In this document: piece after piece, positions 1 to 64,000 of the stretch
Numbering within the stretch: position 1 is the stretch's first letter
Layout of the letters: each line of letters opens with the position of its first letter
Source: Nitrosospira sp. NpAV
Lineage (GTDB): Bacteria > Pseudomonadota > Gammaproteobacteria > Burkholderiales > Nitrosomonadaceae
DNA: 64,000 bases
Assembly (NCBI RefSeq): GCF_000832065.1
Contig: NZ_JXQM01000017.1
Span: 1-64,000 of the forward strand
Direction of reading: 5' to 3'
Notes under the pieces: generated by a model
The model's input: only the letters and a program-made list of their open reading frames with translations
What the model was told of the DNA's origin: nothing
The model's database searches: none
Position numbers and translations under genes: made by a program

Positions 1-254
1 AATAATTGTTTTTTTGATGCCGTTGCCATCTGTGCCGTCTGATCCGTTTAGACTATTCCGCCATCAGACAAAAGAGCCTACCCTAGTCAATGGCCCTTAT
101 TATAACCCAAGATTTTCAGTTAGACTAACTTTGGGAGCTACGGTGTGTCAAGAAAATAGCACGCTGAAATTGAGTGGGCCCAACTGCTAGGCAATGCGCA
201 TAACTGGATTATAAATAAGAATATCCGCATGGTATTCAGAGCGAGCGTCATGCC
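1..254. other. Non-coding left edge
   Basis: I see no convincing gene here. The stretch lies downstream of the leftward Nif3-like gene. It is AT-rich at the very edge and may include the end or 3' region of a gene outside the window. No hairpin followed by a T-run is obvious. Confidence 0.4.
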
Positions 255-1004
255 TCACACCGGACTATCAATATCAATGAATTGATGCGAAACACCAAAT
301 TTGCGGGAGATAAGCTCTCCCAATTCCTGTATGCCATAACGCTCGGTGGCGTGATGCCCCGCGGCAATAAAGGCCACGCCGGACTCGCGTGCGGCATGCA
401 CGTTTCGCTCGGAAATCTCTCCTGTAAGAAACGCATCCACTCCCAAACGGATGGCTTCATCGAAATAATCCTGGGCGCCGCCGGTGCACCAAGCTACACG
501 CCGAATCAATTTTGCATCCTTTCCAATGACCAGAGGTTTTCGAGACAGGATATATTCAACATTGAGCCGCAGTTCTTGCAGGGTTGATGCCCCTGACAAT
601 AAATTACCTTGCATAGCGATATTTTGTTCACCGAAACGGCCGGTTTCGACGAAACCCAGTCTGCGGGCGAGCTGAGCGTTGTTGCCAAATTCCGGGTGTG
701 CGTCCAGCGGCAAATGATATGCCAGCAGACTGACATGGTGCGCCATCAGCAGCGCAACACGGCGATGTTTCATTCCGATCAGGCATTGATCCTCACCGCG
801 CCAGAAATAACCGTGATGTACCAGCACCGCGTCCGCTTCGGCTGCTACAGCCGCTTGCAGGAGATCGAACGAGGCGGTTACACCGCTGACTAGTTTACGC
901 ACTTCACTTCGGCCTTCCACTTGCAGTCCATTTGGGCAATAATCGCGAAAACGGGCGACATCCAGAAGTTGGCTCAAATAGGTTTCAAGTTCATTCAATT
1001 GCAT
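255..1004 (-). CDS. Nif3-like dinuclear metal-centre protein
   Basis: A 249-residue protein of the Nif3/YbgI (GTP cyclohydrolase I type 2-like) family, which forms hexameric toroids with two metal ions per subunit; the physiological reaction is not settled. The sequence shows the family's metal-binding histidines and acids in order: VHHGYFW near residue 62, YHLPLDAHP near 95, GEISE near 192 and GHHATERYG near 217. The N-terminus MQLNELETYL matches the usual start, and the length is typical. It is divergent from the HtrA gene with 57 bp between the start codons, a pairing also seen in other betaproteobacteria. Family assignment is firm; the cellular role is unknown. Confidence 0.9.
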   Translation of the reverse strand: MQLNELETYLSQLLDVARFRDYCPNGLQVEGRSEVRKLVSGVTASFDLLQAAVAAEADAVLVHHGYFWRGEDQCLIGMKHRRVALLMAHHVSLLAYHLPLDAHPEFGNNAQLARRLGFVETGRFGEQNIAMQGNLLSGASTLQELRLNVEYILSRKPLVIGKDAKLIRRVAWCTGGAQDYFDEAIRLGVDAFLTGEISERNVHAARESGVAFIAAGHHATERYGIQELGELISRKFGVSHQFIDIDSPV

Positions 1005-1061
1005 CGATATTTCCTGGGCCTATCCCATTTATCCTGATCTCAAAATCTGCACCCTAAAAAA

Positions 1062-2246
1062 ATGCATAAACTCTGGTTGATTTTCGCACAAACGGCAACG
1101 ATAGTCCTTGCGGTGTTGTTTGTAGTTTCTACCTTGCGGCCTGAACTGCTGCCATGGAGTCAGCGTGGCGCCACGATAACCATCAAAGAGGCTGCGTCCG
1201 GGGGGGAGCCCAAGGAGGTATCCAAGTTCAACAGTTTTAGCGAGGCCGCCCAAGTCGCCATGCCTTCAGTGGTGAATGTTTTTACTAGCAAAGAGATCAA
1301 GGTATCCCCCCATCCATTGATGGATGACCCCAGGTTCCGTCGCTTCTTCGGCGATCGCTTCGAGTCCCCGAGCCGGCGTGCATCAAGTCTTGGCTCCGGT
1401 GTCATTGTCAGTCCTGAAGGCTATATCCTCACCAATCATCATGTGATAGAGGCGGCGGACGAAATCGAGATAGCGTTGGCTGATGGAAGAAAGGGAAAAG
1501 CACGCGTCATCGGCTCGGATCCGGAAACTGACCTTGCGGTTGTAAAGGTGGATATGGAGGCATTGCCTACGATGACTTTCGGACACTCCGACCGCGCCAA
1601 GGTTGGCGACGTCGTGCTTGCCATAGGCAATCCATTTGGGGTTGGGCAGACGGTGACCATGGGCATCGTCAGCGCATTGGGACGATCACACCTGGGTATA
1701 AATACTTTTGAAAATTTTATCCAGACCGACGCCGCTATCAACCCGGGTAATTCGGGCGGTGCGCTGGTGGATACCTCTGGCAATTTGATCGGCATCAATA
1801 CCGCGATTGTTTCCCGGACTGGCGGATCGCTTGGCATCGGCTTTGCCATTACCACCAGTGTGGCCAGACAGATAATGGAACAGATCATTCAGACTGGCGG
1901 CGTGACGCGAGGGTGGATCGGTGTGGAAGTACAAGATTTGACACCCGAGCTGGCAGAATCATTCAAGCGCCCCAACACCAATGGTGCGCTAATCGCGGGT
2001 GTGCTCAAGAACGGGCCGGCGGATCAGGCTGGAGTGAAGCCAGGGGATATCCTTGTGGCGGTGGATGGCAAAGCAGTCACTGATTCATCCGTGATGCTCG
2101 ATCTGATTGCTGCATTGCCGCCGGGAAAAACCGCCAATATTGCGGTGATGCGCAATCAGTCGGAGAAATCCATCAAGATTAATGTCGGGAAGCGCCCCAA
2201 GCCAATGCCCCAAGATCAGTATCAGGACCCGGATGGGATAGAATAA
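1062..2246 (+). CDS. htrA: HtrA/DegS-type membrane-anchored serine protease
   Basis: A 394-residue trypsin-like protease of the HtrA family for envelope protein quality control. A single hydrophobic segment (residues 4-25) anchors it in the inner membrane with the catalytic domain in the periplasm. The triad is visible: His127 in TNHHVI, Asp157 in ETDLAVV and Ser231 in NPGNSGGAL. One PDZ domain follows (about 285-375), so the layout is DegS/AlgW-like rather than DegP-like, which has two PDZ domains. No clear Shine-Dalgarno precedes the ATG. The gene converges on tatC. In relatives such proteins start the sigma-E cascade, but no rseA or rpoE gene is present here, so that role is only inferred. 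Confidence 0.92.
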   Translation: MHKLWLIFAQTATIVLAVLFVVSTLRPELLPWSQRGATITIKEAASGGEPKEVSKFNSFSEAAQVAMPSVVNVFTSKEIKVSPHPLMDDPRFRRFFGDRFESPSRRASSLGSGVIVSPEGYILTNHHVIEAADEIEIALADGRKGKARVIGSDPETDLAVVKVDMEALPTMTFGHSDRAKVGDVVLAIGNPFGVGQTVTMGIVSALGRSHLGINTFENFIQTDAAINPGNSGGALVDTSGNLIGINTAIVSRTGGSLGIGFAITTSVARQIMEQIIQTGGVTRGWIGVEVQDLTPELAESFKRPNTNGALIAGVLKNGPADQAGVKPGDILVAVDGKAVTDSSVMLDLIAALPPGKTANIAVMRNQSEKSIKINVGKRPKPMPQDQYQDPDGIE

Positions 2247-2301
2247 ATCTCGAGACCGGCTTTACCCGTTCGTGCAATTATTGCAGCAAGAATTGCGGCA
2301 T

Positions 2302-3117
2302 TCAGCCACTTTTCTCTTCCGGGTTTTTCGCCTGGGCTTCTACGCCATCTAATTCCCGCTCCTTCTCTTGGTCGTTCGAGGAATACATTAATGCCGGCCC
2401 GGGAGCCGGGTTGATAATGAAACCCGCCACCAATATGCCTAGTTCGTAGAGCAGGTAAAGCGGTACTGCCAACATAAATTGCGAAACCACATCGGGCGGC
2501 GTGAATATTGCGCCGACAACGAATGCACCAACGAGGACATAGCGGCGTACTTCCTTCAGCTTCTCGATAGAGACAATTCCCATTCGAACCAGGATCACTA
2601 CAAATATCGGAACTTCGAACGTAATACCGAAGGCAATGAACATCGTTAGCACAAAGTCGAGATACTTGCCGATATCGGTCATCACCGCTACACCTTGCGG
2701 TGCAAAATGGGTAATGAATTCGAATACCAGTGGCAGCGCTGCAAAATAGGCAAAAGCCATGCCGCAAATGAATAGAAAGCTGCTGACAACCACCAGAGGC
2801 AGCACCAGCCGTTTTTCGTGGGCATACAATCCCGGTGCGACAAATGCCCACACCTGATATAGCGTATGCGGCAGGGTGATGACGAAAGCGGTCATCATGG
2901 CAACCTTCATCGGCACGAAGAAAGGTGTGACAACTTCGGTGGCTATCATCTGCCCGCCTTGTGGCAGTTTTTCCAGAAGAGGTTGCGCCAGCAGTGAGTA
3001 GAGTTCCCGCGCATAATATGCGCAGGGCAGAAACCCGACCGCCAGCCCGCTGATGATGCGCAGCAGCCTGGCGCGTAATTCCACAAGATGCGAAATAAAT
3101 GTTTCGTCGACACTCAT
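2302..3117 (-). CDS. tatC: Sec-independent protein translocase TatC
   Basis: A 271-residue six-helix inner-membrane protein, the receptor subunit for twin-arginine signal peptides. The N-terminal motif SHLVELRARLL (residues 9-19) is the conserved TatC signature, and the predicted helices are spaced as in the family. The C-terminal tail after the last helix (about 245-271) is charged and somewhat longer than in E. coli. It is the last gene of the his-HIT-tatABC run, about 125 bp after tatB. The Tat substrates are not in this window. In nitrifiers many cofactor-containing periplasmic enzymes need Tat or Sec export, but that link is general knowledge. Confidence 0.96.
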   Translation of the reverse strand: MSVDETFISHLVELRARLLRIISGLAVGFLPCAYYARELYSLLAQPLLEKLPQGGQMIATEVVTPFFVPMKVAMMTAFVITLPHTLYQVWAFVAPGLYAHEKRLVLPLVVVSSFLFICGMAFAYFAALPLVFEFITHFAPQGVAVMTDIGKYLDFVLTMFIAFGITFEVPIFVVILVRMGIVSIEKLKEVRRYVLVGAFVVGAIFTPPDVVSQFMLAVPLYLLYELGILVAGFIINPAPGPALMYSSNDQEKERELDGVEAQAKNPEEKSG

Positions 3118-3241
3118 GCTGTGCGGTAATGGGAGTAGAAAAAACGGTCCTAGTATACCGAGCCGTGCCCGGCCGGGTAGGGGTTATTTGCCGTTCTATC
3201 TTCTGGCGATATACCTTTGCTCCCCGCCGTTTTATCCGATT

Positions 3242-3628
3242 CTAGGATTGTGCCAGCGATTTGGCTGATTTGGCAGGGGTGGTGGCGGACGAGGCTACCG
3301 GAGCTGTGGGTTCTGCTACATTCCCTCCGGCGGGATCGGTTGTGGCCATGGACTTTGTTTCCGCTGCAATGTCCTGGAATTGGTTTATTTCTGTTCTTAC
3401 CGTGCTTTCAATGGATCTGGCGGTCTCCTGTACCGAAGTTTTCAATTTCCTCAGTTCTTCCAGTTCCATTTCATGCCGAATATCATTCTTGACATCATTC
3501 ACATAACGTTGAGCCCGCCCGAACAGATGTCCCAAAGTACGCGCTACCTGAGGCAGTCGTTCCGGGCCGAGGACGATCAACGCCACCATCGCTATAACAA
3601 CAATTTCTGTGAAGCTGATATCGAACAT
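3242..3628 (-). CDS. tatB: Twin-arginine translocase subunit TatB
   Basis: A 128-residue protein with one N-terminal membrane helix (FTEIVVIAMVALIVLGPERL, residues 6-25) followed by an amphipathic helix, and a long charged then Ala/Thr-rich tail. The Glu at position 8 and the LGPERLP hinge distinguish TatB from TatA. With TatC it forms the receptor for folded cargo carrying RR signal peptides. It lies between tatA and tatC in the same direction, with 94 bp separating it from tatA. Confidence 0.94.
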   Translation of the reverse strand: MFDISFTEIVVIAMVALIVLGPERLPQVARTLGHLFGRAQRYVNDVKNDIRHEMELEELRKLKTSVQETARSIESTVRTEINQFQDIAAETKSMATTDPAGGNVAEPTAPVASSATTPAKSAKSLAQS

Positions 3629-3722
3629 TTTTTGTGAGCATCACTTGTGAAAGCGTGATAAGGGTCACTGGATTCCAATTCCTTCAGCGATTCACCGCAC
3701 CTTGTTCAGTAGTAATCACCCG

Positions 3723-3953
3723 TTACAGCTTTGTTTGGGTTTTGTCCTTCACCTCGCCCTCGATGGTCTGACCGCCGGCTTGCTGGGATGGGGGGGATAT
3801 CTCTTCTCCATCGGCGTTTTTCATGCCTTCCTTGAAGCCTTTCACCGCGCCGCCCAGATCACTGCCTAGGTTGCGAAGTTTTTTGGTGCCGAATACCAGA
3901 ACAACGATTATAAGAACGACCAGCCAGTGCCAGATACTGAATGATCCCATCAT
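3723..3953 (-). CDS. tatA: Twin-arginine translocase subunit TatA
   Basis: A 76-residue protein: a short N-terminal membrane helix ([20 protein letters not shown]), the [10 protein letters not shown] hinge, an amphipathic helix with [11 protein letters not shown], and an acidic/polar tail. This is the pore-forming TatA/E type; Gln or His near position 8 and the KL(R)NLG motif separate it from TatB. The start lies 7 bp after the HIT gene stop, so the two are probably translated from one message. Confidence 0.95.
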
Positions 3954-3960
3954 TTACTCC

Positions 3961-4314
3961 TTATCTCGGGTGGGGAATCATGACAGGCAAGCGATCCCTG
4001 CCACCGATGACGTGAATATGCAAATGGTAAACTTCCTGTCCCCCCACGCGCCCGGTGTTGATAACGGTACGAAAGCCATCGGTGCACCCTTGTTCTTTCG
4101 CCAGTCTGGGTATCAGAATCATCATATCGCCCAGTAAACTGCGATGCTTGTCCTCAACGTCGGCGAGTGAGCTAATGTGCAATTTGGGTACCACCATAAA
4201 ATGTACCGGGGCCGCGGGATGGATATCGTGAAAGGCGAACACGTCGGCATCCTCGTATACGTGTTTACTGGAGATCTCTCCTCGTACGATTTTACAGAAG
4301 ATACAGTTTTCCAT
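3961..4314 (-). CDS. hinT: HIT-family (HinT-like) nucleotide phosphoramidase
   Basis: A 117-residue histidine-triad protein. The catalytic triad motif HLHIHVIGG places His97, His99 and His101 at the C-terminal end, and CIFCKI near the N-terminus is typical of the HinT branch. These enzymes hydrolyse adenosine or guanosine 5'-phosphoramidates. The gene starts 2 bp after hisE ends and is followed 7 bp later by tatA. That position bridging his and tat genes is common in betaproteobacteria and probably reflects co-transcription, not a shared pathway. Confidence 0.93.
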   Translation of the reverse strand: MENCIFCKIVRGEISSKHVYEDADVFAFHDIHPAAPVHFMVVPKLHISSLADVEDKHRSLLGDMMILIPRLAKEQGCTDGFRTVINTGRVGGQEVYHLHIHVIGGRDRLPVMIPHPR

Positions 4315-4316
4315 AT

Positions 4317-4643
4317 TTATCCCATTTTCCGCAATGCCTTCTCGTCTAGCCCCGAAGTTCCCTCCCGGCGCTGCAATTCATTCAGCACATCATCCGGCCT
4401 TAGTCCATGATGAGCCAGCAACACCATACAGTGGAACCACAAATCCGCCGTCTCGCGTGCAATATGCTCCTTATTCCCCTCTTTTGAGGCTAACAAAACC
4501 TCTACAGCCTCTTCCGTAACTTTCCTGAGGATTTTGTCCTCTCCCTCGTGCAATAGCCTCGCTACATAGGAGGCCGCGGGGTCTGCGCTTTTACGGGCTT
4601 CGATCGTTGCAGCCAGGCGGTCAAGGATAGCTGGATCAGTCAT
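4317..4643 (-). CDS. hisE: Phosphoribosyl-ATP pyrophosphatase HisE
   Basis: A 108-residue all-alpha NTP pyrophosphohydrolase (MazG-like fold) that removes PPi from PR-ATP, the second step of histidine synthesis. The sequence shows the acidic metal-binding stretches: [18 protein letters not shown] (residues about 33-50) and ETADLWFH (about 64-71). Here HisE is a separate protein, unlike the HisIE fusion of enterics. Its ATG overlaps the hisI stop by 4 bp, indicating translational coupling. Confidence 0.95.
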
Positions 4644-5038
4644 TTCTTCTTATAGATCTCTTCAGGGCTCTTGATCACCGGCGAAACCACCGTCCACTGA
4701 CCATTATCTAATTTATTGAAAAAGCAATTATGTCTGCCTGTATGACAGGCTATGCCGCCTACTTGTTCCACTGTTAGTAGCAGAACATCCTGATCACAAT
4801 CCAGGCGGATTTCCTTTACTTTTTGAACGTGTCCCGATTCTTCGCCTTTATGCCAGAGTTTCTTGCGGGAGCGGGACCAATAATGCGCCTCGTTGGTTTG
4901 GACAGTGAGTTTCAGCGCCTCGCGGTTCATCCAGGCGACCATCAGCACCGTATAACTGCGGGCCTCCTGTGTCACTACCTGCACCAGCCCGTCCTCGGAC
5001 CAGTTTACTTTGTTGAGCCAATTGTCGGACATGGACAT
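4640..5038 (-). CDS. hisI: Phosphoribosyl-AMP cyclohydrolase HisI
   Basis: A 132-residue enzyme that opens the purine ring of PR-AMP, the third histidine step. Zinc and magnesium ligands are visible: [10 protein letters not shown] (Asp cluster) and [10 protein letters not shown] (two Cys), with WMNREAL and WHKGEESG as further family motifs. It is monofunctional, followed by hisE with a 4-bp overlap. The start is [13 protein letters not shown]; the third residue is an alternative Met. Confidence 0.95.
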
Positions 5039-5071
5039 GCTTGGAGTAATTATTGAATTTTCATTCTACCA

Positions 5072-5845
5072 CTACAGGCGTACTTCAATACCATGCTGCG
5101 CCATATACGCTTTGGCCTGGCGTATGCTGTATTCACCATAGTGGAAAATACTTGCGGCCAACACCGCATCCGCGTGGCCCTGCAAGATTCCATCCGCCAG
5201 GTGATGGAGATTACCTACACCACCGCTTGCGATTACCGGCACATCCACCGCGTCCGAGACCGCCCGCGTAAGCGCCAGATCAAACCCATTGCGAGTGCCA
5301 TCCTTATCCATACTGGTAAGCAATATCTCGCCAGCCCCTAGTAATTGCATTCTTTTTGCCCATTCAACCACGTCCAGACCGGTAGCCTTACGCCCCCCAT
5401 GGGTAAATACTTCCCATTGCGGGAAATCGTCAGTCCCGCTTACCCGCTTCGCGTCGATCGCCACCACGATGCACTGTGACCCATAACGGCCCGTGGCATC
5501 GGCGACCAATTGGGGATTCTGTACCGCCGAGGTGTTGATGCTTACCTTATCTGCTCCGGCATTCAATAGTCTGCGGACGTCCTCCACTTGACGAACCCCG
5601 CCGCCCACGGTTAACGGAATGAACACCTGGGATGCAACCTCTTCAATAATATGCAGAATCAAGTCGCGATTATCAGAGCTGGCGGTGATATCGAGAAAAG
5701 TCAGTTCATCTGCTCCCTGCTCGTCGTAACGGCGCGATATCTCGACGGGATCACCCGCGTCTCTCAGCTCGATGAAATTGACGCCCTTGACTACGCGTCC
5801 ATTTGTGACGTCAAGGCAGGGAATGATACGTTTGGCAAGACCCAT
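5072..5845 (-). CDS. hisF: Imidazole glycerol phosphate synthase subunit HisF
   Basis: A 257-residue (beta/alpha)8 barrel, the cyclase subunit that joins PRFAR and ammonia delivered by HisH to give IGP and AICAR. The N-terminal [18 protein letters not shown] carries the first catalytic Asp, and [15 protein letters not shown] the second. Phosphate-binding glycines (VGGGVRQ, ASGGVGN) are intact. It lies downstream of hisA, separated by 96 bp that contain a stem-loop, and 33 bp upstream of hisI. Confidence 0.97.
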
Positions 5846-5886
5846 AGCTGGAATAGACCGGGATACGGAAAGATGTAGTTAAATGA

Positions 5887-5920
5887 CAAAACAGAACCCT
5901 ATCCGGGTTCCACTGTTTTG
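5887..5920 (-). promoter_or_regulatory. Intra-operon stem-loop between hisA and hisF
   Basis: An inverted repeat read directly: arms CAAAACAG (5887-5894) and CTGTTTTG (5913-5920), then AACCC (5895-5899) paired with GGGTT (5905-5909), with a 3-nt bulge and a 5-nt loop. In the direction of the his genes it precedes a T-rich but not uninterrupted stretch. It could be a partial terminator, an RNA processing site or a stabiliser that tunes hisF and later genes. The structure is clear; the function is inferred. Confidence 0.5.
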
Positions 5921-5941
5921 CGGTAATTTATTGAAATTCCA

Positions 5942-6712
5942 TCAGGAAGGGGCCGTATCTCCGGACCTCATTTTTATACTCAGATCATCCGCCAGAGTTT
6001 GTGCCGATTTGAAATCCAGAGTCCCTTCGTAGATCGCGCGACCCGTGATTGCACCCATAATGCCTTCCAATTCGATTTCGCAGAGCGCTTTGATATCGTC
6101 GAGATTGGTAATGCCGCCACTGGCAACGACCGGAATAGTGAGCGCCCGGGCAAGCTCCACGGTAGCCCGGATATTGACGCCGCTGAGCATGCCGTCCCGT
6201 CCTATATCCGTGTAGATGATCGCTTCGACACCATAATCCTCAAATTTTTTCGCAAGATCCACCACGTCATGACCGGTGACCTTGGACCAGCCATTAACAG
6301 CCACTTTGCCTTCCCTGGCGTCCAATCCCACCATGATATGACCGGGGAAAGCGTTACAGGCTTCATGCAGGAACCCCGGCGTCTTCACCGCCGCGGTGCC
6401 GATGATGATATAGGTGATGCCGTCGTCGAGATAACGTTCGATCGTTTCGAGATCGCGTATGCCGCCGCCAAGCTGGGTCGGAATCTCATCGCCGATGGCT
6501 TCAACGATGTCACGAATGGCCAGTTCATTCTTTGGCCTGCCGGCAAACGCACCGTTGAGATCCACCAGATGCAGCCGCCGCGCACCCTGATCTACCCAAT
6601 GTCTAGCCATGGCGCCAGGATTTTCCGAAAATACGGTGGCGTCTTCCATTACGCCTTGCTTTAGACGTACACACTGACCATCTTTCAGATCTATTGCGGG
6701 AATGATAAGCAT
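5942..6712 (-). CDS. hisA: Phosphoribosylformimino-AICAR ribotide isomerase HisA
   Basis: A 256-residue (beta/alpha)8 barrel catalysing the Amadori rearrangement of ProFAR to PRFAR. The catalytic Asp pair lies in [17 protein letters not shown] (Asp8) and [14 protein letters not shown] (about residue 130). LGGGIRD and ASGGITN are the phosphate-binding loops. The length is slightly over the usual 245 because of a polar tail. It sits between hisH (58 bp upstream) and hisF. Confidence 0.97.
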
Positions 6713-6770
6713 TTTGGATCAGGATTTAAAAATATAGGATTGGATTCGATGTTTCGAGACAGAAAAGATT

Positions 6771-7439
6771 TTATGTCCGGGGCTGATTATCCAGGCGAGA
6801 AGCGGGTTCCCATTGCACGAAGTTACGCAGCAGCGTCAATCCCGCTTCATGACTTTTTTCGGGGTGAAACTGCACGGCAAAAATATTATTTTTTGCTACC
6901 GCGCAAGTAAATGCAAAAGGATAAAAGCTATAGGCTGCGGCGGATTCCGGGCTGGCGGTTTCGACGTAATAGCTGTGTACAAAATAAAAGCGAGCGTCGT
7001 TGGGGATGTCTTTCCATAAGGGATGATCGATAGCCCGATGCACTTGATTCCAGCCCATGTGCGGCACTTTAAGTTTTTGCCCCTCCGCGCTCACCATCGC
7101 TGTGGAGGGAAAGCGTAATACCTTGCCGGATACGATACCCAGGCCTTTTACATTACCTTCCTCGCTGCTTTCGAACAGCATTTGCAGACCTATGCAAATA
7201 CCGAGAAACGGTTTATTGATGGCGGCATCCCGCACCACCTCGCGCAACCCGCGCGCATCCAGTTCACGCAGGCAGTCGGGCATCGCGCCCTGGCCGGGCA
7301 CCACCACACGATCAGCTTTCCGTACGACTTCCGGGTCGCCGGTAACGACGATAGAGGCATGCGGGGCAACATGCTCCAGAGCCTTGGATACCGAGCGCAG
7401 GTTGCCCATGCCATAATCAACGATCGCAATATCAGTCAT
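6771..7439 (-). CDS. hisH: Imidazole glycerol phosphate synthase glutaminase HisH
   Basis: A 222-residue class I glutamine amidotransferase that supplies ammonia to HisF. The triad is visible: Cys82 in LGICIGLQ, His192 and Glu194 in VQFHPEKSH; PGQGAMPD is the oxyanion region. I place the start at the ATG that gives MTDIAIVDYG, because this matches the family N-terminus and has GAGAAG upstream. An in-frame ATG 24 bp further up (7463) would add eight residues. It follows hisB by 42 bp. Confidence 0.95.
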   Translation of the reverse strand: MTDIAIVDYGMGNLRSVSKALEHVAPHASIVVTGDPEVVRKADRVVVPGQGAMPDCLRELDARGLREVVRDAAINKPFLGICIGLQMLFESSEEGNVKGLGIVSGKVLRFPSTAMVSAEGQKLKVPHMGWNQVHRAIDHPLWKDIPNDARFYFVHSYYVETASPESAAAYSFYPFAFTCAVAKNNIFAVQFHPEKSHEAGLTLLRNFVQWEPASRLDNQPRT

Positions 7440-7481
7440 GTGGGTACTTCTCATACCATGCAAATGAGGGGGAGTAAGACG

Positions 7482-8069
7482 TTACAAGGAGCCTTTGGTG
7501 GAGGGGATTATTCCTGCCGCCCGGGGATCGGGTTCCATCGCCATGCGCAACGCGCGGCCGAACGCCTTGAACACGGTTTCCGCCTGGTGATGGGCATTGC
7601 GTCCCGACAGGTTGTCGACGTGCAGTGTCACCATGGCATGGTTGACAAGACCTTGAAAGAATTCATTTATCAAATCAACGTCAAATTCGCCGATGCGCGC
7701 GCGCGTAAACTCGATGTTAAGTTCCAGCCCGGGACGTCCCGAGAAATCCACCACCACGCGTGACAGTGCTTCGTCCAGCGGTACATAAGCGTGGCCGTAA
7801 CGACGCAAACCCTTCTTGTCCCCGATAGCCTGTGCGAGGGCTTGTCCAAGGGTAATGCCGATATCTTCCACGGTGTGATGGGCATCGATGTGCAAATCCC
7901 CTTTGGCGGCGATCTCCAAGTCTATCATGCCATGACGTGCCACCTGATCCAGCATATGGTCGAGAAATGGTACGCCGGTATCCAGCGTTGCCTTGCCGGT
8001 TCCATCCAGATCAATTTTGACGCTGATCTGCGTTTCCAGGGTGTTGCGGGTGACTTGGGCCTGACGCAT
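7482..8069 (-). CDS. hisB: Imidazoleglycerol-phosphate dehydratase HisB
   Basis: A 195-residue monofunctional dehydratase (IGP to imidazole acetol phosphate). The manganese-binding HHTVED (near residue 64) and HAMVTLHV...NAHHQAE (about 147-170) motifs of the duplicated fold are intact. It lacks the histidinol phosphatase domain fused to HisB in enterics, so another phosphatase must serve; none is recognisable in the cluster. It lies 16 bp after hisC. Confidence 0.97.
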
Positions 8070-8085
8070 GGGGATATTTTAATTG

Positions 8086-9186
8086 CTAGGGTTCTTGGGT
8101 GAAGCTTGTCGTAAGCGAGGCCCGCAGTGCTTCCAAAAATTGCACGTTTTCAGTGGGCGTTCCCACTGTCACGCGCAGGCAGTTTTTTAATAATGGGTGA
8201 GAACCGTCAAGATTCTTGATCAATATGCCACGCATTTTAAGTTCTTGAAACACTTCACCGGCCTTATATCCCTGGGGTACACGGAACAGGATAAAATTCG
8301 CATCTGTCGGAAAAACCTCAATACCATCCAGGGTCGCCAGACGCTCACTCATCACCGTTCGTTCAGTCTTGATCGCCTCGGCTTGTTGCAGCAGGATATC
8401 GGGATACTGTAATACTTTTTCCGCGATCAACTGGGTGAAGATCCCCACATTATACGGCAAACGCAACTTCTCAAGCTGACTCAACCATTCGGTTCGTCCG
8501 ATCAGGAGTCCCAGCCTCAAACCGGCCAATCCCAGCTTGGAAAGCGTACGCATCAACAGCAGATTGGGGTACTGCACCAGTTTATCCAAAAAGCTCGCGT
8601 CGGCGAAGGCATGGTAGGCCTCATCCACCACCACTACGCCGGGAGCAGCTTCAATAATACGCGAGACTGCGTCGGCGTCAAACAGGTTGCCGGTGGGGTT
8701 ATTAGGATAGGCGATAAAAATCACCGCAGGTTGCTGCTGCGCGATGGCGGCAAGCATCGCATCCACATCGAGCGAAAAATCGGCTCTCAGTGGCACGCCC
8801 GCGTAACCCATTCCTGTGAAAGTGGCAATCATACGGAACATGACGAATGCGGGCTCGACACTCATCAATATTGCTCCCGGTCTGGCAAAGGCCAGGGCGA
8901 TAATCTGGATGATCTCGTCCGAACCGTTGCCCAGCATGATGTCCATTCCTTCGGGAATCGCCAGCGCCCCCTGCAACGCGGCTTTGAGAGAGGCGGCCCC
9001 TGCGTCGGGATAGCGATTGATCGGCGCATCGGCCGCAAGCAGTGCGATTTCATCACGCAGTTCCCGCGGCAAGGAATAAGGATTTTCCATGGCATCCAGC
9101 TTCACCAGACCGCTTGCAGGCGACACGTGATAGGCGGAAAGCGCAAGAATTTCAGGACGGATAACCTGATCGGGTGATCTGGACAT
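8086..9186 (-). CDS. hisC: Histidinol-phosphate aminotransferase HisC
   Basis: A 366-residue class I/II PLP aminotransferase converting imidazole acetol phosphate to histidinol phosphate. The PLP lysine lies in [13 protein letters not shown], preceded by [12 protein letters not shown] and YPNNPTGN, all typical of HisC. Its start is 6 bp after the hisD stop. Specificity for the histidine pathway is supported by position in the operon. Confidence 0.96.
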
Positions 9187-9192
9187 TTTTTA

Positions 9193-10512
9193 TCAGTCTT
9201 GCCTGCCAGCCCTGTTCATGAAGCGATATTCCGCAGACATGGCATGGGCCTGCAGGCCTTCGCCATGGGCGAGGGTTGAAGCAATCGCGCCTAGCTTTGC
9301 CGCGCCTTGCTCCGACACCTGGATAAGGCTGCTGCGCTTCTGAAAATCATACACGCCCAACGGTGACGAAAAGCGCGCGGTACGGGAAGTGGGCAACACG
9401 TGATTGGGGCCGGCGCAGTAATCGCCGAGGGCTTCGGATGTGTAGCGTCCCAGGAAAATCGCACCGGCATGGTTGATTTTATCCACCCATTTTTCCGGCT
9501 GTTCGACCGATAATTCCAAGTGCTCGGGTGCCACATGATTCGCGATGGCGCAGGCTTCGTCGAGATCCTGCACTTGAATCAGGGCGCCGCGATTCTCCAG
9601 CGACGCCTGTATAACCGCCTTGCGTGGCATTGTTTCCAGCTGTCGCGCAATACTTTCCGCTACTGCGTCGATAAAAGCAGCGTCGGGGCAAAGCAGGATT
9701 GCCTGGGCCATTTCATCGTGTTCAGCTTGCGAAAATAGATCCATTGCAATCCAGTCAGGATTGGTTTTGCCATCGCAAATCACCAGGATTTCGGACGGGC
9801 CCGCCACCATATCGATACCCACCACGCCAAATACGCGGCGCTTGGCCGCCGCCACATATTCATTGCCCGGTCCGACGATCTTATCCACGCGCGGCACGGT
9901 CTCGGTGCCATAGGCCAGTGCGCCGACAGCCTGGGCGCCGCCAATGGTAAACAGCCGATCCACTTCGCAGATCGCCGCCGCAGCCAGTACCAGATTATTT
10001 TTTTCTCCGCCGGGGGTCGGTGTCACCATGATAAGTTCGGTGACGCCCGCCACCTTGGCGGGAATTGCGTTCATCAGCACCGACGACGGATACGATGCCT
10101 TGCCGCCGGGAACATACAGCCCGACGCGGCTCAGCGGGGTTATTTTCTGGCCCAGGAGCGTACCGTCAGGTTCTGTATAACTCCAGGACTGGGCCAACTG
10201 CTTTTCGTGGTAGGCGCGCACGCGTGCCGCAGCCTGCTCCAGGGCATTACGTTGATCTGCGGATAGGCTCTGCAGAGCTTGATTCAAGTAGTCCCGGGAC
10301 AATTCCAGCCGCGCCGCCGAGCTTGCCTCCAGACGGTCGAAGCGGCGCGTGTATTCCAGCAGGGCTTCATCGCCGCGTGCTTTGATATCCGTGAGAATGC
10401 CGGCGACTGTTGCGTCTACCGCCGCATCGTGCGCGTCTTCAAAGGCCAGCAGTTTCGCCAGCGCCGCGTGGAAGCCGGCATCGGCGGAAGACAATTTCTT
10501 AATTTGAATCAT
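9193..10512 (-). CDS. hisD: Histidinol dehydrogenase HisD
   Basis: A 439-residue zinc enzyme oxidising histidinol to histidine in two NAD-dependent steps. Zinc and catalytic residues are seen in [20 protein letters not shown] and GPNHVLPT; the [10 protein letters not shown] segment is diagnostic. I chose the ATG giving [14 protein letters not shown] because betaproteobacterial HisD proteins begin like this. An upstream ATG at 10548 would overlap hisG. No strong Shine-Dalgarno supports either start. Confidence 0.95.
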
Positions 10513-10520
10513 AGGATTAG

Positions 10521-11189
10521 TTAGGGTTGTGCTGTTGTCTCTTCGCATTGCCCGATTGCCGCGGAGAATGCATCCAGCATCGGTTGTATAGTTTCCCGCT
10601 TCAATTTCAACGCTGCCTGGTTGACGATCAGCCGGGCTGAAATCGGCATAATTTCTTCCACTGCCTTAAGATGGTTGGCCTTCAGCGTATTGCCACTGGA
10701 AACAAGATCGACAATTGCATCCGCCAATCCTACCAGCGGTGCAAGCTCCATCGAGCCGTAGAGTTTGATGAGATCCACATGCATGCCCTTTTCGGCGAAG
10801 TGTTCGCGCGCCGTGTGCAGATACTTGGTCGCTACCCGCAGCCGCGCTCCGCGGCGTACAGCGGATTCGTAATCGAAGTCGTCGCGTACCGCCACCATCA
10901 TGCGGCAGCGGGCGATATGCAGATCCAGCGGCTGATAAAGCCCCGACCCGCCATGCTCCAGCAACACATCCTTGCCGGCGATACCCATATCCGCCGCACC
11001 ATATTGCACATAAGTCGGCACATCCGAAGCGCGCACAATGATAAGCCGTACGTTATCGCGGTTGGTGGCAAGAATCAGTTTACGCGACGTCTCGGGATCG
11101 TCCAGCGCGACAACCCCCGCTGCTTTCAACAGCGGGGCGGTATCGTCGAAAATGCGACCCTTGGAGAGAGCAATGGTAATGCTAGTCAT
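10521..11189 (-). CDS. hisG: ATP phosphoribosyltransferase HisG, short form
   Basis: A 222-residue enzyme of the first committed histidine step (ATP plus PRPP). [16 protein letters not shown] is the N-terminal motif, and [18 protein letters not shown] carries the PRPP-binding loop. The protein ends without the C-terminal regulatory domain of long HisG (about 290-300 residues), so it is the short form. Short-form HisG is known to need HisZ, a HisRS paralogue, for activity and feedback control; hisZ is not in this window. It is the first gene of the his operon, preceded by about 1 kb without a clear gene. Confidence 0.96.
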
Positions 11190-11951
11190 AGAGAACCCGT
11201 AAAAAAACTATTTTACCTCAAAGCGGCTACGGCGAGCTTGCCGAAAAATATTGAAAGATTTTGCGGCTATGCAAGGTTCCAACGAGCCCTTGAACAAATC
11301 CTCTGCGAGGTCCGTTCACGGTGCAATCCACAATAAAGCGAGGTAGAGAAAACAGGGAGGGGATGCCTCTCAATTTTTTTTTCGGATAGTGGTACCGGAA
11401 GTGATCATCTATTCGACGTCTTGCACCAGGCCAGCACGCGAACAAGAGTGACTATCCGGAAGCCCTCCAGTCAATAAATAGTGACGAAACGATGAAGCTA
11501 CGCAAGCCGTTCTGGTAAGCGCGCCAGGTTTGCGGATTATCGATGCTGGCGAACCACTCACTTCTTAAGGGGGGAGCAGCTGTGATATAAGACGCTGAAA
11601 ATGTCTCATGATGATGTCTTCCTGAGGTACGCCAATACGGTACAATTCGAGGGGATAGGCATTAATAGTCAACTTGGGTAGACATGACATATGAATGATA
11701 GGCAAGCAAGACTTGTGACATTTAAGCGAATCTGGATCGCAGATACTTTAAATAGAGGAATGCAGGGGATTTGAATATGTATGGCCGGAACCTGCTTGAA
11801 CGCGTAACGGTCGCTGTTCACTAACACAAACTGAAAAACCTTTTGACAGTTTTTTACATTTTCCTCGAAGAAGTGTCGATATTTCTGCTCTATTTGTTTT
11901 ATCCGCTATGCGTGTCTATGCAACACATTATTTATAATAGATATATTTTAA

Positions 11952-11967
11952 TGGCTTGAAACTTGCT
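11952..11967 (+). promoter_or_regulatory. Putative sigma-54 (RpoN) promoter
   Basis: TGGCTTGAAACTTGCT matches the -24/-12 consensus TGGCACG-N4-TTGCW at all but two positions, with the invariant GG and GC exactly ten bases apart. It points at the HAF/PEP-CTERM gene and would give a leader of about 235 nt. In other betaproteobacteria (Zoogloea work on PrsK/PrsR) PEP-CTERM genes are known to be RpoN-dependent, which makes this match credible. Activator sites upstream are not identified. Confidence 0.6.
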
Positions 11968-12112
11968 TTAAGGTCAAGAGATAGTGCACTACCTTTGCAA
12001 GTCACTGTGAAGCTATCCTTTCATCACCTTTTCCTCTAGGCGATTTAACAAGATGACGCGGCGCACGCTCGGAAAATCATTTTGGTAGGAAAGTGTTATC
12101 AATATCTACGAT

Positions 12113-12172
12113 GTGATGCATTCGCTTATCGTGAGATTCGACGATCTCGATCGAATAAGCCGTGCGCATCAC
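12113..12172 (+). promoter_or_regulatory. Imperfect inverted repeat in HAF gene leader
   Basis: Three nested stems: GTGATGC (12113-12119) with GCATCAC (12166-12172), GCTTAT (12124-12129) with ATAAGC (12155-12160), and GAGAT (12133-12137) with ATCTC (12144-12148). A TATAAT hexamer follows at 12174-12179, without a good -35 box. It may be an operator over a sigma-70 promoter or a folded 5' leader of the message from the sigma-54 site. It ends 42 bp before the ATG. Confidence 0.45.
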
Positions 12173-12214
12173 CTATAATGCATAAACGTTCAACTTTCTT
12201 AAGAATTCATAATC

Positions 12215-13351
12215 ATGAAGATTATTCGTTATTCTAAAATCCAAAACCTGATTTGTGTTGTTATTATAAGCATTTATCCTGCTTTCGTTGCTCCAGTCTT
12301 CGCACAGCCACACGCATATATTATCGACCTCAACAGTAAGAAGGTGACCGACCTGGGCACGCTAGGCGGGAGTATTAGCATGGCTTCTGACATCAACGAT
12401 GCTGGGCAGGTGGTGGGGTATGCCGAAACGGCCGCCGGCCAGTTCCACGCGTTCGTCACCGGTCCCAATGGCATGGGCATGACCGATCTGGGTACGTCGA
12501 GAGGGGGGTTTAGCTGGGCTACTGGCATCAACGATGCCGGGCAGGTGGTGGGATGGTCCGGCAACGGCGCCGTCGGGACCCGCTCATTCATTACCGGTCC
12601 CAACGGCATGGGCATCACCGACTTGGGCACATTGGACGGATATGATACCTCGGCTACTGGCATCAACGCTGCCGGGCAGGTAGTGGGGTTATCCATGGTC
12701 AACGGCCAGACCCATGCGTTCATCACCGGCCCTAACGGCGTGGGCATGACCGACCTGGGCACGCAGGGGATGGGTTATAGCCACGCTGCTGGTATCAACG
12801 CTGCCGGACAGGTGGCAGGGGTTTTTGGATGGGACCTCGGTGGGGGGATCTACGCATTCATCACCGGTCCCAACGGCGTGGGCATGACCTCTCCGGGCAC
12901 GCTGAGCGGAATTGATAGCGGGGCTACTGGCATCAACGATGTCGGGCAGGTAGTAGGGCATTACGACACGGTTGACGGACAGACCCATGCTTTCATCACT
13001 GGCCCCAATGGCGTGGGCATGACCGATCTGGGCACACTGAGCGGAATTTATAGCGGGGCTACTGGCATCAACGATGTCGGGCAGGTAGTAGGGGCTTACG
13101 ACACGGTTGACGGGCAGACCCATGCTTTCATCACCGGCCCCAACGGCGTGGGCATGACCGACCTCAATTCGCTGGTTACCTTGCCGGCCGGAGTTGTGCT
13201 ATCGGAGGCAATCGCTATTAATAATATGGGACAGGTGATTGCAATCTCCACTGTCCCCATTCCTTCTGTTCCCGAACCGCAATCCTATGCCCTGATGCTG
13301 GCAGGCCTGGTTCTGATCAGAGTCTTGGTATCGCGTAAACAGAAAGGCTGA
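12215..13351 (+). CDS. Secreted HAF-repeat protein with PEP-CTERM signal
   Basis: A 378-residue exported protein. Residues 1-30 are a Sec signal peptide (hydrophobic IQNLICVVIISIYPAFVAPV, then FAQ cleavage). The body consists of about seven HAF-family repeats of about 45 residues, each with a GINDAGQVVG-like turn, HAFITGPNG and MTDLGTL. The C-terminus SVPEPQSYALMLAGL, a hydrophobic helix and a final SRKQK cluster form a PEP-CTERM sorting signal, normally processed by an exosortase during biofilm or exopolysaccharide export. No exosortase gene is in the window. The HAF function is unknown; the repeats probably form a beta-propeller-like fold. Two repeats are almost identical at DNA level, which suggests recent duplication. 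Confidence 0.85.
   Translation: MKIIRYSKIQNLICVVIISIYPAFVAPVFAQPHAYIIDLNSKKVTDLGTLGGSISMASDINDAGQVVGYAETAAGQFHAFVTGPNGMGMTDLGTSRGGFSWATGINDAGQVVGWSGNGAVGTRSFITGPNGMGITDLGTLDGYDTSATGINAAGQVVGLSMVNGQTHAFITGPNGVGMTDLGTQGMGYSHAAGINAAGQVAGVFGWDLGGGIYAFITGPNGVGMTSPGTLSGIDSGATGINDVGQVVGHYDTVDGQTHAFITGPNGVGMTDLGTLSGIYSGATGINDVGQVVGAYDTVDGQTHAFITGPNGVGMTDLNSLVTLPAGVVLSEAIAINNMGQVIAISTVPIPSVPEPQSYALMLAGLVLIRVLVSRKQKG
12476..13150 (+). repeat. Tandem 132-138 bp repeats in HAF gene
   Basis: The marker GGCATSACC recurs at 12476, 12611, 12743, 12881, 13016 and 13151, giving periods of 135, 132, 138, 135 and 135 bp, always a multiple of three. Units 12881-13015 and 13016-13150 are nearly identical, while earlier ones have diverged. 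This arrangement favours unit gain and loss by slippage or recombination without breaking the frame. Confidence 0.85.
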
Positions 13352-13984
13352 TACGCCGGAGGAGGGCTGTCAGTGGTCCCCGTTCCAACCTGCTCAATAC
13401 CCAAAAAGGCTGGAAGATGCCCCAATTGGGCATTAACAGCCATTATGCATTTCGCTACAATCAGCATCCAATTGACATGAAAACCATATTGGCTGGTGTT
13501 AAAGATTCCGCCGGTTTGGGCTTAGACCCCCAGTAAATCTTCAACAATTTATAGTTGTGGTTTGGCAAAAGAAAAAAATGAGGAGGGTTTCTCGCTCTTC
13601 ACTGCGCTGTTACCCTCTACGTTGCGTTAACCGTATCTTTCACACCTCTCAATGGGATATTCGCCTTCTTTATGACTTCGTTTTATGATCCAGGTACTTA
13701 CCTTAAAGCATCTTTGGGGCAAGATATCTATATCATAATCGAGCCTGGTACCATGGGCCGTGCCTCATTCGATATTATCAATGGCTGGCGTTCCAATGAG
13801 GTAGTCGTGAAGATTATTGAAAAAAATGCTGATCTCCGCTAAGGTCTTGATCATTTTCCCTCCAGGAAATACGCCTTACGCGGCGCTGATAGAAACCGGG
13901 ATTGAATAGGGGATGGCGAGGAGAGAGAGGAGGGAGAGGAGGGAGGCTAATCGTCGCCCTCTTCCCGTACCGGGTTCAGCTCAT
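13352..13984. other. Intergenic region after HAF gene
   Basis: About 630 bp between the convergent HAF gene and lpdA. It holds a possible small frameshifted ORF (13578-13842) and a purine-rich tract (about 13917-13948, runs of GAGGA). I see no hairpin plus T-run that would clearly end either neighbour. Confidence 0.4.
13578..13842 (+). pseudogene. Small ORF broken by one base, possible exported peptide
   Basis: Starting at the ATG at 13578, the frame shifts within a run of G after two Arg codons. Removing one G would give about 87 residues beginning MRRFLALHCAVTLYVALTV, a good signal-peptide or membrane-segment pattern, followed by a soluble part ending in VVVKIIEKNADLR and a TAA at 13842. 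As it stands, the intact part is the 56-residue frame from the ATG at 13672. The protein is not recognised. It may be a decayed gene, a phase-variable gene or chance. Confidence 0.3.
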
Positions 13985-15430
13985 TTATATATGCACCGCC
14001 CGTTTATCCACCCCCAGCGCCGCTTCGTGCAGAACTTCCGATAATGAGGGATGGGCATGAACGATGCGGGCGATATCTTCGCTGCTGGCCGCGAATTCCA
14101 TTGCCACCACCGCTTCGGCGATCATTTCGGAAACGTAGGGGCCGATCATGTGGACGCCCAGGATGCGGTCAGTGTCCACGTCGGCCAGCACTTTGACGAA
14201 CCCGCCCGTCTCGCCCAATGCGCGCGCGCGCCCGTTCGCCATGAAGGGAAATTGTCCCGCTTTATATTGAATACCTGCTGTTTTCAGTTCCTGTTCGGTC
14301 TTGCCTACCCAGGCAATTTCCGGTGAGGTATAGATCACCCAGGGAATGGTGTCGAGATTCACATGCCCCGCCTGGCCCGCGATGGTTTCGGCTACCGCGA
14401 CGCCTTCTTCGGAGGCTTTATGCGCCAGCATGGGCCCGCGTACCACGTCACCCACGGCATATATGTTCGGCAGATTGGTGCGGCATTGGCTGTCGACTGC
14501 GATGTAACCGCGGTCATCCAGTTTCAGCCCGACATTTTCCGCACCCAGGCCAGTAGTATTGGGAACCCGGCCGACCGCGACAATCAATTTGTCGATTTCC
14601 AGTTGTTGCGCTTTGCCCTCGGCATCAGCATATTCTACCGTGATGGCCTTCCCGGTTTTGATCCCGCTGATCTTGATGCCCGTTTGTATTACTAGGCCTG
14701 TTTCTCTGGTAAAGATTTTTTTTGCTTCTTTTGCCACTTGTTCGTCGGCGGCCGCAAGGAATCCGGGCAGCGCTTCAAGGAGGGTGACTTCCGAACCGAG
14801 CCGCCGCCACACGCTACCCATTTCCAGGCCGATCACGCCCGCACCAATCACACCGAGCCGTTTTGGTGTTTCCGTCAGCGCCAATGCGCCGGCATTGTCC
14901 AGTATCCGTTCATTGTCCACCGGCGCGAAGGGCAATTGGCGCGGAATCGAACCCGTGGCAAGGATGATATGTTTTGCCTCGATGGTATCGACTTTATCTC
15001 CGTTTTTCACTTCGATTTGCCAGAGCGTATTGCTGCCGTCATATTTGATGCTTTTGAGCAGCGTTCCACGCCCATGTATCGGTGTCACTTTATTTTTCTT
15101 GAGCAGCATGGCAACGCCGCCGGTGAAGGCGGCGACAATTTTATCCTTGCGCGACATCATCGTGGGAATATCCACGGACAGGCCTTCCACCTTGATTCCG
15201 TGCGCCGCGAATTTATGCGCGGCACGTTCATAATTCTCCGACGATTCCAGCAGCGCCTTGGAGGGAATGCAGCCGACATTCAGACAGGTGCCGCCGAGAC
15301 TGGCCTTGCCTTGCGGATTCTTCCACTCATCTATACAGACGGTCTTGAGTTCCAGCTGGGCGCAGCGAATCGCCGCCACATACCCGCCGGGACCGGCACC
15401 GATTACCGCAACATCAAAAGATTGGGACAT
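13985..15430 (-). CDS. lpdA: Dihydrolipoyl dehydrogenase (E3)
   Basis: A 481-residue FAD-dependent disulfide oxidoreductase that reoxidises the lipoyl arm of 2-oxo acid dehydrogenases. The N-terminal FAD motif [10 protein letters not shown], the redox pair Cys49/Cys54 in [14 protein letters not shown], the NAD motif [13 protein letters not shown] and the C-terminal [14 protein letters not shown] (His-Glu base) are all intact. It is the last gene after sucA and sucB, so it most likely serves 2-oxoglutarate dehydrogenase; it could also be shared with pyruvate dehydrogenase. Confidence 0.96.
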
Positions 15431-15511
15431 GCTGGCACTTTATGAAAAGAATGAAAAATAGACCATAAAATACAGAATATGGCTCCGCAAAAGTGAAACG
15501 TTGACTGCGCA

Positions 15512-16747
15512 TCAGGCTTCCAGCAATGGGCTCATCGGATATTCCAGCGCTTCCTTCATCGCCACCAGCGAAAGTACCGCTTCGCGCCCATCAATGATGC
15601 GGTGATCGTAAGAGAGGGCGAGGTAGGTCATCGGACGAATCACCACCTGGCCGTTTTCGGCCACTGGGCGGTCCTTGGTTGCGTGAATGCCAAGAATGGC
15701 GCTTTGCGGCGGGTTAATAATGGGTGTGGAGAGCATCGAGCCGAATACCCCGCCATTGGTAATGGAGAAGGTACCGCCCGTCAATTCTTCAATGGTCAGC
15801 TTGCCGTCCATGGCGCGCTTGCCGAAATCGGCAATCTGTCGTTCAATCCCAGCCTGCGTCAAGGAGTCGGCGTCGCGAATAATGGGGACCACCAGGCCTC
15901 GCGGGCTGCTCACGGCAATACCAATATCGAAATAGCCATGGTAAATAATATCGTTTCCATCCACCGACGCGTTGACGATGGGGAATTTTTTCAGCGCCGC
16001 AACCGCCGCCTTGACAAAGAACGACATGAGACCGAGCTTGACGCCGTGCTCTTTCTCGAATTTATCCTTATAGCGGGCGCGCAGATCCATGATCGCTTGC
16101 ATATTGACTTCGTTGAATGTGGTCAGTATTGCGGCAGTGGATTGAGACTGCACGAGACGCTCGGCGATGCGCGCCCGTAGTCGCGACATGGGCACCCGCT
16201 GCTCGGGTCGATTACCGGCAGGCGCAGGCACGGCGGTAACGGTAGGCGGCACGGATATGGGAGCTGCGGGAGCGGGCGAGGGCTTACTTTTCACATGTGC
16301 CGCCACATCTTCCTTGGTGATACGGCCGTCACGCCCGCTACCCTTGATCGAGCTGATTTCTTCGGCTCCAAGGTTGGCCTGGGCCGCCAGGCTTCGGGCG
16401 GCCGGCATCATCGCCGGAACGGGCGTTGCGACAGAGGCGGTGGTTGGAGCAGGTTCCGTGCTCGCGGGTGCTGGCGAGGCAGATACGGGCGTGGGAGATG
16501 CCGCCGCAGCCACGGTATCTATGGTGGCAATGATTTCACCACCCGCCACCGTTGCGCCATCGTCCTTGATGATTTTGGCCAGTACTCCCGTGGCGGGTGC
16601 CGGTAATTCCAATACGACTTTATCAGTCTCGATATCGATCAGATTTTCGTCGCGGTCGACATGTTCTCCCGTTTTCTTGTGCCAGGAAAGCAGCGTGGCT
16701 TCCGCCACCGATTCAGATAGTACCGGAACTTTGACTTCGACTAGCAT
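15512..16747 (-). CDS. sucB: 2-Oxoglutarate dehydrogenase E2, succinyltransferase
   Basis: A 411-residue dihydrolipoamide acyltransferase. Domains in order: one lipoyl domain (1-75) with the modified Lys43 in [10 protein letters not shown], an Ala/Pro/Thr-rich linker (about 78-115), an E3-binding domain (about 115-150, [15 protein letters not shown]), a second linker and the catalytic core with His382 and Asp386 in [12 protein letters not shown]. It transfers succinyl groups to CoA. It lies 134 bp downstream of sucA and 81 bp upstream of lpdA. Confidence 0.96.
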
Positions 16748-16881
16748 AGACCCATCTCCTCGTTAAATCTGAATCCGGCAGTTAATCGCTAATTTTTCAA
16801 TTCAGTGCAATTAAAAAAAGACTTTTCTTGTCCACTTGCTTTCACCTTTAGGATGTGTCCGCTGCAACGGCCGGATTCAGG

Positions 16882-19743
16882 TCAGATTTTTTCGCGGAAT
16901 GCCGCAGCCACCAATTCCTTCTGCTGGAAATTATGCTTTGCCAGGTATCCCACCGCCGGGGATGCCGAGGATGCACGCAATGCATAGCCCAACACCTGGT
17001 CCGGCCGTTTGTGCCGCAGCAGGTAGTGCTGGATGCGGTGCCATGCCCCCTGATTGCCGGGTTCTTCCTGACACCAGAGAATATCTCCGGCTTGTGGGTA
17101 GCGATCGATTTCAGTCTGAAAATCATCATGTGGAAACGGATACAGCTGCTCGATGCGGATAATCGCGACATCTTCGATCCGATGCTCCCTGCGGTATGCC
17201 AACAGGTCGTAATATACTCTGCCACAGCAAGCGATAACGCGACGTATATTTTCCGGATCTAATTTCTGAGTTTCCGGAATCACATTCTGAAAATTGCCAT
17301 CGGCGAGTTCCGCAAGACCCGATACCGATTCCTTATGACGCAACAGGCTCTTGGGACTCATGATGACAAGCGGTTTGCGCAGCGGACGGATCATCTGCCG
17401 TCGCAGCACATGGAACATCTGTGCCGGCGTGGACGGAACGCATACCTGGATATTGTATTCCGCGCAGAGTTGCAGGTAACGTTCCAGACGGGCTGAAGAG
17501 TGTTCCGGTCCTTGTCCCTCGTAACCGTGCGGTAGCATCAACACCAGGCCGCATAGCCGTCCCCACTTGGCCTCGCCGGAAGCGATGAACTGATCTATCA
17601 CTACCTGCGCGCCATTGGTGAAATCGCCAAACTGTGCTTCCCATACCACCAGTTCATCCGGTTCCGCGGTCGCATAGCCGTATTCGAAGCCCAGCACCGC
17701 TTCTTCCGATAATACGGAATCGATTATGACGAAATCCGGTTGTCCCGGCGCAATATGGCGCAATGGCACATAGGTGCCTTCGTCCCATCGCTCCCGGTTC
17801 TGGTCATGCAACACCGCATGCCGGTGGAAGAAAGTTCCACGGCCGGAATCCTGGCCGGAAATGCGTATGGGGAAGCCATTCTTCAGAAGTGCCGCGTAAG
17901 CGAGATTTTCGGCCATCCCCCAATCCAGCGGCAACTTTCCTTCACCCATCAGGCGGCGGTCGGCGATAATCTTTTCCACGCGCGAATGCAATTTGAATTT
18001 AGCGGGAATATCGGTCAGCCGTTCCGCCAGATTCCGTAATTCCACTTCCGGCAATCCGGTCTTTACTTTTGCATTCCACTTGCCCTTTTTCAGAAAGGGT
18101 GTCCAGTCCACCGCCTTGGGCGACTTGTAGTCATAAAGGATGGTTTTATTCGGGTTGCGGCCCGCATCCATGTCATCACGATAGGCCTTGACCATTGACT
18201 CAGCCTGACCAGTGCTGATGGCTCCTTCAGCTTCCAGTTTATCGGCATAGAGTTTGCGGGTACCGGGATGGCGGCCGATAATCTTGTACATGAGCGGCTG
18301 AGTTACCATCGGTTCATCTTGTTCATTGTGCCCGAGGGTACGGAAACAAACCATATCCACGACCACGTCCTTGTGGAATTTCATCCGGAAATCAAGCGCG
18401 ATTTCGGTCACCATGATGACTGCTTCGGGATCGTCGCCATTGACGTGAAAAACCGGCGCTTCGATCATTTTCGATACATCGGTGCAATAAAGCGTGGAGC
18501 GGGCGTCCCTCGGGTCGGAGGTGGTGAAACCGATCTGGTTATTGATGATGACATGCACCGTCCCGCCAGTGCCATAGCCTCGGGTTTGCGACAGATTCAG
18601 GGTTTCCATTACCACGCCCTGCGCGGAATAGGCGGCATCGCCGTGCAGCAGCACAGGCAACACCAGATTGCCTTCCCTGTCTTGCAAGCGGTGTTGGCGG
18701 GCCCGTACCGATCCCTCCACCACCGGATCCACGATTTCCAGATGTGAGGGATTAAATGCCAGTGTCAAGCGCATGATCCCGCCTGGCGTGGATACCGCCG
18801 AGGAGAAGCCCTGGTGATATTTGACATCGCCTTCAGTCAGCTCCTGCGGCTGCTTGCCTTCGAATTCCTGGAACAGATCGGCGGGCACTTTACCCAACGT
18901 ATTGACCAATACGTTGAGTCGCGCGCGGTGCGCCATGCCGATGACCACCTGTTGCACACCCATTTTCCCGGCGCGCTGCAGCAAGTTATCCAATAACGGA
19001 ATCAGACTTTCGCTGCCTTCACCCGAGAAGCGTTTCTGGCCGACATAGCGCGTGTGCAGATATTTCTCCAGCCCTTCCGCCGCGTTGAGGCGCTCCAGAA
19101 TATGGCGCTTGTATTCAGCGGAGTAATCGGGTTGCGCGCGCGGACCTTCGATGCGATTCTGAATCCAGCGCTTCTGCTCGGTATCGGTGATATACATATA
19201 TTCGACGCCGATACTGCCGCAGTAGGTTTGCTGCAGTATCTGAAGAATTTCCCGTAGCGATGCGCGGGATGGGCCCATTAACGAACCGGTGCCAAAAACC
19301 GTGTCCAGGTCTGATTCCGTTAATCCATAATGGCCCGGATTGAGCTCCGCGATGTACGGTTTTTCCTGTCGCTTAAGAGGATCGAGATTGGCATGGCGCA
19401 CGCCGAGAAAACGGTAGGCATTGATTAATTGCAATACCGAAATCTGTTTGTGCTCCGAAGCAAGATCATCCCTATCCGGGTAGGCTTCCTGGGAGGTATC
19501 GCCAGAGGTGCGGCGAGAGCGCTCATTTGCCAGACGGAGGAATGACTCAATTACCGGGCCGTGCGGCACATCCTGAAAATCCTGCCCTAAAGCCGATTCT
19601 GCCGCCACGCGTAATTTATCGAAATAGCGATGCCATTCCGGTGGAACCGACTCCGGATTCCGCAGGTAGTCTTCGTAAAGCCCTTCAATGAAGGGCGCGT
19701 TCGCGCCGAACAAGGGAGAGTCTTCGAATAGCTGCTTTATCAT
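16882..19743 (-). CDS. sucA: 2-Oxoglutarate dehydrogenase E1 component
   Basis: A 953-residue thiamine-diphosphate enzyme that decarboxylates 2-oxoglutarate and loads succinyl onto E2. Family landmarks: the N-terminal E2-binding stretch with YLRNPESVPPEWHRYF, VVIGMAHRARLNVL, the ThDP/Mg motif HVNGDDPEAV and LPHGYEGQGPEHSSARLER near the C-terminus. Length is typical. It lies 42 bp after gltA. In the ammonia oxidiser Nitrosomonas europaea the complex is encoded, although activity was historically hard to detect; here the gene appears intact. Confidence 0.97.
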   Translation of the reverse strand: MIKQLFEDSPLFGANAPFIEGLYEDYLRNPESVPPEWHRYFDKLRVAAESALGQDFQDVPHGPVIESFLRLANERSRRTSGDTSQEAYPDRDDLASEHKQISVLQLINAYRFLGVRHANLDPLKRQEKPYIAELNPGHYGLTESDLDTVFGTGSLMGPSRASLREILQILQQTYCGSIGVEYMYITDTEQKRWIQNRIEGPRAQPDYSAEYKRHILERLNAAEGLEKYLHTRYVGQKRFSGEGSESLIPLLDNLLQRAGKMGVQQVVIGMAHRARLNVLVNTLGKVPADLFQEFEGKQPQELTEGDVKYHQGFSSAVSTPGGIMRLTLAFNPSHLEIVDPVVEGSVRARQHRLQDREGNLVLPVLLHGDAAYSAQGVVMETLNLSQTRGYGTGGTVHVIINNQIGFTTSDPRDARSTLYCTDVSKMIEAPVFHVNGDDPEAVIMVTEIALDFRMKFHKDVVVDMVCFRTLGHNEQDEPMVTQPLMYKIIGRHPGTRKLYADKLEAEGAISTGQAESMVKAYRDDMDAGRNPNKTILYDYKSPKAVDWTPFLKKGKWNAKVKTGLPEVELRNLAERLTDIPAKFKLHSRVEKIIADRRLMGEGKLPLDWGMAENLAYAALLKNGFPIRISGQDSGRGTFFHRHAVLHDQNRERWDEGTYVPLRHIAPGQPDFVIIDSVLSEEAVLGFEYGYATAEPDELVVWEAQFGDFTNGAQVVIDQFIASGEAKWGRLCGLVLMLPHGYEGQGPEHSSARLERYLQLCAEYNIQVCVPSTPAQMFHVLRRQMIRPLRKPLVIMSPKSLLRHKESVSGLAELADGNFQNVIPETQKLDPENIRRVIACCGRVYYDLLAYRREHRIEDVAIIRIEQLYPFPHDDFQTEIDRYPQAGDILWCQEEPGNQGAWHRIQHYLLRHKRPDQVLGYALRASSASPAVGYLAKHNFQQKELVAAAFREKI

Positions 19744-19785
19744 GGCCTGGATTCCATGGTTTGATGAACATCTGGTAAAACCAGA

Positions 19786-21087
19786 TCACTTGCGTAATGC
19801 GATCGGCACCACGTCCCGGGTGACAGCGCCGGTGTAAAGCTGACGCGGGCGTCCTATCTTGTAATCGGGATCGGAGATCATTTCATTCCACTGCGCAATC
19901 CACCCCACTGTGCGCGCCATGGTAAATATGGCGGTGAACATGGAAATGGGAATGCCCAATGCGCGCTGCACGATACCGGAGTAAAAATCGACATTGGGGT
20001 AGAGTTTCCGGGAAATGAAATATTCATCCTCCAACGCGATTTTCTCCAGTTTCAACGCCAGCTTGAACAAACGGTCGTCATGCAACCCCAGTTCGCTCAA
20101 TACCTCGTGGCAGGTTTCGCGCATCAATTTTGCGCGGGGGTCGAAATTCTTGTATACCCGGTGGCCAAAGCCCACCAGTCGGAAAGGGTCGTTTTTGTCT
20201 TTAGCACGGTCAATATATTCGCCGATGCGTGAATCATCGCCGATTTCTTCCAGCATATTGAGGCAGGCTTCATTTGCTCCGCCATGCGCGGGTCCCCAGA
20301 GGCAGGCAATGCCGGCGGAGATACAGGCAAACGGATTTGCGCCGCTGGAACCGGCGAGACGCACGGTGGAAGTGGAGGCATTCTGCTCGTGGTCGGCATG
20401 CAAGATCAGAATGCGATCCAGCGCTCGCGCCAATACCGGGTTGGGTTTATATTCCTCGGCGGGCGTGGCGAACATCATATGCATGAAATTTTCCGCATAA
20501 TTAAGATTATTGCGCGGATAGACGAAAGGCTGGCCGATATTGTATTTATACGTCATTGCGGTAATGGTCGGCAATTTCGCCACCAGGCGAAATGCGGACA
20601 GCTCGCGGTGCGAGGCATCGGAAATATCCATCGCATCATGATAAAACGCCGATAGTGCGCCGACCACTCCAACCATTACCGCCATGGGATGGGCATCGCG
20701 GCGGAAGCCGGTGTAGAACCGCGCCAGTTGCTCATGCACCATCGTATGCTCCTTGATGGTTTTATCGAATGATGCCTTTTCGCTTCTGGTCGGCAATTCT
20801 CCATTCATCAGCAAGTAACACACTTCCATGAAATCGCATCGCTTGGCCAACTGTTCGATCGGATATCCGCGATAAAGCAGGATGCCCTTGTCGCCATCGA
20901 TATAGGTTATTTTCGAGCTGCTGCTGGCGGTGGAAAGAAAACCGGGATCGTAGGTAAATACACCACTCTTGGCGTGCAGGGTACGGATATCCACGACGTC
21001 CGGCCCCATGCTTCCGGACATGATGGGAAATTCCAGAGGTTGACCGCCATTATCCAGATTGAGAGTCGCGTTACGTTTTTGTTCCAT
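19786..21087 (-). CDS. gltA: Type II citrate synthase
   Basis: A 433-residue hexameric-type citrate synthase condensing acetyl-CoA and oxaloacetate. Seen are [17 protein letters not shown], the catalytic His in [18 protein letters not shown], the second His in [15 protein letters not shown] and the catalytic Asp in [11 protein letters not shown] use the ATG that gives [15 protein letters not shown] because GGAG stands at the right distance; an upstream ATG at 21177 would add 30 unlike residues and no better ribosome site. It follows sdhE by 46 bp. A separate methylcitrate synthase (prpC) is encoded at 30.6 kb. Confidence 0.96.
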
Positions 21088-21133
21088 GTCATTCTCCACT
21101 ATTTCGTTCTCTCCGCTTGAAACCACGATGGGA

Positions 21134-21367
21134 TTAAACTGTTTGCAAAAGGCGAAGCACAGGTTGCGAGCTTTCATCCTCGACTTCGTTCCTCAGGGCG
21201 ATCATTTCCCACAGGTCGTTGTCGGGAAGATCCAGCAATGTTTCAAATTGCCGCAACTCTGTTTCGTCCAGCCGGGCATAATGCTCATCCATGAAGCGCT
21301 GCAGCACGATGTCAAGTTCCAGCAAACCGCGCCGGCACCGCCAGCGGGCACGCTCCTGTTCTTTCAT
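21134..21367 (-). CDS. sdhE: Succinate dehydrogenase flavinylation factor SdhE
   Basis: A 77-residue five-helix protein that promotes covalent attachment of FAD to SdhA. The conserved RRGLLELD motif (the RGxxE signature) is at about residues 12-19, and [13 protein letters not shown] follows. It lies between sdhB and gltA in the same direction, which is the usual betaproteobacterial arrangement. Confidence 0.93.
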
Positions 21368-21502
21368 CCTAAATCCGGCGGTGGTGGCAGCGAAATGCCG
21401 CTGAAGGCGAAGATCGAGCGATGCAAAAAATCTTCTTCCTTGATCATTGCGCCGAACTTGGCAAATGAACGAAAAATGAACATTTAATTGCCGGACTCAG
21501 GA

Positions 21503-22198
21503 TCATACCGTTCTTTTCACCATCATGTCCTTAATCTTGCCAATTGCTCTGGTTGGATTCAATTCCTTGGGGCACACATCCACGCAGTTCATAATGGAGT
21601 GGCAGCGGAAAAGGCGATAGGGATCTTCCAGATTGTCCAGCCGCTCGGCGGTAGCCTGGTCGCGGCTGTCAGCGATGAAGCGATATGCTTGCAACAGTCC
21701 CGCCGGACCTACGAACTTATCCGGGTTCCACCAGAAGGAAGGGCATGCGGTGGAGCAGCATGCGCATAGGATACATTCATACAGTCCATCCAGTTCCGCC
21801 CTTTCTTCGGGCGATTGCAGCCGCTCGGTTTCCGGCGGCGGATCGTTGTTGATGAGATAAGGCTTGATGGAATGGTATTGTTTGAAAAATTGAGTCATGT
21901 CCACAATCAGATCGCGTATCACCGGTAGTCCTGGCAGTGGGCGTAATTCCACCGGTTCTTTCAGTCCGGCGACTGGGGTAATGCATGCCAATCCGTTGCG
22001 GCCATTGATGTTCATTCCATCCGATCCGCATACGCCTTCCCGGCAGGAGCGGCGCAGGCTCAAACTGTCATCCACGGACTTGATACGTATCAGTGCATCC
22101 AGCAACATCTTGTCGGCCGGTTCCAGCGCAATGTCGTAATCCTGCATATAAGGCTTTTCATCCTTGTCGGGATCGAAGCGGTAGATTGAGAATCTCAT
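21503..22198 (-). CDS. sdhB: Succinate dehydrogenase iron-sulfur subunit
   Basis: A 231-residue electron-transfer subunit. The [2Fe-2S] ligands lie in SCREGVCGSDGMNING and the following LACIT; the [4Fe-4S] ligands in CILCACCSTACPS with the matching NCVDVCPKE; the [3Fe-4S] ligands are shared between these regions, with CHSIMNC. All are present. Unusually, it does not follow sdhA directly: zwf and glgP lie between. It starts 63 bp after glgP ends. Confidence 0.97.
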   Translation of the reverse strand: MRFSIYRFDPDKDEKPYMQDYDIALEPADKMLLDALIRIKSVDDSLSLRRSCREGVCGSDGMNINGRNGLACITPVAGLKEPVELRPLPGLPVIRDLIVDMTQFFKQYHSIKPYLINNDPPPETERLQSPEERAELDGLYECILCACCSTACPSFWWNPDKFVGPAGLLQAYRFIADSRDQATAERLDNLEDPYRLFRCHSIMNCVDVCPKELNPTRAIGKIKDMMVKRTV

Positions 22199-22261
22199 GG
22201 CTGATTCCTTAATATGTCCATCATAATCAGTTAGATTTGTTACGAGAAATACGGAGCTTAA

Positions 22262-24817
22262 TTAAGGCAGGTGATCATGCCCCGATCCGCCTCCTGAAGT
22301 CGTTGCAGCATGGTGGCGAGCTTCGCCAGTCCTTACGTCGGAGGGTGCTACTGCCTTCGCATCCCAGATCTCGCTGGCATACTGCATGATGGTGCGGTCA
22401 CTGGAAAATTTACTCATATTGGCAACATTCAGGATCGCCTTGCGCACCCACTGCTCCTGATCCTGGTAAGCCGCTTCAACTTTCTTCTGACAATCAATAT
22501 AAGAGGCATAGTCCGCCAGCAGCAGATATCTATCCCCATGCTCTAAAAGCGTATCGACGATAGATTTAAAACGGGCCGGCTCATCCGGCGAGAAAAATCC
22601 CGATCCGATCATATCGAGCACCGCTCGCAACTCCGGGTTGGCGTGGTAGAAATCCCAAGGTTGATAACCCTTTGCTTTCGTCTCGGCCACTTCCGCCGCC
22701 GTGAGGCCGAATATGAAGATATTCTCCTCTCCGACTTCGCTGCCAATTTCGATATTGGCGCCATCCAGGGTACCAATCGTGAGCGCGCCGTTCAATGCCA
22801 GCTTCATGTTTCCCGTACCGGAGGCCTCTGTGCCCGCAGTGGAAATCTGCTCCGAGAGATCCGCGGCTGGAATCATCTTTTCAGCGGCAGATACATCGTA
22901 ATTGGGCATAAACACCACTTTCAGATGGCTGGATACCTGCGGGTCATTATTAACGATGTCGGCGATATCGTTAATAAGTTTGATGATGAGCTTGGCCATG
23001 ACATAACCAGGCGCGGCCTTGCCGCCAAAAATTACGGTGCGTGAAACGTACTCCGCGTTCGGGTTATGGCGAATGCGGTTATACAGAGTCACCACATGCA
23101 GCACGTTGAGCAGTTGCCGCTTGTACTCGTGGATCCGCTTGATCTGGACATCGAACAGCGAATCCGCGCTGATATCAATGTTGAGCTTTTGCTTCAGCAC
23201 GGCAACCAATTGCTCCTTGTCCGCACGCTTCACTGCGGCGAACTCCTTGCGAAAGGAAGCGTCGTCGGCAAGTGGAACCAATTGCTTCAACTGGCTCAAG
23301 TCCTTGACCCAGTCGGAACCGATGCGCGTGGTAATGAGTTCGGCCAAACCCCGATTGGCCTGGTTCAGCCAGCGGCGTGGCGTGATGCCATTGGTTATGT
23401 TAATGATCTTACCGGGGAAAAACTGGTCGAAGTCCGAAAATATGGTCTGCTTCATCAATTCGGTATGAATTTGCGCTACTCCGTTCACCTTGTGGCTGCC
23501 GACGATGGCCAGGTGGGCCATGCGGATTCGTTTCTCTCCCGACTCGTCTATGATGGACATGCGGCGCAATATCGCGGTATCACCAGGGTATCGGTGCATC
23601 ACATCTTTCAAGAACCGGTGGTTGATTTCATAGATGATTTGCAAATGGCGAGGCAGGACATTCTCGAACAGGGCAACCGTCCAGGTTTCGAGCGCTTCAG
23701 GCATCAGCGTGTGGTTGGTATAGGCGAAAGTGCGTATGGTGATATCCCACGCTTTCTCCCAATCCAGATGGTGCAAATCCACCAGCACGCGCATCAGTTC
23801 GGGGATGGCAATGGCGGGATGCGTGTCGTTCAACTGGATGGCTACCTTGTCGGGCAAGGCATCGAAATTGCTCTGGTATTTGTTGTAGCGATACAGGATG
23901 TCATGCAATGAAGCACATACGAAGAAATATTGTTGCTTCAGACGCAGCTCGCGTCCCATTGTGGTCGTATCGTCGGGATACAGTACCTTGGATAGATTCT
24001 CGGAATCGTTCTTATCTTCCACCGCCTTGACATAATTACCCTCGTTGAAATAACGCAATTCGAAATCGCGCGTCGCCTTAGCCGACCAGAGGCGCATGTT
24101 ATTGACGGTATGGGTGCCATAGCCTGGAATAGGGGTGTCAAAAGCCATGGCCATTACATCGTCGGTATCTATCCAGTGATAGTGTGCCACACCTTGTTCA
24201 TCCGGGTATTGAACCGCACGGCCGTGAAATTTAACCTGATATAGCACCTCAGGACGGGGAAATTCCCAGGGATTGCCGTAGCGCAGCCAGTTATCCGGAT
24301 GCTCGACTTGCCTGCCATCCTCGATGCGCTGGGCGAACATGCCATACTCGTAACGGATGCCATAGCCGTAGCCGGGAAGGTCGAGCGTCGCCATGGAATC
24401 GAGGAAGCAGGCGGCAAGCCGCCCCAAGCCGCCATTTCCAAGCGCGGCATCCGGCTCTATTTCACGCACACTGTCCAGATTGATTCCCAAATCGTTAAGC
24501 GCCTCACGGAATTGCTGATCAAAACCCAGATTGTGCACGCTATTCATCAGCGTACGTCCCATCAGAAATTCCAGTGAAAAATAATAAACCCGCTTTGCAT
24601 CATTGATGTAATAACCGCGCATGGTTTCCATCCAGCGGTCGATCAAGCGATTGCGCACTAAATACGCCGTGGCAAAGAACCTGTCGCGATCAGTGGCGGT
24701 AATGGTGTCTTTGCCGACCGAATAGATCAGGCAGTTGGAAAGAGACTGCTTGATCGAGTCGGTATCGAAACCGACTTTTTCGTGATCAAAAATAGATTTT
24801 GGTAAGGAATCAGTCAT
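22262..24817 (-). CDS. glgP: Glycogen/alpha-glucan phosphorylase
   Basis: An 851-residue PLP enzyme releasing glucose-1-phosphate from glycogen or maltodextrin. The N-terminal half carries RVYYFSLEFLMGRTL and the glycine-rich ALGNGGLGRLAACFLDS; the PLP lysine lies in EASGTGNMKLALNG. Length and N-terminus match bacterial GlgP/MalP. It lies between zwf (31 bp upstream) and sdhB, so it is probably on the sdh message. No other glycogen gene is near. This pairing with zwf would feed stored glucan into the oxidative pentose phosphate path. Confidence 0.95.
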   Translation of the reverse strand: MTDSLPKSIFDHEKVGFDTDSIKQSLSNCLIYSVGKDTITATDRDRFFATAYLVRNRLIDRWMETMRGYYINDAKRVYYFSLEFLMGRTLMNSVHNLGFDQQFREALNDLGINLDSVREIEPDAALGNGGLGRLAACFLDSMATLDLPGYGYGIRYEYGMFAQRIEDGRQVEHPDNWLRYGNPWEFPRPEVLYQVKFHGRAVQYPDEQGVAHYHWIDTDDVMAMAFDTPIPGYGTHTVNNMRLWSAKATRDFELRYFNEGNYVKAVEDKNDSENLSKVLYPDDTTTMGRELRLKQQYFFVCASLHDILYRYNKYQSNFDALPDKVAIQLNDTHPAIAIPELMRVLVDLHHLDWEKAWDITIRTFAYTNHTLMPEALETWTVALFENVLPRHLQIIYEINHRFLKDVMHRYPGDTAILRRMSIIDESGEKRIRMAHLAIVGSHKVNGVAQIHTELMKQTIFSDFDQFFPGKIINITNGITPRRWLNQANRGLAELITTRIGSDWVKDLSQLKQLVPLADDASFRKEFAAVKRADKEQLVAVLKQKLNIDISADSLFDVQIKRIHEYKRQLLNVLHVVTLYNRIRHNPNAEYVSRTVIFGGKAAPGYVMAKLIIKLINDIADIVNNDPQVSSHLKVVFMPNYDVSAAEKMIPAADLSEQISTAGTEASGTGNMKLALNGALTIGTLDGANIEIGSEVGEENIFIFGLTAAEVAETKAKGYQPWDFYHANPELRAVLDMIGSGFFSPDEPARFKSIVDTLLEHGDRYLLLADYASYIDCQKKVEAAYQDQEQWVRKAILNVANMSKFSSDRTIMQYASEIWDAKAVAPSDVRTGEARHHAATTSGGGSGHDHLP

Positions 24818-24848
24818 GATTTATCCCGTCAAGTTTATGAAACGGTAA

Positions 24849-26360
24849 TCAATACGCCTGCAAATCAGCACCCTCCGGATTCAGTGAATGGCGCCAGAAC
24901 TGACCGTCGCCATCAAACAGGCGATAGGTCCCGCGCGGTCCCCAGGTACCGGCCTGATAGCCATTGATAAAATCGCGTTCCATTGCCCACACCTTGATAA
25001 TGGGATCTACTGCGCGCCACGCCCATTCCACTTCATCGATGCGCAGAAATAGTGAATGATCGCCTTGCATCACATCCAGCAGCAAACCTTCGTAAGCATC
25101 GTAATCCTCTTCGCTGGCTTTGCGATAGGTCGCATCCAGACTGATCGTGCGTGTATGCAAGTCCAGTCCCGGCACTTTGACTTGAACTTCCATCCTCAGG
25201 CAGTCGTTGGGTTGAATGCCCAGCATAATCCAATTTGGGTGCGATGATTCGCGAAGCGCATGACGCAGCAAATCCTGCGGCGGCTTTTTGAAGCGGATAC
25301 AAATCGCCGAACTATTTTCCGCCAGGCGTTTGCCGGTGCGCAGATAGAAGGGTACGCCGGCCCACCGCCAGTTATCTAGATACAGTTTCAGGGCCGCATA
25401 GGTTTCGGTGGAACTATCCGGCGCCACACCTGATTCGTCCAGGTACCCCGGAACGGGCTTGCCATCGATGGTACCGCTGGTATATTGACCGCGGAAGGCG
25501 TGGGCATGCACCGAATTTTGCGTGATCGGCCGTATCGCTTTCAGCACTTTCACTTTCTCGTCCCGCAAGTGCTCTGCAGACACAGATACCGGCGGTTCCA
25601 TCGCCACCAGGGCAAGCAACTGCAGCAAGTGGCTCTGTATCATGTCGCGTAGCGCACCGGCTCCCTCATAATAATCCGCCCGTCCGTCAACCCCCAGGGT
25701 TTCCGAATGGGTAATCTGCACATGGTCGATATAATGATTGTTCCATAATGGTTCCAGCAATATATTGGCGAAGCGAAATACCAGTACGTTCTGCACAGTG
25801 CCCTTGCCAAGATAGTGGTCGATCCGGAAAATTTGCGGCTCGTTCAAGTGACGGTATAGACTACCTTGTAGGGTTTGCGCACTTAACAAGTCGTAACCGA
25901 AAGGTTTTTCGATGACCACGCGGCACCAGCCCTTTTCCTGCTTGAGCAAGCCGATTACGCCGAGTTTGTCGATGATCGCCGGGAACGCTGACGGACGCAC
26001 CGCCATATAAAATACGGTATTGGGGGGAAGTCCCGGCGTTTCCTCCAATATTTTCTTTAATTTCAGATAAGCATCGCTATTGCCGGGAGGGTTGGGATGG
26101 TAATGCAGACGTGCACGAAAACGCTCGAATGCCTGTTCGTCGAGCCCCGCCGCAAATTTGGACCGGAGCATGCTGGCTACTTCCGAGATCCACTGCTCGC
26201 TGCTCCAAGGCTCCAGGCTACACCCAAGTATCGTCATTTTTTCCGGCAGTCGTCCGGCGGTTTCGAGCCGGAACAGCGCCGGGATCAATTTGCGCCGCGC
26301 CAAATCCCCGCTTGCCCCAAAAATCACTACCACACATGGTTCGATGACCTGCATTTTCAT
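24849..26360 (-). CDS. zwf: Glucose-6-phosphate 1-dehydrogenase
   Basis: A 503-residue NAD(P)-dependent enzyme that makes 6-phosphogluconolactone. The nucleotide motif [12 protein letters not shown] (residues 14-25) and VVIEKPFG are typical. The substrate signature reads DHYLGKG (181-187): the last position is Gly (codon 25800-25802), where the PROSITE pattern expects Glu, Gln or Lys. The catalytic Asp-His and the Lys are kept, so activity is likely. No pgl or gnd gene adjoins. It lies between sdhA and glgP. Confidence 0.94.
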
Positions 26361-26446
26361 TTCCCCCCTGTTCGGCGTGCGCCAACAACATCAAGATCCT
26401 ATACGTCAATAATTAAAGATTCTCTCATTAATATGTGATTTTCTCG

Positions 26447-28210
26447 TTAATATGTCCTCGGCTTGGGCGGGAACGATTCCACGGTCAATGGTTTTAACCG
26501 AACCGGCTTGTAATCCAGCCGCCGTCCTTCGCTGAAAAATAAAGTGTGCTTCAGCCACTTATCGTCATCCCGCGCCGGAAAATCGTCACGCGCATGAGCC
26601 CCGCGGCTTTCAGTGCGCGCTTCAGCCGACACCATGGTAGCCACCGCCACCTCCACAAGGTTGTCGAGCTCCAGCGCTTCCACCCGCGCGGTATTGAAGA
26701 CTCTGCTCTTGTCCCTGATCCCGGTATGCGTGGCCCGTTCCGCCACTTCTTCAATTTTTGAGATACCCTGCTTGAGCATGTCCGCAAAACGGAATACGCC
26801 ACAATGCGCCTGCATGGTTTTGCGCAGCGCGTCGCCGACTTGGGCCACACTCTCTCCATCCTTCTGACCATCCAGCCGGGCCAGCCGTGCAAGTGACCTA
26901 TCGGCGGCATCCGCTGGTAATTGTTTGTGATGAGGGTTCTTTTTCAGTTCCTCGATAATCTGATTGCCGGCTGCCCGTCCGAACACCACGATATCGAGCA
27001 GCGAATTGGTTCCCAGACGGTTGCCGCCATGCACGGAAACGCAAGCGCACTCGCCTACGGCATAAAAACCTTGTACCACTTCTTCGGGCCCCGTTTTGTA
27101 GGGAGCCACTACCTGTCCATAATAATTGGTGGGGATGCCACCCATCATATAATGCGCAGTGGGTGCCACCGGAATCGGATCACGGATTGGATCGGCATGG
27201 GCAAACTTCATGGCAATTTCACGAATACCCGGCAGCCGTGCCTTGATCACATCCGCACCCAGATGATCGAGCTTCAACAGCAGATGATCGGCGTCTCTGC
27301 CACAGCCGCGTCCTTCCTTGATTTCCGTAGTCAGGGCACGCGACACGACATCGCGGCTGGCCAGATCCTTGGCATGGGGCGCGTAGCGTTCCATGAAGCG
27401 CTCGCCATTCTTGTTAAGCAGATAGCCGCCCTCGCCGCGTACCGCCTCGCTGATGAGCACGCCAACTCCATACACGCCGGTGGGATGGAATTGCCAGAAT
27501 TCCATATCCTCCAGAGGTATGCCAGCACGTGCCGCCATGCCGAGACCGTCGCCGGTATTGATGAATGCGTTGGTGCTGGCGTGGAATATGCGTGCACCGC
27601 CGCCGGTCGCGAACAGGGTGGCCCTGGCCTGCAGCGCCATGACTTCGCCGGTTTCCATGTCCAGTGCCGTAATGCCGCAGACTTCACCGTCTTCATCGCG
27701 GATCAGATCCAGGCCCATCCATTCCACAAAAAACTGGGTGTTGGCACGCACGTTGCGTTGATAGAGCGTGTGCAGCATCGCATGGCCGGTGCGATCCGCC
27801 GCTGCGCACGAGCGTGTTGCCTGTGCGCCGCCGAAATTCTGCGATTGACCGCCAAAGGGACGCTGGTAAATCTTGCCGTTCTCCAGACGATCGAACGGCA
27901 TGCCATAATGCTCCAGTTCATACACTACCTCGCTGGCCTGACGGCACATGAATTCGATGGCGTCCTGATCGCCCAGATAATCGGACCCTTTCACTGTATC
28001 GTACATATGCCAGTGCCAGTTATCCTCGGTAACGTTCCCGAGCGCCGCGGCAATGCCACCCTGCGCGGCCACCGTGTGGGAGCGGGTGGGAAATACCTTG
28101 GATAACACCGCCACCTTGAGTCCAGCTTCCGATAACTGCAATGCGGCGCGCATGCCCGCGCCACCGGCGCCAACGATTACCGCATCGAATTTTCTTTTTG
28201 CTATCGCCAC
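26447..28210 (-). CDS. sdhA: Succinate dehydrogenase flavoprotein subunit
   Basis: A 587-residue flavoprotein oxidising succinate to fumarate. FAD binding: [16 protein letters not shown]; the covalent flavin His in [12 protein letters not shown]; the active-site region HPTGVYGVG and [13 protein letters not shown] chose the GTG at 28210, because GGAG lies five bases upstream and [11 protein letters not shown] fits the family. A GTG at 28228 would add six residues. It overlaps the sdhD end by 10 bp. SdhE, encoded downstream, should attach its FAD. Confidence 0.96.
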
Positions 28211-28563
28211 GCCAACTCCAATGCCCACAGGATCTCCACCGACCAGATGGTATAAAACAGCAGGGATAAAATGATCAATATCTGCAATGTCAGTCGGAGG
28301 CCGGTAGCGTGAACGTAGTCCATGAGGATATTACGCATCCCGATCCAGGCATGCCAGAACAGGCTGGCAAGAAACAGGAAGGCGGCAATGCGCATCCATC
28401 GTCCACTGAGCAGCGATTTCCATGTAGCATAATCATGCGGCGGCGAGATCAGTAGGGCGATGGCGAGGCACAGGACAAAGCCAACCATTACCACCGCAGT
28501 CACTCGCTGCGCCAGCCAGTCCCGTAGACCGTAATGGGCTCCGGTGACGATTCGCTTCACCAT
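28201..28563 (-). CDS. sdhD: Succinate dehydrogenase membrane anchor SdhD
   Basis: A 120-residue protein with three membrane helices (about 17-37, 55-77 and 90-112). The heme-b and quinone region is seen in [15 protein letters not shown]. The start [16 protein letters not shown] overlaps the sdhC stop by 3 bp. A longer upstream reading is out of keeping with the family and runs inside sdhC. Confidence 0.93.
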
Positions 28564-28964
28564 ATCAATAGCGAGACCAGCAACGTGAGAATGATTCCCG
28601 CAGCCAGCACCACCCTGCTGGTCAATCGTGCCTGTGCCAATGCACCGCCATAATGCAGATCCAGCGCGAGAAAACGAATACCTGCACAGAGATGATGCAG
28701 GAAGAACCACAACAGGAGAGTCAGTGCGGTTTTAGACAGGGGGCTGGCCACAAGAGATTGGAATTGAGCATAGTCTTGAGGGGAACTCAGCGTCATTTCA
28801 AGGCCGCAAAGAAGGAGAGGGATGCCGGGAAAGAACAGTAGCACTCCGCTTACGCGGTGCAGAAAGGAAATCACGGCAGGGAGCGGCTGCCTGATTTCCA
28901 TCAGATTAAGAAATTTGGGACGTGTTCTTTGCAATTTTTTACTTCCAAGATGCCGGGCTACCAT
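28557..28964 (-). CDS. sdhC: Succinate dehydrogenase cytochrome b556 subunit SdhC
   Basis: A 135-residue three-helix anchor subunit. RPKFLNLMEIRQPLPAVISF and LHRVSGVLLFF form the family signature, and HHLCAGIRFLALDLHYG holds the axial heme ligand region. It begins the leftward sdh cluster and is divergent from the prp genes. The promoter should lie between 28965 and about 29100, but I cannot place it reliably. Confidence 0.94.
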   Translation of the reverse strand: MVARHLGSKKLQRTRPKFLNLMEIRQPLPAVISFLHRVSGVLLFFPGIPLLLCGLEMTLSSPQDYAQFQSLVASPLSKTALTLLLWFFLHHLCAGIRFLALDLHYGGALAQARLTSRVVLAAGIILTLLVSLLIW

Positions 28965-29370
28965 CCACTGACTTAGTGTAGACCGTTATACTGAGCGATA
29001 CAATATAAGTGCACGCACAAGTAACCCGGTAGTTAATGTGGTTTAAGGCGGGATTCCAGCCCAAGGCGAACCCTGAATACCGCTTAAATTGACAGCAGGG
29101 TGGAATGTTTTTATAGTCCGGTGCGTGGAGCATATACTAACCCGGCTGTTTCATAAATTGACGCGTCTCGCTGGTTTTTTGTTTCTTATGGAAATTTGTC
29201 CAGTCGGGCGTATGAATAATACACCGCTCTTTCACAGAATCTTCCTACAAAACAAGACCCTGCGTAATAATCGTGCAAATTTGCCCCGGATCATCTATTG
29301 GGATGTGAGAGGACGGCAGGGCGGGTTGTGGAATGGTTTTGCCGGTGGGGTGAAGTCCATAGCTTGATCC
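28965..29370. other. Intergenic region upstream of sdhC
   Basis: No supported gene. Short open frames exist on both strands without family features. It should hold the sdh promoter (leftward). In related bacteria gntR and the body of mdh lie near here, so part of it may be eroded coding sequence leading into the mdh fragment. Confidence 0.4.
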
Positions 29371-29424
29371 ATGGACGCCAGGCAAGCGGCGAAACCTGAC
29401 TGTCAGCACTTGGCGCCTAGGATT

Positions 29425-29646
29425 TTTGGTGCGCGGGAAAATGACTGGGTATCCATGGACATCTCCCCGGGCGGCAGCTACGGTATTCCCGAGGGTTTGA
29501 TCTACGGTTATCCTGTAACCTGTCGTGAGGGGATCTACAGAATCGTCCCTGGTCTTGAGATAAGTAAATTCAGCAAAGCAAAAATGCAGGCAACCTACCA
29601 TGAGTTGGTGGAGGAATGGGATTCTGTGAGACACCTGCTTGGATAA
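29425..29646 (+). pseudogene. mdh: Malate dehydrogenase, 3' fragment
   Basis: The open frame ending at 29646 encodes a clear C-terminus of malate dehydrogenase: ENDWVSMDISPGGSYGIPEG, then GLIYGYPVT, IVPGLEISKFSK, and ELVEEWDSVRHLLG at the stop. About 73 codons align with the last quarter of a 325-residue enzyme. Upstream, the frame to the ATG at 29371 no longer resembles Mdh, and the NAD-binding and catalytic parts are missing. The remaining part has no stop codons, so the deletion may be recent. Position beside prpB fits the ancestral betaproteobacterial order. A functional mdh, or a malate:quinone oxidoreductase, must be elsewhere if the cycle runs. Confidence 0.8.
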
Positions 29647-29679
29647 CTGTACTCGACGGTTCACTATTTCGCTGCTTCC

Positions 29680-30576
29680 ATGATCGACTCCGCTGGTTTT
29701 CGTTTCCGTGCCGCGCTTGCCGCAGAGAAGCCTTTGCAAATCGCAGGCTGCATCAATGCATATGCCGCACGCATGGCTGAGCGTACCGGCTTCAGAGCGA
29801 TTTATCTTTCAGGTGCCGGAGTAGCGGCGGGCTCCCTGGGTCTTCCCGATCTCGCTATTTCGACGCTGGATGACGTGCTGACAGACGTGCGCCGCATCAC
29901 GGACATCACTGATCTGCCATTACTGGTGGACGCGGATACCGGCTTTGGGGGAAGTGCCTTTAATATCGCCCGCACGGTGAAATCGCTGATCAAGTCTGGA
30001 GCAGCAGCGATGCATATTGAAGATCAGGTCTCGGCCAAACGCTGCGGCCACCGGCCGGGCAAGGCTGTCGTCAGCCATGAGGAAATGGTGGATCGTATTA
30101 AGGCCACTGTGGATGCCAGAACCGATCCCGATTTTGTCGTCATGGCGCGTACCGATGCCCTGGCGGTTGAAGGACTTCAAGCTGCCATAGATCGCGCGAG
30201 CCGATATGTGGAGGCGGGGGCGGATATAATTTTCCCCGAGGCTGTCACCGAATTGGACATGTATCGGCAATTCGCAGCAGCGATGCGAGTCCCGATTCTC
30301 GCTAATATCACCGAATTTGGTGTGACGCCTCTCTTTACAGTCGAAGAATTGGCCGAGGTGAATGTTTCCCTGGTGCTTTATCCACTATCCGCATTTCGGG
30401 CAATGAATGCCGCTGCCCTCAATGTGTATCGGTCAATACGTAATGAGGGCTCGCAGAAAAATGTGATAGATGCCATGCAGACTCGTGCAGAGCTATACGA
30501 ATTTCTTGATTATCATGCCTACGAAGAGAAGCTGAATATCTTATTTTCCGAATCCAAAAAACCTGGAAATGACTGA
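29680..30576 (+). CDS. prpB: 2-Methylisocitrate lyase PrpB
   Basis: A 298-residue member of the isocitrate lyase/PEP mutase superfamily, cleaving 2-methylisocitrate to pyruvate and succinate. The catalytic loop KRCGHRPGK carries Cys122; VDADTGFGG and HIEDQ hold the Mg ligands. Length matches PrpB and is far below isocitrate lyase (about 430). It overlaps prpC by 8 bp, so the two are coupled. Confidence 0.94.
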
Positions 30577-31726
30577 AGTTATCAAGAATCCCACTTCAAA
30601 AACCAAGAAGTCCGTCATGCTGTCCGGCGTGGTGGCGGGCAACACCGCTATCAGCAGCGTCGGTAAAACCGGCAATGATCTGCATTATCGCGGCTATGAC
30701 ATCCTGGACGTGGCGGATACCTGTGAATTCGAAGAAATCGCCTATCTGCTGGTTCATGAAAAGCTGCCTACACTGGCGGAGCTGATTGCCTATAAAGAAA
30801 AACTGAGAAGTCTGCGCGACTTTCCCGCCAGCGTTAAGACCATGCTGGAAGCGATTCCCGCAGCCGCACATCCGATGGATGTCATGCGTACAGGCGTTTC
30901 GGCATTGGGTACCGTCCTGCCGGAAGCGGAGAATCATTCCGTTGAAGGTGCGCGCAATTTGGCCGACCGGTTGCTGGCCTGCCTGGGACCTTTATTGCTC
31001 TACTGGTATCATTATTCTCACCATCATCGCCGGATCGACGTGGCGACCGGCGATGACTCAATTGGTGGAAATTTTTTAAACCTATTGCATGGAAGACCGC
31101 CGCCCCCGAACTGGGTGAAGGCAATGCACACTTCGCTGGTGCTATATGCTGAGCATGAGTTCAATGCTTCCACTTTTACCGCGCGCGTGATTGCCGGAAC
31201 CGGCTCGGATTTTTATTCCGCCATCAGCGGCGCTATCGGCGCACTGCGCGGACCGAAGCATGGTGGTGCCAATGAGGCCGCATTCGATATCCAGAAGCGC
31301 TACGATAATCCGGATGAAGCCGAAGCTGACATCCGTCGCCGGGTGGGGGATAAGGAAATCATCATTGGATTCGGTCATCCGGTTTATACCGTCTCCGACC
31401 CGCGTAACCGGATTATCCGGGAAGTGGCGAGAAGGCTCTCGGCAGAGACCGGTGACATGGAAATGTTTGATGTTGCCGCCAGACTGGAAACGGTGATGTG
31501 GGACATTAAGAAAATGTTCCCCAACCTCGACTGGTTCTCCGCTGTGAGTTATCACATGATGGGGATACCGACGGCCATGTTTACCCCGCTTTTTGCGATT
31601 GCGCGGACCAGTGGCTGGGCCGCCCATATTATTGAGCAACGCCTGGACAACAAGATTATCCGGCCTTCGGCGAATTATACCGGGCCGGAGGATCGCGGGT
31701 TTATTCCGATTTCGGCACGTGATTAG
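30569..31726 (+). CDS. prpC: 2-Methylcitrate synthase PrpC
   Basis: A 385-residue citrate synthase-fold enzyme condensing propionyl-CoA with oxaloacetate. GLRPKHGGAN-like [30 protein letters not shown] and [15 protein letters not shown] carry the catalytic His, His and Asp. The short length and GHPVY (instead of GHRVY) fit PrpC rather than GltA. Its neighbour prpB supports the methylcitrate pathway. A citrate synthase side activity is known in the family. Confidence 0.92.
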
Positions 31727-31807
31727 TGGACGGAGTAATCGACGTCATCGATTATATCCACCTTCCGAACACCATCCGTAATCACGAACCGCAAAAGCAA
31801 TCCGTGC

Positions 31808-32398
31808 ATGAGCAACCTCGTTGCAGCAGTGCATCCCTATCTGGCGCAATACGGCTATACGGCATTGTTTGCCGTGTTGTTTACTGAGTCGTTCGGTCTA
31901 CCGCTACCGGGAGAGACCTTCCTGATTGCCGCGACCTTGCTCGCAGTCAATGAGCAGCTCAGTATCGTCGCGGTGGCTGGTTGGGCGATAACGGCAGTGG
32001 TTCTGGGAGATAACGTTGGCTATCTGATTGGTCGCCGGAAAGGGCATCGCTGGGCGATAGGCCATGGCAGCCGTATCGGCATCACCCCTGCGCGGCTTGA
32101 GGCTGTGCAAAGATTCTTTGACCGGTTCGGACCTGCGACAGTGATTGTGGCGCGCTTTTTTCCAGTGTTGCGGCAATTGAACGGTATCTTTGCCGGAAGT
32201 ATGCGGATGCCATGGAGGAAGTTTGTCGCCTACAACACGCTTGGCGGTATATTGTGGGTAAGCGCCTGGACGAGTGGCGTCTATTTCCTGGGAGACCGGA
32301 TCGAGTTGTGGCTGATGCGGATACATATAGCGGGTTGGTGGCTTGCCGGACCACTGATTGCCAGCATGGTTTGGTTGATTTATCGCAATTCAAAGTGA
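31808..32398 (+). CDS. DedA-family membrane protein
   Basis: A 196-residue SNARE-associated/DedA (VTT) protein with about four to five membrane segments. The family signature is visible: FTESFGLPLPGETFLI near residues 25-40 and ARFFPVLRQLNGIFAGSMRM near 115-135, with the G-[RK]-x-G-x region (IGRRKGHRWAIGHG). DedA proteins are linked to lipid carrier recycling (undecaprenyl phosphate) and membrane homeostasis. It lies 81 bp after prpC and has no obvious role in propionate use. Confidence 0.85.
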   Translation: MSNLVAAVHPYLAQYGYTALFAVLFTESFGLPLPGETFLIAATLLAVNEQLSIVAVAGWAITAVVLGDNVGYLIGRRKGHRWAIGHGSRIGITPARLEAVQRFFDRFGPATVIVARFFPVLRQLNGIFAGSMRMPWRKFVAYNTLGGILWVSAWTSGVYFLGDRIELWLMRIHIAGWWLAGPLIASMVWLIYRNSK

Positions 32399-32558
32399 AT
32401 GCAGTTGGTAAAGAAGGGAAAATAGGGTTGCCTGTCCGGCCTGAGGATGATCAGGCATGACGATAGTACTGAAGGGACCCATACGGTGCAATGCGCTCCG
32501 CTTATTGACGCCCTAAGTTGTACGTATGTTGCTCTATTCAATTCAGCCTCAAATATTG

Positions 32559-32921
32559 ATGCGCTTTCTTCTCTTTATCATAACTGCGGCCTTGGCCGGG
32601 TGTAGTCACCTTTCTCCGGTCACCACACCGGTTGGGGAGGGAAAAGTGGGTATCGACGCACCAATTACTTATCGCTGCAAGAGTGATCGCATCGTGAAAG
32701 TGTCTTATCATTCTGGCACCATGGCCGTTGTGGAGTATGAGGGAAGGGTGCGCGAGATGATCATCGCCATATCGGGCAGCGGGGCACGCTACGCCGGTGG
32801 TGGATTGGAGTGGTGGACGAAAGGAATGGGACCAGGTTCGGAAGGCATGCTTCTCAATCACAGGAATGACGGTACTCCAGGAGACATAATCGAGCGGTGT
32901 GTTCAGGCGAGCGCCGGATGA
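32559..32921 (+). CDS. MliC-like lipoprotein, possible lysozyme inhibitor
   Basis: A 120-residue lipoprotein: signal peptide MRFLLFIITAALAGC with lipobox LAGC, so it should be lipidated and sorted to the outer membrane. The body resembles the MliC/PliC domain: YRCKSDRIVKVSYHSGTMA, SGSGARYAGGGLEWWTKGMG. MliC proteins block C-type lysozyme by inserting a conserved loop in its active site. Two Cys in the mature part could form a disulfide. An in-frame ATG at 32526 is less likely as it would bury the signal peptide. Family call is moderate. Confidence 0.65.
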   Translation: MRFLLFIITAALAGCSHLSPVTTPVGEGKVGIDAPITYRCKSDRIVKVSYHSGTMAVVEYEGRVREMIIAISGSGARYAGGGLEWWTKGMGPGSEGMLLNHRNDGTPGDIIERCVQASAG

Positions 32922-33071
32922 AAGCTCAACGCCGATAGAGCGGATACGGTGCGGCCCATCAACGGCTCAGAATATGGAGATTGTTTGCGTATTTATTCAG
33001 GAAAATCTCTGGATTCCCGTTTTCGCGGGGGAAAGACGATGTTCGCTGCTGGATGGCTGACCCTATAACAT

Positions 33072-34529
33072 ATGACTATGTCACCCCATATCTCCAATCT
33101 TCGTCCCCAACCCGACCAAGTGCTGGTGGACATTGCCGACTACGTCGCCAACCATGATATTCAAAGCGGTCTGGCTTATGATACTGCGCGCAACTGCTTG
33201 ATGGACTCGCTCGGCTGCGCGATGGAAGCACTTACTTATCCAGCTTGTACCAAATTGCTCGGACCCGTCGTTGCAGGTACAACTGTGCCCAATGGAGCCA
33301 GAGTTCCCGGCACCCAATTCCAGCTCGATCCGGTACAAGCCGCATTCAATATCGGCACCATGATCCGCTGGCTCGATTTCAATGATACCTGGCTTGCTGC
33401 TGAATGGGGACATCCATCGGATAACCTGGGCGGCATACTTGCCGTTGCGGACTGGTGTGCGCGCAATGCGGTGGCTGCGGGGAAGAAACCGTTCACGATA
33501 CGCGATGTACTGACTGCCATGATCAAGGCGCATGAAATCCAGGGTTGCCTTGCATTGGAAAACAGCTTCAACAAGGTGGGGCTGGATCACGTGATACTGG
33601 TGAAGGTCGCCTCTGTGGCTGTCGTGATGCATTTGCTTGGCGGCAGCCGCGATCAGATTATCGATGCACTTTCACACGCCTGGGTGGATGGACAATCGTT
33701 GCGCACATACCGCCATGCCCCCAATACCGGATCCCGCAAATCCTGGGCCGCGGGTGATGCCACCAGTCGCGCTGTCTGGTTGGCGTTGATTACGCTTAAA
33801 GGCGAAATGGGCTATCCTTCCGCGCTCACGGCCAAAACCTGGGGATTTTACGACGTACTGTTCAAGGGACAATCATTACGGTTTCAGCGGCCCATTAAAC
33901 AGTGGGGGTCATACGTGATGGAAAACGTGTTGTTCAAGATTTCGTTTCCTGCTGAATTCCATTCCCAGACAGCGGCGGAGTGCGCGATGCAACTGCATCC
34001 CCGCATAGGAGGGCGAATCGACGAGATCGAGAACATCACCATTCGGACACATGAGGCGGCGATCCGTATCATCGACAAGAAAGGGCCGCTCAACAACCCA
34101 GCTGACCGGGACCATTGCCTTCAGTATATCGTTGCGGTATCGCTGATATTCGGACGGCTTACCGCCGCCGACTATGAAGATGCCATGGCAGCCGACCCGC
34201 GCATCGACTGGCTGCGCGCTAAAATTATTTGTGTCGAGGACCCGCAGTTCACCCGGGATTATCATGATCCCGAAAAACGCTCCATCGCCAACGGTGTTAC
34301 GGTTGAATTCAGGGACGGCGGCAAGGTGGACGAAGTGGTGGTGGAATATCCCATTGGCCACAAGCTTCGACGTAGCGAAGGTATTCCGTTATTGGAAGAA
34401 AAATTCAGAATCAATCTCGCGCGCCGGTTTCCTGCCGGGCAACAAAAATCGATCATTGATCTCTGCTTTGACCAGCCGGGGCTGGAGGCAACACCCGTCA
34501 ACAAGTTTGTTGATATGTTTATGGTTTAA
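33072..34529 (+). CDS. prpD: MmgE/PrpD family 2-methylcitrate dehydratase
   Basis: A 485-residue protein of the MmgE/PrpD family. Characteristic parts are [51 protein letters not shown] and [15 protein letters not shown]. PrpD dehydrates 2-methylcitrate to 2-methyl-cis-aconitate; an aconitase then completes the isomerisation. Presence of prpB, prpC and acnA nearby supports that role. It is separated from prpC by the DedA and MliC-like genes. No prpF or acnD is seen. Confidence 0.9.
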
Positions 34530-34572
34530 ACCCGGATAATCCATAGACCTAAACCTGCATACGAGGAAAATC

Positions 34573-35991
34573 TCAGTCTGGTCTGTGTTCTTTCGTGTCC
34601 GAGATGGAATCTCCCGGCGGAGCAGCATATATATTAAGCAGTATTTTAAGAGCAGTGAGTTTTACCTTCCATGAAGGAATGCTCGCGGGATCTATCGATA
34701 AACCTGCCACCAACTCCTCTACGCCGTTGATCTGCGCGGACTCACAGGTAGACAGAAAATGCCACAACTCATCGCTACTGGTAATGCCCGTGTGCCGGAC
34801 AAAGTCCGGATAATCCTCGCGCAAATGTGCCGCAAGCCAAGCTTGGTCTATCCACTGCTTTAACTGATTGTAGGTGAAGCAGGTGCGTACCGCCAAATCC
34901 ACGGCGTCGGCGTTACACAAATTTTCAATATTGTCATAACCTTCACGTTCCAATCTCAACTCATGGGCGTAGCTCATGCCGGCAAGCATGGAAAGTGGCA
35001 GCGCACGGTAGTTGTCCCCGGGGATATTCCTCATCACTTTGAGCGCGACGCGCTCGATCGCCAGTGCGGCCCGTTTCGGATAAAAGCCGAAGAAAAAGCT
35101 CAAAACGGGAAGCAGGCTAAGGCTCGCTGGTATGGTTGTACCTGTCTCATCAGAGCTGTCCCCCGAATCTTTATTGGCGGATGGAGCTTCGGTAGCAGAT
35201 GAAGCCTCGGTAGCGGATGGAGGTTGAGCAGTGTCATGGGCCGATACGGCAACTCGCGTCGCAGCGGGTTTGGAGTCCTCAGGAAAGGTGAAGTGGAAGA
35301 CGAAAGAAAGAACCAATGCCAATATGCTCGCGACGATCATGCGGATGGCGCCATCGACGAAAGTGTGGGAGGTCAGGTCCAGCGTGAAGTATGCGCGCGC
35401 GACCGAGCCGATGAAATAAATGTAGGCGCCCAGGAAACCATATTGGAACGCGGTCAGATTGCGGACCAGATGGGAATAATACGCCTCCGGGTTTTTTTCG
35501 AATAATTCGGCGAAAGGTCCCATGGTCAACATATTCGCACCCAGACTAAAATCTACGCCTCCGTCCGCCGAGGAAACTGGTTTGAACAACAACAGGATAC
35601 AAATACCGAGCAACACGATGATGGTGGTCAGCCAGACACTGCCCCGATAGGTGCTGAAGGAAGCGCGGCGCCCCATTCTTCTACGGATCTCGCCCCGGCG
35701 CGCAACCGGAACCTCACGCTGAAGCTGACGTTCCTTCCGGTTGGTCATGGTCTGGATATAGGTCAAGGCGAGAGACGGCACGACCAGCACCGCCAGTAGC
35801 GCCATAATCAGGTTGTATTGAAAGAAAACGGGATCGAACCAATGCGCAACGGCCCGAAAATCATGGTACTCAACGTCTTTGGGGCCCAGGGCGGATTCCA
35901 CCCCAAGACCCACAATGAGAAGTGTCGGTACCACAAATACCAGCCAGTCGTACCAGGGCATCTTCCACTTATTTTCCTCGGTCTGATCCAT
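34573..35991 (-). CDS. Unrecognised six-TM protein with C-terminal helical domain
   Basis: A 472-residue protein I do not recognise. Six hydrophobic segments lie at about 15-31, 57-79, 119-137, 183-201, 215-235 and 288-304. A strongly basic loop (84-110, many Arg) suggests a cytoplasmic segment after TM2. Residues 246-286 are Ala/Ser/Thr/Glu-rich with the tandem TEASSATEAPSA. The last 160 residues are soluble and helical, with GYDNIENLCNADAVDLAVRT and LKQWIDQAWL. The start is decided by a strong AAGGAGGATGC just before the ATG at 35991. Its upstream neighbour, a lipase-like gene, ends 10 bp away, so the two form an operon. Confidence 0.7.
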   Translation of the reverse strand: MDQTEENKWKMPWYDWLVFVVPTLLIVGLGVESALGPKDVEYHDFRAVAHWFDPVFFQYNLIMALLAVLVVPSLALTYIQTMTNRKERQLQREVPVARRGEIRRRMGRRASFSTYRGSVWLTTIIVLLGICILLLFKPVSSADGGVDFSLGANMLTMGPFAELFEKNPEAYYSHLVRNLTAFQYGFLGAYIYFIGSVARAYFTLDLTSHTFVDGAIRMIVASILALVLSFVFHFTFPEDSKPAATRVAVSAHDTAQPPSATEASSATEAPSANKDSGDSSDETGTTIPASLSLLPVLSFFFGFYPKRAALAIERVALKVMRNIPGDNYRALPLSMLAGMSYAHELRLEREGYDNIENLCNADAVDLAVRTCFTYNQLKQWIDQAWLAAHLREDYPDFVRHTGITSSDELWHFLSTCESAQINGVEELVAGLSIDPASIPSWKVKLTALKILLNIYAAPPGDSISDTKEHRPD

Positions 35992-36001
35992 GCATCCTCC
36001 T

Positions 36002-36757
36002 TCAGCTTGGTTTGCCTTCCGCCGCAGCCATGGCATCGACAGCGGCCCGAGTCCAGAAATCAAGATGGTCGAAAGGCCGGATGGCCCGCCTATTCGGCAG
36101 ACCGAGGCTCCACCCGAGCAATTCGATATGGTCGGTACGCAGAATACCGCGGAATTCTCCCCACTGTGCCGATTCAACGGGCACCATGCCGTCATTGGCT
36201 GCCGGAATTGCCCGTCCAAAGTATCGTAGCCAGAAGGGTTGCTCATCGAGTGGACGATGACCGGCATAGGACGAGTAGACCACGTCAGAGCGATCCGGGA
36301 TGGGTGCGGCGGAACGTGCCTCGGGGGTCAATTCACTCAAGCCAGGATTGCCAATGTGCCGAACCCAGGCTGGAATCACTCCACGTGATTCGAGCACCCA
36401 TGTTGCCACGGGCGTGCCGCGATGCGGCGTGGCAACGGTAAGCAGACTTTTTATACGCCGATCGGGATCAAGATAGGCAATCAGATGACGGGCATCCAAT
36501 CCCCCCATGCTGTGTGCTACCAACGCAAAGGCTGGCGCATTACTGCTGAAAAGCTGCTGCGCGAGCGCCTCCGCACGTTCGACTATCGTTCCGGAGGGCG
36601 GTACTTCCGGTATGAGAGGAATAATATGCACCCGGCGCAATGCATGCTCGACGCCACGAAAACACTCAATCGGTCCGCGACGCGAAAAACCAAGAAAACC
36701 ATGCAACAGTGCCAGCGTGGGGAGGACCATAAACATGCTCGCTATAGGATAATCCAT
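36002..36757 (-). CDS. Lipase-like alpha/beta hydrolase
   Basis: A 251-residue alpha/beta hydrolase. LLHGFLGF is the oxyanion strand; the nucleophile elbow AHSMGG puts Ser83 in place; VATPHRGTPVA follows as in triacylglycerol lipases and PGAP1-like esterases. Candidate acid and base are Asp189 (AANDGMVPV) and His210 (RTDHIELLG). There is no clear signal peptide, though the N-terminus is mildly hydrophobic, so it may act in the cytoplasm or at the membrane. It is the first gene of a two-gene unit with the six-TM protein. Substrate unknown; lysophospholipid or acyl-ester hydrolysis is a guess. Confidence 0.8.
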   Translation of the reverse strand: MDYPIASMFMVLPTLALLHGFLGFSRRGPIECFRGVEHALRRVHIIPLIPEVPPSGTIVERAEALAQQLFSSNAPAFALVAHSMGGLDARHLIAYLDPDRRIKSLLTVATPHRGTPVATWVLESRGVIPAWVRHIGNPGLSELTPEARSAAPIPDRSDVVYSSYAGHRPLDEQPFWLRYFGRAIPAANDGMVPVESAQWGEFRGILRTDHIELLGWSLGLPNRRAIRPFDHLDFWTRAAVDAMAAAEGKPS

Positions 36758-37016
36758 CGAATATTCGCACCATCACGAACGCCCATGCCTGAAATAATAA
36801 CGACAAAGGTGCATGCGTGCGGCATGGCCGCATTATGCGGCAACATACATTCCTATTTCATATTATATGATTTTTCGGATTTGCGCGTTGTCCACGCCAA
36901 ATTAGCCATTCCGAGAGGTTGCGCTTTGTGCTGTACCCCCAAAAACCCGCACTGTGTCCGTTCAACCATCGGATTTAGTTTAAAATGCTCGAACCAAATT
37001 GCATTGAAGAGCAAAG

Positions 37017-37781
37017 GTGAAGATACACTACGACATCGAAGGTAAGATCGCCCTGGTTACCGGCGCAAATCGCGGAATTGGCAAGGCGATAGTTGATGCT
37101 TTCTTGCATCATGGCGCGGCAAAAATCTATGCCGCGGTTCGCAATCTGGATTCTGCCGCTCACTTGGTCGAGCGCTATGGCAGCAAGGTGGTTCCCATCC
37201 AATTGGATTTGATCCGGCCGGAAACCATCGTAGCCGCCGCGGAGACTGCGAAAGATGTCCAGGTAGTGGTTAATAATGCAGGCGTTTTTATCGCCTCAAC
37301 CCCCATGGATGATGAGGCTGGCAATTCGCTTGAGCTGGGAATGAAGATCAATGTACTGGGTCTTATCCAGATGGCGCAAGTTTTTGCCCCCATTCTCAAG
37401 ATAAATGGGGGTGGAGCGTTGGTGCAGCTTAATTCGATTGCATCGCTGAAGTGTTCTGCCAATTTTGCGACGCATTCTGCTTCCAAAGCCGCTGCCTATT
37501 CCATCACACAGGCGTTGCATGAATTGCTGGGTCGACAGGGTACGGCAGTTCTGAGCGTACACCCTGGCCTCATCGCTACCGATATGAGTGCTGCCGCGGG
37601 CCTGGGCGGAGCCGCGGAACCCGCATCGCTTGTTGGTGAAGGTATCGTCACCGCACTGAAAGCGGGAGATTTTCATCTTTTTCCTGACTCGATGGCCAAG
37701 CGGATTGGAAGTGCCTATCAGCATTTTTCAGAAAGCATAATAGAAACCGATATTTCAGAATATCGACCGGTTAAAATTTAA
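37017..37781 (+). CDS. Short-chain dehydrogenase-like protein lacking catalytic Tyr
   Basis: A 254-residue classical SDR by fold, starting at GTG. The cofactor motif TGANRGIG (15-22), VVNNAGV (84-90) and Ser140 (QLNSIAS) are intact, and Lys157 is kept. The YxxxK position reads HSASK: codon 37473-37475 is CAT, giving His153 instead of the catalytic Tyr. The active site would therefore be altered; the protein may be inactive, use His as acid, or carry out a binding role. It lies alone, rightward, between the divergent lipase gene and acnA. Confidence 0.85.
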   Translation: MKIHYDIEGKIALVTGANRGIGKAIVDAFLHHGAAKIYAAVRNLDSAAHLVERYGSKVVPIQLDLIRPETIVAAAETAKDVQVVVNNAGVFIASTPMDDEAGNSLELGMKINVLGLIQMAQVFAPILKINGGGALVQLNSIASLKCSANFATHSASKAAAYSITQALHELLGRQGTAVLSVHPGLIATDMSAAAGLGGAAEPASLVGEGIVTALKAGDFHLFPDSMAKRIGSAYQHFSESIIETDISEYRPVKI

Positions 37782-37884
37782 TAGCGGAAATAAGCCAGCG
37801 ATCAACCACCGGATTGGGATCATTCACCTTTTTACGTTTTCTGGTTTTTCGCGGTCTGAAGCATTATTTTGAAGGAGTATCACT

Positions 37885-40716
37885 ATGGCGCATAACTTGT
37901 TCAATACGCGGAAAGTGCTTCCTCTCGCCGCTGGCAAGAAAGCAAAGTTCTATTCTCTTCCCGCTTTGGAAACGGCGGGTTTGGGAAAGATTTCGCGGTT
38001 GCCGGTTTCCATTCGCATCGTGTTGGAGTCGGTATTGCGCAATTGCGACGGCAGGAAAATTACCGAAGCCCATGTGAAGCGCTTGGCAGGCTGGCAGGCC
38101 GCCGCCGCGCGGACGGATGAGATTCCTTTCGTTGTATCCCGCATCGTATTGCAAGATTTTACGGGCGTGCCACTACTCGTGGATCTGGCGGCGATGCGCG
38201 GCGTGGCAAAGAAAATGGGTAGCGACCCCAAGCTTGTTGAACCGCTTGTGCCGGTTGATCTGGTGGTTGACCACTCCGTCCAGGTCGATTACTACGGTGA
38301 CAAACAGGCGCTCAATCTCAATATGGAAATCGAATTTCGCCGCAACAACGAGCGCTATCAGTTCATAAAATGGGGCATGCAGGCATTTGATACATTCAAG
38401 GTGGTGCCCCCCGGAATTGGTATCGTGCACCAGGTGAATCTGGAATATCTTGCCCGCGGAGTACACCAGAAAGACGGTGTAGTGTATCCCGATACGTTGG
38501 TTGGGACTGATTCGCATACCACCATGATCAATGGCATCGGTGTAGTCGGCTGGGGTGTTGGCGGGATCGAAGCGGAGGCTGGAATGCTGGGGCAACCGGT
38601 TTACTTTCTTACGCCGGATGTGGTGGGGGTGAATCTGACAGGCAGGTTGCGTGGCGGGGTTACCGCCACCGATCTGGTGCTCACCGTTACCGAGATGTTG
38701 CGCAAAGCCAACGTGGTGGGCAAGTTTGTGGAATTCTTTGGTGAAGGCACCGCATCGCTGCGGGTCCCCGATCGCGCCACGATCGCCAATATGGCACCTG
38801 AATATGGCGCCACCATGGGATTCTTTCCGGTGGATGATGCCACCATCGAATATTTCAGGGGTACGGGCCGCAGCGATGAGGAAGTTGCCCTGCTTCAATC
38901 CTACTTCAAGGCTCAGCGGCTGTATGGGATTCCCCGCAAGGGCGACATCGATTACACGCGTGAACTGGAGCTCGATCTGGGCACAGTCGCCCCCTCGCTG
39001 GCCGGCCCGAGGCGCCCTCAGGATCGGATCGAGATCGGCAATATCAAATCCAAATTCACTGAACTTTTCGCCAAGGCCATTATGGAAGGGGGTTATGGTA
39101 GAAAGGCAGCGGATTTGAGCCAAAGTTATCCAGTGCGCGGCTGCGATGACCTCCATAACGCCATGGAGGCCATCACTGGCAGCTCGAACGGTCATGCGGT
39201 GCGGCCGGGCACCGAAAGGAATATTACGGAGATGGTCGACAACCGTCCGATACTGGTAATGGAAGAAGTGCCATTATGTATACCGGAAGCCCCGTTTAAC
39301 CTTGGTCACGGCGATATTCTAATCGCGGCAATCACGTCATGCACGAACACTTCGAACCCCAGCGTACTGATCGCCGCCGGCTTGCTGGCAAAGAAAGCGG
39401 TAGAGAAAGGGCTGACGGTGAAGCCGCATATCAAGACGTCGCTTGCTCCCGGATCAAGAGTGGTGACGGAATATCTCACCGCTACCGGCTTGCTGCCCTA
39501 TCTCGAAAAACTCGGCTTTAATCTGGCGGGCTACGGTTGCACGACTTGTATCGGCAACTCCGGACCTTTGTCGGAACCCATCGAAGAAGCTGTGGTAACA
39601 CATGATCTGGTGTGTGCCGCGGTGCTCTCGGGTAATCGTAATTTCGAGGCAAGAATTCACCCCAGCATCCGCGCCAATTTTCTCGCGTCTCCACCGCTGG
39701 TGGTGGCGTACGCTATCGCGGGCACCATACTCACGGATTTGATGACGGAACCGCTGGGTTTCGGCGAGGACAATAAACCTGTCTGGCTCGGTGATGTCTG
39801 GCCGAGCGAGGACGAAATTCATGGGTTGATGAAATTCGCCGCCAACGCGAAAACGTTTCGCCGCCTCTACAGCAATCTCACCAAGAATCATCCGTTATGG
39901 AACAATATATCCTCGGTTTCGGGGCAGGTGTATGATTGGCCAAAATCCACCTATATTGCCGAACCACCGTTTTTCGAGAATTTTTCCATGCAGCCGGAAC
40001 GCCCCGGCGCCATACGCAATGCGCGCGTACTGGCCATATTCGGCGATTCCGTCACTACCGATCACATCAGTCCCGCAGGCTCTATTAAGGATACTTCGCC
40101 GGCAGGTCAATACTTGCTGGCAAGCGGTGTTTCGAAGTCGGATTTCAACAGCTACGGGGCACGCCGCGGCAATCATGAAGTGATGATGCGCGGTACTTTT
40201 GCCAATGTACGCATCAAAAATCTGATGATACCCGGCAGCGAAGGAGGCGTCACCCTGCATCAACCGGATGGCCGGCAGATGAGCATTTACGATGCTGCCA
40301 TGAAGTATATTGCGGATGGAGTGCCAACGGTGGTATTTGGAGGCGAGGAGTACGGCGCTGGCTCCAGCCGTGATTGGGCCGCGAAGGGAACTCAGTTGCT
40401 CGGTGTCAAGGCGGTAATCGCCCGCAGCTTTGAACGTATACACCGCAGCAATCTCGTTGGGATGGGCGTGTTGCCATTGCAGTTCAAGGACAATGCCAGC
40501 GCCCAGTCGATGGGCATCAAAGGCGATGAACAATTCGATCTTCTGGGCTTGGATGATATCCGCCCGCAGCAGAGCGTAACACTGGTGATTCATGGCAGTG
40601 ATGGTTCGCGCCGCGAAATCGGTTTATTGAGCCGAATTGATACCGCCATCGAGGTGGACTATTACATGCACGGCGGCATATTACCTTACGTTCTCAGGGA
40701 TCTCATGAAATCCTGA
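37885..40716 (+). CDS. acnA: Aconitate hydratase A
   Basis: A 943-residue aconitase of the AcnA/IRP1 type, interconverting citrate and isocitrate. The [4Fe-4S] ligands are Cys486 ([11 protein letters not shown]), Cys552 and Cys555 ([12 protein letters not shown]). [20 protein letters not shown] and the C-terminal swivel-domain motif [13 protein letters not shown] are intact. GAAGGAG precedes the ATG. It is somewhat longer than the 890-900 usual for AcnA. Position next to prp genes suggests it also hydrates 2-methyl-cis-aconitate. Confidence 0.96.
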
Positions 40717-40744
40717 AAAGGAGCGTGCATCTTAACGCGACAAG

Positions 40745-40809
40745 CCGGACTATACAGCTAAAACCAAGATCAGGGGGAGGGCGAATTTGGTTCCTGCTGA
40801 ATAGTCCGG
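40745..40809. terminator. Long nested stem-loop between acnA and Crp-like gene
   Basis: CCGGACTAT (40745-40753) pairs perfectly with ATAGTCCGG (40801-40809); after one A:A mismatch CAGC pairs with GCTG, and after an internal loop ACCAA (40763-40767) pairs with TTGGT (40787-40791). The apical loop is G-rich (AGGGGGAGGG). It lies 28 bp after the acnA stop and 8 bp from the Crp-like gene's stop, so it can act on both convergent messages. There is no long T-run on either side, so simple intrinsic termination is not certain. Confidence 0.5.
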
Positions 40810-40817
40810 GGTTCTCC

Positions 40818-41594
40818 TCAATTTACAGCCCAGAGTTCCTTACTGATGCGGTATTTGGGCGCTGCCGGCGCGGGATCGGAAATCTCGCGATGAGGTAAGA
40901 GGCGTCCGTATTCATTGTTTACCACTGCGTAACATTCGCATATGGAATCTTCCAGTTCCTCGCGGTCCAAGACGGTGATATGACCACGGCTATATCGAAT
41001 TGCTCCGATCGTCTGAAGCTTAAGCGCGGCTTGAGTCACGCTTTCCCTGCGCACGCCCAACATGATCGCTATCTGCTCGTGCGTCATTTGTAACTCATTG
41101 CCCGACAATCGATCCAGACTCATCAGCAGGAAACGGCCCAGTTGTTGCTCTATGTTATGGTGCCGGTTGCACACGGCGTTCTGTGCGGTTTGGGTAATCA
41201 GCGCCTGGGTGTAATGCAACACCAGCCGCTGAAATTTTCCGCGTGAATCGAATTCCTTCTTCAATATGTTCGCCTTGATTCGATAAGCCGCCCCTGCGCT
41301 CTGGACTACGACCCCGCCGGGCATGCCGCCGCCGCCCAAGAGGGTCGAAATACCGGTAAGGCCCTCGTTGCCGATGATTGCAAGACGCACTGAAGTGCCA
41401 TTTTCCACGCCATATACCGGTGCAACGATGCTGGTGGTCGGAAAATACACGTGATTGATGGAAGCGCCGGGTTCATAAACTACCTGCCCCAACGACAAGA
41501 ATGTGAATTCAAGGTACGGTAGAAGTCTCGCATAATCTTCCGTAGGCAGGGCCGCAAGAATTCGGTTTTGCTTCGGGCTTTGCAGTGAAAACAT
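40818..41594 (-). CDS. Crp/Fnr-family transcriptional regulator
   Basis: A 258-residue regulator with an N-terminal cyclic-nucleotide-binding-like domain (about 15-130; GQVVYEPGASINHVYFP) and a C-terminal winged helix (about 165-225; MTHEQIAIMLGVRRESVTQA is the recognition region). There are no N-terminal Cys for an Fnr-type cluster, and the CRP cAMP-contact motif is not preserved, so the ligand is unknown. A GGAGGT lies ten bases before the ATG. It is not in an operon. Similar proteins with this long N-terminus are common in nitrifiers and rhizobia, but targets are unknown. Confidence 0.88.
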   Translation of the reverse strand: MFSLQSPKQNRILAALPTEDYARLLPYLEFTFLSLGQVVYEPGASINHVYFPTTSIVAPVYGVENGTSVRLAIIGNEGLTGISTLLGGGGMPGGVVVQSAGAAYRIKANILKKEFDSRGKFQRLVLHYTQALITQTAQNAVCNRHHNIEQQLGRFLLMSLDRLSGNELQMTHEQIAIMLGVRRESVTQAALKLQTIGAIRYSRGHITVLDREELEDSICECYAVVNNEYGRLLPHREISDPAPAAPKYRISKELWAVN

Positions 41595-42194
41595 AATGAA
41601 AATACCTCCATATGTTATTGCTGTTTTGCCAAAGTCTATCCTTCGACCATGACGCTGTTAAGACACGTTTCAAGAGCAATCGGGGCAGTCAATCAGCTGC
41701 GCAGGATCAGCGCTATCGCCATGTGCCTTGGGTGCGATGTTTTTTTTTACGTTGATTACCTCCATCGAGTGAATGCTAGCAGCCGCAAATTTAATGCTTT
41801 GCTATCGGACCAGATTTTTTTAGGCGGCCTACACCCATTGAATGACAGGTATCATTCAATAGATAAAGCATTTATCATGCCAGAAATAATTATCTATATA
41901 AAACAGGAGATTAATATATAAGATAGGAGAAAATAGGCAGTTACTGTTGCTTCTCAGCAACGTGAAAGTGGTGAAGTTATGTAAACTATTGATAATAAGT
42001 ATTTAGTTTGTGTCTCCAAATAGCGACGGATAAAACTAAAAATAATATCAATATGTTGCATGAGGTGAGGAATGTTCTGATTTCGTACTTAATCTGCCTG
42101 TATTCAGATCGTTAACCCCGAATGTCATGCTGGTAAACTTTACATGGTCGAACGCGTTACTAAAAAAAGGATTACACATTTGATAGAAAAAAGC
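41595..42194. other. AT-rich intergenic region with inverted repeat
   Basis: Divergent region of about 600 bp. It is clearly AT-richer than its surroundings and contains the perfect inverted repeat at 41837-41860. An open frame at 41649-41921 has no ribosome site or family features and I do not call it. Promoters for both flanking genes should lie here, but I cannot assign them. Confidence 0.45.
41837..41860. promoter_or_regulatory. Perfect 9-bp inverted repeat, possible operator
   Basis: ATTGAATGA, a 6-base spacer (CAGGTA), then TCATTCAAT. The symmetry and spacing suit a dimeric regulator; it lies about 245 bp upstream of the Crp-like gene and about 335 bp upstream of the Cys-rich lipoprotein gene. 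It is not a match to the canonical CRP (TGTGA-N6-TCACA) or FNR (TTGAT-N4-ATCAA) site, though the layout with N6 resembles the former. Function inferred only. Confidence 0.4.
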
Positions 42195-42803
42195 ATGATT
42201 TCAGTTCCGCGTGCCATTATTCTTGCCATTCTATTAAGTAGCCTTTCCGGTTGCGTCATGTTCGCTCCCCGCTATCAGATCATGCATCGCTATGAACCGC
42301 CCACAGACCCCGCAAGTGGGATATGCCTGGAAAAATGCACGCAGAAGCTGGAGGGATGCCAGCAACGTTGCACATCCATTTACCAGTCATGTCTGAAGCG
42401 TATAGAACCGCTGGCGGACGAGAGATATAACAAAGCGGTACAGCGCTATGAGAATGAGCTCAGCAGCTACCGGCAGCGGATGAATTCACGCTTTCTCGGT
42501 TGGGGCCGCGCTGGCCTGGGGTGGGGCGGTTCCGCCTGGGGATGGGGCGGATCGCCATGGGGATGGGGCGGATCGCCGTGGGGATGGGGAGGGCCCTATT
42601 ATGGGCTGGGATATTCTTATCCTTTCTATTATCCTGCACCGCCAATCAGGCCAGATCGTAACAGGGAGTTTGATCGGCTGCGCTATGAACAATGCGAGGT
42701 TGAATGCGGCTGTCAATCGGTCCAGGACGCATGTTTCTTAAGTTGCGGCGGCAGGAAAATCGTGGAGGAGCGGTGTATCGCGAATTGTCCAAAATTGAAA
42801 TGA
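42195..42803 (+). CDS. Cys-rich lipoprotein with Gly/Trp repeats
   Basis: A 202-residue lipoprotein: signal helix RAIILAILLSSLSGC with lipobox LSGC. The mature part has an N-terminal block of CX3C pairs (CLEKC-x6-CQQRC-x6-C), a charged helical stretch, a GWGGSPW repeat region, a Tyr/Pro-rich segment and a C-terminal block with three more CX3C pairs (CEVEC, CFLSC, CIANC). The spacing suggests disulfide-bonded helical hairpins at both ends of a flexible linker. I do not recognise a family. An in-frame ATG at 42144 would add 17 residues; I prefer the inner ATG as it gives a normal signal peptide. Confidence 0.7.
   Translation: MISVPRAIILAILLSSLSGCVMFAPRYQIMHRYEPPTDPASGICLEKCTQKLEGCQQRCTSIYQSCLKRIEPLADERYNKAVQRYENELSSYRQRMNSRFLGWGRAGLGWGGSAWGWGGSPWGWGGSPWGWGGPYYGLGYSYPFYYPAPPIRPDRNREFDRLRYEQCEVECGCQSVQDACFLSCGGRKIVEERCIANCPKLK
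42519..42593 (+). repeat. 21-bp tandem repeats encoding GWGGSPW
   Basis: Units at 42519-42539, 42540-42560 and 42561-42581, with a partial fourth, each encode GWGGS(A/P)W. The second and third copies differ by one base, pointing to recent slippage. The period is a multiple of three, so copy-number change keeps the frame. Confidence 0.8.
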
Positions 42804-42854
42804 TTCCGGCTGATATTTCTTTGGAGACGAATTTAGGATCAACCGGGGTCAGAT

Positions 42855-43685
42855 TTATATAGATACTTCCAGGCTGTCTATCAGTCGGGTTTTACCCAGC
42901 CGCGCAGCGCCAAGGATCACCATATCGCCATCATCCTCTTGCGCTGGAACCAGCGTATCGCGTTGCAGCACCGCAATGTAATCCGTTTTCCAGCCATGAG
43001 CGTCGAGCTCTTCTTTTGCGTTTTGCCGCAATGCATGAGAATTTCTGTTGCCGTTCTCTATTTCCCATTTGATTTGCGATAAAACTCGATAAAGCCGCAC
43101 TGCCTCGATACGTTCTTCGTTTGACAGGTAGCGATTACGGGAACTCAACGCCAGATTATCCGATGTGCGTATGGTTTCCCCTGCGATGATTTCCAAGGGT
43201 AGATTGAATTGCCGCACCAGTTCACGCATGATATGCAGTTGCTGGTAATCTTTTTTTCCGAAAATCGCCACGTGGGGTTGCACGATATTGAAAAGCTTCA
43301 GTACGACCGTTGCTACCCCACGGAAAAATCCGGGACGAAACTCGCCTTCCAGCATATTCGCTACCGGTGGAGGTTCCAACATAAAGTCCTGTCGCACGGG
43401 GTAAAGGCTTTTCTCATCGGGCGAGAAAACAACGTTAGTGCCTTGATTCTTTAATAGCTCACAGTCATCCGCCAGAGTACGCGGATACCGATCAAAATCC
43501 TCTGTCGGTGCAAATTGCAGGCGGTTAACAAAAATACTCGCCACTACGCATTTCGCGTTTCGTTGTGCGATCCGAATCAGCGATAAATGGCCTTCGTGCA
43601 AACCACCCATGGTGGGAACAAAGGCAATGGAAGATTCCCGCTGGAGGCGGCGGCGCAAGGATGAGATCTCGGTGATAATTTCCAC
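42855..43685 (-). CDS. panC: Pantothenate synthetase
   Basis: A 276-residue ATP-dependent ligase joining pantoate and beta-alanine, the last step of pantothenate synthesis. [14 protein letters not shown] carries the HxGH nucleotide motif, [18 protein letters not shown] and FGKKDYQQL are typical, and SSRNRYLS is the KMSKS-like loop. It lies 12 bp after panB in one operon with the folate and RNA genes upstream. Confidence 0.96.
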
Positions 43686-43697
43686 TCTGTTTGTAAC

Positions 43698-44489
43698 TCA
43701 GAATACATGCTCCGGCCCGGGAAACTCTCCAGTTTTAACTGACCTGACGTAATGCTCTACCGCCTCATGGATGCTGCTTGCACCGATCATGAAATTCCTC
43801 ATGAATCGGGCTTTCTTGCCGGAATAGATACCTAGCATGTCATAAAGTACCAATACTTGCGCCGAGCAATCCACGCCGGCGCCAATGCCGATGGTGGGGA
43901 TGGATAGTTTTCTGGTAACTTTTTTGGCGAGCGCAGCGGGAACAACTTCCATCAGCAGCATAGCCGCCCCCGCCTTTTCCAGGGCGACCGCGTCTTCCAA
44001 CAATTGTTTTGCCTGGTGGTCTGTTTTACCTTGTACCGTGTAGCCACCCAGTTGATTTACCGATTGCGGTGTCACGCCGATATGAGCGCAAACCGGGATA
44101 CCGCGCCGGGTCAGGAATTCAACGGTTTCCGCCATGACGCAGCCGCCCTCGATCTTGACCATATTGGCACCCACGGCCATGAGTTCGGCGGCGTTCTCAA
44201 ATGTGTCTTCGGGGGCCACCTGGGAGGTACCGAACGGCATATCAGCCATGATGAATGCTTTGCTTGAGCCGCGTGCCACACAACGTGTGTGATAAATCAT
44301 GTCATCCAAAGTGACGGGAAGGGTACTCTCTTCGCCCTGGAGAACGTTACCTAGCGAATCACCCACCAGCAGAATATCGACACCGGCATTCTCCAGCAGC
44401 GCCGCAAAACTCGCATCGTAACAGGTGAGGATGGCAATTTTTTCCCCATCGTCACGCATCTTTTGTAGATCACCTTGTGTAGTACGCAT
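43698..44489 (-). CDS. panB: 3-Methyl-2-oxobutanoate hydroxymethyltransferase
   Basis: A 263-residue barrel enzyme making ketopantoate from 2-oxoisovalerate and methylene-THF. Mg-binding and catalytic residues lie in [25 protein letters not shown] and VKIEGG, with Glu in LLMEVVPA. I take the ATG at 44489, which has TAGGAG eight bases upstream; the ATG at 44510 would overlap the kinase gene by 11 bp. It is followed by panC. Confidence 0.96.
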
Positions 44490-44499
44490 AACTAAACTC

Positions 44500-45141
44500 C
44501 TAGAGTCCACGATTGAAATATTCCCGAGGGCTGCGCATCTGTTCCAGTTGTTGCAACAATAGATCGAAATCTTCCTGACTATCGACGAAATTGAGATTCT
44601 CGCTGTTGATCATCATGACTGGCGCATCCTCGTATTGATGAAAGAAGCGAGTATAACTTTCAGCCAGCCGCCACAGGTATTCTTGAGAGATGTTTTTCTC
44701 GAAGGTATTGCCGCGCCGCTTCACCCGTTCAATCAGCGTGGCGGGAGAAGCCTGTAAATAAATCACCAGGTCGGGTGGCGGAACCTGGAGTTGCAAGTGA
44801 CGATAAATTTGCTGATAGAGTTCATACTCGGCATCGCTTAGCGTAAGGCGGGCAAACAGTTGGTCTTTGTCGAGCAGAAAATCGCTTACGGTTACCTGGG
44901 TGAACATATCCATTTGCGCAAAGCTCTGCAATTGATTCGCTCGCTGGAATAGAAAAAATAACTGCGTCGGCAGGGCATAGCGGGAAATATCGCCATAAAA
45001 TTTTTCAAGAAATGGATTTTCGCCGGGCTTTTCCAGCAACAGCGCGCCGTTCAGGTAGTTTGCCATGCGTTGCGCCAGACTGGTCTTGCCTACGCCTATG
45101 GGCCCCTCGACGACAATGTAGCGGTATTTTTCCAGTTTCAT
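44500..45141 (-). CDS. Deoxynucleoside kinase family protein
   Basis: A 213-residue kinase of the deoxyadenosine/deoxyguanosine kinase (dNK) family. Walker A is [11 protein letters not shown] (about 14-24); [17 protein letters not shown] and [20 protein letters not shown] are the family substrate and lid regions. It phosphorylates deoxynucleosides for salvage; exact substrate unknown. Its start directly follows the folK stop without a gap. A gene of this type between folK and panB is a common betaproteobacterial arrangement. Confidence 0.88.
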
Positions 45142-45642
45142 TTATTCTTGTACCACTCTCTGTTCCGTGCAAGCAGCCAGCAACTCGCCGACTGCCCCAT
45201 GTCCCGGAACACGGCAATCCGGTGCAATTTCCAGAAGCGGCTGCAATACGAATACACGCTGGTGCATACGGGGATGAGGCAGGATCAGATCGCCTTCGTC
45301 GCATTGCAGATCACCATACATCAGTATATCCAGGTCGAGCGTTCGCGGAGCGTTGGGATATTCGCGCACGCGTCCATGGGAATGCTCGATCTCAAGCAGT
45401 GCTTTGAGCAGGGCGCGTGGAGCGAGGGTGGTTTCAATTTGCGCCACCGCATTGATGAAATCAGGCTGGTCAAGCCACCCCACCGGCGCGGTTCGATAAA
45501 ATGCGGAGTGTTTCAGCAAGCGGCAGGCGGGAAGTTTCGTCAGCTCATTAAGGGCCTGACGTACATGGGACGCCGGATCATCCAGATTACTGCCCAGTGC
45601 AATAAAAGCCTGTTGGACAGGCTGCGGTACAGAAGATGACAT
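45142..45642 (-). CDS. folK: HPPK, folate synthesis
   Basis: A 166-residue 2-amino-4-hydroxy-6-hydroxymethyldihydropteridine pyrophosphokinase. IALGSNLDDP at the start, PRTLDLDILMYGD (Mg-binding Asp pair) and LILPHPRMHQRVFVLQPLLE are the family motifs. It transfers pyrophosphate from ATP to the pterin ahead of FolP. It abuts pcnB upstream and the dNK gene downstream with no spacing, so one message is likely. Confidence 0.96.
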   Translation of the reverse strand: MSSSVPQPVQQAFIALGSNLDDPASHVRQALNELTKLPACRLLKHSAFYRTAPVGWLDQPDFINAVAQIETTLAPRALLKALLEIEHSHGRVREYPNAPRTLDLDILMYGDLQCDEGDLILPHPRMHQRVFVLQPLLEIAPDCRVPGHGAVGELLAACTEQRVVQE

Positions 45643-47043
45643 TTATTTCACCATATCCGCGGCCTTATGGTCGCTTACGGCATCGCTGGACGCTGATTTG
45701 GAGCGGCTACGGTTTCTTCTCCGCTTTTTTTGCATCTCATCCTTGAGCAGCATGGCTTCGCGTTCACCGGAGCCGACGCGCTGAAATGCCTCCCACCATT
45801 TGCCCAGCTCCATGTCTATCTCGCCGCTTTCGCAACGGAGCAGCATAAAATCATACGCGGCCCGGAAGCGGGGGTGTTCCAGCAAACGAAACGGCTTGCG
45901 GCCCGACCTGCCGGTAAAACGTGGCTGCATAGCCCAGATTTCCTTCATAATGGCATCGTAACGATGCGGAATCGCGAGTTTTTTATTTTGTACCGCCAAC
46001 ACGTCATCCATGGCTTGATGCAGCGCGAGGATCGTTTTTTCTCCGGCGCCTTGACGGTTATTCCATACCGCGAGCACTTCATGCCATAACAGAGCCGCGA
46101 ACAGGAAGCCGGGAGATACAGGTTTTTCCTGCTGCACGCGCTCATCGGTATTCTTGAGCGCAAGTGTGATGAAGCGCTCACCCAGTGGTTGCTCCAGTAT
46201 CACGTCAAGCATGGGCAGCAAACCGTGGTGCAAGCCGCGTGTGCGTAAATCGATCACACAGGCCAAGGCGTGACCGGACAGCAGCAGCTTTAACATTTCG
46301 TCGAATAGCCGTGACGGCGGTACGTTCTGCAATAATGGAGCAAGGTCGCCGATAGGCGCGGCGGTGTCCGCGTCTATCTGCATATCCAGTTTAGCCGCGA
46401 GCCGGACTGCCCGCAGCATTCGGACCGGGTCCTCCCGATACCGCCGCAAGGGATCGCCAATGATACGCAAGCGCTTCGCCTTGATATCTTCATAGCCGTT
46501 CAGGTAATCCCAGATTTCTTCATGGACGGGATCAAAGAACAAGGCGTTGACAGTAAAATCGCGCCGTTTCGCGTCCTCTTCCTGGCTGCCGAATACATTG
46601 TCCCGCAAAAGGCGTCCATGTTCGTCAGCATGCACGTTGGCTGTGGCCCCATCGTTCTCGCTAGTCAGCGTATCCCCGCGGAAGGTCGAAACTTCGACTG
46701 TTTCGGCACCGCACATTACATGCACCAGGCGGAAACGACGGCCGATAATGCGTGAGCGGCGGAAAAGGGCGCGCACTTGCTCAGGTGTGGCATTAGTAGC
46801 GATATCAAAATCTTTCGGATCCAGTCCCAGCAGCAAATCGCGAGCTGCGCCACCCACGACGAAAGCGGAGTATCCGGCTTCCTGTAAGCCTGAGGTAACT
46901 TTCAGCGCACAGGGATTGATGTGTTCGCGCGTAATGCCATGCTGCTTACGCGAGATGATGTGTACACCGGCGGGCGGGCGGGAAGCGGAAATGGAAGTAG
47001 ATGGCTTGGTGCCGAAAACGCGATGGAGAAATTTACGGATCAT
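45643..47043 (-). CDS. pcnB: Poly(A) polymerase I
   Basis: A 466-residue class II nucleotidyltransferase adding 3' poly(A) tails that promote RNA decay. AFVVGGAARDLLLGLDPKDF, the DFDIAT metal motif, RRFRLVHVM and RRDFTVNALFFDP place it in the PcnB/CCA family. The long basic C-terminus (KKRRRNRSRSKS) and position next to folK identify PcnB rather than tRNA CCA-transferase. It begins the operon running to panC. Confidence 0.93.
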   Translation of the reverse strand: MIRKFLHRVFGTKPSTSISASRPPAGVHIISRKQHGITREHINPCALKVTSGLQEAGYSAFVVGGAARDLLLGLDPKDFDIATNATPEQVRALFRRSRIIGRRFRLVHVMCGAETVEVSTFRGDTLTSENDGATANVHADEHGRLLRDNVFGSQEEDAKRRDFTVNALFFDPVHEEIWDYLNGYEDIKAKRLRIIGDPLRRYREDPVRMLRAVRLAAKLDMQIDADTAAPIGDLAPLLQNVPPSRLFDEMLKLLLSGHALACVIDLRTRGLHHGLLPMLDVILEQPLGERFITLALKNTDERVQQEKPVSPGFLFAALLWHEVLAVWNNRQGAGEKTILALHQAMDDVLAVQNKKLAIPHRYDAIMKEIWAMQPRFTGRSGRKPFRLLEHPRFRAAYDFMLLRCESGEIDMELGKWWEAFQRVGSGEREAMLLKDEMQKKRRRNRSRSKSASSDAVSDHKAADMVK

Positions 47044-47072
47044 TACGAAATTTGAGAAGCATCAAGGACGGA

Positions 47073-47861
47073 TTATACACCCGGCATCGTTTCGGGTACG
47101 AAATGCCGCCCATGGTTCACAACGATCTCCTTAATATTGCATTGGTAAAGCGCCTCAAGATTGGACTGGTTGAGTGTCTCTTCCGTGCTTCCGCTGATAG
47201 CCTGACCATTATCAAACAACATCAAAACATGATCGCAAAAACGGCTTGCCCAGCTAATATCATGTAGCACCATCACCACCAGCGCGCTACCTTGTCTGGC
47301 CAGTGCGCTAAACAGCGTCATGGCAAGAAGCTGGTGGCGCAGATCCAGATGTTGCAGGGGTTCGTCCAGTAAATAGCATACTGGCGACTGTGTAAGCAAT
47401 AAAGCGATACGCGCTCGCTGCCGCTCGCCACCGGAAAGGGTAATAAGCGGCCGATGGGCGAGGCTGGTCAATTCCATTTGCTCAATGGCTTGTAGTGCCA
47501 TGTCCCGGTCAACGGCGTTCCAGCCAAACATATTTTTGACATGAGGATAGCGCCCCAGTAATACATATTCGTATACGCTGCCCCAGAATTCGCCGGGTTC
47601 TTCCTGCAACATGACGCCAAGCTTACGCGCAAGCTGGCGCCGGGACCAGGTTTGTGGCGGCTTCCCTGCCACCATGACGGAAGACTCGTTTCCGTTGCCG
47701 ACGGGATGCAAGCCGCCTAACGCATGTATCAATGTCGTCTTACCACAACCATTCTGGCCGAGTATGGCCCAACATTCGCCCGGTTTGACAGTCAAGCTTA
47801 AATTGCGGCACAGCTGCTTGCCGGGATATTGCAGGGTTAGATTCTGGGCTTGTAGAAACAT
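47073..47861 (-). CDS. Orphan FecE/BtuD-type ABC transporter ATPase
   Basis: A 262-residue ABC ATPase: Walker A GQNGCGKTTLIHA (about 36-48), Q-loop MLQEEPGEFWG, signature LSGGERQRARIAL and Walker B CYLLDEPLQHLD. The sequence is closest to the ATPases of iron-siderophore, heme or cobalamin importers. No permease or binding-protein gene adjoins, so partners must be encoded elsewhere. It lies between pcnB and recG, 29 bp before pcnB. Confidence 0.85.
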   Translation of the reverse strand: MFLQAQNLTLQYPGKQLCRNLSLTVKPGECWAILGQNGCGKTTLIHALGGLHPVGNGNESSVMVAGKPPQTWSRRQLARKLGVMLQEEPGEFWGSVYEYVLLGRYPHVKNMFGWNAVDRDMALQAIEQMELTSLAHRPLITLSGGERQRARIALLLTQSPVCYLLDEPLQHLDLRHQLLAMTLFSALARQGSALVVMVLHDISWASRFCDHVLMLFDNGQAISGSTEETLNQSNLEALYQCNIKEIVVNHGRHFVPETMPGV

Positions 47862-47931
47862 CGTTGATATCCGGCTAAATCCTCATGTCCATGTTGAGAT
47901 TCGGGAACGGCTGCAAGCAAGCGATAGTCTG

Positions 47932-50034
47932 CTAGACCCGCAGGTATTCGCTCTTCCGCCCCAGCCAGCGCTGGAGATGGCGATTCGCGGCCTCCGGGTG
48001 GTCGCGGAGCAATTCCTCGGCGGCGGTACGGGCGTTATCGAGCAGATCCCCGTCATATTCCAGATCAGCGAAGCGCAGCATAGGTATGCCACTCTGGCGA
48101 GCACCCAGGAATTCGCCCGGACCGCGGAGCCGCAGATCCTGGCGCGCGATTTCAAAACCGTCATTATGTTCAAAGATAATTTTGAGCCGTTCCTGAGCGG
48201 CTGCGGACAGAGGTTTCTGATACAGCAATATGCATATGCTGGCTTCCGCACCCCGGCCCACACGACCTCTCAACTGATGCAATTGCGATAGCCCCATGCG
48301 TTCGGCATGCTCAATCACCATCAGCGAAGCATTGGGTACGTCTACGCCTACCTCGATCACCGTCGTTGCAACCAGCAATTGGATTTCACCTTGTTTGAAT
48401 GATTCCATCACCGCCGATTTTTCCTGGGCGGAGAGCCGGCCGTGCACCAGGCCAATTTTCAACTCCCGGAAAGTCAGGCCTAATGTTTCATAAGTTTCCA
48501 GCGCTGTTTTAAGCTGCAAGGCATCGGATTCTTCAATCAGCGGACAAACCCAGTAGGCTTGCTTTCCGGCGCGGCAGGCTTCCTGGATACGTGCGGTCAC
48601 TTCATCGCGGCGGGTGTCCGCGACCAGTTTAGTCAGCACTTCGGTCCTGCCGGGCGGCAATTCAGTTATCACCGACATATCCAGATCGGCGTAATAGCTC
48701 ATCGACAGCGTGCGTGGAATAGGTGTCGCGCTCATCATTAATTGATGCGGCACGGAATCTGTTTTAGCTCCTTTCATTCTCAACGCCAGCCGCTGATGCA
48801 CGCCGAAGCGATGCTGTTCGTCGATAATGGCGAGTCCGAGCCTATTGAATTCTACCTGCTCCTGGAACAATGCATGCGTACCAATGACGAGCATGGCACG
48901 GCCTTCAGCGATATCGGCGAGCGCGGCCTCCCGTTGTTTCTTTTTCTGATTGCCGGATAACCGGGCAATCGTAACTCCCAAGGGAGCAAGCAGCGGCCCC
49001 AGCCAACCTGAAAGCTTCTGATGATGTTGTTCAGCCAGGATCTCGGTTGGAGCCATCAATGCGGCCTGACAATCATTTTCAATTGCCTGCAACACAGCCA
49101 ATGCGGCGACAATGGTCTTGCCGCAACCCACATCGCCCTGCAACAGCCGCTGCATTGGATAAGATGCGGCAAGATCGCGGCTGATTTCGGCAAATGCTTT
49201 TTCCTGACCGCTGGTGAGTTTGAAAGGGAGCGATTCCAGCAACGCGTTGGTCAGTTTGTTTTTGTTGAGTAGAGCAGAGGCGCTATGGCTTCTGCGCTGG
49301 CGATAATGCAGGCGCATGGATAATTGTTGGGCCAGCAGCTCATCGAATTTTATCCGCCGCCAGGCTGGATGCGTGCGTTCCTGCAATAGGGCGGCTGATG
49401 CATCCGGTAATGGCTGATGCAAGAAAATGACGCTGTCGCTGAAATCCTGCAATCGATAGTGCCTTAAAATCGTGTCAGGCAGAGTTTCCGCGAGAGTACT
49501 TTGCCGCTTGCCGCTTGCCGCTAACCGCTGTAGCGTCCGCCGGACCAGTTTGCGTATCGTTTCCGAGGAGAGTCCTGCCGTGGCCGGGTAGACTGGCGTC
49601 AGCGCGTCGGCCAATGGCTCGCCTTCATGTACGATGCGGCATTTGGGATGAACCATTTCAGCACCGAAAAAACCCGGACGCACTTCTCCCAGCAAGCGTA
49701 CCCGTGCGCCGGGGGCATATGCCTTTGCCTGGCTGCCGTAAAAATTGAGGAAGCGCATGAAAAGTATGCCGCTCCCGTCTTCCACCTGGCATACCAGTTG
49801 GCGCCTCGGGCGATACATGACTTCACTGTGGATAATGACGCCCTCAACCTGCGCCGTCTTGTTTTCAGGCAGGTCGTTGATGGGATAAAGATGCGTTTCG
49901 TCCTCGTAGCGCAGTGGTAAATGCAGCAACAGATCGAACTCATTGGTGATGCCAAGTCTGGCGAGTTTTTCCTGTACTATCCTGCTGGTAAAACAGGCAC
50001 CCGGCGTGGAGTCGACGCCGGTATTATGCTTCAC
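47932..50034 (-). CDS. recG: ATP-dependent DNA helicase RecG
   Basis: A 700-residue branch-migrating helicase that remodels stalled forks and Holliday junctions. An N-terminal wedge/OB domain (about 1-180) is followed by two RecA-like lobes: [13 protein letters not shown] (Walker A), [13 protein letters not shown] (DEQH box), [12 protein letters not shown] (motif III) and [13 protein letters not shown] (motif VI). It starts at GTG, and its first four bases overlap the ridA stop, so translation is coupled. Confidence 0.96.
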
Positions 50035-50420
50035 TCCTGCAATACCATTACCGCGTCCATTTCCACTAACGCCCCGCGTGGAAGCGCCGCCACGCCTATC
50101 GCCGCCCGCGCCGGATAAGGCGAAGTAAAATAGCTCGCCATGATTTCGTTCACTCTCTCAAAATTGGCAAGATCGGTCAGATAGACATTCAACTTGACAA
50201 TATCACCCAGACCGCCGCCGCTCGCTGCCGCCACTGCTTTCAGGTTCAAAAAAACCTGCTGGATTTGTCCCTCGACCCCTACCACCATCTGCATGGTAAA
50301 TGGATCCAGCCCGATCTGGCCGGAAAGATAGACGGTATTCCCTCCGTCGACGCGTATCGCCTGAGAATAGGTACCGATGGCCTGGGGTGCGTCGCCAGTT
50401 TGAATCGTCTTTTTTTTCAT
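50031..50420 (-). CDS. ridA: RidA-family enamine/imine deaminase
   Basis: A 129-residue trimeric protein that hydrolyses reactive enamines formed by PLP enzymes. [25 protein letters not shown] and [20 protein letters not shown] are diagnostic; the Arg in the last carries the catalytic carboxylate-binding role. The start at 50420 follows AAAGGAGATCAA, which decides it against a longer upstream reading. It overlaps recG by 4 bp. Confidence 0.94.
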
Positions 50421-50724
50421 TTGATCTCCTTTGAGTGGTTGAATAGCGGTTTTGTGGCCCAAGCGAAGTAGAAGGCTCGCAAATTTGAATTTATAACAGT
50501 GTTCTTTACGATATGATGAAGGGAACGGATGCATATTTCAACCGGTAAAACCATGACCGGCAATCATTACAAAAAAAGAGGTGTCGGGCCGTGCATTCTG
50601 GTATCCCAATACATGGCCGTGGGGAATTCAGCGCGGAGCGATTCCCGCTACCGACTCGTTCTTACCCGAATTCATGCCCATCGAAAGGTGAGCTGATACG
50701 GACTTACACTCATAACATTTATAA

Positions 50725-51978
<1,254 letters not shown>

Positions 51979-52069
51979 GGTATGGTAGGCTTTGCCTTTT
52001 CCCATGCTGGCGGGATACAGAATTCCAGGGATCAGGTGAGGAAAGGGTCATGCGTTTAGCCGCTCTGTT

Positions 52070-52960
52070 TCAGGGAATTGTCATGGCGAGGCGAAATCCC
52101 AGGTAGCGCATGCGCTTCGTTGTATCAAACCAGTTGCGCGTCGTGGCGCGCATATCCTGCGGTCTGTGATTCCATGAGCCACCATAAAACAGGCGTTTTG
52201 CGCAATTGCCCTGCCAGCAGGTGCCGGTCCATTGCCATACATTTCCCATCATATCGTATAGGCCGAAAGCATTTGGCTTGAAGCTGCCCACCGGTGCGGT
52301 CCTTCGGTTGTCCCACTCGCTTCCGCAGCCATCGCAATTCGCATGATTACGGCCGACATCATCCCCCCAGTAATATTCCGTAGTGGTACCGGCGCGCGCG
52401 GCAATTTCCCACTCCTCCGCGCTCGGCAGGCGGTAGGCTTTGCCGGATTTGTCCGACAGCCATTGAATATAGGTTTGCGCGTCGTTCCAGCTTACGTTGA
52501 TCACCGGCCTTTTGCCGCGTCCCCAGCCGTTATCCGGGGGCTGGTATCCACCACAGCCACCGTCCGCCACGCAGGCATCCCATTCATCAAAAGTTACAGT
52601 GAACTTGCCGATGGCAAATTTATACCCTGGAATGGATATGAGTTCGGGGCAATCAGTACACGCGTTATTCCCTTCACCTTGTTTTTTGCCTCCATGCCGC
52701 TTGATTCCCTCATCAACTTGGGCCACCCGCTGGGCTTCGATCCTTTGGAAAAGGATATCGCTTTTTTCGAGTTCTTCCTCAACTAACGCCCCATTACTTG
52801 CGTTGCTTCTCTCGGACGCCTTCTTTGTTATCTGGGCTGGTATTTCCGCATTCAAGACATTGGCATCGTGTTCGCCGGCTAGCGCGGAGGCGGCCGAACG
52901 GGCTTCTGCCGATGCTGTAAAGATTAAAATGAGCAGATAGGTATAACAAACCGATTTCAT
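52070..52960 (-). CDS. Exported SUMF1/FGE-domain protein
   Basis: A 296-residue protein. A signal peptide (SVCYTYLLILIFTASAEA) is followed by a predicted helical, charged linker (about 30-105), then a formylglycine-generating-enzyme-like C-type lectin fold (about 108-296): VTFDEWDACVADGG, PVINVSWNDAQTYIQWLS, YRLPSAEEWEIAARAGTT, GLYDMMGNVWQWT and YLGFRLAM. In this branch the domain often acts as a binding or structural module; the Cys pair of true FGE is not clearly placed. I use the ATG giving MKSVCYTYLL; ATGs at 52969 and 52978 are possible. It converges with murA. Confidence 0.8.
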   Translation of the reverse strand: MKSVCYTYLLILIFTASAEARSAASALAGEHDANVLNAEIPAQITKKASERSNASNGALVEEELEKSDILFQRIEAQRVAQVDEGIKRHGGKKQGEGNNACTDCPELISIPGYKFAIGKFTVTFDEWDACVADGGCGGYQPPDNGWGRGKRPVINVSWNDAQTYIQWLSDKSGKAYRLPSAEEWEIAARAGTTTEYYWGDDVGRNHANCDGCGSEWDNRRTAPVGSFKPNAFGLYDMMGNVWQWTGTCWQGNCAKRLFYGGSWNHRPQDMRATTRNWFDTTKRMRYLGFRLAMTIP

Positions 52961-53163
52961 GAATGCCATTCTAAACAATAAAGTTGGGAGTTTCAGTGCG
53001 TTTACGTATATAAGCCCACCAGGGAGCGCAGCGGGTGCCTACATGGTAGCCGATGCTAACCGCGTATGGCGAGAAATTGCTGCCTTGGGCGCGGGCAGTT
53101 TGGGCGATTCAGCCTGGCCTGGCGGTGAACCTATCACCGGCTCAGGCTTATTATCGGTACGAC

Positions 53164-53655
53164 TTATTTAGTCTTGACCCGCAACACCATTTTATCATTC
53201 GACTGAAGCACATCCACCCTGCGCAGGAAGTTTTGTCCAAGCAGTGCTATATTACCCTGGATGCCGATACCTACGCTGAGACCTTCCACTACGATGCCTC
53301 CCGCTTCAATCGTTTGCCCGGCGACTATTTCCCCCATGACCGTACCATTCGGCGTCGAGAAGTTTGCGGGGATACCGCCAGCCAGGCCGGAGCGCAGTGC
53401 AATGTCGCGATTGATTGAAACCATGCTGGCGCCTGTATCCACCATAAAGTTGACTGCATGGCCATTGATCGCACCCCGCACATAGTAGTGTCCATCCCGC
53501 GATCTCGGGATTACCACTTCTCCGGCAGCAAGCTCTGGACTCGCTACCGCGATCGTGGGCTGCTGGCGCGCATCAAAATAAAGATAAACCGCGATGGAGA
53601 TCGCCATCCAGATCGCAAGAGCAGCGATGTAGCCCGAGGGAAATCGGCTACTCAT
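53164..53655 (-). CDS. Membrane-anchored retropepsin-like aspartic protease
   Basis: A 163-residue protein of the clan AA (TIGR02281-like) family. One N-terminal membrane helix (about 7-26) is followed by the protease domain with FMVDTGASMVSI, the DTG catalytic motif, and a second hydrophobic LLGQNFLRRVDV segment typical of the family. Retropepsin-like enzymes dimerise to build the active site. The partner substrate is unknown. It is separated by about 200 bp from the SUMF1-like gene in the same direction. Confidence 0.82.
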   Translation of the reverse strand: MSSRFPSGYIAALAIWMAISIAVYLYFDARQQPTIAVASPELAAGEVVIPRSRDGHYYVRGAINGHAVNFMVDTGASMVSINRDIALRSGLAGGIPANFSTPNGTVMGEIVAGQTIEAGGIVVEGLSVGIGIQGNIALLGQNFLRRVDVLQSNDKMVLRVKTK

Positions 53656-54077
53656 CTTCGCAGAAGGTTCTCGGCTTTAGGCAACAAAAAAAATCTTTGG
53701 ATGGCGTAACAAGATTCCTGCAGCATGGATACTCTGTGAAGGTAAAAAAAATTTGAATCATTGCTACATTTCCAGGGGCATGAACGGATCAACATAGGGA
53801 TTTTATGGCGCGGGAAATTCGTCTGCTATCATCCGCTGGGATCGGCGATACGTATATTGCGGAGCTGTATGTGACCGTGTTCAGTTAAGGGCTCACGATG
53901 ATTTTATTATCTCTGAATTTACCAGAATTGTATTGAAAAGCCATGTCCTTCGAGAAACGCCATATAGCGATGGGGATATTTTTATTTTTTTATGTGTGGG
54001 CTACCGCACTGAGCCATTTGGCGATGGTGCGGATTATTTGAACGACAGCAATGTTGCTGGATCAACAGGAGGCAATC
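53656..54077. other. Intergenic region before small exported protein
   Basis: No supported gene. A 27-codon frame beginning at the ATG at 53804 is open but has no family features. The right end carries the ribosome site GGAGG for the next gene. No clear promoter or terminator can be pointed to. Confidence 0.4.
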
Positions 54078-54389
54078 ATGGAATTTTATCCGGCATTAAG
54101 GGCAGCATCATTGGTACTCGCGGGCGCGCTGATTGTCAGCGTCGCCAGCGTAGGGATCCTACAGGCGAAAGAATGCGATATGCCGGACGAGATAGCCGCG
54201 GGGGATTCCGCCGCCGTAAGGGACGAATGTCCGAATAAGGGCGCGGAACAGAAAAAGCAGCCGAAAAGCACCATGAGCTCGACCGGCAGTAAGCCGGATA
54301 ACTCCAGATACAGCACCGATGGTATTGAAAGGTATGACGACGACAAGGAATATACCGGTACGGGCCCCAAGCTCGAGGGCCGCTATTAG
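54078..54389 (+). CDS. Small exported hypothetical protein
   Basis: A 103-residue protein not recognised. It has a signal-peptide-like N-terminus (LRAASLVLAGALIVSVASVG, then ILQAKE), followed by a short polar mature region with two Cys (residues about 33 and 50), a Lys/Gln/Ser/Thr-rich stretch and a Tyr/Asp-rich, low-complexity C-terminus (IERYDDDKEYTGTGPK). Start chosen because CAGGAGGC lies upstream of the ATG at 54078. Stand-alone gene, convergent with ettA. Confidence 0.65.
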   Translation: MEFYPALRAASLVLAGALIVSVASVGILQAKECDMPDEIAAGDSAAVRDECPNKGAEQKKQPKSTMSSTGSKPDNSRYSTDGIERYDDDKEYTGTGPKLEGRY

Positions 54390-54459
54390 CCGCCGGCGGT
54401 AAGGAGAGGCGGCGATTGGATCGATATGTGCTATCTAATTCTATAGATCCAATAACAAA

Positions 54460-56124
54460 TCACCGGTTGATCGGTTTATACCGGATTCGCTTTGGTTTTG
54501 CGCCTTCCTCACCCAGCCGCTTGCGTTTATCGGCTTCATATTCCTGGTAATTGCCATCGAAGAACGTAACCTGCGAATTGCCTTCAAATGCGAGAATGTG
54601 GGTGGCGATGCGGTCTAGGAACCAGCGGTCATGTGAGATGACCAGCACACATCCGGCAAATTCCTGCAAGGCATCTTCCAGCGCGCGTAGGGTTTCCACA
54701 TCGAGGTCGTTGGAGGGTTCGTCCAGCAGCAGGACATTGCCCCCCGAAATAAGCATTTTTGCCAAATGCAGCCGTCCGCGCTCACCACCGGAAAGATTAC
54801 CGACGATCTTTTGCTGATCCGCGCCCTTGAAGTTGAAACGGCCGATATAAGCGCGTGCGGGGGTTTCATATTTACCGACGGAGAGAATGTCGTGGCCGTC
54901 GGAAATAGTATCGAACACGGTTTTGCCGCTTTCCAGCGTATCGCGGGATTGATCCACATGCGATATTTTGACGGTAGTGCCGATTGCTATCTCGCCGGAA
55001 TCCGGCTGCTCTTTTCCAATGATCATGCGGAACAAGGTGGATTTGCCCGCGCCATTGGGACCGATAATGCCGACGATGGCACCAGGCGGTACTTTGAAGC
55101 TTAAATTATCGATCAGCAGTCGATCGCCGTAAGCCTTGGAGACATCCTTGAATTCGATGACGTCGTTGCCCAGCCTGTCGGCAACGGGAATGAAAATTTC
55201 CTGTGTCTCATTGCGCTTCTGGTACTCCTGCGAGTTGAGTTCCTCAAAGCGGGCAATACGGGCTTTGGATTTCGCCTGCCGTCCCTTGGGGTTTTGCCGC
55301 ACCCATTCCAGTTCCTTGTGGAGTGCCTTACGACGCGCCGATTCCGTCGATTCCTCCTGTTTCAGGCGGGTTTCCTTCTGTTCCAGCCAGGAACTATAGT
55401 TACCCTTCCACGGAATGCCGTGACCGCGGTCGAGCTCCAGAATCCACTCCGCGGCGTTGTCGAGGAAGTAGCGATCATGCGTGACCGCCACTACCGTGCC
55501 GGGGAAACGGGTAAGAAATTGTTCCAGCCAGTCCACCGACTCGGCATCCAGATGATTGGTCGGTTCATCCAGCAATAGCATGTCGGGCTTGGATAGCAGA
55601 AGTTTGCACAGGGCGACACGGCGTTTCTCGCCACCGGAAAGATTCTTGACGATGGCATCCCATTCAGGCAGACGCAGCGCATCGGCGGCGATTTCAAGCT
55701 GTTGAGCGCCATCTCCGCCGCTCGCGGCAAGGATGGCTTCCAGCCGGACCTGCTCGGAAGCCAATGCTTCAAAGTCGGCGTCCGGTTCGGCATAAGCGGC
55801 GTAGACTTCTTCCAGTTTCTGCTGTGCGCTGAATACCTCGCCCAATCCCTCTTGTACAGCCTCGCGCACGGTCTGCTCGGGGTTGAGCTGCGGTTCCTGC
55901 GGGAGATAGCCGATTTTGAGGCTGGGCATCGCCGTCACCTCGCCTTCGATATCCTTGTCCACCCCTGCCATGATTCTCAGCACAGTGGATTTGCCGGAAC
56001 CGTTCAGGCCGAGCAACCCTATCTTTGCGCCGGGAAAGAAGCTGATCGAGATATCCTTGAGGATCGCGCGCTTGGGCGGAACGACTTTGCCCACGCGGTT
56101 CATGGTGACGACGTATTGAGCCAT
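54460..56124 (-). CDS. ettA: Energy-dependent translational throttle ABC-F protein
   Basis: A 554-residue ABC-F ATPase with two nucleotide-binding domains and no membrane part; it gates the ribosome E site according to ATP/ADP. GLNGSGKSTVLRIMAG and GPNGAGKSTLFRMIIG are the two Walker A motifs; LSGGEKRRVALC and LSGGERGRLHLAK the signatures. The arm and the linker between domains (WVRQNPKGRQAKSKARI) fit EttA. Length is standard. Confidence 0.96.
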   Translation of the reverse strand: MAQYVVTMNRVGKVVPPKRAILKDISISFFPGAKIGLLGLNGSGKSTVLRIMAGVDKDIEGEVTAMPSLKIGYLPQEPQLNPEQTVREAVQEGLGEVFSAQQKLEEVYAAYAEPDADFEALASEQVRLEAILAASGGDGAQQLEIAADALRLPEWDAIVKNLSGGEKRRVALCKLLLSKPDMLLLDEPTNHLDAESVDWLEQFLTRFPGTVVAVTHDRYFLDNAAEWILELDRGHGIPWKGNYSSWLEQKETRLKQEESTESARRKALHKELEWVRQNPKGRQAKSKARIARFEELNSQEYQKRNETQEIFIPVADRLGNDVIEFKDVSKAYGDRLLIDNLSFKVPPGAIVGIIGPNGAGKSTLFRMIIGKEQPDSGEIAIGTTVKISHVDQSRDTLESGKTVFDTISDGHDILSVGKYETPARAYIGRFNFKGADQQKIVGNLSGGERGRLHLAKMLISGGNVLLLDEPSNDLDVETLRALEDALQEFAGCVLVISHDRWFLDRIATHILAFEGNSQVTFFDGNYQEYEADKRKRLGEEGAKPKRIRYKPINR

Positions 56125-56254
56125 AGATAGGTGTTAGCGTGAGTATGGTTAATTACTCAAGTTTAACCTATGGAGGCACTGCGTATAAGGCCTTTGTCAC
56201 CAAAATGAAAGGATTAACAGGTTTTTACGCTCCAGCTTCTTATATACTGGCGCG

Positions 56255-57592
56255 TTACTGGCGAGCGATGAAATATTTTGCGACATCTTGCAGGTCACTT
56301 AGATCGACAGTACCCGCCGCTCTACGCAAACGCAGATATCCTAGGAGATAGCTGTAGCGCGCTTGTGTCAGATCGAGTCTTGCCCTGAACAGTTGTTGTT
56401 GCGCGTTGAGTATATCGATATTCGTCCGTGTACCGCCTTTAACACTTTTCTGGGTCGCATCGAGCAGAAAGGTTCCGGAGTTGACTGATTTCTCAAGCGC
56501 GTCGATTCGGCGCGCACTGGTCAAGGTCAGATTGAATTGCTTGCGTAGTTCGATCAATACCTGATTGATCTTGGTTTCGAGATCAGCCTTGGCTTTTTCA
56601 TGGTTCGACACGGCCTGGCTGGTCAGGGCATTGACGCTGCCGCCCGCGTACAATGGCACATTCACCTGAACACCGATGCTGCGGGTAAATGTATCCAGGC
56701 CGAAGAATACGATATTGTCGGACTTGGTTTTGGTGACGCTGGCGATAACGTCAAGACGCGGCGCATGACCGGCGCGCTGCTTGTTGATTTCCTGGCGTGC
56801 AATTTCGACCGCATGGCGCTGGGCGGCGATTTCCGGATTGTTCTCCAGGGCGATGGCTTTCCATTCATCGAAGCCGCCCGGTTGCATCGGCTTCACGCGA
56901 AAATCATCCAGTAACGGATCCAGCGCCGTGATTTCATCACCAACAATAGCCGCAAGCACATTACGGGCATTCGTCAGACTATCACGTGCTTCGAGTACTT
57001 GCGCTTCGGCCAGATCGAATTTTGTCTGTGTTTCCAGCATCTCCGTTCTGGTACCCTCGCCCTTTTCGAACATGCGATCATTCGCCAACCGTTGATCCGC
57101 AAGTGCACTCAACTGCGACACCGTCAGTGCCAACTGATCTTCCGCATATCTAGCCTCGGCATACGCGCTGACAAGACGTACGATCAAGTCCTGGTTATTC
57201 GTAATAAACTTGGAATCACTCAGACTGGTTTGGGCAATACCTTGCTTATACTTGGCAAGCGCTTCCAGGTTGACAACCGGTTGACGTAACTGAATATTGG
57301 CGTTCTCACTGCGATAGGTCAGGTGCTGTGTGATGGTCCCCCGCGTGATATCCCCCATGTTTTCACTGGTTGTATAAGCTCCCGACAGCACGGGGAGCAG
57401 GCTGGCGCGTCCCACCGCTTTGAATTGCTGACCCGCCTCGTTTTCGTGAATCGCCGCGCGATGAGCGGAATCATTCATCAACGCCGCGTCATAGGCTTCG
57501 ATCAGCCCCAATGCCGATACATTATTTATCTGAAATAGAGCCAGGATGCCCAAGCTTGAAACAAGCCAATGGCGGAGTGAAACTACACGCAT
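56255..57592 (-). CDS. TolC-type outer-membrane channel of a type I system
   Basis: A 445-residue TolC-family protein. A signal peptide (HWLVSSLGILALFQINNVSA) precedes two repeated coiled-coil/beta-strand halves, with VSAYAEARYAEDQLALTVSQ and NPEIAAQRHAVEIARQEI as helical barrel parts and SIGVQVNVPLYAGG as the second strand motif. It forms the outer-membrane duct for the secreted substrate. It starts 2 bp after hlyD ends, in one operon with the two other components. Confidence 0.92.
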   Translation of the reverse strand: MRVVSLRHWLVSSLGILALFQINNVSALGLIEAYDAALMNDSAHRAAIHENEAGQQFKAVGRASLLPVLSGAYTTSENMGDITRGTITQHLTYRSENANIQLRQPVVNLEALAKYKQGIAQTSLSDSKFITNNQDLIVRLVSAYAEARYAEDQLALTVSQLSALADQRLANDRMFEKGEGTRTEMLETQTKFDLAEAQVLEARDSLTNARNVLAAIVGDEITALDPLLDDFRVKPMQPGGFDEWKAIALENNPEIAAQRHAVEIARQEINKQRAGHAPRLDVIASVTKTKSDNIVFFGLDTFTRSIGVQVNVPLYAGGSVNALTSQAVSNHEKAKADLETKINQVLIELRKQFNLTLTSARRIDALEKSVNSGTFLLDATQKSVKGGTRTNIDILNAQQQLFRARLDLTQARYSYLLGYLRLRRAAGTVDLSDLQDVAKYFIARQ

Positions 57593-57594
57593 CT

Positions 57595-58950
57595 CTATTC
57601 TTCTGTCATTGACATTTTAATATGGTCAAGTATCGGCTTCAGTATGTAATTCATCATTGTTCGTTCGCCTGTCTTCACGAATAGCTCCACCGGCATGCCG
57701 GGTCGTATCTGCAGATCAGCAATCATCTTCATTCCTTCCGGTGCCACTTTGGCTCTTAGCTTGTAATACGGCAGCCCGGTTTGCTCATCGACAAATCGAT
57801 CCGCGGAGACGTGTGTTACAACGCCTGGCACATGTGGAGTCAGGTTTCGATTGAATGCGGAGAATATCAGCTCTACCGGAAGATCAGGATGTACCTTGTC
57901 AATCAAATGCACTGGCAAGTGCCCCTCGACGTCCAGTGCATCTTCGCTTGGCACAATATCCATCATTCTGAAACCGGGACCAATCACGCCACCACGTGTA
58001 AAGACATTCATTCCTACCACCGTTCCATCCACAGGTGCTTTCACCAGGATGTTTGCCAGGTCGTAATCCAGCCCGGTCAGCTGATGGGCAAGCGCCTCCG
58101 CTTCTTTTTGTATATCGGATAATTGGGATCGGACTTCCTTCTGATATTCCTGCTGACGTTGCATACGATGCAGCTTCAACTCGGCAATCTGCCGTTGCCC
58201 ACGCCCAATATTGCCAATATCCTCTGAGATCGCACCGCTGATTTGTGCGTAGGTTCGCTCTAGCTCCAGCAAGCGATTACGGGCTACATACCCTTCTTTG
58301 GCCAGGTCGCGCATTCCGTCCAGTTGCTCCCTTAAAAACTCCAATTGCTGTTTTTTATTGTCCCGTGATTCTTCCAACCCGCTGGTTTGTAATTTGAGTC
58401 CAGAGATGTTTTCATCAATTGCCGATAACTCACTTTCAATTCCCATCCGTCGCGAGTTAAACAGATGCTGCTGCATATTAATATTGTTGGCGACACGCGG
58501 ATCACTTTTTACGCTTTCCAGCTCTGGAGGAAAGACGATAATCTTCTCCCCATCGCGTTCAGCAATCAAACGAGCCTCTGCTGCACGCGCGGTAAAATAC
58601 TGGACGCGCATCATTTCCGCATTGGCCTTGGCCTGCACGCTATTCATACGCACCAACACCGCCCCTGCCTTAACCACATCTCCTTCTTTCACGAGAATAT
58701 CTTCGATCGTACCACCTGTTTGATGCTGTATTGCCTTCCTGTTTGTCGATACGGTAACCGTCCCGCTGAGTGGAACCCCCTTATCCAAAGGCGCAAACGA
58801 TGCCCACACTAAAAAACCACCGACGCCAGCCACGACAATCCACCATCCGAGACGAATGTAAAAACGCGCATCGGTATCTATCCCTGAAGGCATCACTTCC
58901 TCGGAGCCGGCATGAGTAGCCGCTGCGTGCTTGCCAAACAGCTTCATCAT
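57595..58950 (-). CDS. HlyD-family periplasmic adaptor, type I secretion
   Basis: A 451-residue membrane-fusion protein. One N-terminal helix (about 32-52, LGWWIVVAGVGGFLVWASFA) anchors it; a lipoyl/barrel-sandwich half (LSGTVTVSTNRKAIQHQTGG), a long coiled-coil hairpin (about 110-290) and a returning half with the IVPSEDALDVEGHL and RIGLPYYKLRAKV-like region follow. It joins the ABC exporter to the TolC-type channel. Close relatives are AprE/PrtE proteins. Gap of 123 bp to the ABC gene. Confidence 0.92.
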   Translation of the reverse strand: MMKLFGKHAAATHAGSEEVMPSGIDTDARFYIRLGWWIVVAGVGGFLVWASFAPLDKGVPLSGTVTVSTNRKAIQHQTGGTIEDILVKEGDVVKAGAVLVRMNSVQAKANAEMMRVQYFTARAAEARLIAERDGEKIIVFPPELESVKSDPRVANNINMQQHLFNSRRMGIESELSAIDENISGLKLQTSGLEESRDNKKQQLEFLREQLDGMRDLAKEGYVARNRLLELERTYAQISGAISEDIGNIGRGQRQIAELKLHRMQRQQEYQKEVRSQLSDIQKEAEALAHQLTGLDYDLANILVKAPVDGTVVGMNVFTRGGVIGPGFRMMDIVPSEDALDVEGHLPVHLIDKVHPDLPVELIFSAFNRNLTPHVPGVVTHVSADRFVDEQTGLPYYKLRAKVAPEGMKMIADLQIRPGMPVELFVKTGERTMMNYILKPILDHIKMSMTEE

Positions 58951-59073
58951 CGTCGTCAGTTATTCCCCAATCCGTGACATGGTCCGGTAATCCCTTTTAA
59001 CAAAAGTATTCCTCCACATCTGTATCGGTGACCGCTCACCTTCATGGAGTGAATCTGTGGCTCGTTGTGCTAC

Positions 59074-60792
59074 TTAACCATGTTGCACCTGCTGTAACGG
59101 TTGCTGACTTACTTTGGCCAATCTGGCCAATACCTGATCGCTTGGGCCAAACAATTGTGCTTTTCCATCGCGTAGCAGCAATAATTTATTGGTGGCGCGA
59201 AGGACGCTACTGCGATGGCTAATCATTACAATGGTTTTTCCACGACTGTGTAGGTCATTAATCGCCGCAATCAACGCCTGCTCACCCATTTCATCCAGAT
59301 TTGAATTCGGCTCGTCCAAAACGATTAGCGAAGGGTCGCCGTACATTGCCCGTGCCAGACCAAGTCGCTGTTTTTGCCCGCCTGATAGTCCGGCCCCGCC
59401 ATCTCCCAGGAGAGTATCGTAGCCTTGGGGAAATTGCAAAATCATGTCATGCACCCCCGCACGCTTGGCTGCCAGTATCACTTTTTGCGAATCAATCTCA
59501 CCAAAACGAGCGATGTTCTCGCTAACGGTTCCGGCAAACAGCTCAATATCCTGGGGCAAATAACCCATATGGGGACCCAGCTCATCTTTATTCCATTGAT
59601 AAACATCTGCACCATCCAAACGCACTTCACCCATCGCAGCCGGCCAAATACCGACCAGCAATCGTGCCAGGGTGGATTTACCTGCTCCACTGGTTCCAAT
59701 GATCCCGAGTACATCTCCGGGCTCAATTGCAAAACTCAGGTTCCTGAGAATAGCCACTTTAGAGCCGGGAGGTACTGCTGTCACCGCTTCGACCGAAACT
59801 TGCCCAAGGGGTTTGGGCAGGGACATTCCCGCTTCACGCGCTGGATTGGCCTCCAACAGTTCATTCAAGCGTTGGTAAGCACTACGTGTGCTACTCCAGC
59901 TTTTCCATATCCCGATCAATTGCTCAACCGGGCTCAACGCTCTGCCCATCAATATGGCGGCTACAATCATCATCCCCGGTGTAATCTTGCCTTCCAACGC
60001 AAGTAGCGCCCCCAGGCCCAGTATCAGCGATTGCAACGATAAGCGGACAAACTTTGTGATCGCACCGATGGTTCCGGTCTTTTCGCTGGCTTCCGCTTGC
60101 AATTGCAGGAAATGGCTATGCAGCTTGAACCAGCGCGATATCAAATTAGGCAACATGCCCATTGCCGCTATTACTTCTGCATTGCGCAAGTTATTGGTCG
60201 CCAGATTGCTTGATGCCACTGCCATGGCATTGGCGTCTTCCAGTGGTTTTTTCGACACCGCCTCATTGACAAAGGCCAGAACAACCAGCACCGCCGTTCC
60301 AATCAGCGCAAACATACCCAGTAACGGGTTAAACAGGAAAATGACGGTCAAATATATTGGGAACCACGGCGCATCGAAGAAGGCAAATAAGCCTTGACCT
60401 GTTAAAAACTGGCGGATAGCCGTGAGATCCTGCAATGCTTGCCCGGCATTACCACCCGCACGTTTCAGATTCTGCTCAAAGGCCGCTGTATAAATCCGCT
60501 TGTTCATCGTCACATCAAGCTTTGCGCCAACCCGGATCAGCACAAAGCTGCGTATAAACTCCAGTGCGCTCATGAACAGATAGGCCCCGAGCACTATCAA
60601 TGTCAGCATCAACAGCGTTGTTTCGTTGCGACTGGCCAGGACACGATCATAAACCTGCAACATGTACAGGGCTGGCACCAGTAACAGCAGATTGATAATG
60701 GCGCTAAAAATGCCGACGGTTCTGAATGCCCCCTTGAAACTTACGAGGGCTTGCGCAATCTCGGTTTGGGGAATTTTGAGCTGGTAACTCAT
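59074..60792 (-). CDS. PrtD-type type I secretion ABC exporter
   Basis: A 572-residue fused permease-ATPase without a C39-like domain, as in PrtD/AprD. The membrane domain has about six helices (20-300). The ATPase has GTSGAGKSTLARLL (Walker A), LSGGQKQRLGLARAM (signature), LIVLDEPNSNLDE (Walker B) and the switch His in VMISHRSSV. It powers export of the large repeat protein encoded upstream, recognised by a C-terminal signal. First gene of the exporter operon. Confidence 0.94.
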   Translation of the reverse strand: MSYQLKIPQTEIAQALVSFKGAFRTVGIFSAIINLLLLVPALYMLQVYDRVLASRNETTLLMLTLIVLGAYLFMSALEFIRSFVLIRVGAKLDVTMNKRIYTAAFEQNLKRAGGNAGQALQDLTAIRQFLTGQGLFAFFDAPWFPIYLTVIFLFNPLLGMFALIGTAVLVVLAFVNEAVSKKPLEDANAMAVASSNLATNNLRNAEVIAAMGMLPNLISRWFKLHSHFLQLQAEASEKTGTIGAITKFVRLSLQSLILGLGALLALEGKITPGMMIVAAILMGRALSPVEQLIGIWKSWSSTRSAYQRLNELLEANPAREAGMSLPKPLGQVSVEAVTAVPPGSKVAILRNLSFAIEPGDVLGIIGTSGAGKSTLARLLVGIWPAAMGEVRLDGADVYQWNKDELGPHMGYLPQDIELFAGTVSENIARFGEIDSQKVILAAKRAGVHDMILQFPQGYDTLLGDGGAGLSGGQKQRLGLARAMYGDPSLIVLDEPNSNLDEMGEQALIAAINDLHSRGKTIVMISHRSSVLRATNKLLLLRDGKAQLFGPSDQVLARLAKVSQQPLQQVQHG

Positions 60793-61282
60793 TCAACCTC
60801 AATTGGCATTGTTGAGCACAACAAAAAACGCAATTTGTTCCCCATCCTGACCTTGGCAAACAGGAAGCAAGAACCTCCGGCATGCACCTGTACACCGGAT
60901 CCTGCAATGAACTCGGGCCTGGGTCGGGATGAAAGGCGAAACTGGCCAGTCATTCTCTAAGCTGGAATTCTGTTCAATCCGTGGGTAGGCGTGTAAATCC
61001 ACAGCCCCATGCGGTCGGTCACTCCAAGTCTTTCATCTTTCATAGATCGCGCTCTTTCAGGCCAGGACTGAAAAGGGTCTTGCTGCCTGGTTGGCTCAGA
61101 TAGACAAAGAACCCGGAACCGGGAAAGCTCGCCACTTTCACTTTAAGAAAGCCGCCTTGTGCAATGGACTATCGTCTCAAAAGTTTTTCCCAAGCTACAT
61201 TTCTCCCGCCAACCACAATTTGTGGTTGGCGGGAGAAATGTTTTTTTACAAAATCTACATCGGATGACGTCAAGTAGAGGTG
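60793..61282. other. Intergenic region between adhesin and exporter genes
   Basis: About 490 bp holding the strong stem-loop at 61197-61241. Two tiny leftward frames (61141-61040, 33 codons from GTG; 61043-60957, 28 codons) overlap as ATGA, but neither has a good ribosome site or known family, and I do not call them as genes. The exporter promoter should be here. Confidence 0.45.
61197..61241. terminator. Perfect 22-bp inverted repeat after the adhesin gene
   Basis: Left arm 61197-61218, one central base (61219), right arm 61220-61241; all 22 pairs match. The sequence reads ACATTTCTCCCGCC at the outer left end. It lies 41 bp after the adhesin stop. On the plus strand it is followed by seven T, the classic layout of an intrinsic terminator, but the nearest gene ending here is on the minus strand, where no T-run follows. 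It probably ends or protects the 3' end of the adhesin message and may stop antisense transcription. Confidence 0.6.
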
Positions 61283-64000
61283 CTATACAAGAGCAATATC
61301 CGTCAGGGCAAGGTCCACTCCCACCACGGTGATAACAGTCGTTTGCGCGCCTCCAGTCTCAGTTACGGAGACGATGCTGTCAGCCCCGGTATTATTAATC
61401 GAAACACCAGCACCTAAATCCCCGAGAAGAAACAGCGTGTCAGCCGACGTATCAAAACCCTCGATCCTGTAGGCATCTTCAGAAGCAGCCAGATCGACAT
61501 TGAAGCCGTCCAGGTCGCTGGAAGCACCGAGCAGTGTAAAGTCGAAAGTCCCACTCAGGTCGTTGGCGAACAGGTCAACCGAAAAATTACTGGTTGCCGT
61601 GTCGCTATCGGCATCCGTCAGCGACGCGGTGAGGTCAAGTTTAATGTCGCTGGCAAGATTTTCGGTCGCCTGGATGAACTCAATCACCGGAATCTTGATA
61701 ACACCCTTACCCATGGTGAGTTGAACAGAGTCGATCAGCTTTGAACCCTGTGTATCGATGGCAAAGGATGTTTGCCCTCCTGCCTCCGCGGTCAAATCAC
61801 CACTCAAAACTTTTACATTGCCTGAATTAGTGCCGTCATCGAAGAAAATCTTGTAGTACAACTCCTCGGTCGTTGGATCATAGCCCTGTACCGAATTGTC
61901 GATGAAAACTTTCATGCCGGTTAATAAAGTTTCGGGATTGATGACAAAGCTTTCATCGCCGGCGTTTATTCCTGCCGTGCTGTTCCCATCCAGGTTGTTA
62001 TTGCCGATTCCTATGCCGGAAGTACTGACATTCATGTTTGCGGAACCAAGAAATGAAAAACCTCCCGCCTCAATTTGTGCCTCGGTGAGATCGGGTTCTC
62101 CCAGCCCAATTGCGGATACTATGTCACTATCAGAGGTCGTAGCCTGCACACCGAAAAAGACTACTTGCTCGTCAGGGGGGATAGTCAGGGTTCGCACAGG
62201 ATCCGGGCCGCCCGCATCGAGGGATCCGTCGGCACTGCTGAACGTGATCGTCGATCCAAATCCCTGTTCCAGGTCAAATACATAGCGGCCATCATGCAAC
62301 GCCGTAAGAGTGAAGTCCACCGTCGTATCGGCTGTGCCTGCAATATTGTCGAAGTCGGCGGTCAGCGAGCCTGCAAAGAGGAAATCACCGGAGGCATTAG
62401 GAGATCCCGCCAGTTCATCGAATGTGAAGCTCGACCCATCGATCGTCGTACCATCCGGTCTGACAAGTTGGAATTGATTCAAAGAGATGTCCAGGTTACC
62501 CGGTTGATCAGCGCCAACAGACCCGTTCCATTCCCCATATTGCGGGGCGATGGTGCCGGTGCCTACCAAGTTGCCGAAATCAAGCGTCGGCGTGTCGTCA
62601 TCAACATTGATTGCCAGCGTGCCATCCGCCGTGTCGCCATCTCCATCGGTTACCCGGTAGTTGATGGCGAACGCCTGGTTGTTCTCGTCCAGCCCCGCCG
62701 CATGCATGATTGGCGCATTCTGTGTCACGATGTAGGCGCCCGTCGCGGTGTTCAGCGTCAGCGTCAAGACCGTGGTCGTGCCCTGCTTGACCAGCAGGTT
62801 GTCACCGTCAGCCACATAACTGAAGCCCGACGGCGCACCCGTAGTCAGGTAGGCAATCGAGCCGCCATCCGCACCGAAGCTGTGACCCAGCGTGCCGGAG
62901 ACATTCTCCGCATCGATGTCATCGCCCGTGCCACCCGGATTACCGCCGCTCAGTGCATCGTCATCGAGCTTCACCACATTGTTCGCGGATACCGTCGGCC
63001 CATCATCCTCGAACACCAGGTTCGCCCCGATGTTGAGGGTGGCGCTCGCATGATCGCCGTCCTTGTCGGTGATGGTCCCGGTCAAAGTCACCAGGTTGTC
63101 CGCCGACAGGGTCTTCGCGTCATCGGGATTGGTCGTGTCAGGATGCACCACTGCCCGCAGCTGGTCGAGTGTGACGTTGCCATTGGCCGCTGCGCTCACT
63201 GTGAATACGATGGGGCCAGTGGCCGCCGTCACGGCGTCCGTGCCCGCACGGCCTTGCACTACTCCGGCATTCAGGAACAGGAACACGTGGTTGCCGCTGG
63301 CCGTGTCCACCAGCCCGGAATCCGCCCCGGAGGCGCTGATGCCCAGTGCAAAGGCCAGCGTGCCCGCCCCATCCGCCCCGAACGCGGAAGTAAAGTTGGC
63401 GGCAAAGTTCTTGGTGTCGTTGGTCGCCAGCACTGTCTCGTCCACCGTCAGCACCGGCTCCACGCCGGTGGTGTTGATGCTCGGCCCGTCGTCCTCGAAT
63501 TTTACATGGGAGCCGACTTCGGCTGTTGCTGTGGAGACTTGAAGCAGCTTGAAGCCACCAATATCGAAATCGGCATGAGTATCACCGGTTGCGTTAAGTG
63601 CGGCTCCGTTTTCGATAAGCACGCGGTTGTGATCGGCCGTTGTGGTGTATTCAATCTTCTCGCCCGCTTTTACTCCGGATATTGTCGCCACGCCGGCGTT
63701 GAAAGCTACTGTCACGCCGTTAGCTGTTGCATTGACACCCGTATCGATGAGGACGGTTCCATTTAGCGTGACTTTGACGTGCGTAATTGCAACTGAGCTA
63801 TCGTTCCCATATCCGTCAATGAAATTTACACCTGGTTCGGCCGCAGTGCTAAAGGCGCTGACTTTAACGACGGCACTCTTGCCGCTCTGTAACTGGACAA
63901 TGTCGAAAGTGGCCGCTCTTGCATTGAAAACATTGGTAAAGTCGATGTTGGCTTCGACATCCGCCTCGTTCTGATCCAGGTTGGGAATAGTCACATTCTG
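61283..64000 (-). CDS. Type I secreted repeat protein (adhesin-like), 5' end missing
   Basis: At least 905 residues; the frame stays open to the window edge, so the start lies beyond. It has an acidic, Asp/Gly/Thr-rich composition without a signal peptide. Repeat boundaries are marked by (F)EDDGP motifs (about 63484-63501 and 62998-63015) and a DDDTP (about 62590). Repeats with LSADNLVTLTGTITDKDGD fit the T1SS-143/DUF5801 type; YRVTDGDGDTADGTLAINV follows a VCBS-like pattern. The C-terminus (GFDTSADTLFLLGDLGAG, ending DLALTDIALV) resembles the uncleaved type I signal. The exporter genes immediately downstream support secretion. A role in adhesion or biofilm is inferred. Confidence 0.85.
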   Translation of the reverse strand, partial: QNVTIPNLDQNEADVEANIDFTNVFNARAATFDIVQLQSGKSAVVKVSAFSTAAEPGVNFIDGYGNDSSVAITHVKVTLNGTVLIDTGVNATANGVTVAFNAGVATISGVKAGEKIEYTTTADHNRVLIENGAALNATGDTHADFDIGGFKLLQVSTATAEVGSHVKFEDDGPSINTTGVEPVLTVDETVLATNDTKNFAANFTSAFGADGAGTLAFALGISASGADSGLVDTASGNHVFLFLNAGVVQGRAGTDAVTAATGPIVFTVSAAANGNVTLDQLRAVVHPDTTNPDDAKTLSADNLVTLTGTITDKDGDHASATLNIGANLVFEDDGPTVSANNVVKLDDDALSGGNPGGTGDDIDAENVSGTLGHSFGADGGSIAYLTTGAPSGFSYVADGDNLLVKQGTTTVLTLTLNTATGAYIVTQNAPIMHAAGLDENNQAFAINYRVTDGDGDTADGTLAINVDDDTPTLDFGNLVGTGTIAPQYGEWNGSVGADQPGNLDISLNQFQLVRPDGTTIDGSSFTFDELAGSPNASGDFLFAGSLTADFDNIAGTADTTVDFTLTALHDGRYVFDLEQGFGSTITFSSADGSLDAGGPDPVRTLTIPPDEQVVFFGVQATTSDSDIVSAIGLGEPDLTEAQIEAGGFSFLGSANMNVSTSGIGIGNNNLDGNSTAGINAGDESFVINPETLLTGMKVFIDNSVQGYDPTTEELYYKIFFDDGTNSGNVKVLSGDLTAEAGGQTSFAIDTQGSKLIDSVQLTMGKGVIKIPVIEFIQATENLASDIKLDLTASLTDADSDTATSNFSVDLFANDLSGTFDFTLLGASSDLDGFNVDLAASEDAYRIEGFDTSADTLFLLGDLGAGVSINNTGADSIVSVTETGGAQTTVITVVGVDLALTDIALV

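What the first reader, a model, noticed from the sequence alone, without database searches (positions are those of the whole stretch)
34573..36757. Lipase-like hydrolase coupled to an unrecognised six-TM protein
The hydrolase ends 10 bp before a membrane protein with a perfect Shine-Dalgarno. The membrane protein has a basic cytoplasmic loop, a low-complexity acidic segment and a C-terminal helical domain I cannot place. An enzyme plus membrane partner of unknown family, inserted between prpD and acnA, is the best candidate in the window for an undescribed two-component unit (membrane lipid remodelling, defence or toxin-type action are possibilities).
Basis: partly seen in the sequence, partly recalled or inferred. 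Interest (0 to 1): 0.55.

Follow-up and report, generated by a model that had tools for sequence, protein, structure and literature searches.

The report
Cytoplasmic lipase-like enzyme with membrane partner
Ammonia-oxidising bacteria carry a conserved gene pair, a lipase-like enzyme plus an undescribed membrane protein that ends in a recognisable protein-docking type of domain, which may hold the enzyme at the inner face of the cell membrane.

Summary
Both genes are real: 36002-36757(-), a 251-codon serine hydrolase, and 34573-35991(-), a 472-aa membrane protein, 10 nt apart with AGGAGG between. The window lies in a Nitrosospira-like ammonia oxidiser. The pair is a conserved unit: 32 of 33 family genomes with a full membrane gene also have the hydrolase, directly upstream on the same strand. 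It is kept at several unrelated sites and in versions whose membrane protein is only 35-40% identical. The hydrolase has a true-lipase fold, a Ser83-Asp189-His210 triad intact in 60 of 60 homologues, and no visible signal peptide. The 'unplaceable' C-terminal domain is a dual helix-hairpin-helix like RadA/RAD51-N and NusA-AR2 (residues ~327-392). The membrane part matched no family searched. The pair is in 22 of 23 genus genomes, in most loci at one site; no relative was found among plasmids, nor of the membrane protein in a viral-contig scan. This looks like a lineage core function, not defence or a toxin. Best reading: a cytoplasmic lipid or ester hydrolase docked to the inner membrane through the HhH domain. 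Substrate and contact are inferred, not shown.

The parts
36002..36757 (-). alpha/beta serine hydrolase of lipase fold (P0002); likely true start at Met10 (36730)
36509..36511 (-). catalytic Ser83 codon (AHSMGG elbow)
   Evidence: Ser in 60 of 60 homologues
36191..36193 (-). catalytic Asp189 codon
   Evidence: 60 of 60; aligns with the Asp of the QNDG motif of Burkholderia lipase 1ys1
36128..36130 (-). catalytic His210 codon
   Evidence: 60 of 60; aligns with the His of the NHLD motif of 1ys1
35996..36001 (-). Shine-Dalgarno AGGAGG between the two genes
34573..35991 (-). membrane protein with predicted cytoplasmic C-terminal dual HhH domain (P0001)
35815..35841 (-). W-F/I-DP..F.Y signature (residues 51-59): in 33 of 33 distinct family proteins, 0 of 10 more distant ones
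35641..35751 (-). basic loop, residues 81-117, predicted cytoplasmic
35134..35283 (-). low-complexity acidic linker, residues 237-286, predicted periplasmic
34816..35013 (-). dual helix-hairpin-helix domain, residues 327-392, predicted cytoplasmic

Best explanation
A co-translated two-protein unit of ammonia-oxidising Nitrosomonadaceae. The first gene makes a cytoplasmic serine hydrolase of true-lipase fold. The second makes a polytopic inner-membrane protein whose cytoplasmic dual helix-hairpin-helix domain, with the conserved TM4-TM5 hairpin, docks and positions the hydrolase at the inner face of the membrane, so that it can cleave an ester (most likely a membrane-lipid acyl ester or lipid-derived ester) there. 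Shown: real genes, conserved pairing and order, intact triad, predicted lipase fold, HhH identity of the C-terminal domain. Inferred: topology, cytoplasmic location of the enzyme, physical docking, lipid substrate.
For: Pairing: hydrolase directly upstream, same strand, in 32 of 33 family genomes with a full membrane gene; 32 of 36 genomes with a strong hydrolase have the membrane gene; 125 genomes searched (Fisher P 3e-24 without correction for ancestry). The pair is kept in several different neighbourhoods. Gaps of -20 to +34 nt in 30 of 31 distinct pairs; the 31st value (L019, -179) is an artefact of an inferred start. Enzyme: triad in 60 of 60 homologues; the 50 structural matches shown are mostly bacterial lipases, Z 16-18, rmsd 3.3-4.0 over 211-233 residues; the protein starts directly on its first strand, no signal peptide visible. 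Partner: HHH_5 in 5 of 15 family members (best E 7.7e-5), DUF4332 in 4 of 15 (best 1.4e-4), listed at E<=1; profile match to the RadA N-terminal domain, E 0.0013; model residues about 327-392 match RadA and NusA-AR2, Z 9.1-9.4, rmsd 1.5-2.3 over 59-63 residues. Between the window protein and the four diverged paired proteins the HhH domain is the best conserved region (38-41 of 66 identical); in nine unpaired distant homologues it falls to 16-20 of 66. Precedent: the dual HhH domain NusA-AR2 binds the enzyme SuhB, Kd 94 nM (PMC6614801, passages read).
Against: No direct evidence of contact or of a lipid substrate. Another family (f79) has the hydrolase with intact triad in 30 genomes of the sample, mostly without the membrane protein (strong in 4 of 74 f79 genomes); where both occur (G490, G519, G618) they lie on different contigs. 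So the enzyme family does not need the partner. Nine distant homologues of the membrane protein keep the HhH domain without the hydrolase beside them (L077 has flank on one side only), so the domain is not specific to it. G367 has the membrane gene without hydrolase; G405 has a second, solo copy. Higher identity of the HhH domain in paired proteins also reflects closer kinship. In the SuhB precedent, entry of SuhB into the full transcription complex did not need AR2. The membrane part of the model is poor (mean pLDDT 53.9).
Confidence: 0.45

Rival explanations
1. Co-transcribed pair with linked metabolism but no complex: the membrane protein transports or senses a compound (for example an acyl ester or its product) and the hydrolase processes it in the cytoplasm.
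For: Both families also occur apart; the conserved TM4-TM5 hairpin with Asp205 and Arg217 could be a transport or sensing core.
Against: No match to any transporter family. The strongest conservation between the two diverged paired types is in the HhH domain (38-41 of 66) rather than the TM4-TM5 hairpin (30-34 of 59), though the difference is small.
Confidence: 0.3
2. Defence or toxin unit in which the hydrolase damages membrane lipids on a trigger sensed by the partner.
For: Enzyme-plus-membrane architecture; weak LmuA match of the hydrolase (E 0.014); one solo copy of the membrane gene lies beside a phage-type integrase gene (L090); distribution in genus g2 is patchy.
Against: In 22 of 23 genus genomes, at one site in 15 of 22 loci; no PADLOC model for the partner; none found in plasmids or, for the membrane protein, in a viral-contig scan; triad invariant and dN/dS low.
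Confidence: 0.05
3. Lipase and lipase-specific foldase pair (LipA-LipH/Lif type): the membrane protein folds the lipase for secretion.
For: Among the closest PDB sequences are P. aeruginosa and Burkholderia lipases (1ex9, 1ys1), which are foldase-dependent (recalled), and the partner is encoded directly downstream.
Against: No signal peptide visible; the partner has at least 4 membrane segments with its helical domain predicted cytoplasmic, not one anchor with a periplasmic domain; no foldase family match at E<=1.
Confidence: 0.05
4. The HhH domain binds nucleic acid and tethers DNA or RNA to the membrane; the hydrolase has an independent role.
For: HhH domains of RadA and of DNA-repair proteins are relatives; one hit (L082) reads as a Y-family-polymerase-like protein that matches positions 289-374 of the profile only.
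Against: No GxG hairpin of DNA-binding HhH seen in the domain (reading; motif recalled); no clear positive charge (residues 306-472: 17 K/R, 23 D/E); it does not explain the pairing.
Confidence: 0.1

Closest known systems
Bacterial true lipases, families I.1-I.5 (P. aeruginosa LipA 1ex9, Burkholderia lipase 1ys1, Geobacillus lipases)
   Same: Fold (VIA Z 16-18), Ser-Asp-His triad in the same motifs and the TPHRG segment
   Different: Shorter (about 242-251 aa against 285-390 for most), no visible secretion signal, paired with a polytopic membrane protein, 13-23% identical
NusA acidic repeat 2 / RadA-RAD51 N-terminal domain / Pfam HHH_5 and DUF4332
   Same: Dual helix-hairpin-helix fold of residues 327-392; NusA-AR2 binds an enzyme, SuhB
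   Different: Here fused to the C terminus of an inner-membrane protein; the window protein itself stays below the Pfam cut-off (DUF4332 E 0.11)
LipA-Lif (LipH) lipase-foldase operons
   Same: Lipase gene followed directly by the gene of a membrane-anchored helical protein (recalled)
   Different: LipH acts on the lipase in the periplasm (start of the abstract of PMC13381987 seen in a search listing; single anchor recalled); here several membrane segments and a predicted cytoplasmic domain
Ciliate mitochondrial ribosome protein mS79 (6z1p_BK)
   Same: Sequence and fold match to the hydrolase (E 1.4e-7; Z 17.1)
   Different: A ribosomal protein in another context; no bearing on function claimed

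Membership tests
Bacterial true lipase superfamily (alpha/beta hydrolase) | Ser-Asp-His triad in lipase order | tested here: met
   60 of 60 distinct homologues with bits>=100; Asp189 and His210 align with those of 1ys1
Bacterial true lipase superfamily (alpha/beta hydrolase) | lipase fold | tested here: met
   VIA Z 16-18 to lipases, rmsd 3.3-4.0 over 211-233 residues; model mean pLDDT 69.5, pTM 0.78
Secreted true lipase (family I) | signal peptide for export | tested here: not met
   conserved start about 4 residues before strand 1; by inspection, no signal-peptide program run
Secreted true lipase (family I) | activity on long-chain acylglycerols | not testable with these tools
   needs an enzyme assay
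Dual HhH domain (RadA-N / NusA-AR2 / HHH_5) | dual HhH fold | tested here: met
   Z 9.4, rmsd 1.5 over 59 residues to RadA 2zub; Z 9.1, rmsd 1.8 over 61 to NusA-AR2 6ib8; pLDDT 61-83 over residues 331-390. Z under 13 can be a common arrangement in helical models, but sequence profiles agree
Dual HhH domain (Pfam HHH_5, DUF4332) | curated Pfam score for the window protein | tested here: not met
   DUF4332 13.1 bits against cut-off 23.2; HHH_5 not listed
Lipase-specific foldase (Lif/LipH) | foldase Pfam family | tested here: not met
   not among Pfam matches at E<=1
Lipase-specific foldase (Lif/LipH) | single anchor and periplasmic helical domain | tested here: not met
   four strong and two weaker membrane segments; helical domain predicted cytoplasmic by the positive-inside rule, prediction only
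Known anti-phage defence system | match to PADLOC models | tested here: not met
   membrane protein none; hydrolase only LmuA E 0.014
Known anti-phage defence system | patchy, mobile, island-borne distribution | tested here: not met
   22 of 23 genus genomes, one site in 15 of 22 loci; in genus g2 the distribution is patchy, however

The most novel reading that the evidence does not exclude
An undescribed membrane-docking system in which a polytopic inner-membrane protein uses a NusA-AR2-like dual HhH domain to recruit a cytoplasmic lipase to the inner leaflet, forming a conserved lipid-remodelling complex of ammonia-oxidising bacteria.
Probability: 0.35. Interest if true: 0.5.

Novelty: new variant of a known kind. 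Interest (0 to 1): 0.36.

Why it matters
It defines an unannotated family of membrane proteins and a conserved enzyme-partner unit in a group of ammonia oxidisers. If the docking reading is right, it would show a helix-hairpin-helix domain, known from DNA repair and transcription factors, used as an enzyme-docking module at a membrane, and would point to a lineage-specific lipid or ester turnover step in nitrifiers.

Tried and rejected
Defence and toxin reading: rejected as unlikely. Foldase reading: rejected. First weak hits: L003 reads as an ammonium-transporter-like protein hit through low complexity, dropped; L004 (same gene as in L084) reads as a true distant homologue, kept. L082 (G560) reads as a Y-family-polymerase-like protein sharing only the HhH region, and L083 (G443, E 0.001) was not followed; both were dropped from the distant homologues (9 kept: L074-L081 and L084). 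Hydrolase hits in 11 family genomes at E 1e-29 to 1e-3 were dropped as other hydrolases, leaving 36 of 47. Two partial membrane-gene hits (G351, G409) were dropped, leaving 33 of 35; among the 33, G414's gene is cut by contig ends and the hits of G311, G312, G323, G330 and G403 came in pieces of one open frame. My first pattern for the WFDP segment missed two sequences; it was recounted with a wider pattern. Foldseek on the membrane model gave no match at E<=0.001 among 120 at E<=10; the transmembrane part is therefore untested, not shown to be new. PHROGs gave nothing useful. Literature: listings for Nitrosospira with lipase and membrane protein, Nitrosospira with comparative genomics, hydrolase and lipase, Zetaproteobacteria with lipase and membrane, DUF4332 or helix-hairpin-helix (10 of 434 listed) showed no paper on this pair; only listings were seen, and the library holds open-licence papers only. 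Promoter scan: 6 promoter-like sites against 2.5 expected, two of them on the minus strand between the hydrolase and the dehydrogenase gene; 2 terminator-like sites against 3.1 expected; not used as evidence.

Full report
What is there. The two ORFs exist as described: hydrolase 36002-36757(-), 251 codons, and membrane protein 34573-35991(-), 472 aa, 10 nt apart with AGGAGG directly after the hydrolase stop. Relatives start at the hydrolase's Met10, so the protein is probably about 242 aa. dN/dS against two relatives is 0.11-0.19 for both genes. The genome in which the window lies (G000, 3.45 Mb, 315 contigs) has one match to the pair's DNA and one to each profile. Flanks are prpD on one side and a short-chain dehydrogenase and then acnA on the other.

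Distribution of the pair. A scan of a collection holding one genome per species found 22 relatives of the membrane protein, in records named Nitrosospira, Nitrosovibrio, Nitrosomonas or only by family or order. tblastn puts the hydrolase directly upstream in 21 of 22; the exception, L024, has 539 bp of contig before the gene, with no piece of the hydrolase found in it. A second, overlapping collection was searched by profile: of 125 genomes of the family, 35 match the membrane profile, 33 of them with a full gene. 47 match the hydrolase profile; I kept 36 with E below 1e-40. 32 have both, and in all 32 the coordinates put the hydrolase directly upstream on the same strand. One genome (G367, probably the same contig as L024) has the membrane gene alone. 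Four (G107, G314, G343, G351) have the hydrolase without a full membrane gene; of these, G351 keeps a fragment of it directly downstream and G314's hydrolase is in two pieces. Fisher P is 3e-24, not corrected for shared ancestry. In the window's genus 22 of 23 genomes have both; the one without (G399) is 80% complete. Among 31 distinct pairs whose gap was measured, 30 lie between -20 and +34 nt; the value for L019 (-179) comes from a wrongly inferred start.

The pair is kept together at different sites. In 15 of the 22 loci the order is acnA, dehydrogenase, hydrolase, membrane protein, prpD. In L008, L009, L010 and the four diverged loci L085-L088 none of the ten window genes tested other than the pair was found in the fetched flanks, yet the pair is there (tblastn E<=1e-20; L087 has only 6.9 kb). 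L009 and L093 are the same record and count once. L025 has acnA on one side but another gene on the other. The diverged members (genus g2, which I read as Nitrosomonas because one of its genomes carries the N. mobilis contig) are 35-40% identical over the aligned membrane protein and 41-47% over the hydrolase, and still paired. This argues for a functional unit better than the count alone.

The hydrolase. Pfam gives only alpha/beta hydrolase families, PGAP1-like best at its cut-off. PDB sequence matches are lactonising and triacylglycerol lipases and a ciliate mitoribosomal protein, mS79. The model (mean pLDDT 69.5, pTM 0.78) matches mostly lipases at Z 16-18 with rmsd 3.3-4.0 over 211-233 residues. 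Ser83, Asp189 and His210 are present in 60 of 60 distinct homologues of 100 bits or more, and the last two align with the QNDG and NHLD motifs of Burkholderia lipase. The protein starts almost on its first strand, so a signal peptide is unlikely. Beyond the window's family, 30 of 299 sampled phylum genomes have a relative at E<=1e-15, all in one family, f79 (I read it as Zetaproteobacteria from gene content, untested). There it lies directly after a gene that reads as purF in 11 of 13 loci looked at (purF confirmed by NCBIfam in the two tested).

The membrane protein. No usable match in Pfam, NCBIfam, PADLOC or PDB with the single sequence. A profile finds distant homologues in other families: matches in 11 of 398 phylum genomes including the window's own, and in 10 of 299 with the wider profile, also including it. 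Of nine distant homologues that I kept, none has the hydrolase beside it. With these, the C-terminal domain becomes recognisable: HHH_5 in 5 of 15 members and DUF4332 in 4 of 15 at E<=1, best 7.7e-5 and 1.4e-4, and a profile match to the RadA N-terminal domain at E 0.0013. Independently, the modelled residues 327-392 (pLDDT 61-83 over 331-390) match RadA, RAD51 and NusA-AR2 at Z up to 9.4. Charge distribution puts the basic loop 81-117 and the HhH domain in the cytoplasm and the acidic linker 237-286 in the periplasm (prediction). The membrane model itself is poor (mean pLDDT 53.9) and supports no statement about its fold.

What distinguishes family (paired-type) from distant proteins. The segment W-F/I-DP..F.Y (residues 51-59) is in 33 of 33 distinct family sequences and in 0 of 10 more distant ones; two of the 33 (L024, L090) have no hydrolase beside them, so the segment marks the lineage and only probably the pairing. 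Between the window protein and the four diverged paired proteins, the HhH domain (38-41 of 66 identical) and the TM4-TM5 hairpin (30-34 of 59) are best conserved, and TM1 and the linker hardly at all. In nine unpaired homologues the HhH domain falls to 16-20 of 66. Kinship explains part of this.

Mechanism. I take the enzyme to be cytoplasmic and held at the inner face of the membrane by the partner, with the dual HhH domain as the docking module. The precedent is NusA-AR2, a dual HhH domain that binds the enzyme SuhB with Kd 94 nM, although SuhB's entry into the full transcription complex did not need it (PMC6614801; passages read). A lipid or other acyl ester at the inner leaflet is the most likely substrate given the fold. 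Pairing, triad, predicted fold and HhH identity are shown; docking, topology and substrate are inferred. Rivals are a transport-linked metabolic pair (0.3), a nucleic-acid tether (0.1), a foldase pair (0.05) and a defence unit (0.05).

Novelty. The hydrolase belongs to a known kind. The membrane family is undescribed in the libraries searched, and the combination with a dual HhH domain was not met in the searches listed under Tried and rejected. I rate it a new variant of a known kind, of moderate interest because no function is shown.

Noticed in passing
L090:7501-8934(-) (genome G405): A second, solo copy of the membrane protein (about 62% identical) without hydrolase, near a phage-type integrase and a pentapeptide-repeat protein; its WFDPVFF segment has changed to WIDPVLF.
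   Followed up: partly
L008:9651-14130, L010:9651-14233, L025:9449-13780: Downstream of the pair in these three loci lie two RoxA-like cytochrome genes (Pfam shown for L010; the others read as the same).
   Followed up: partly
L118-L122, L124-L126, L128-L130: In family f79 genomes the hydrolase relative directly follows purF, often in an apparent radA-cvpA-purF cluster (purF confirmed for L118 and L119 only; other names by reading).
   Followed up: partly
L132:7011-7646(-) (genome G107): A shortened second copy of the hydrolase in a genome in which no membrane protein was found.
   Followed up: no
window 31808-32921: A VTT (DedA-like) gene and an MliC lysozyme-inhibitor lipoprotein gene lie between prpC and prpD; MliC was found near prpD in only L006, L014 and L015, and beside the pair in L019, at tblastn E<=1e-20.
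   Followed up: no
window 36002-36757: The hydrolase's best single PDB sequence match is the ciliate mitochondrial ribosomal protein mS79 (6z1p_BK, E 1.4e-7).
   Followed up: no
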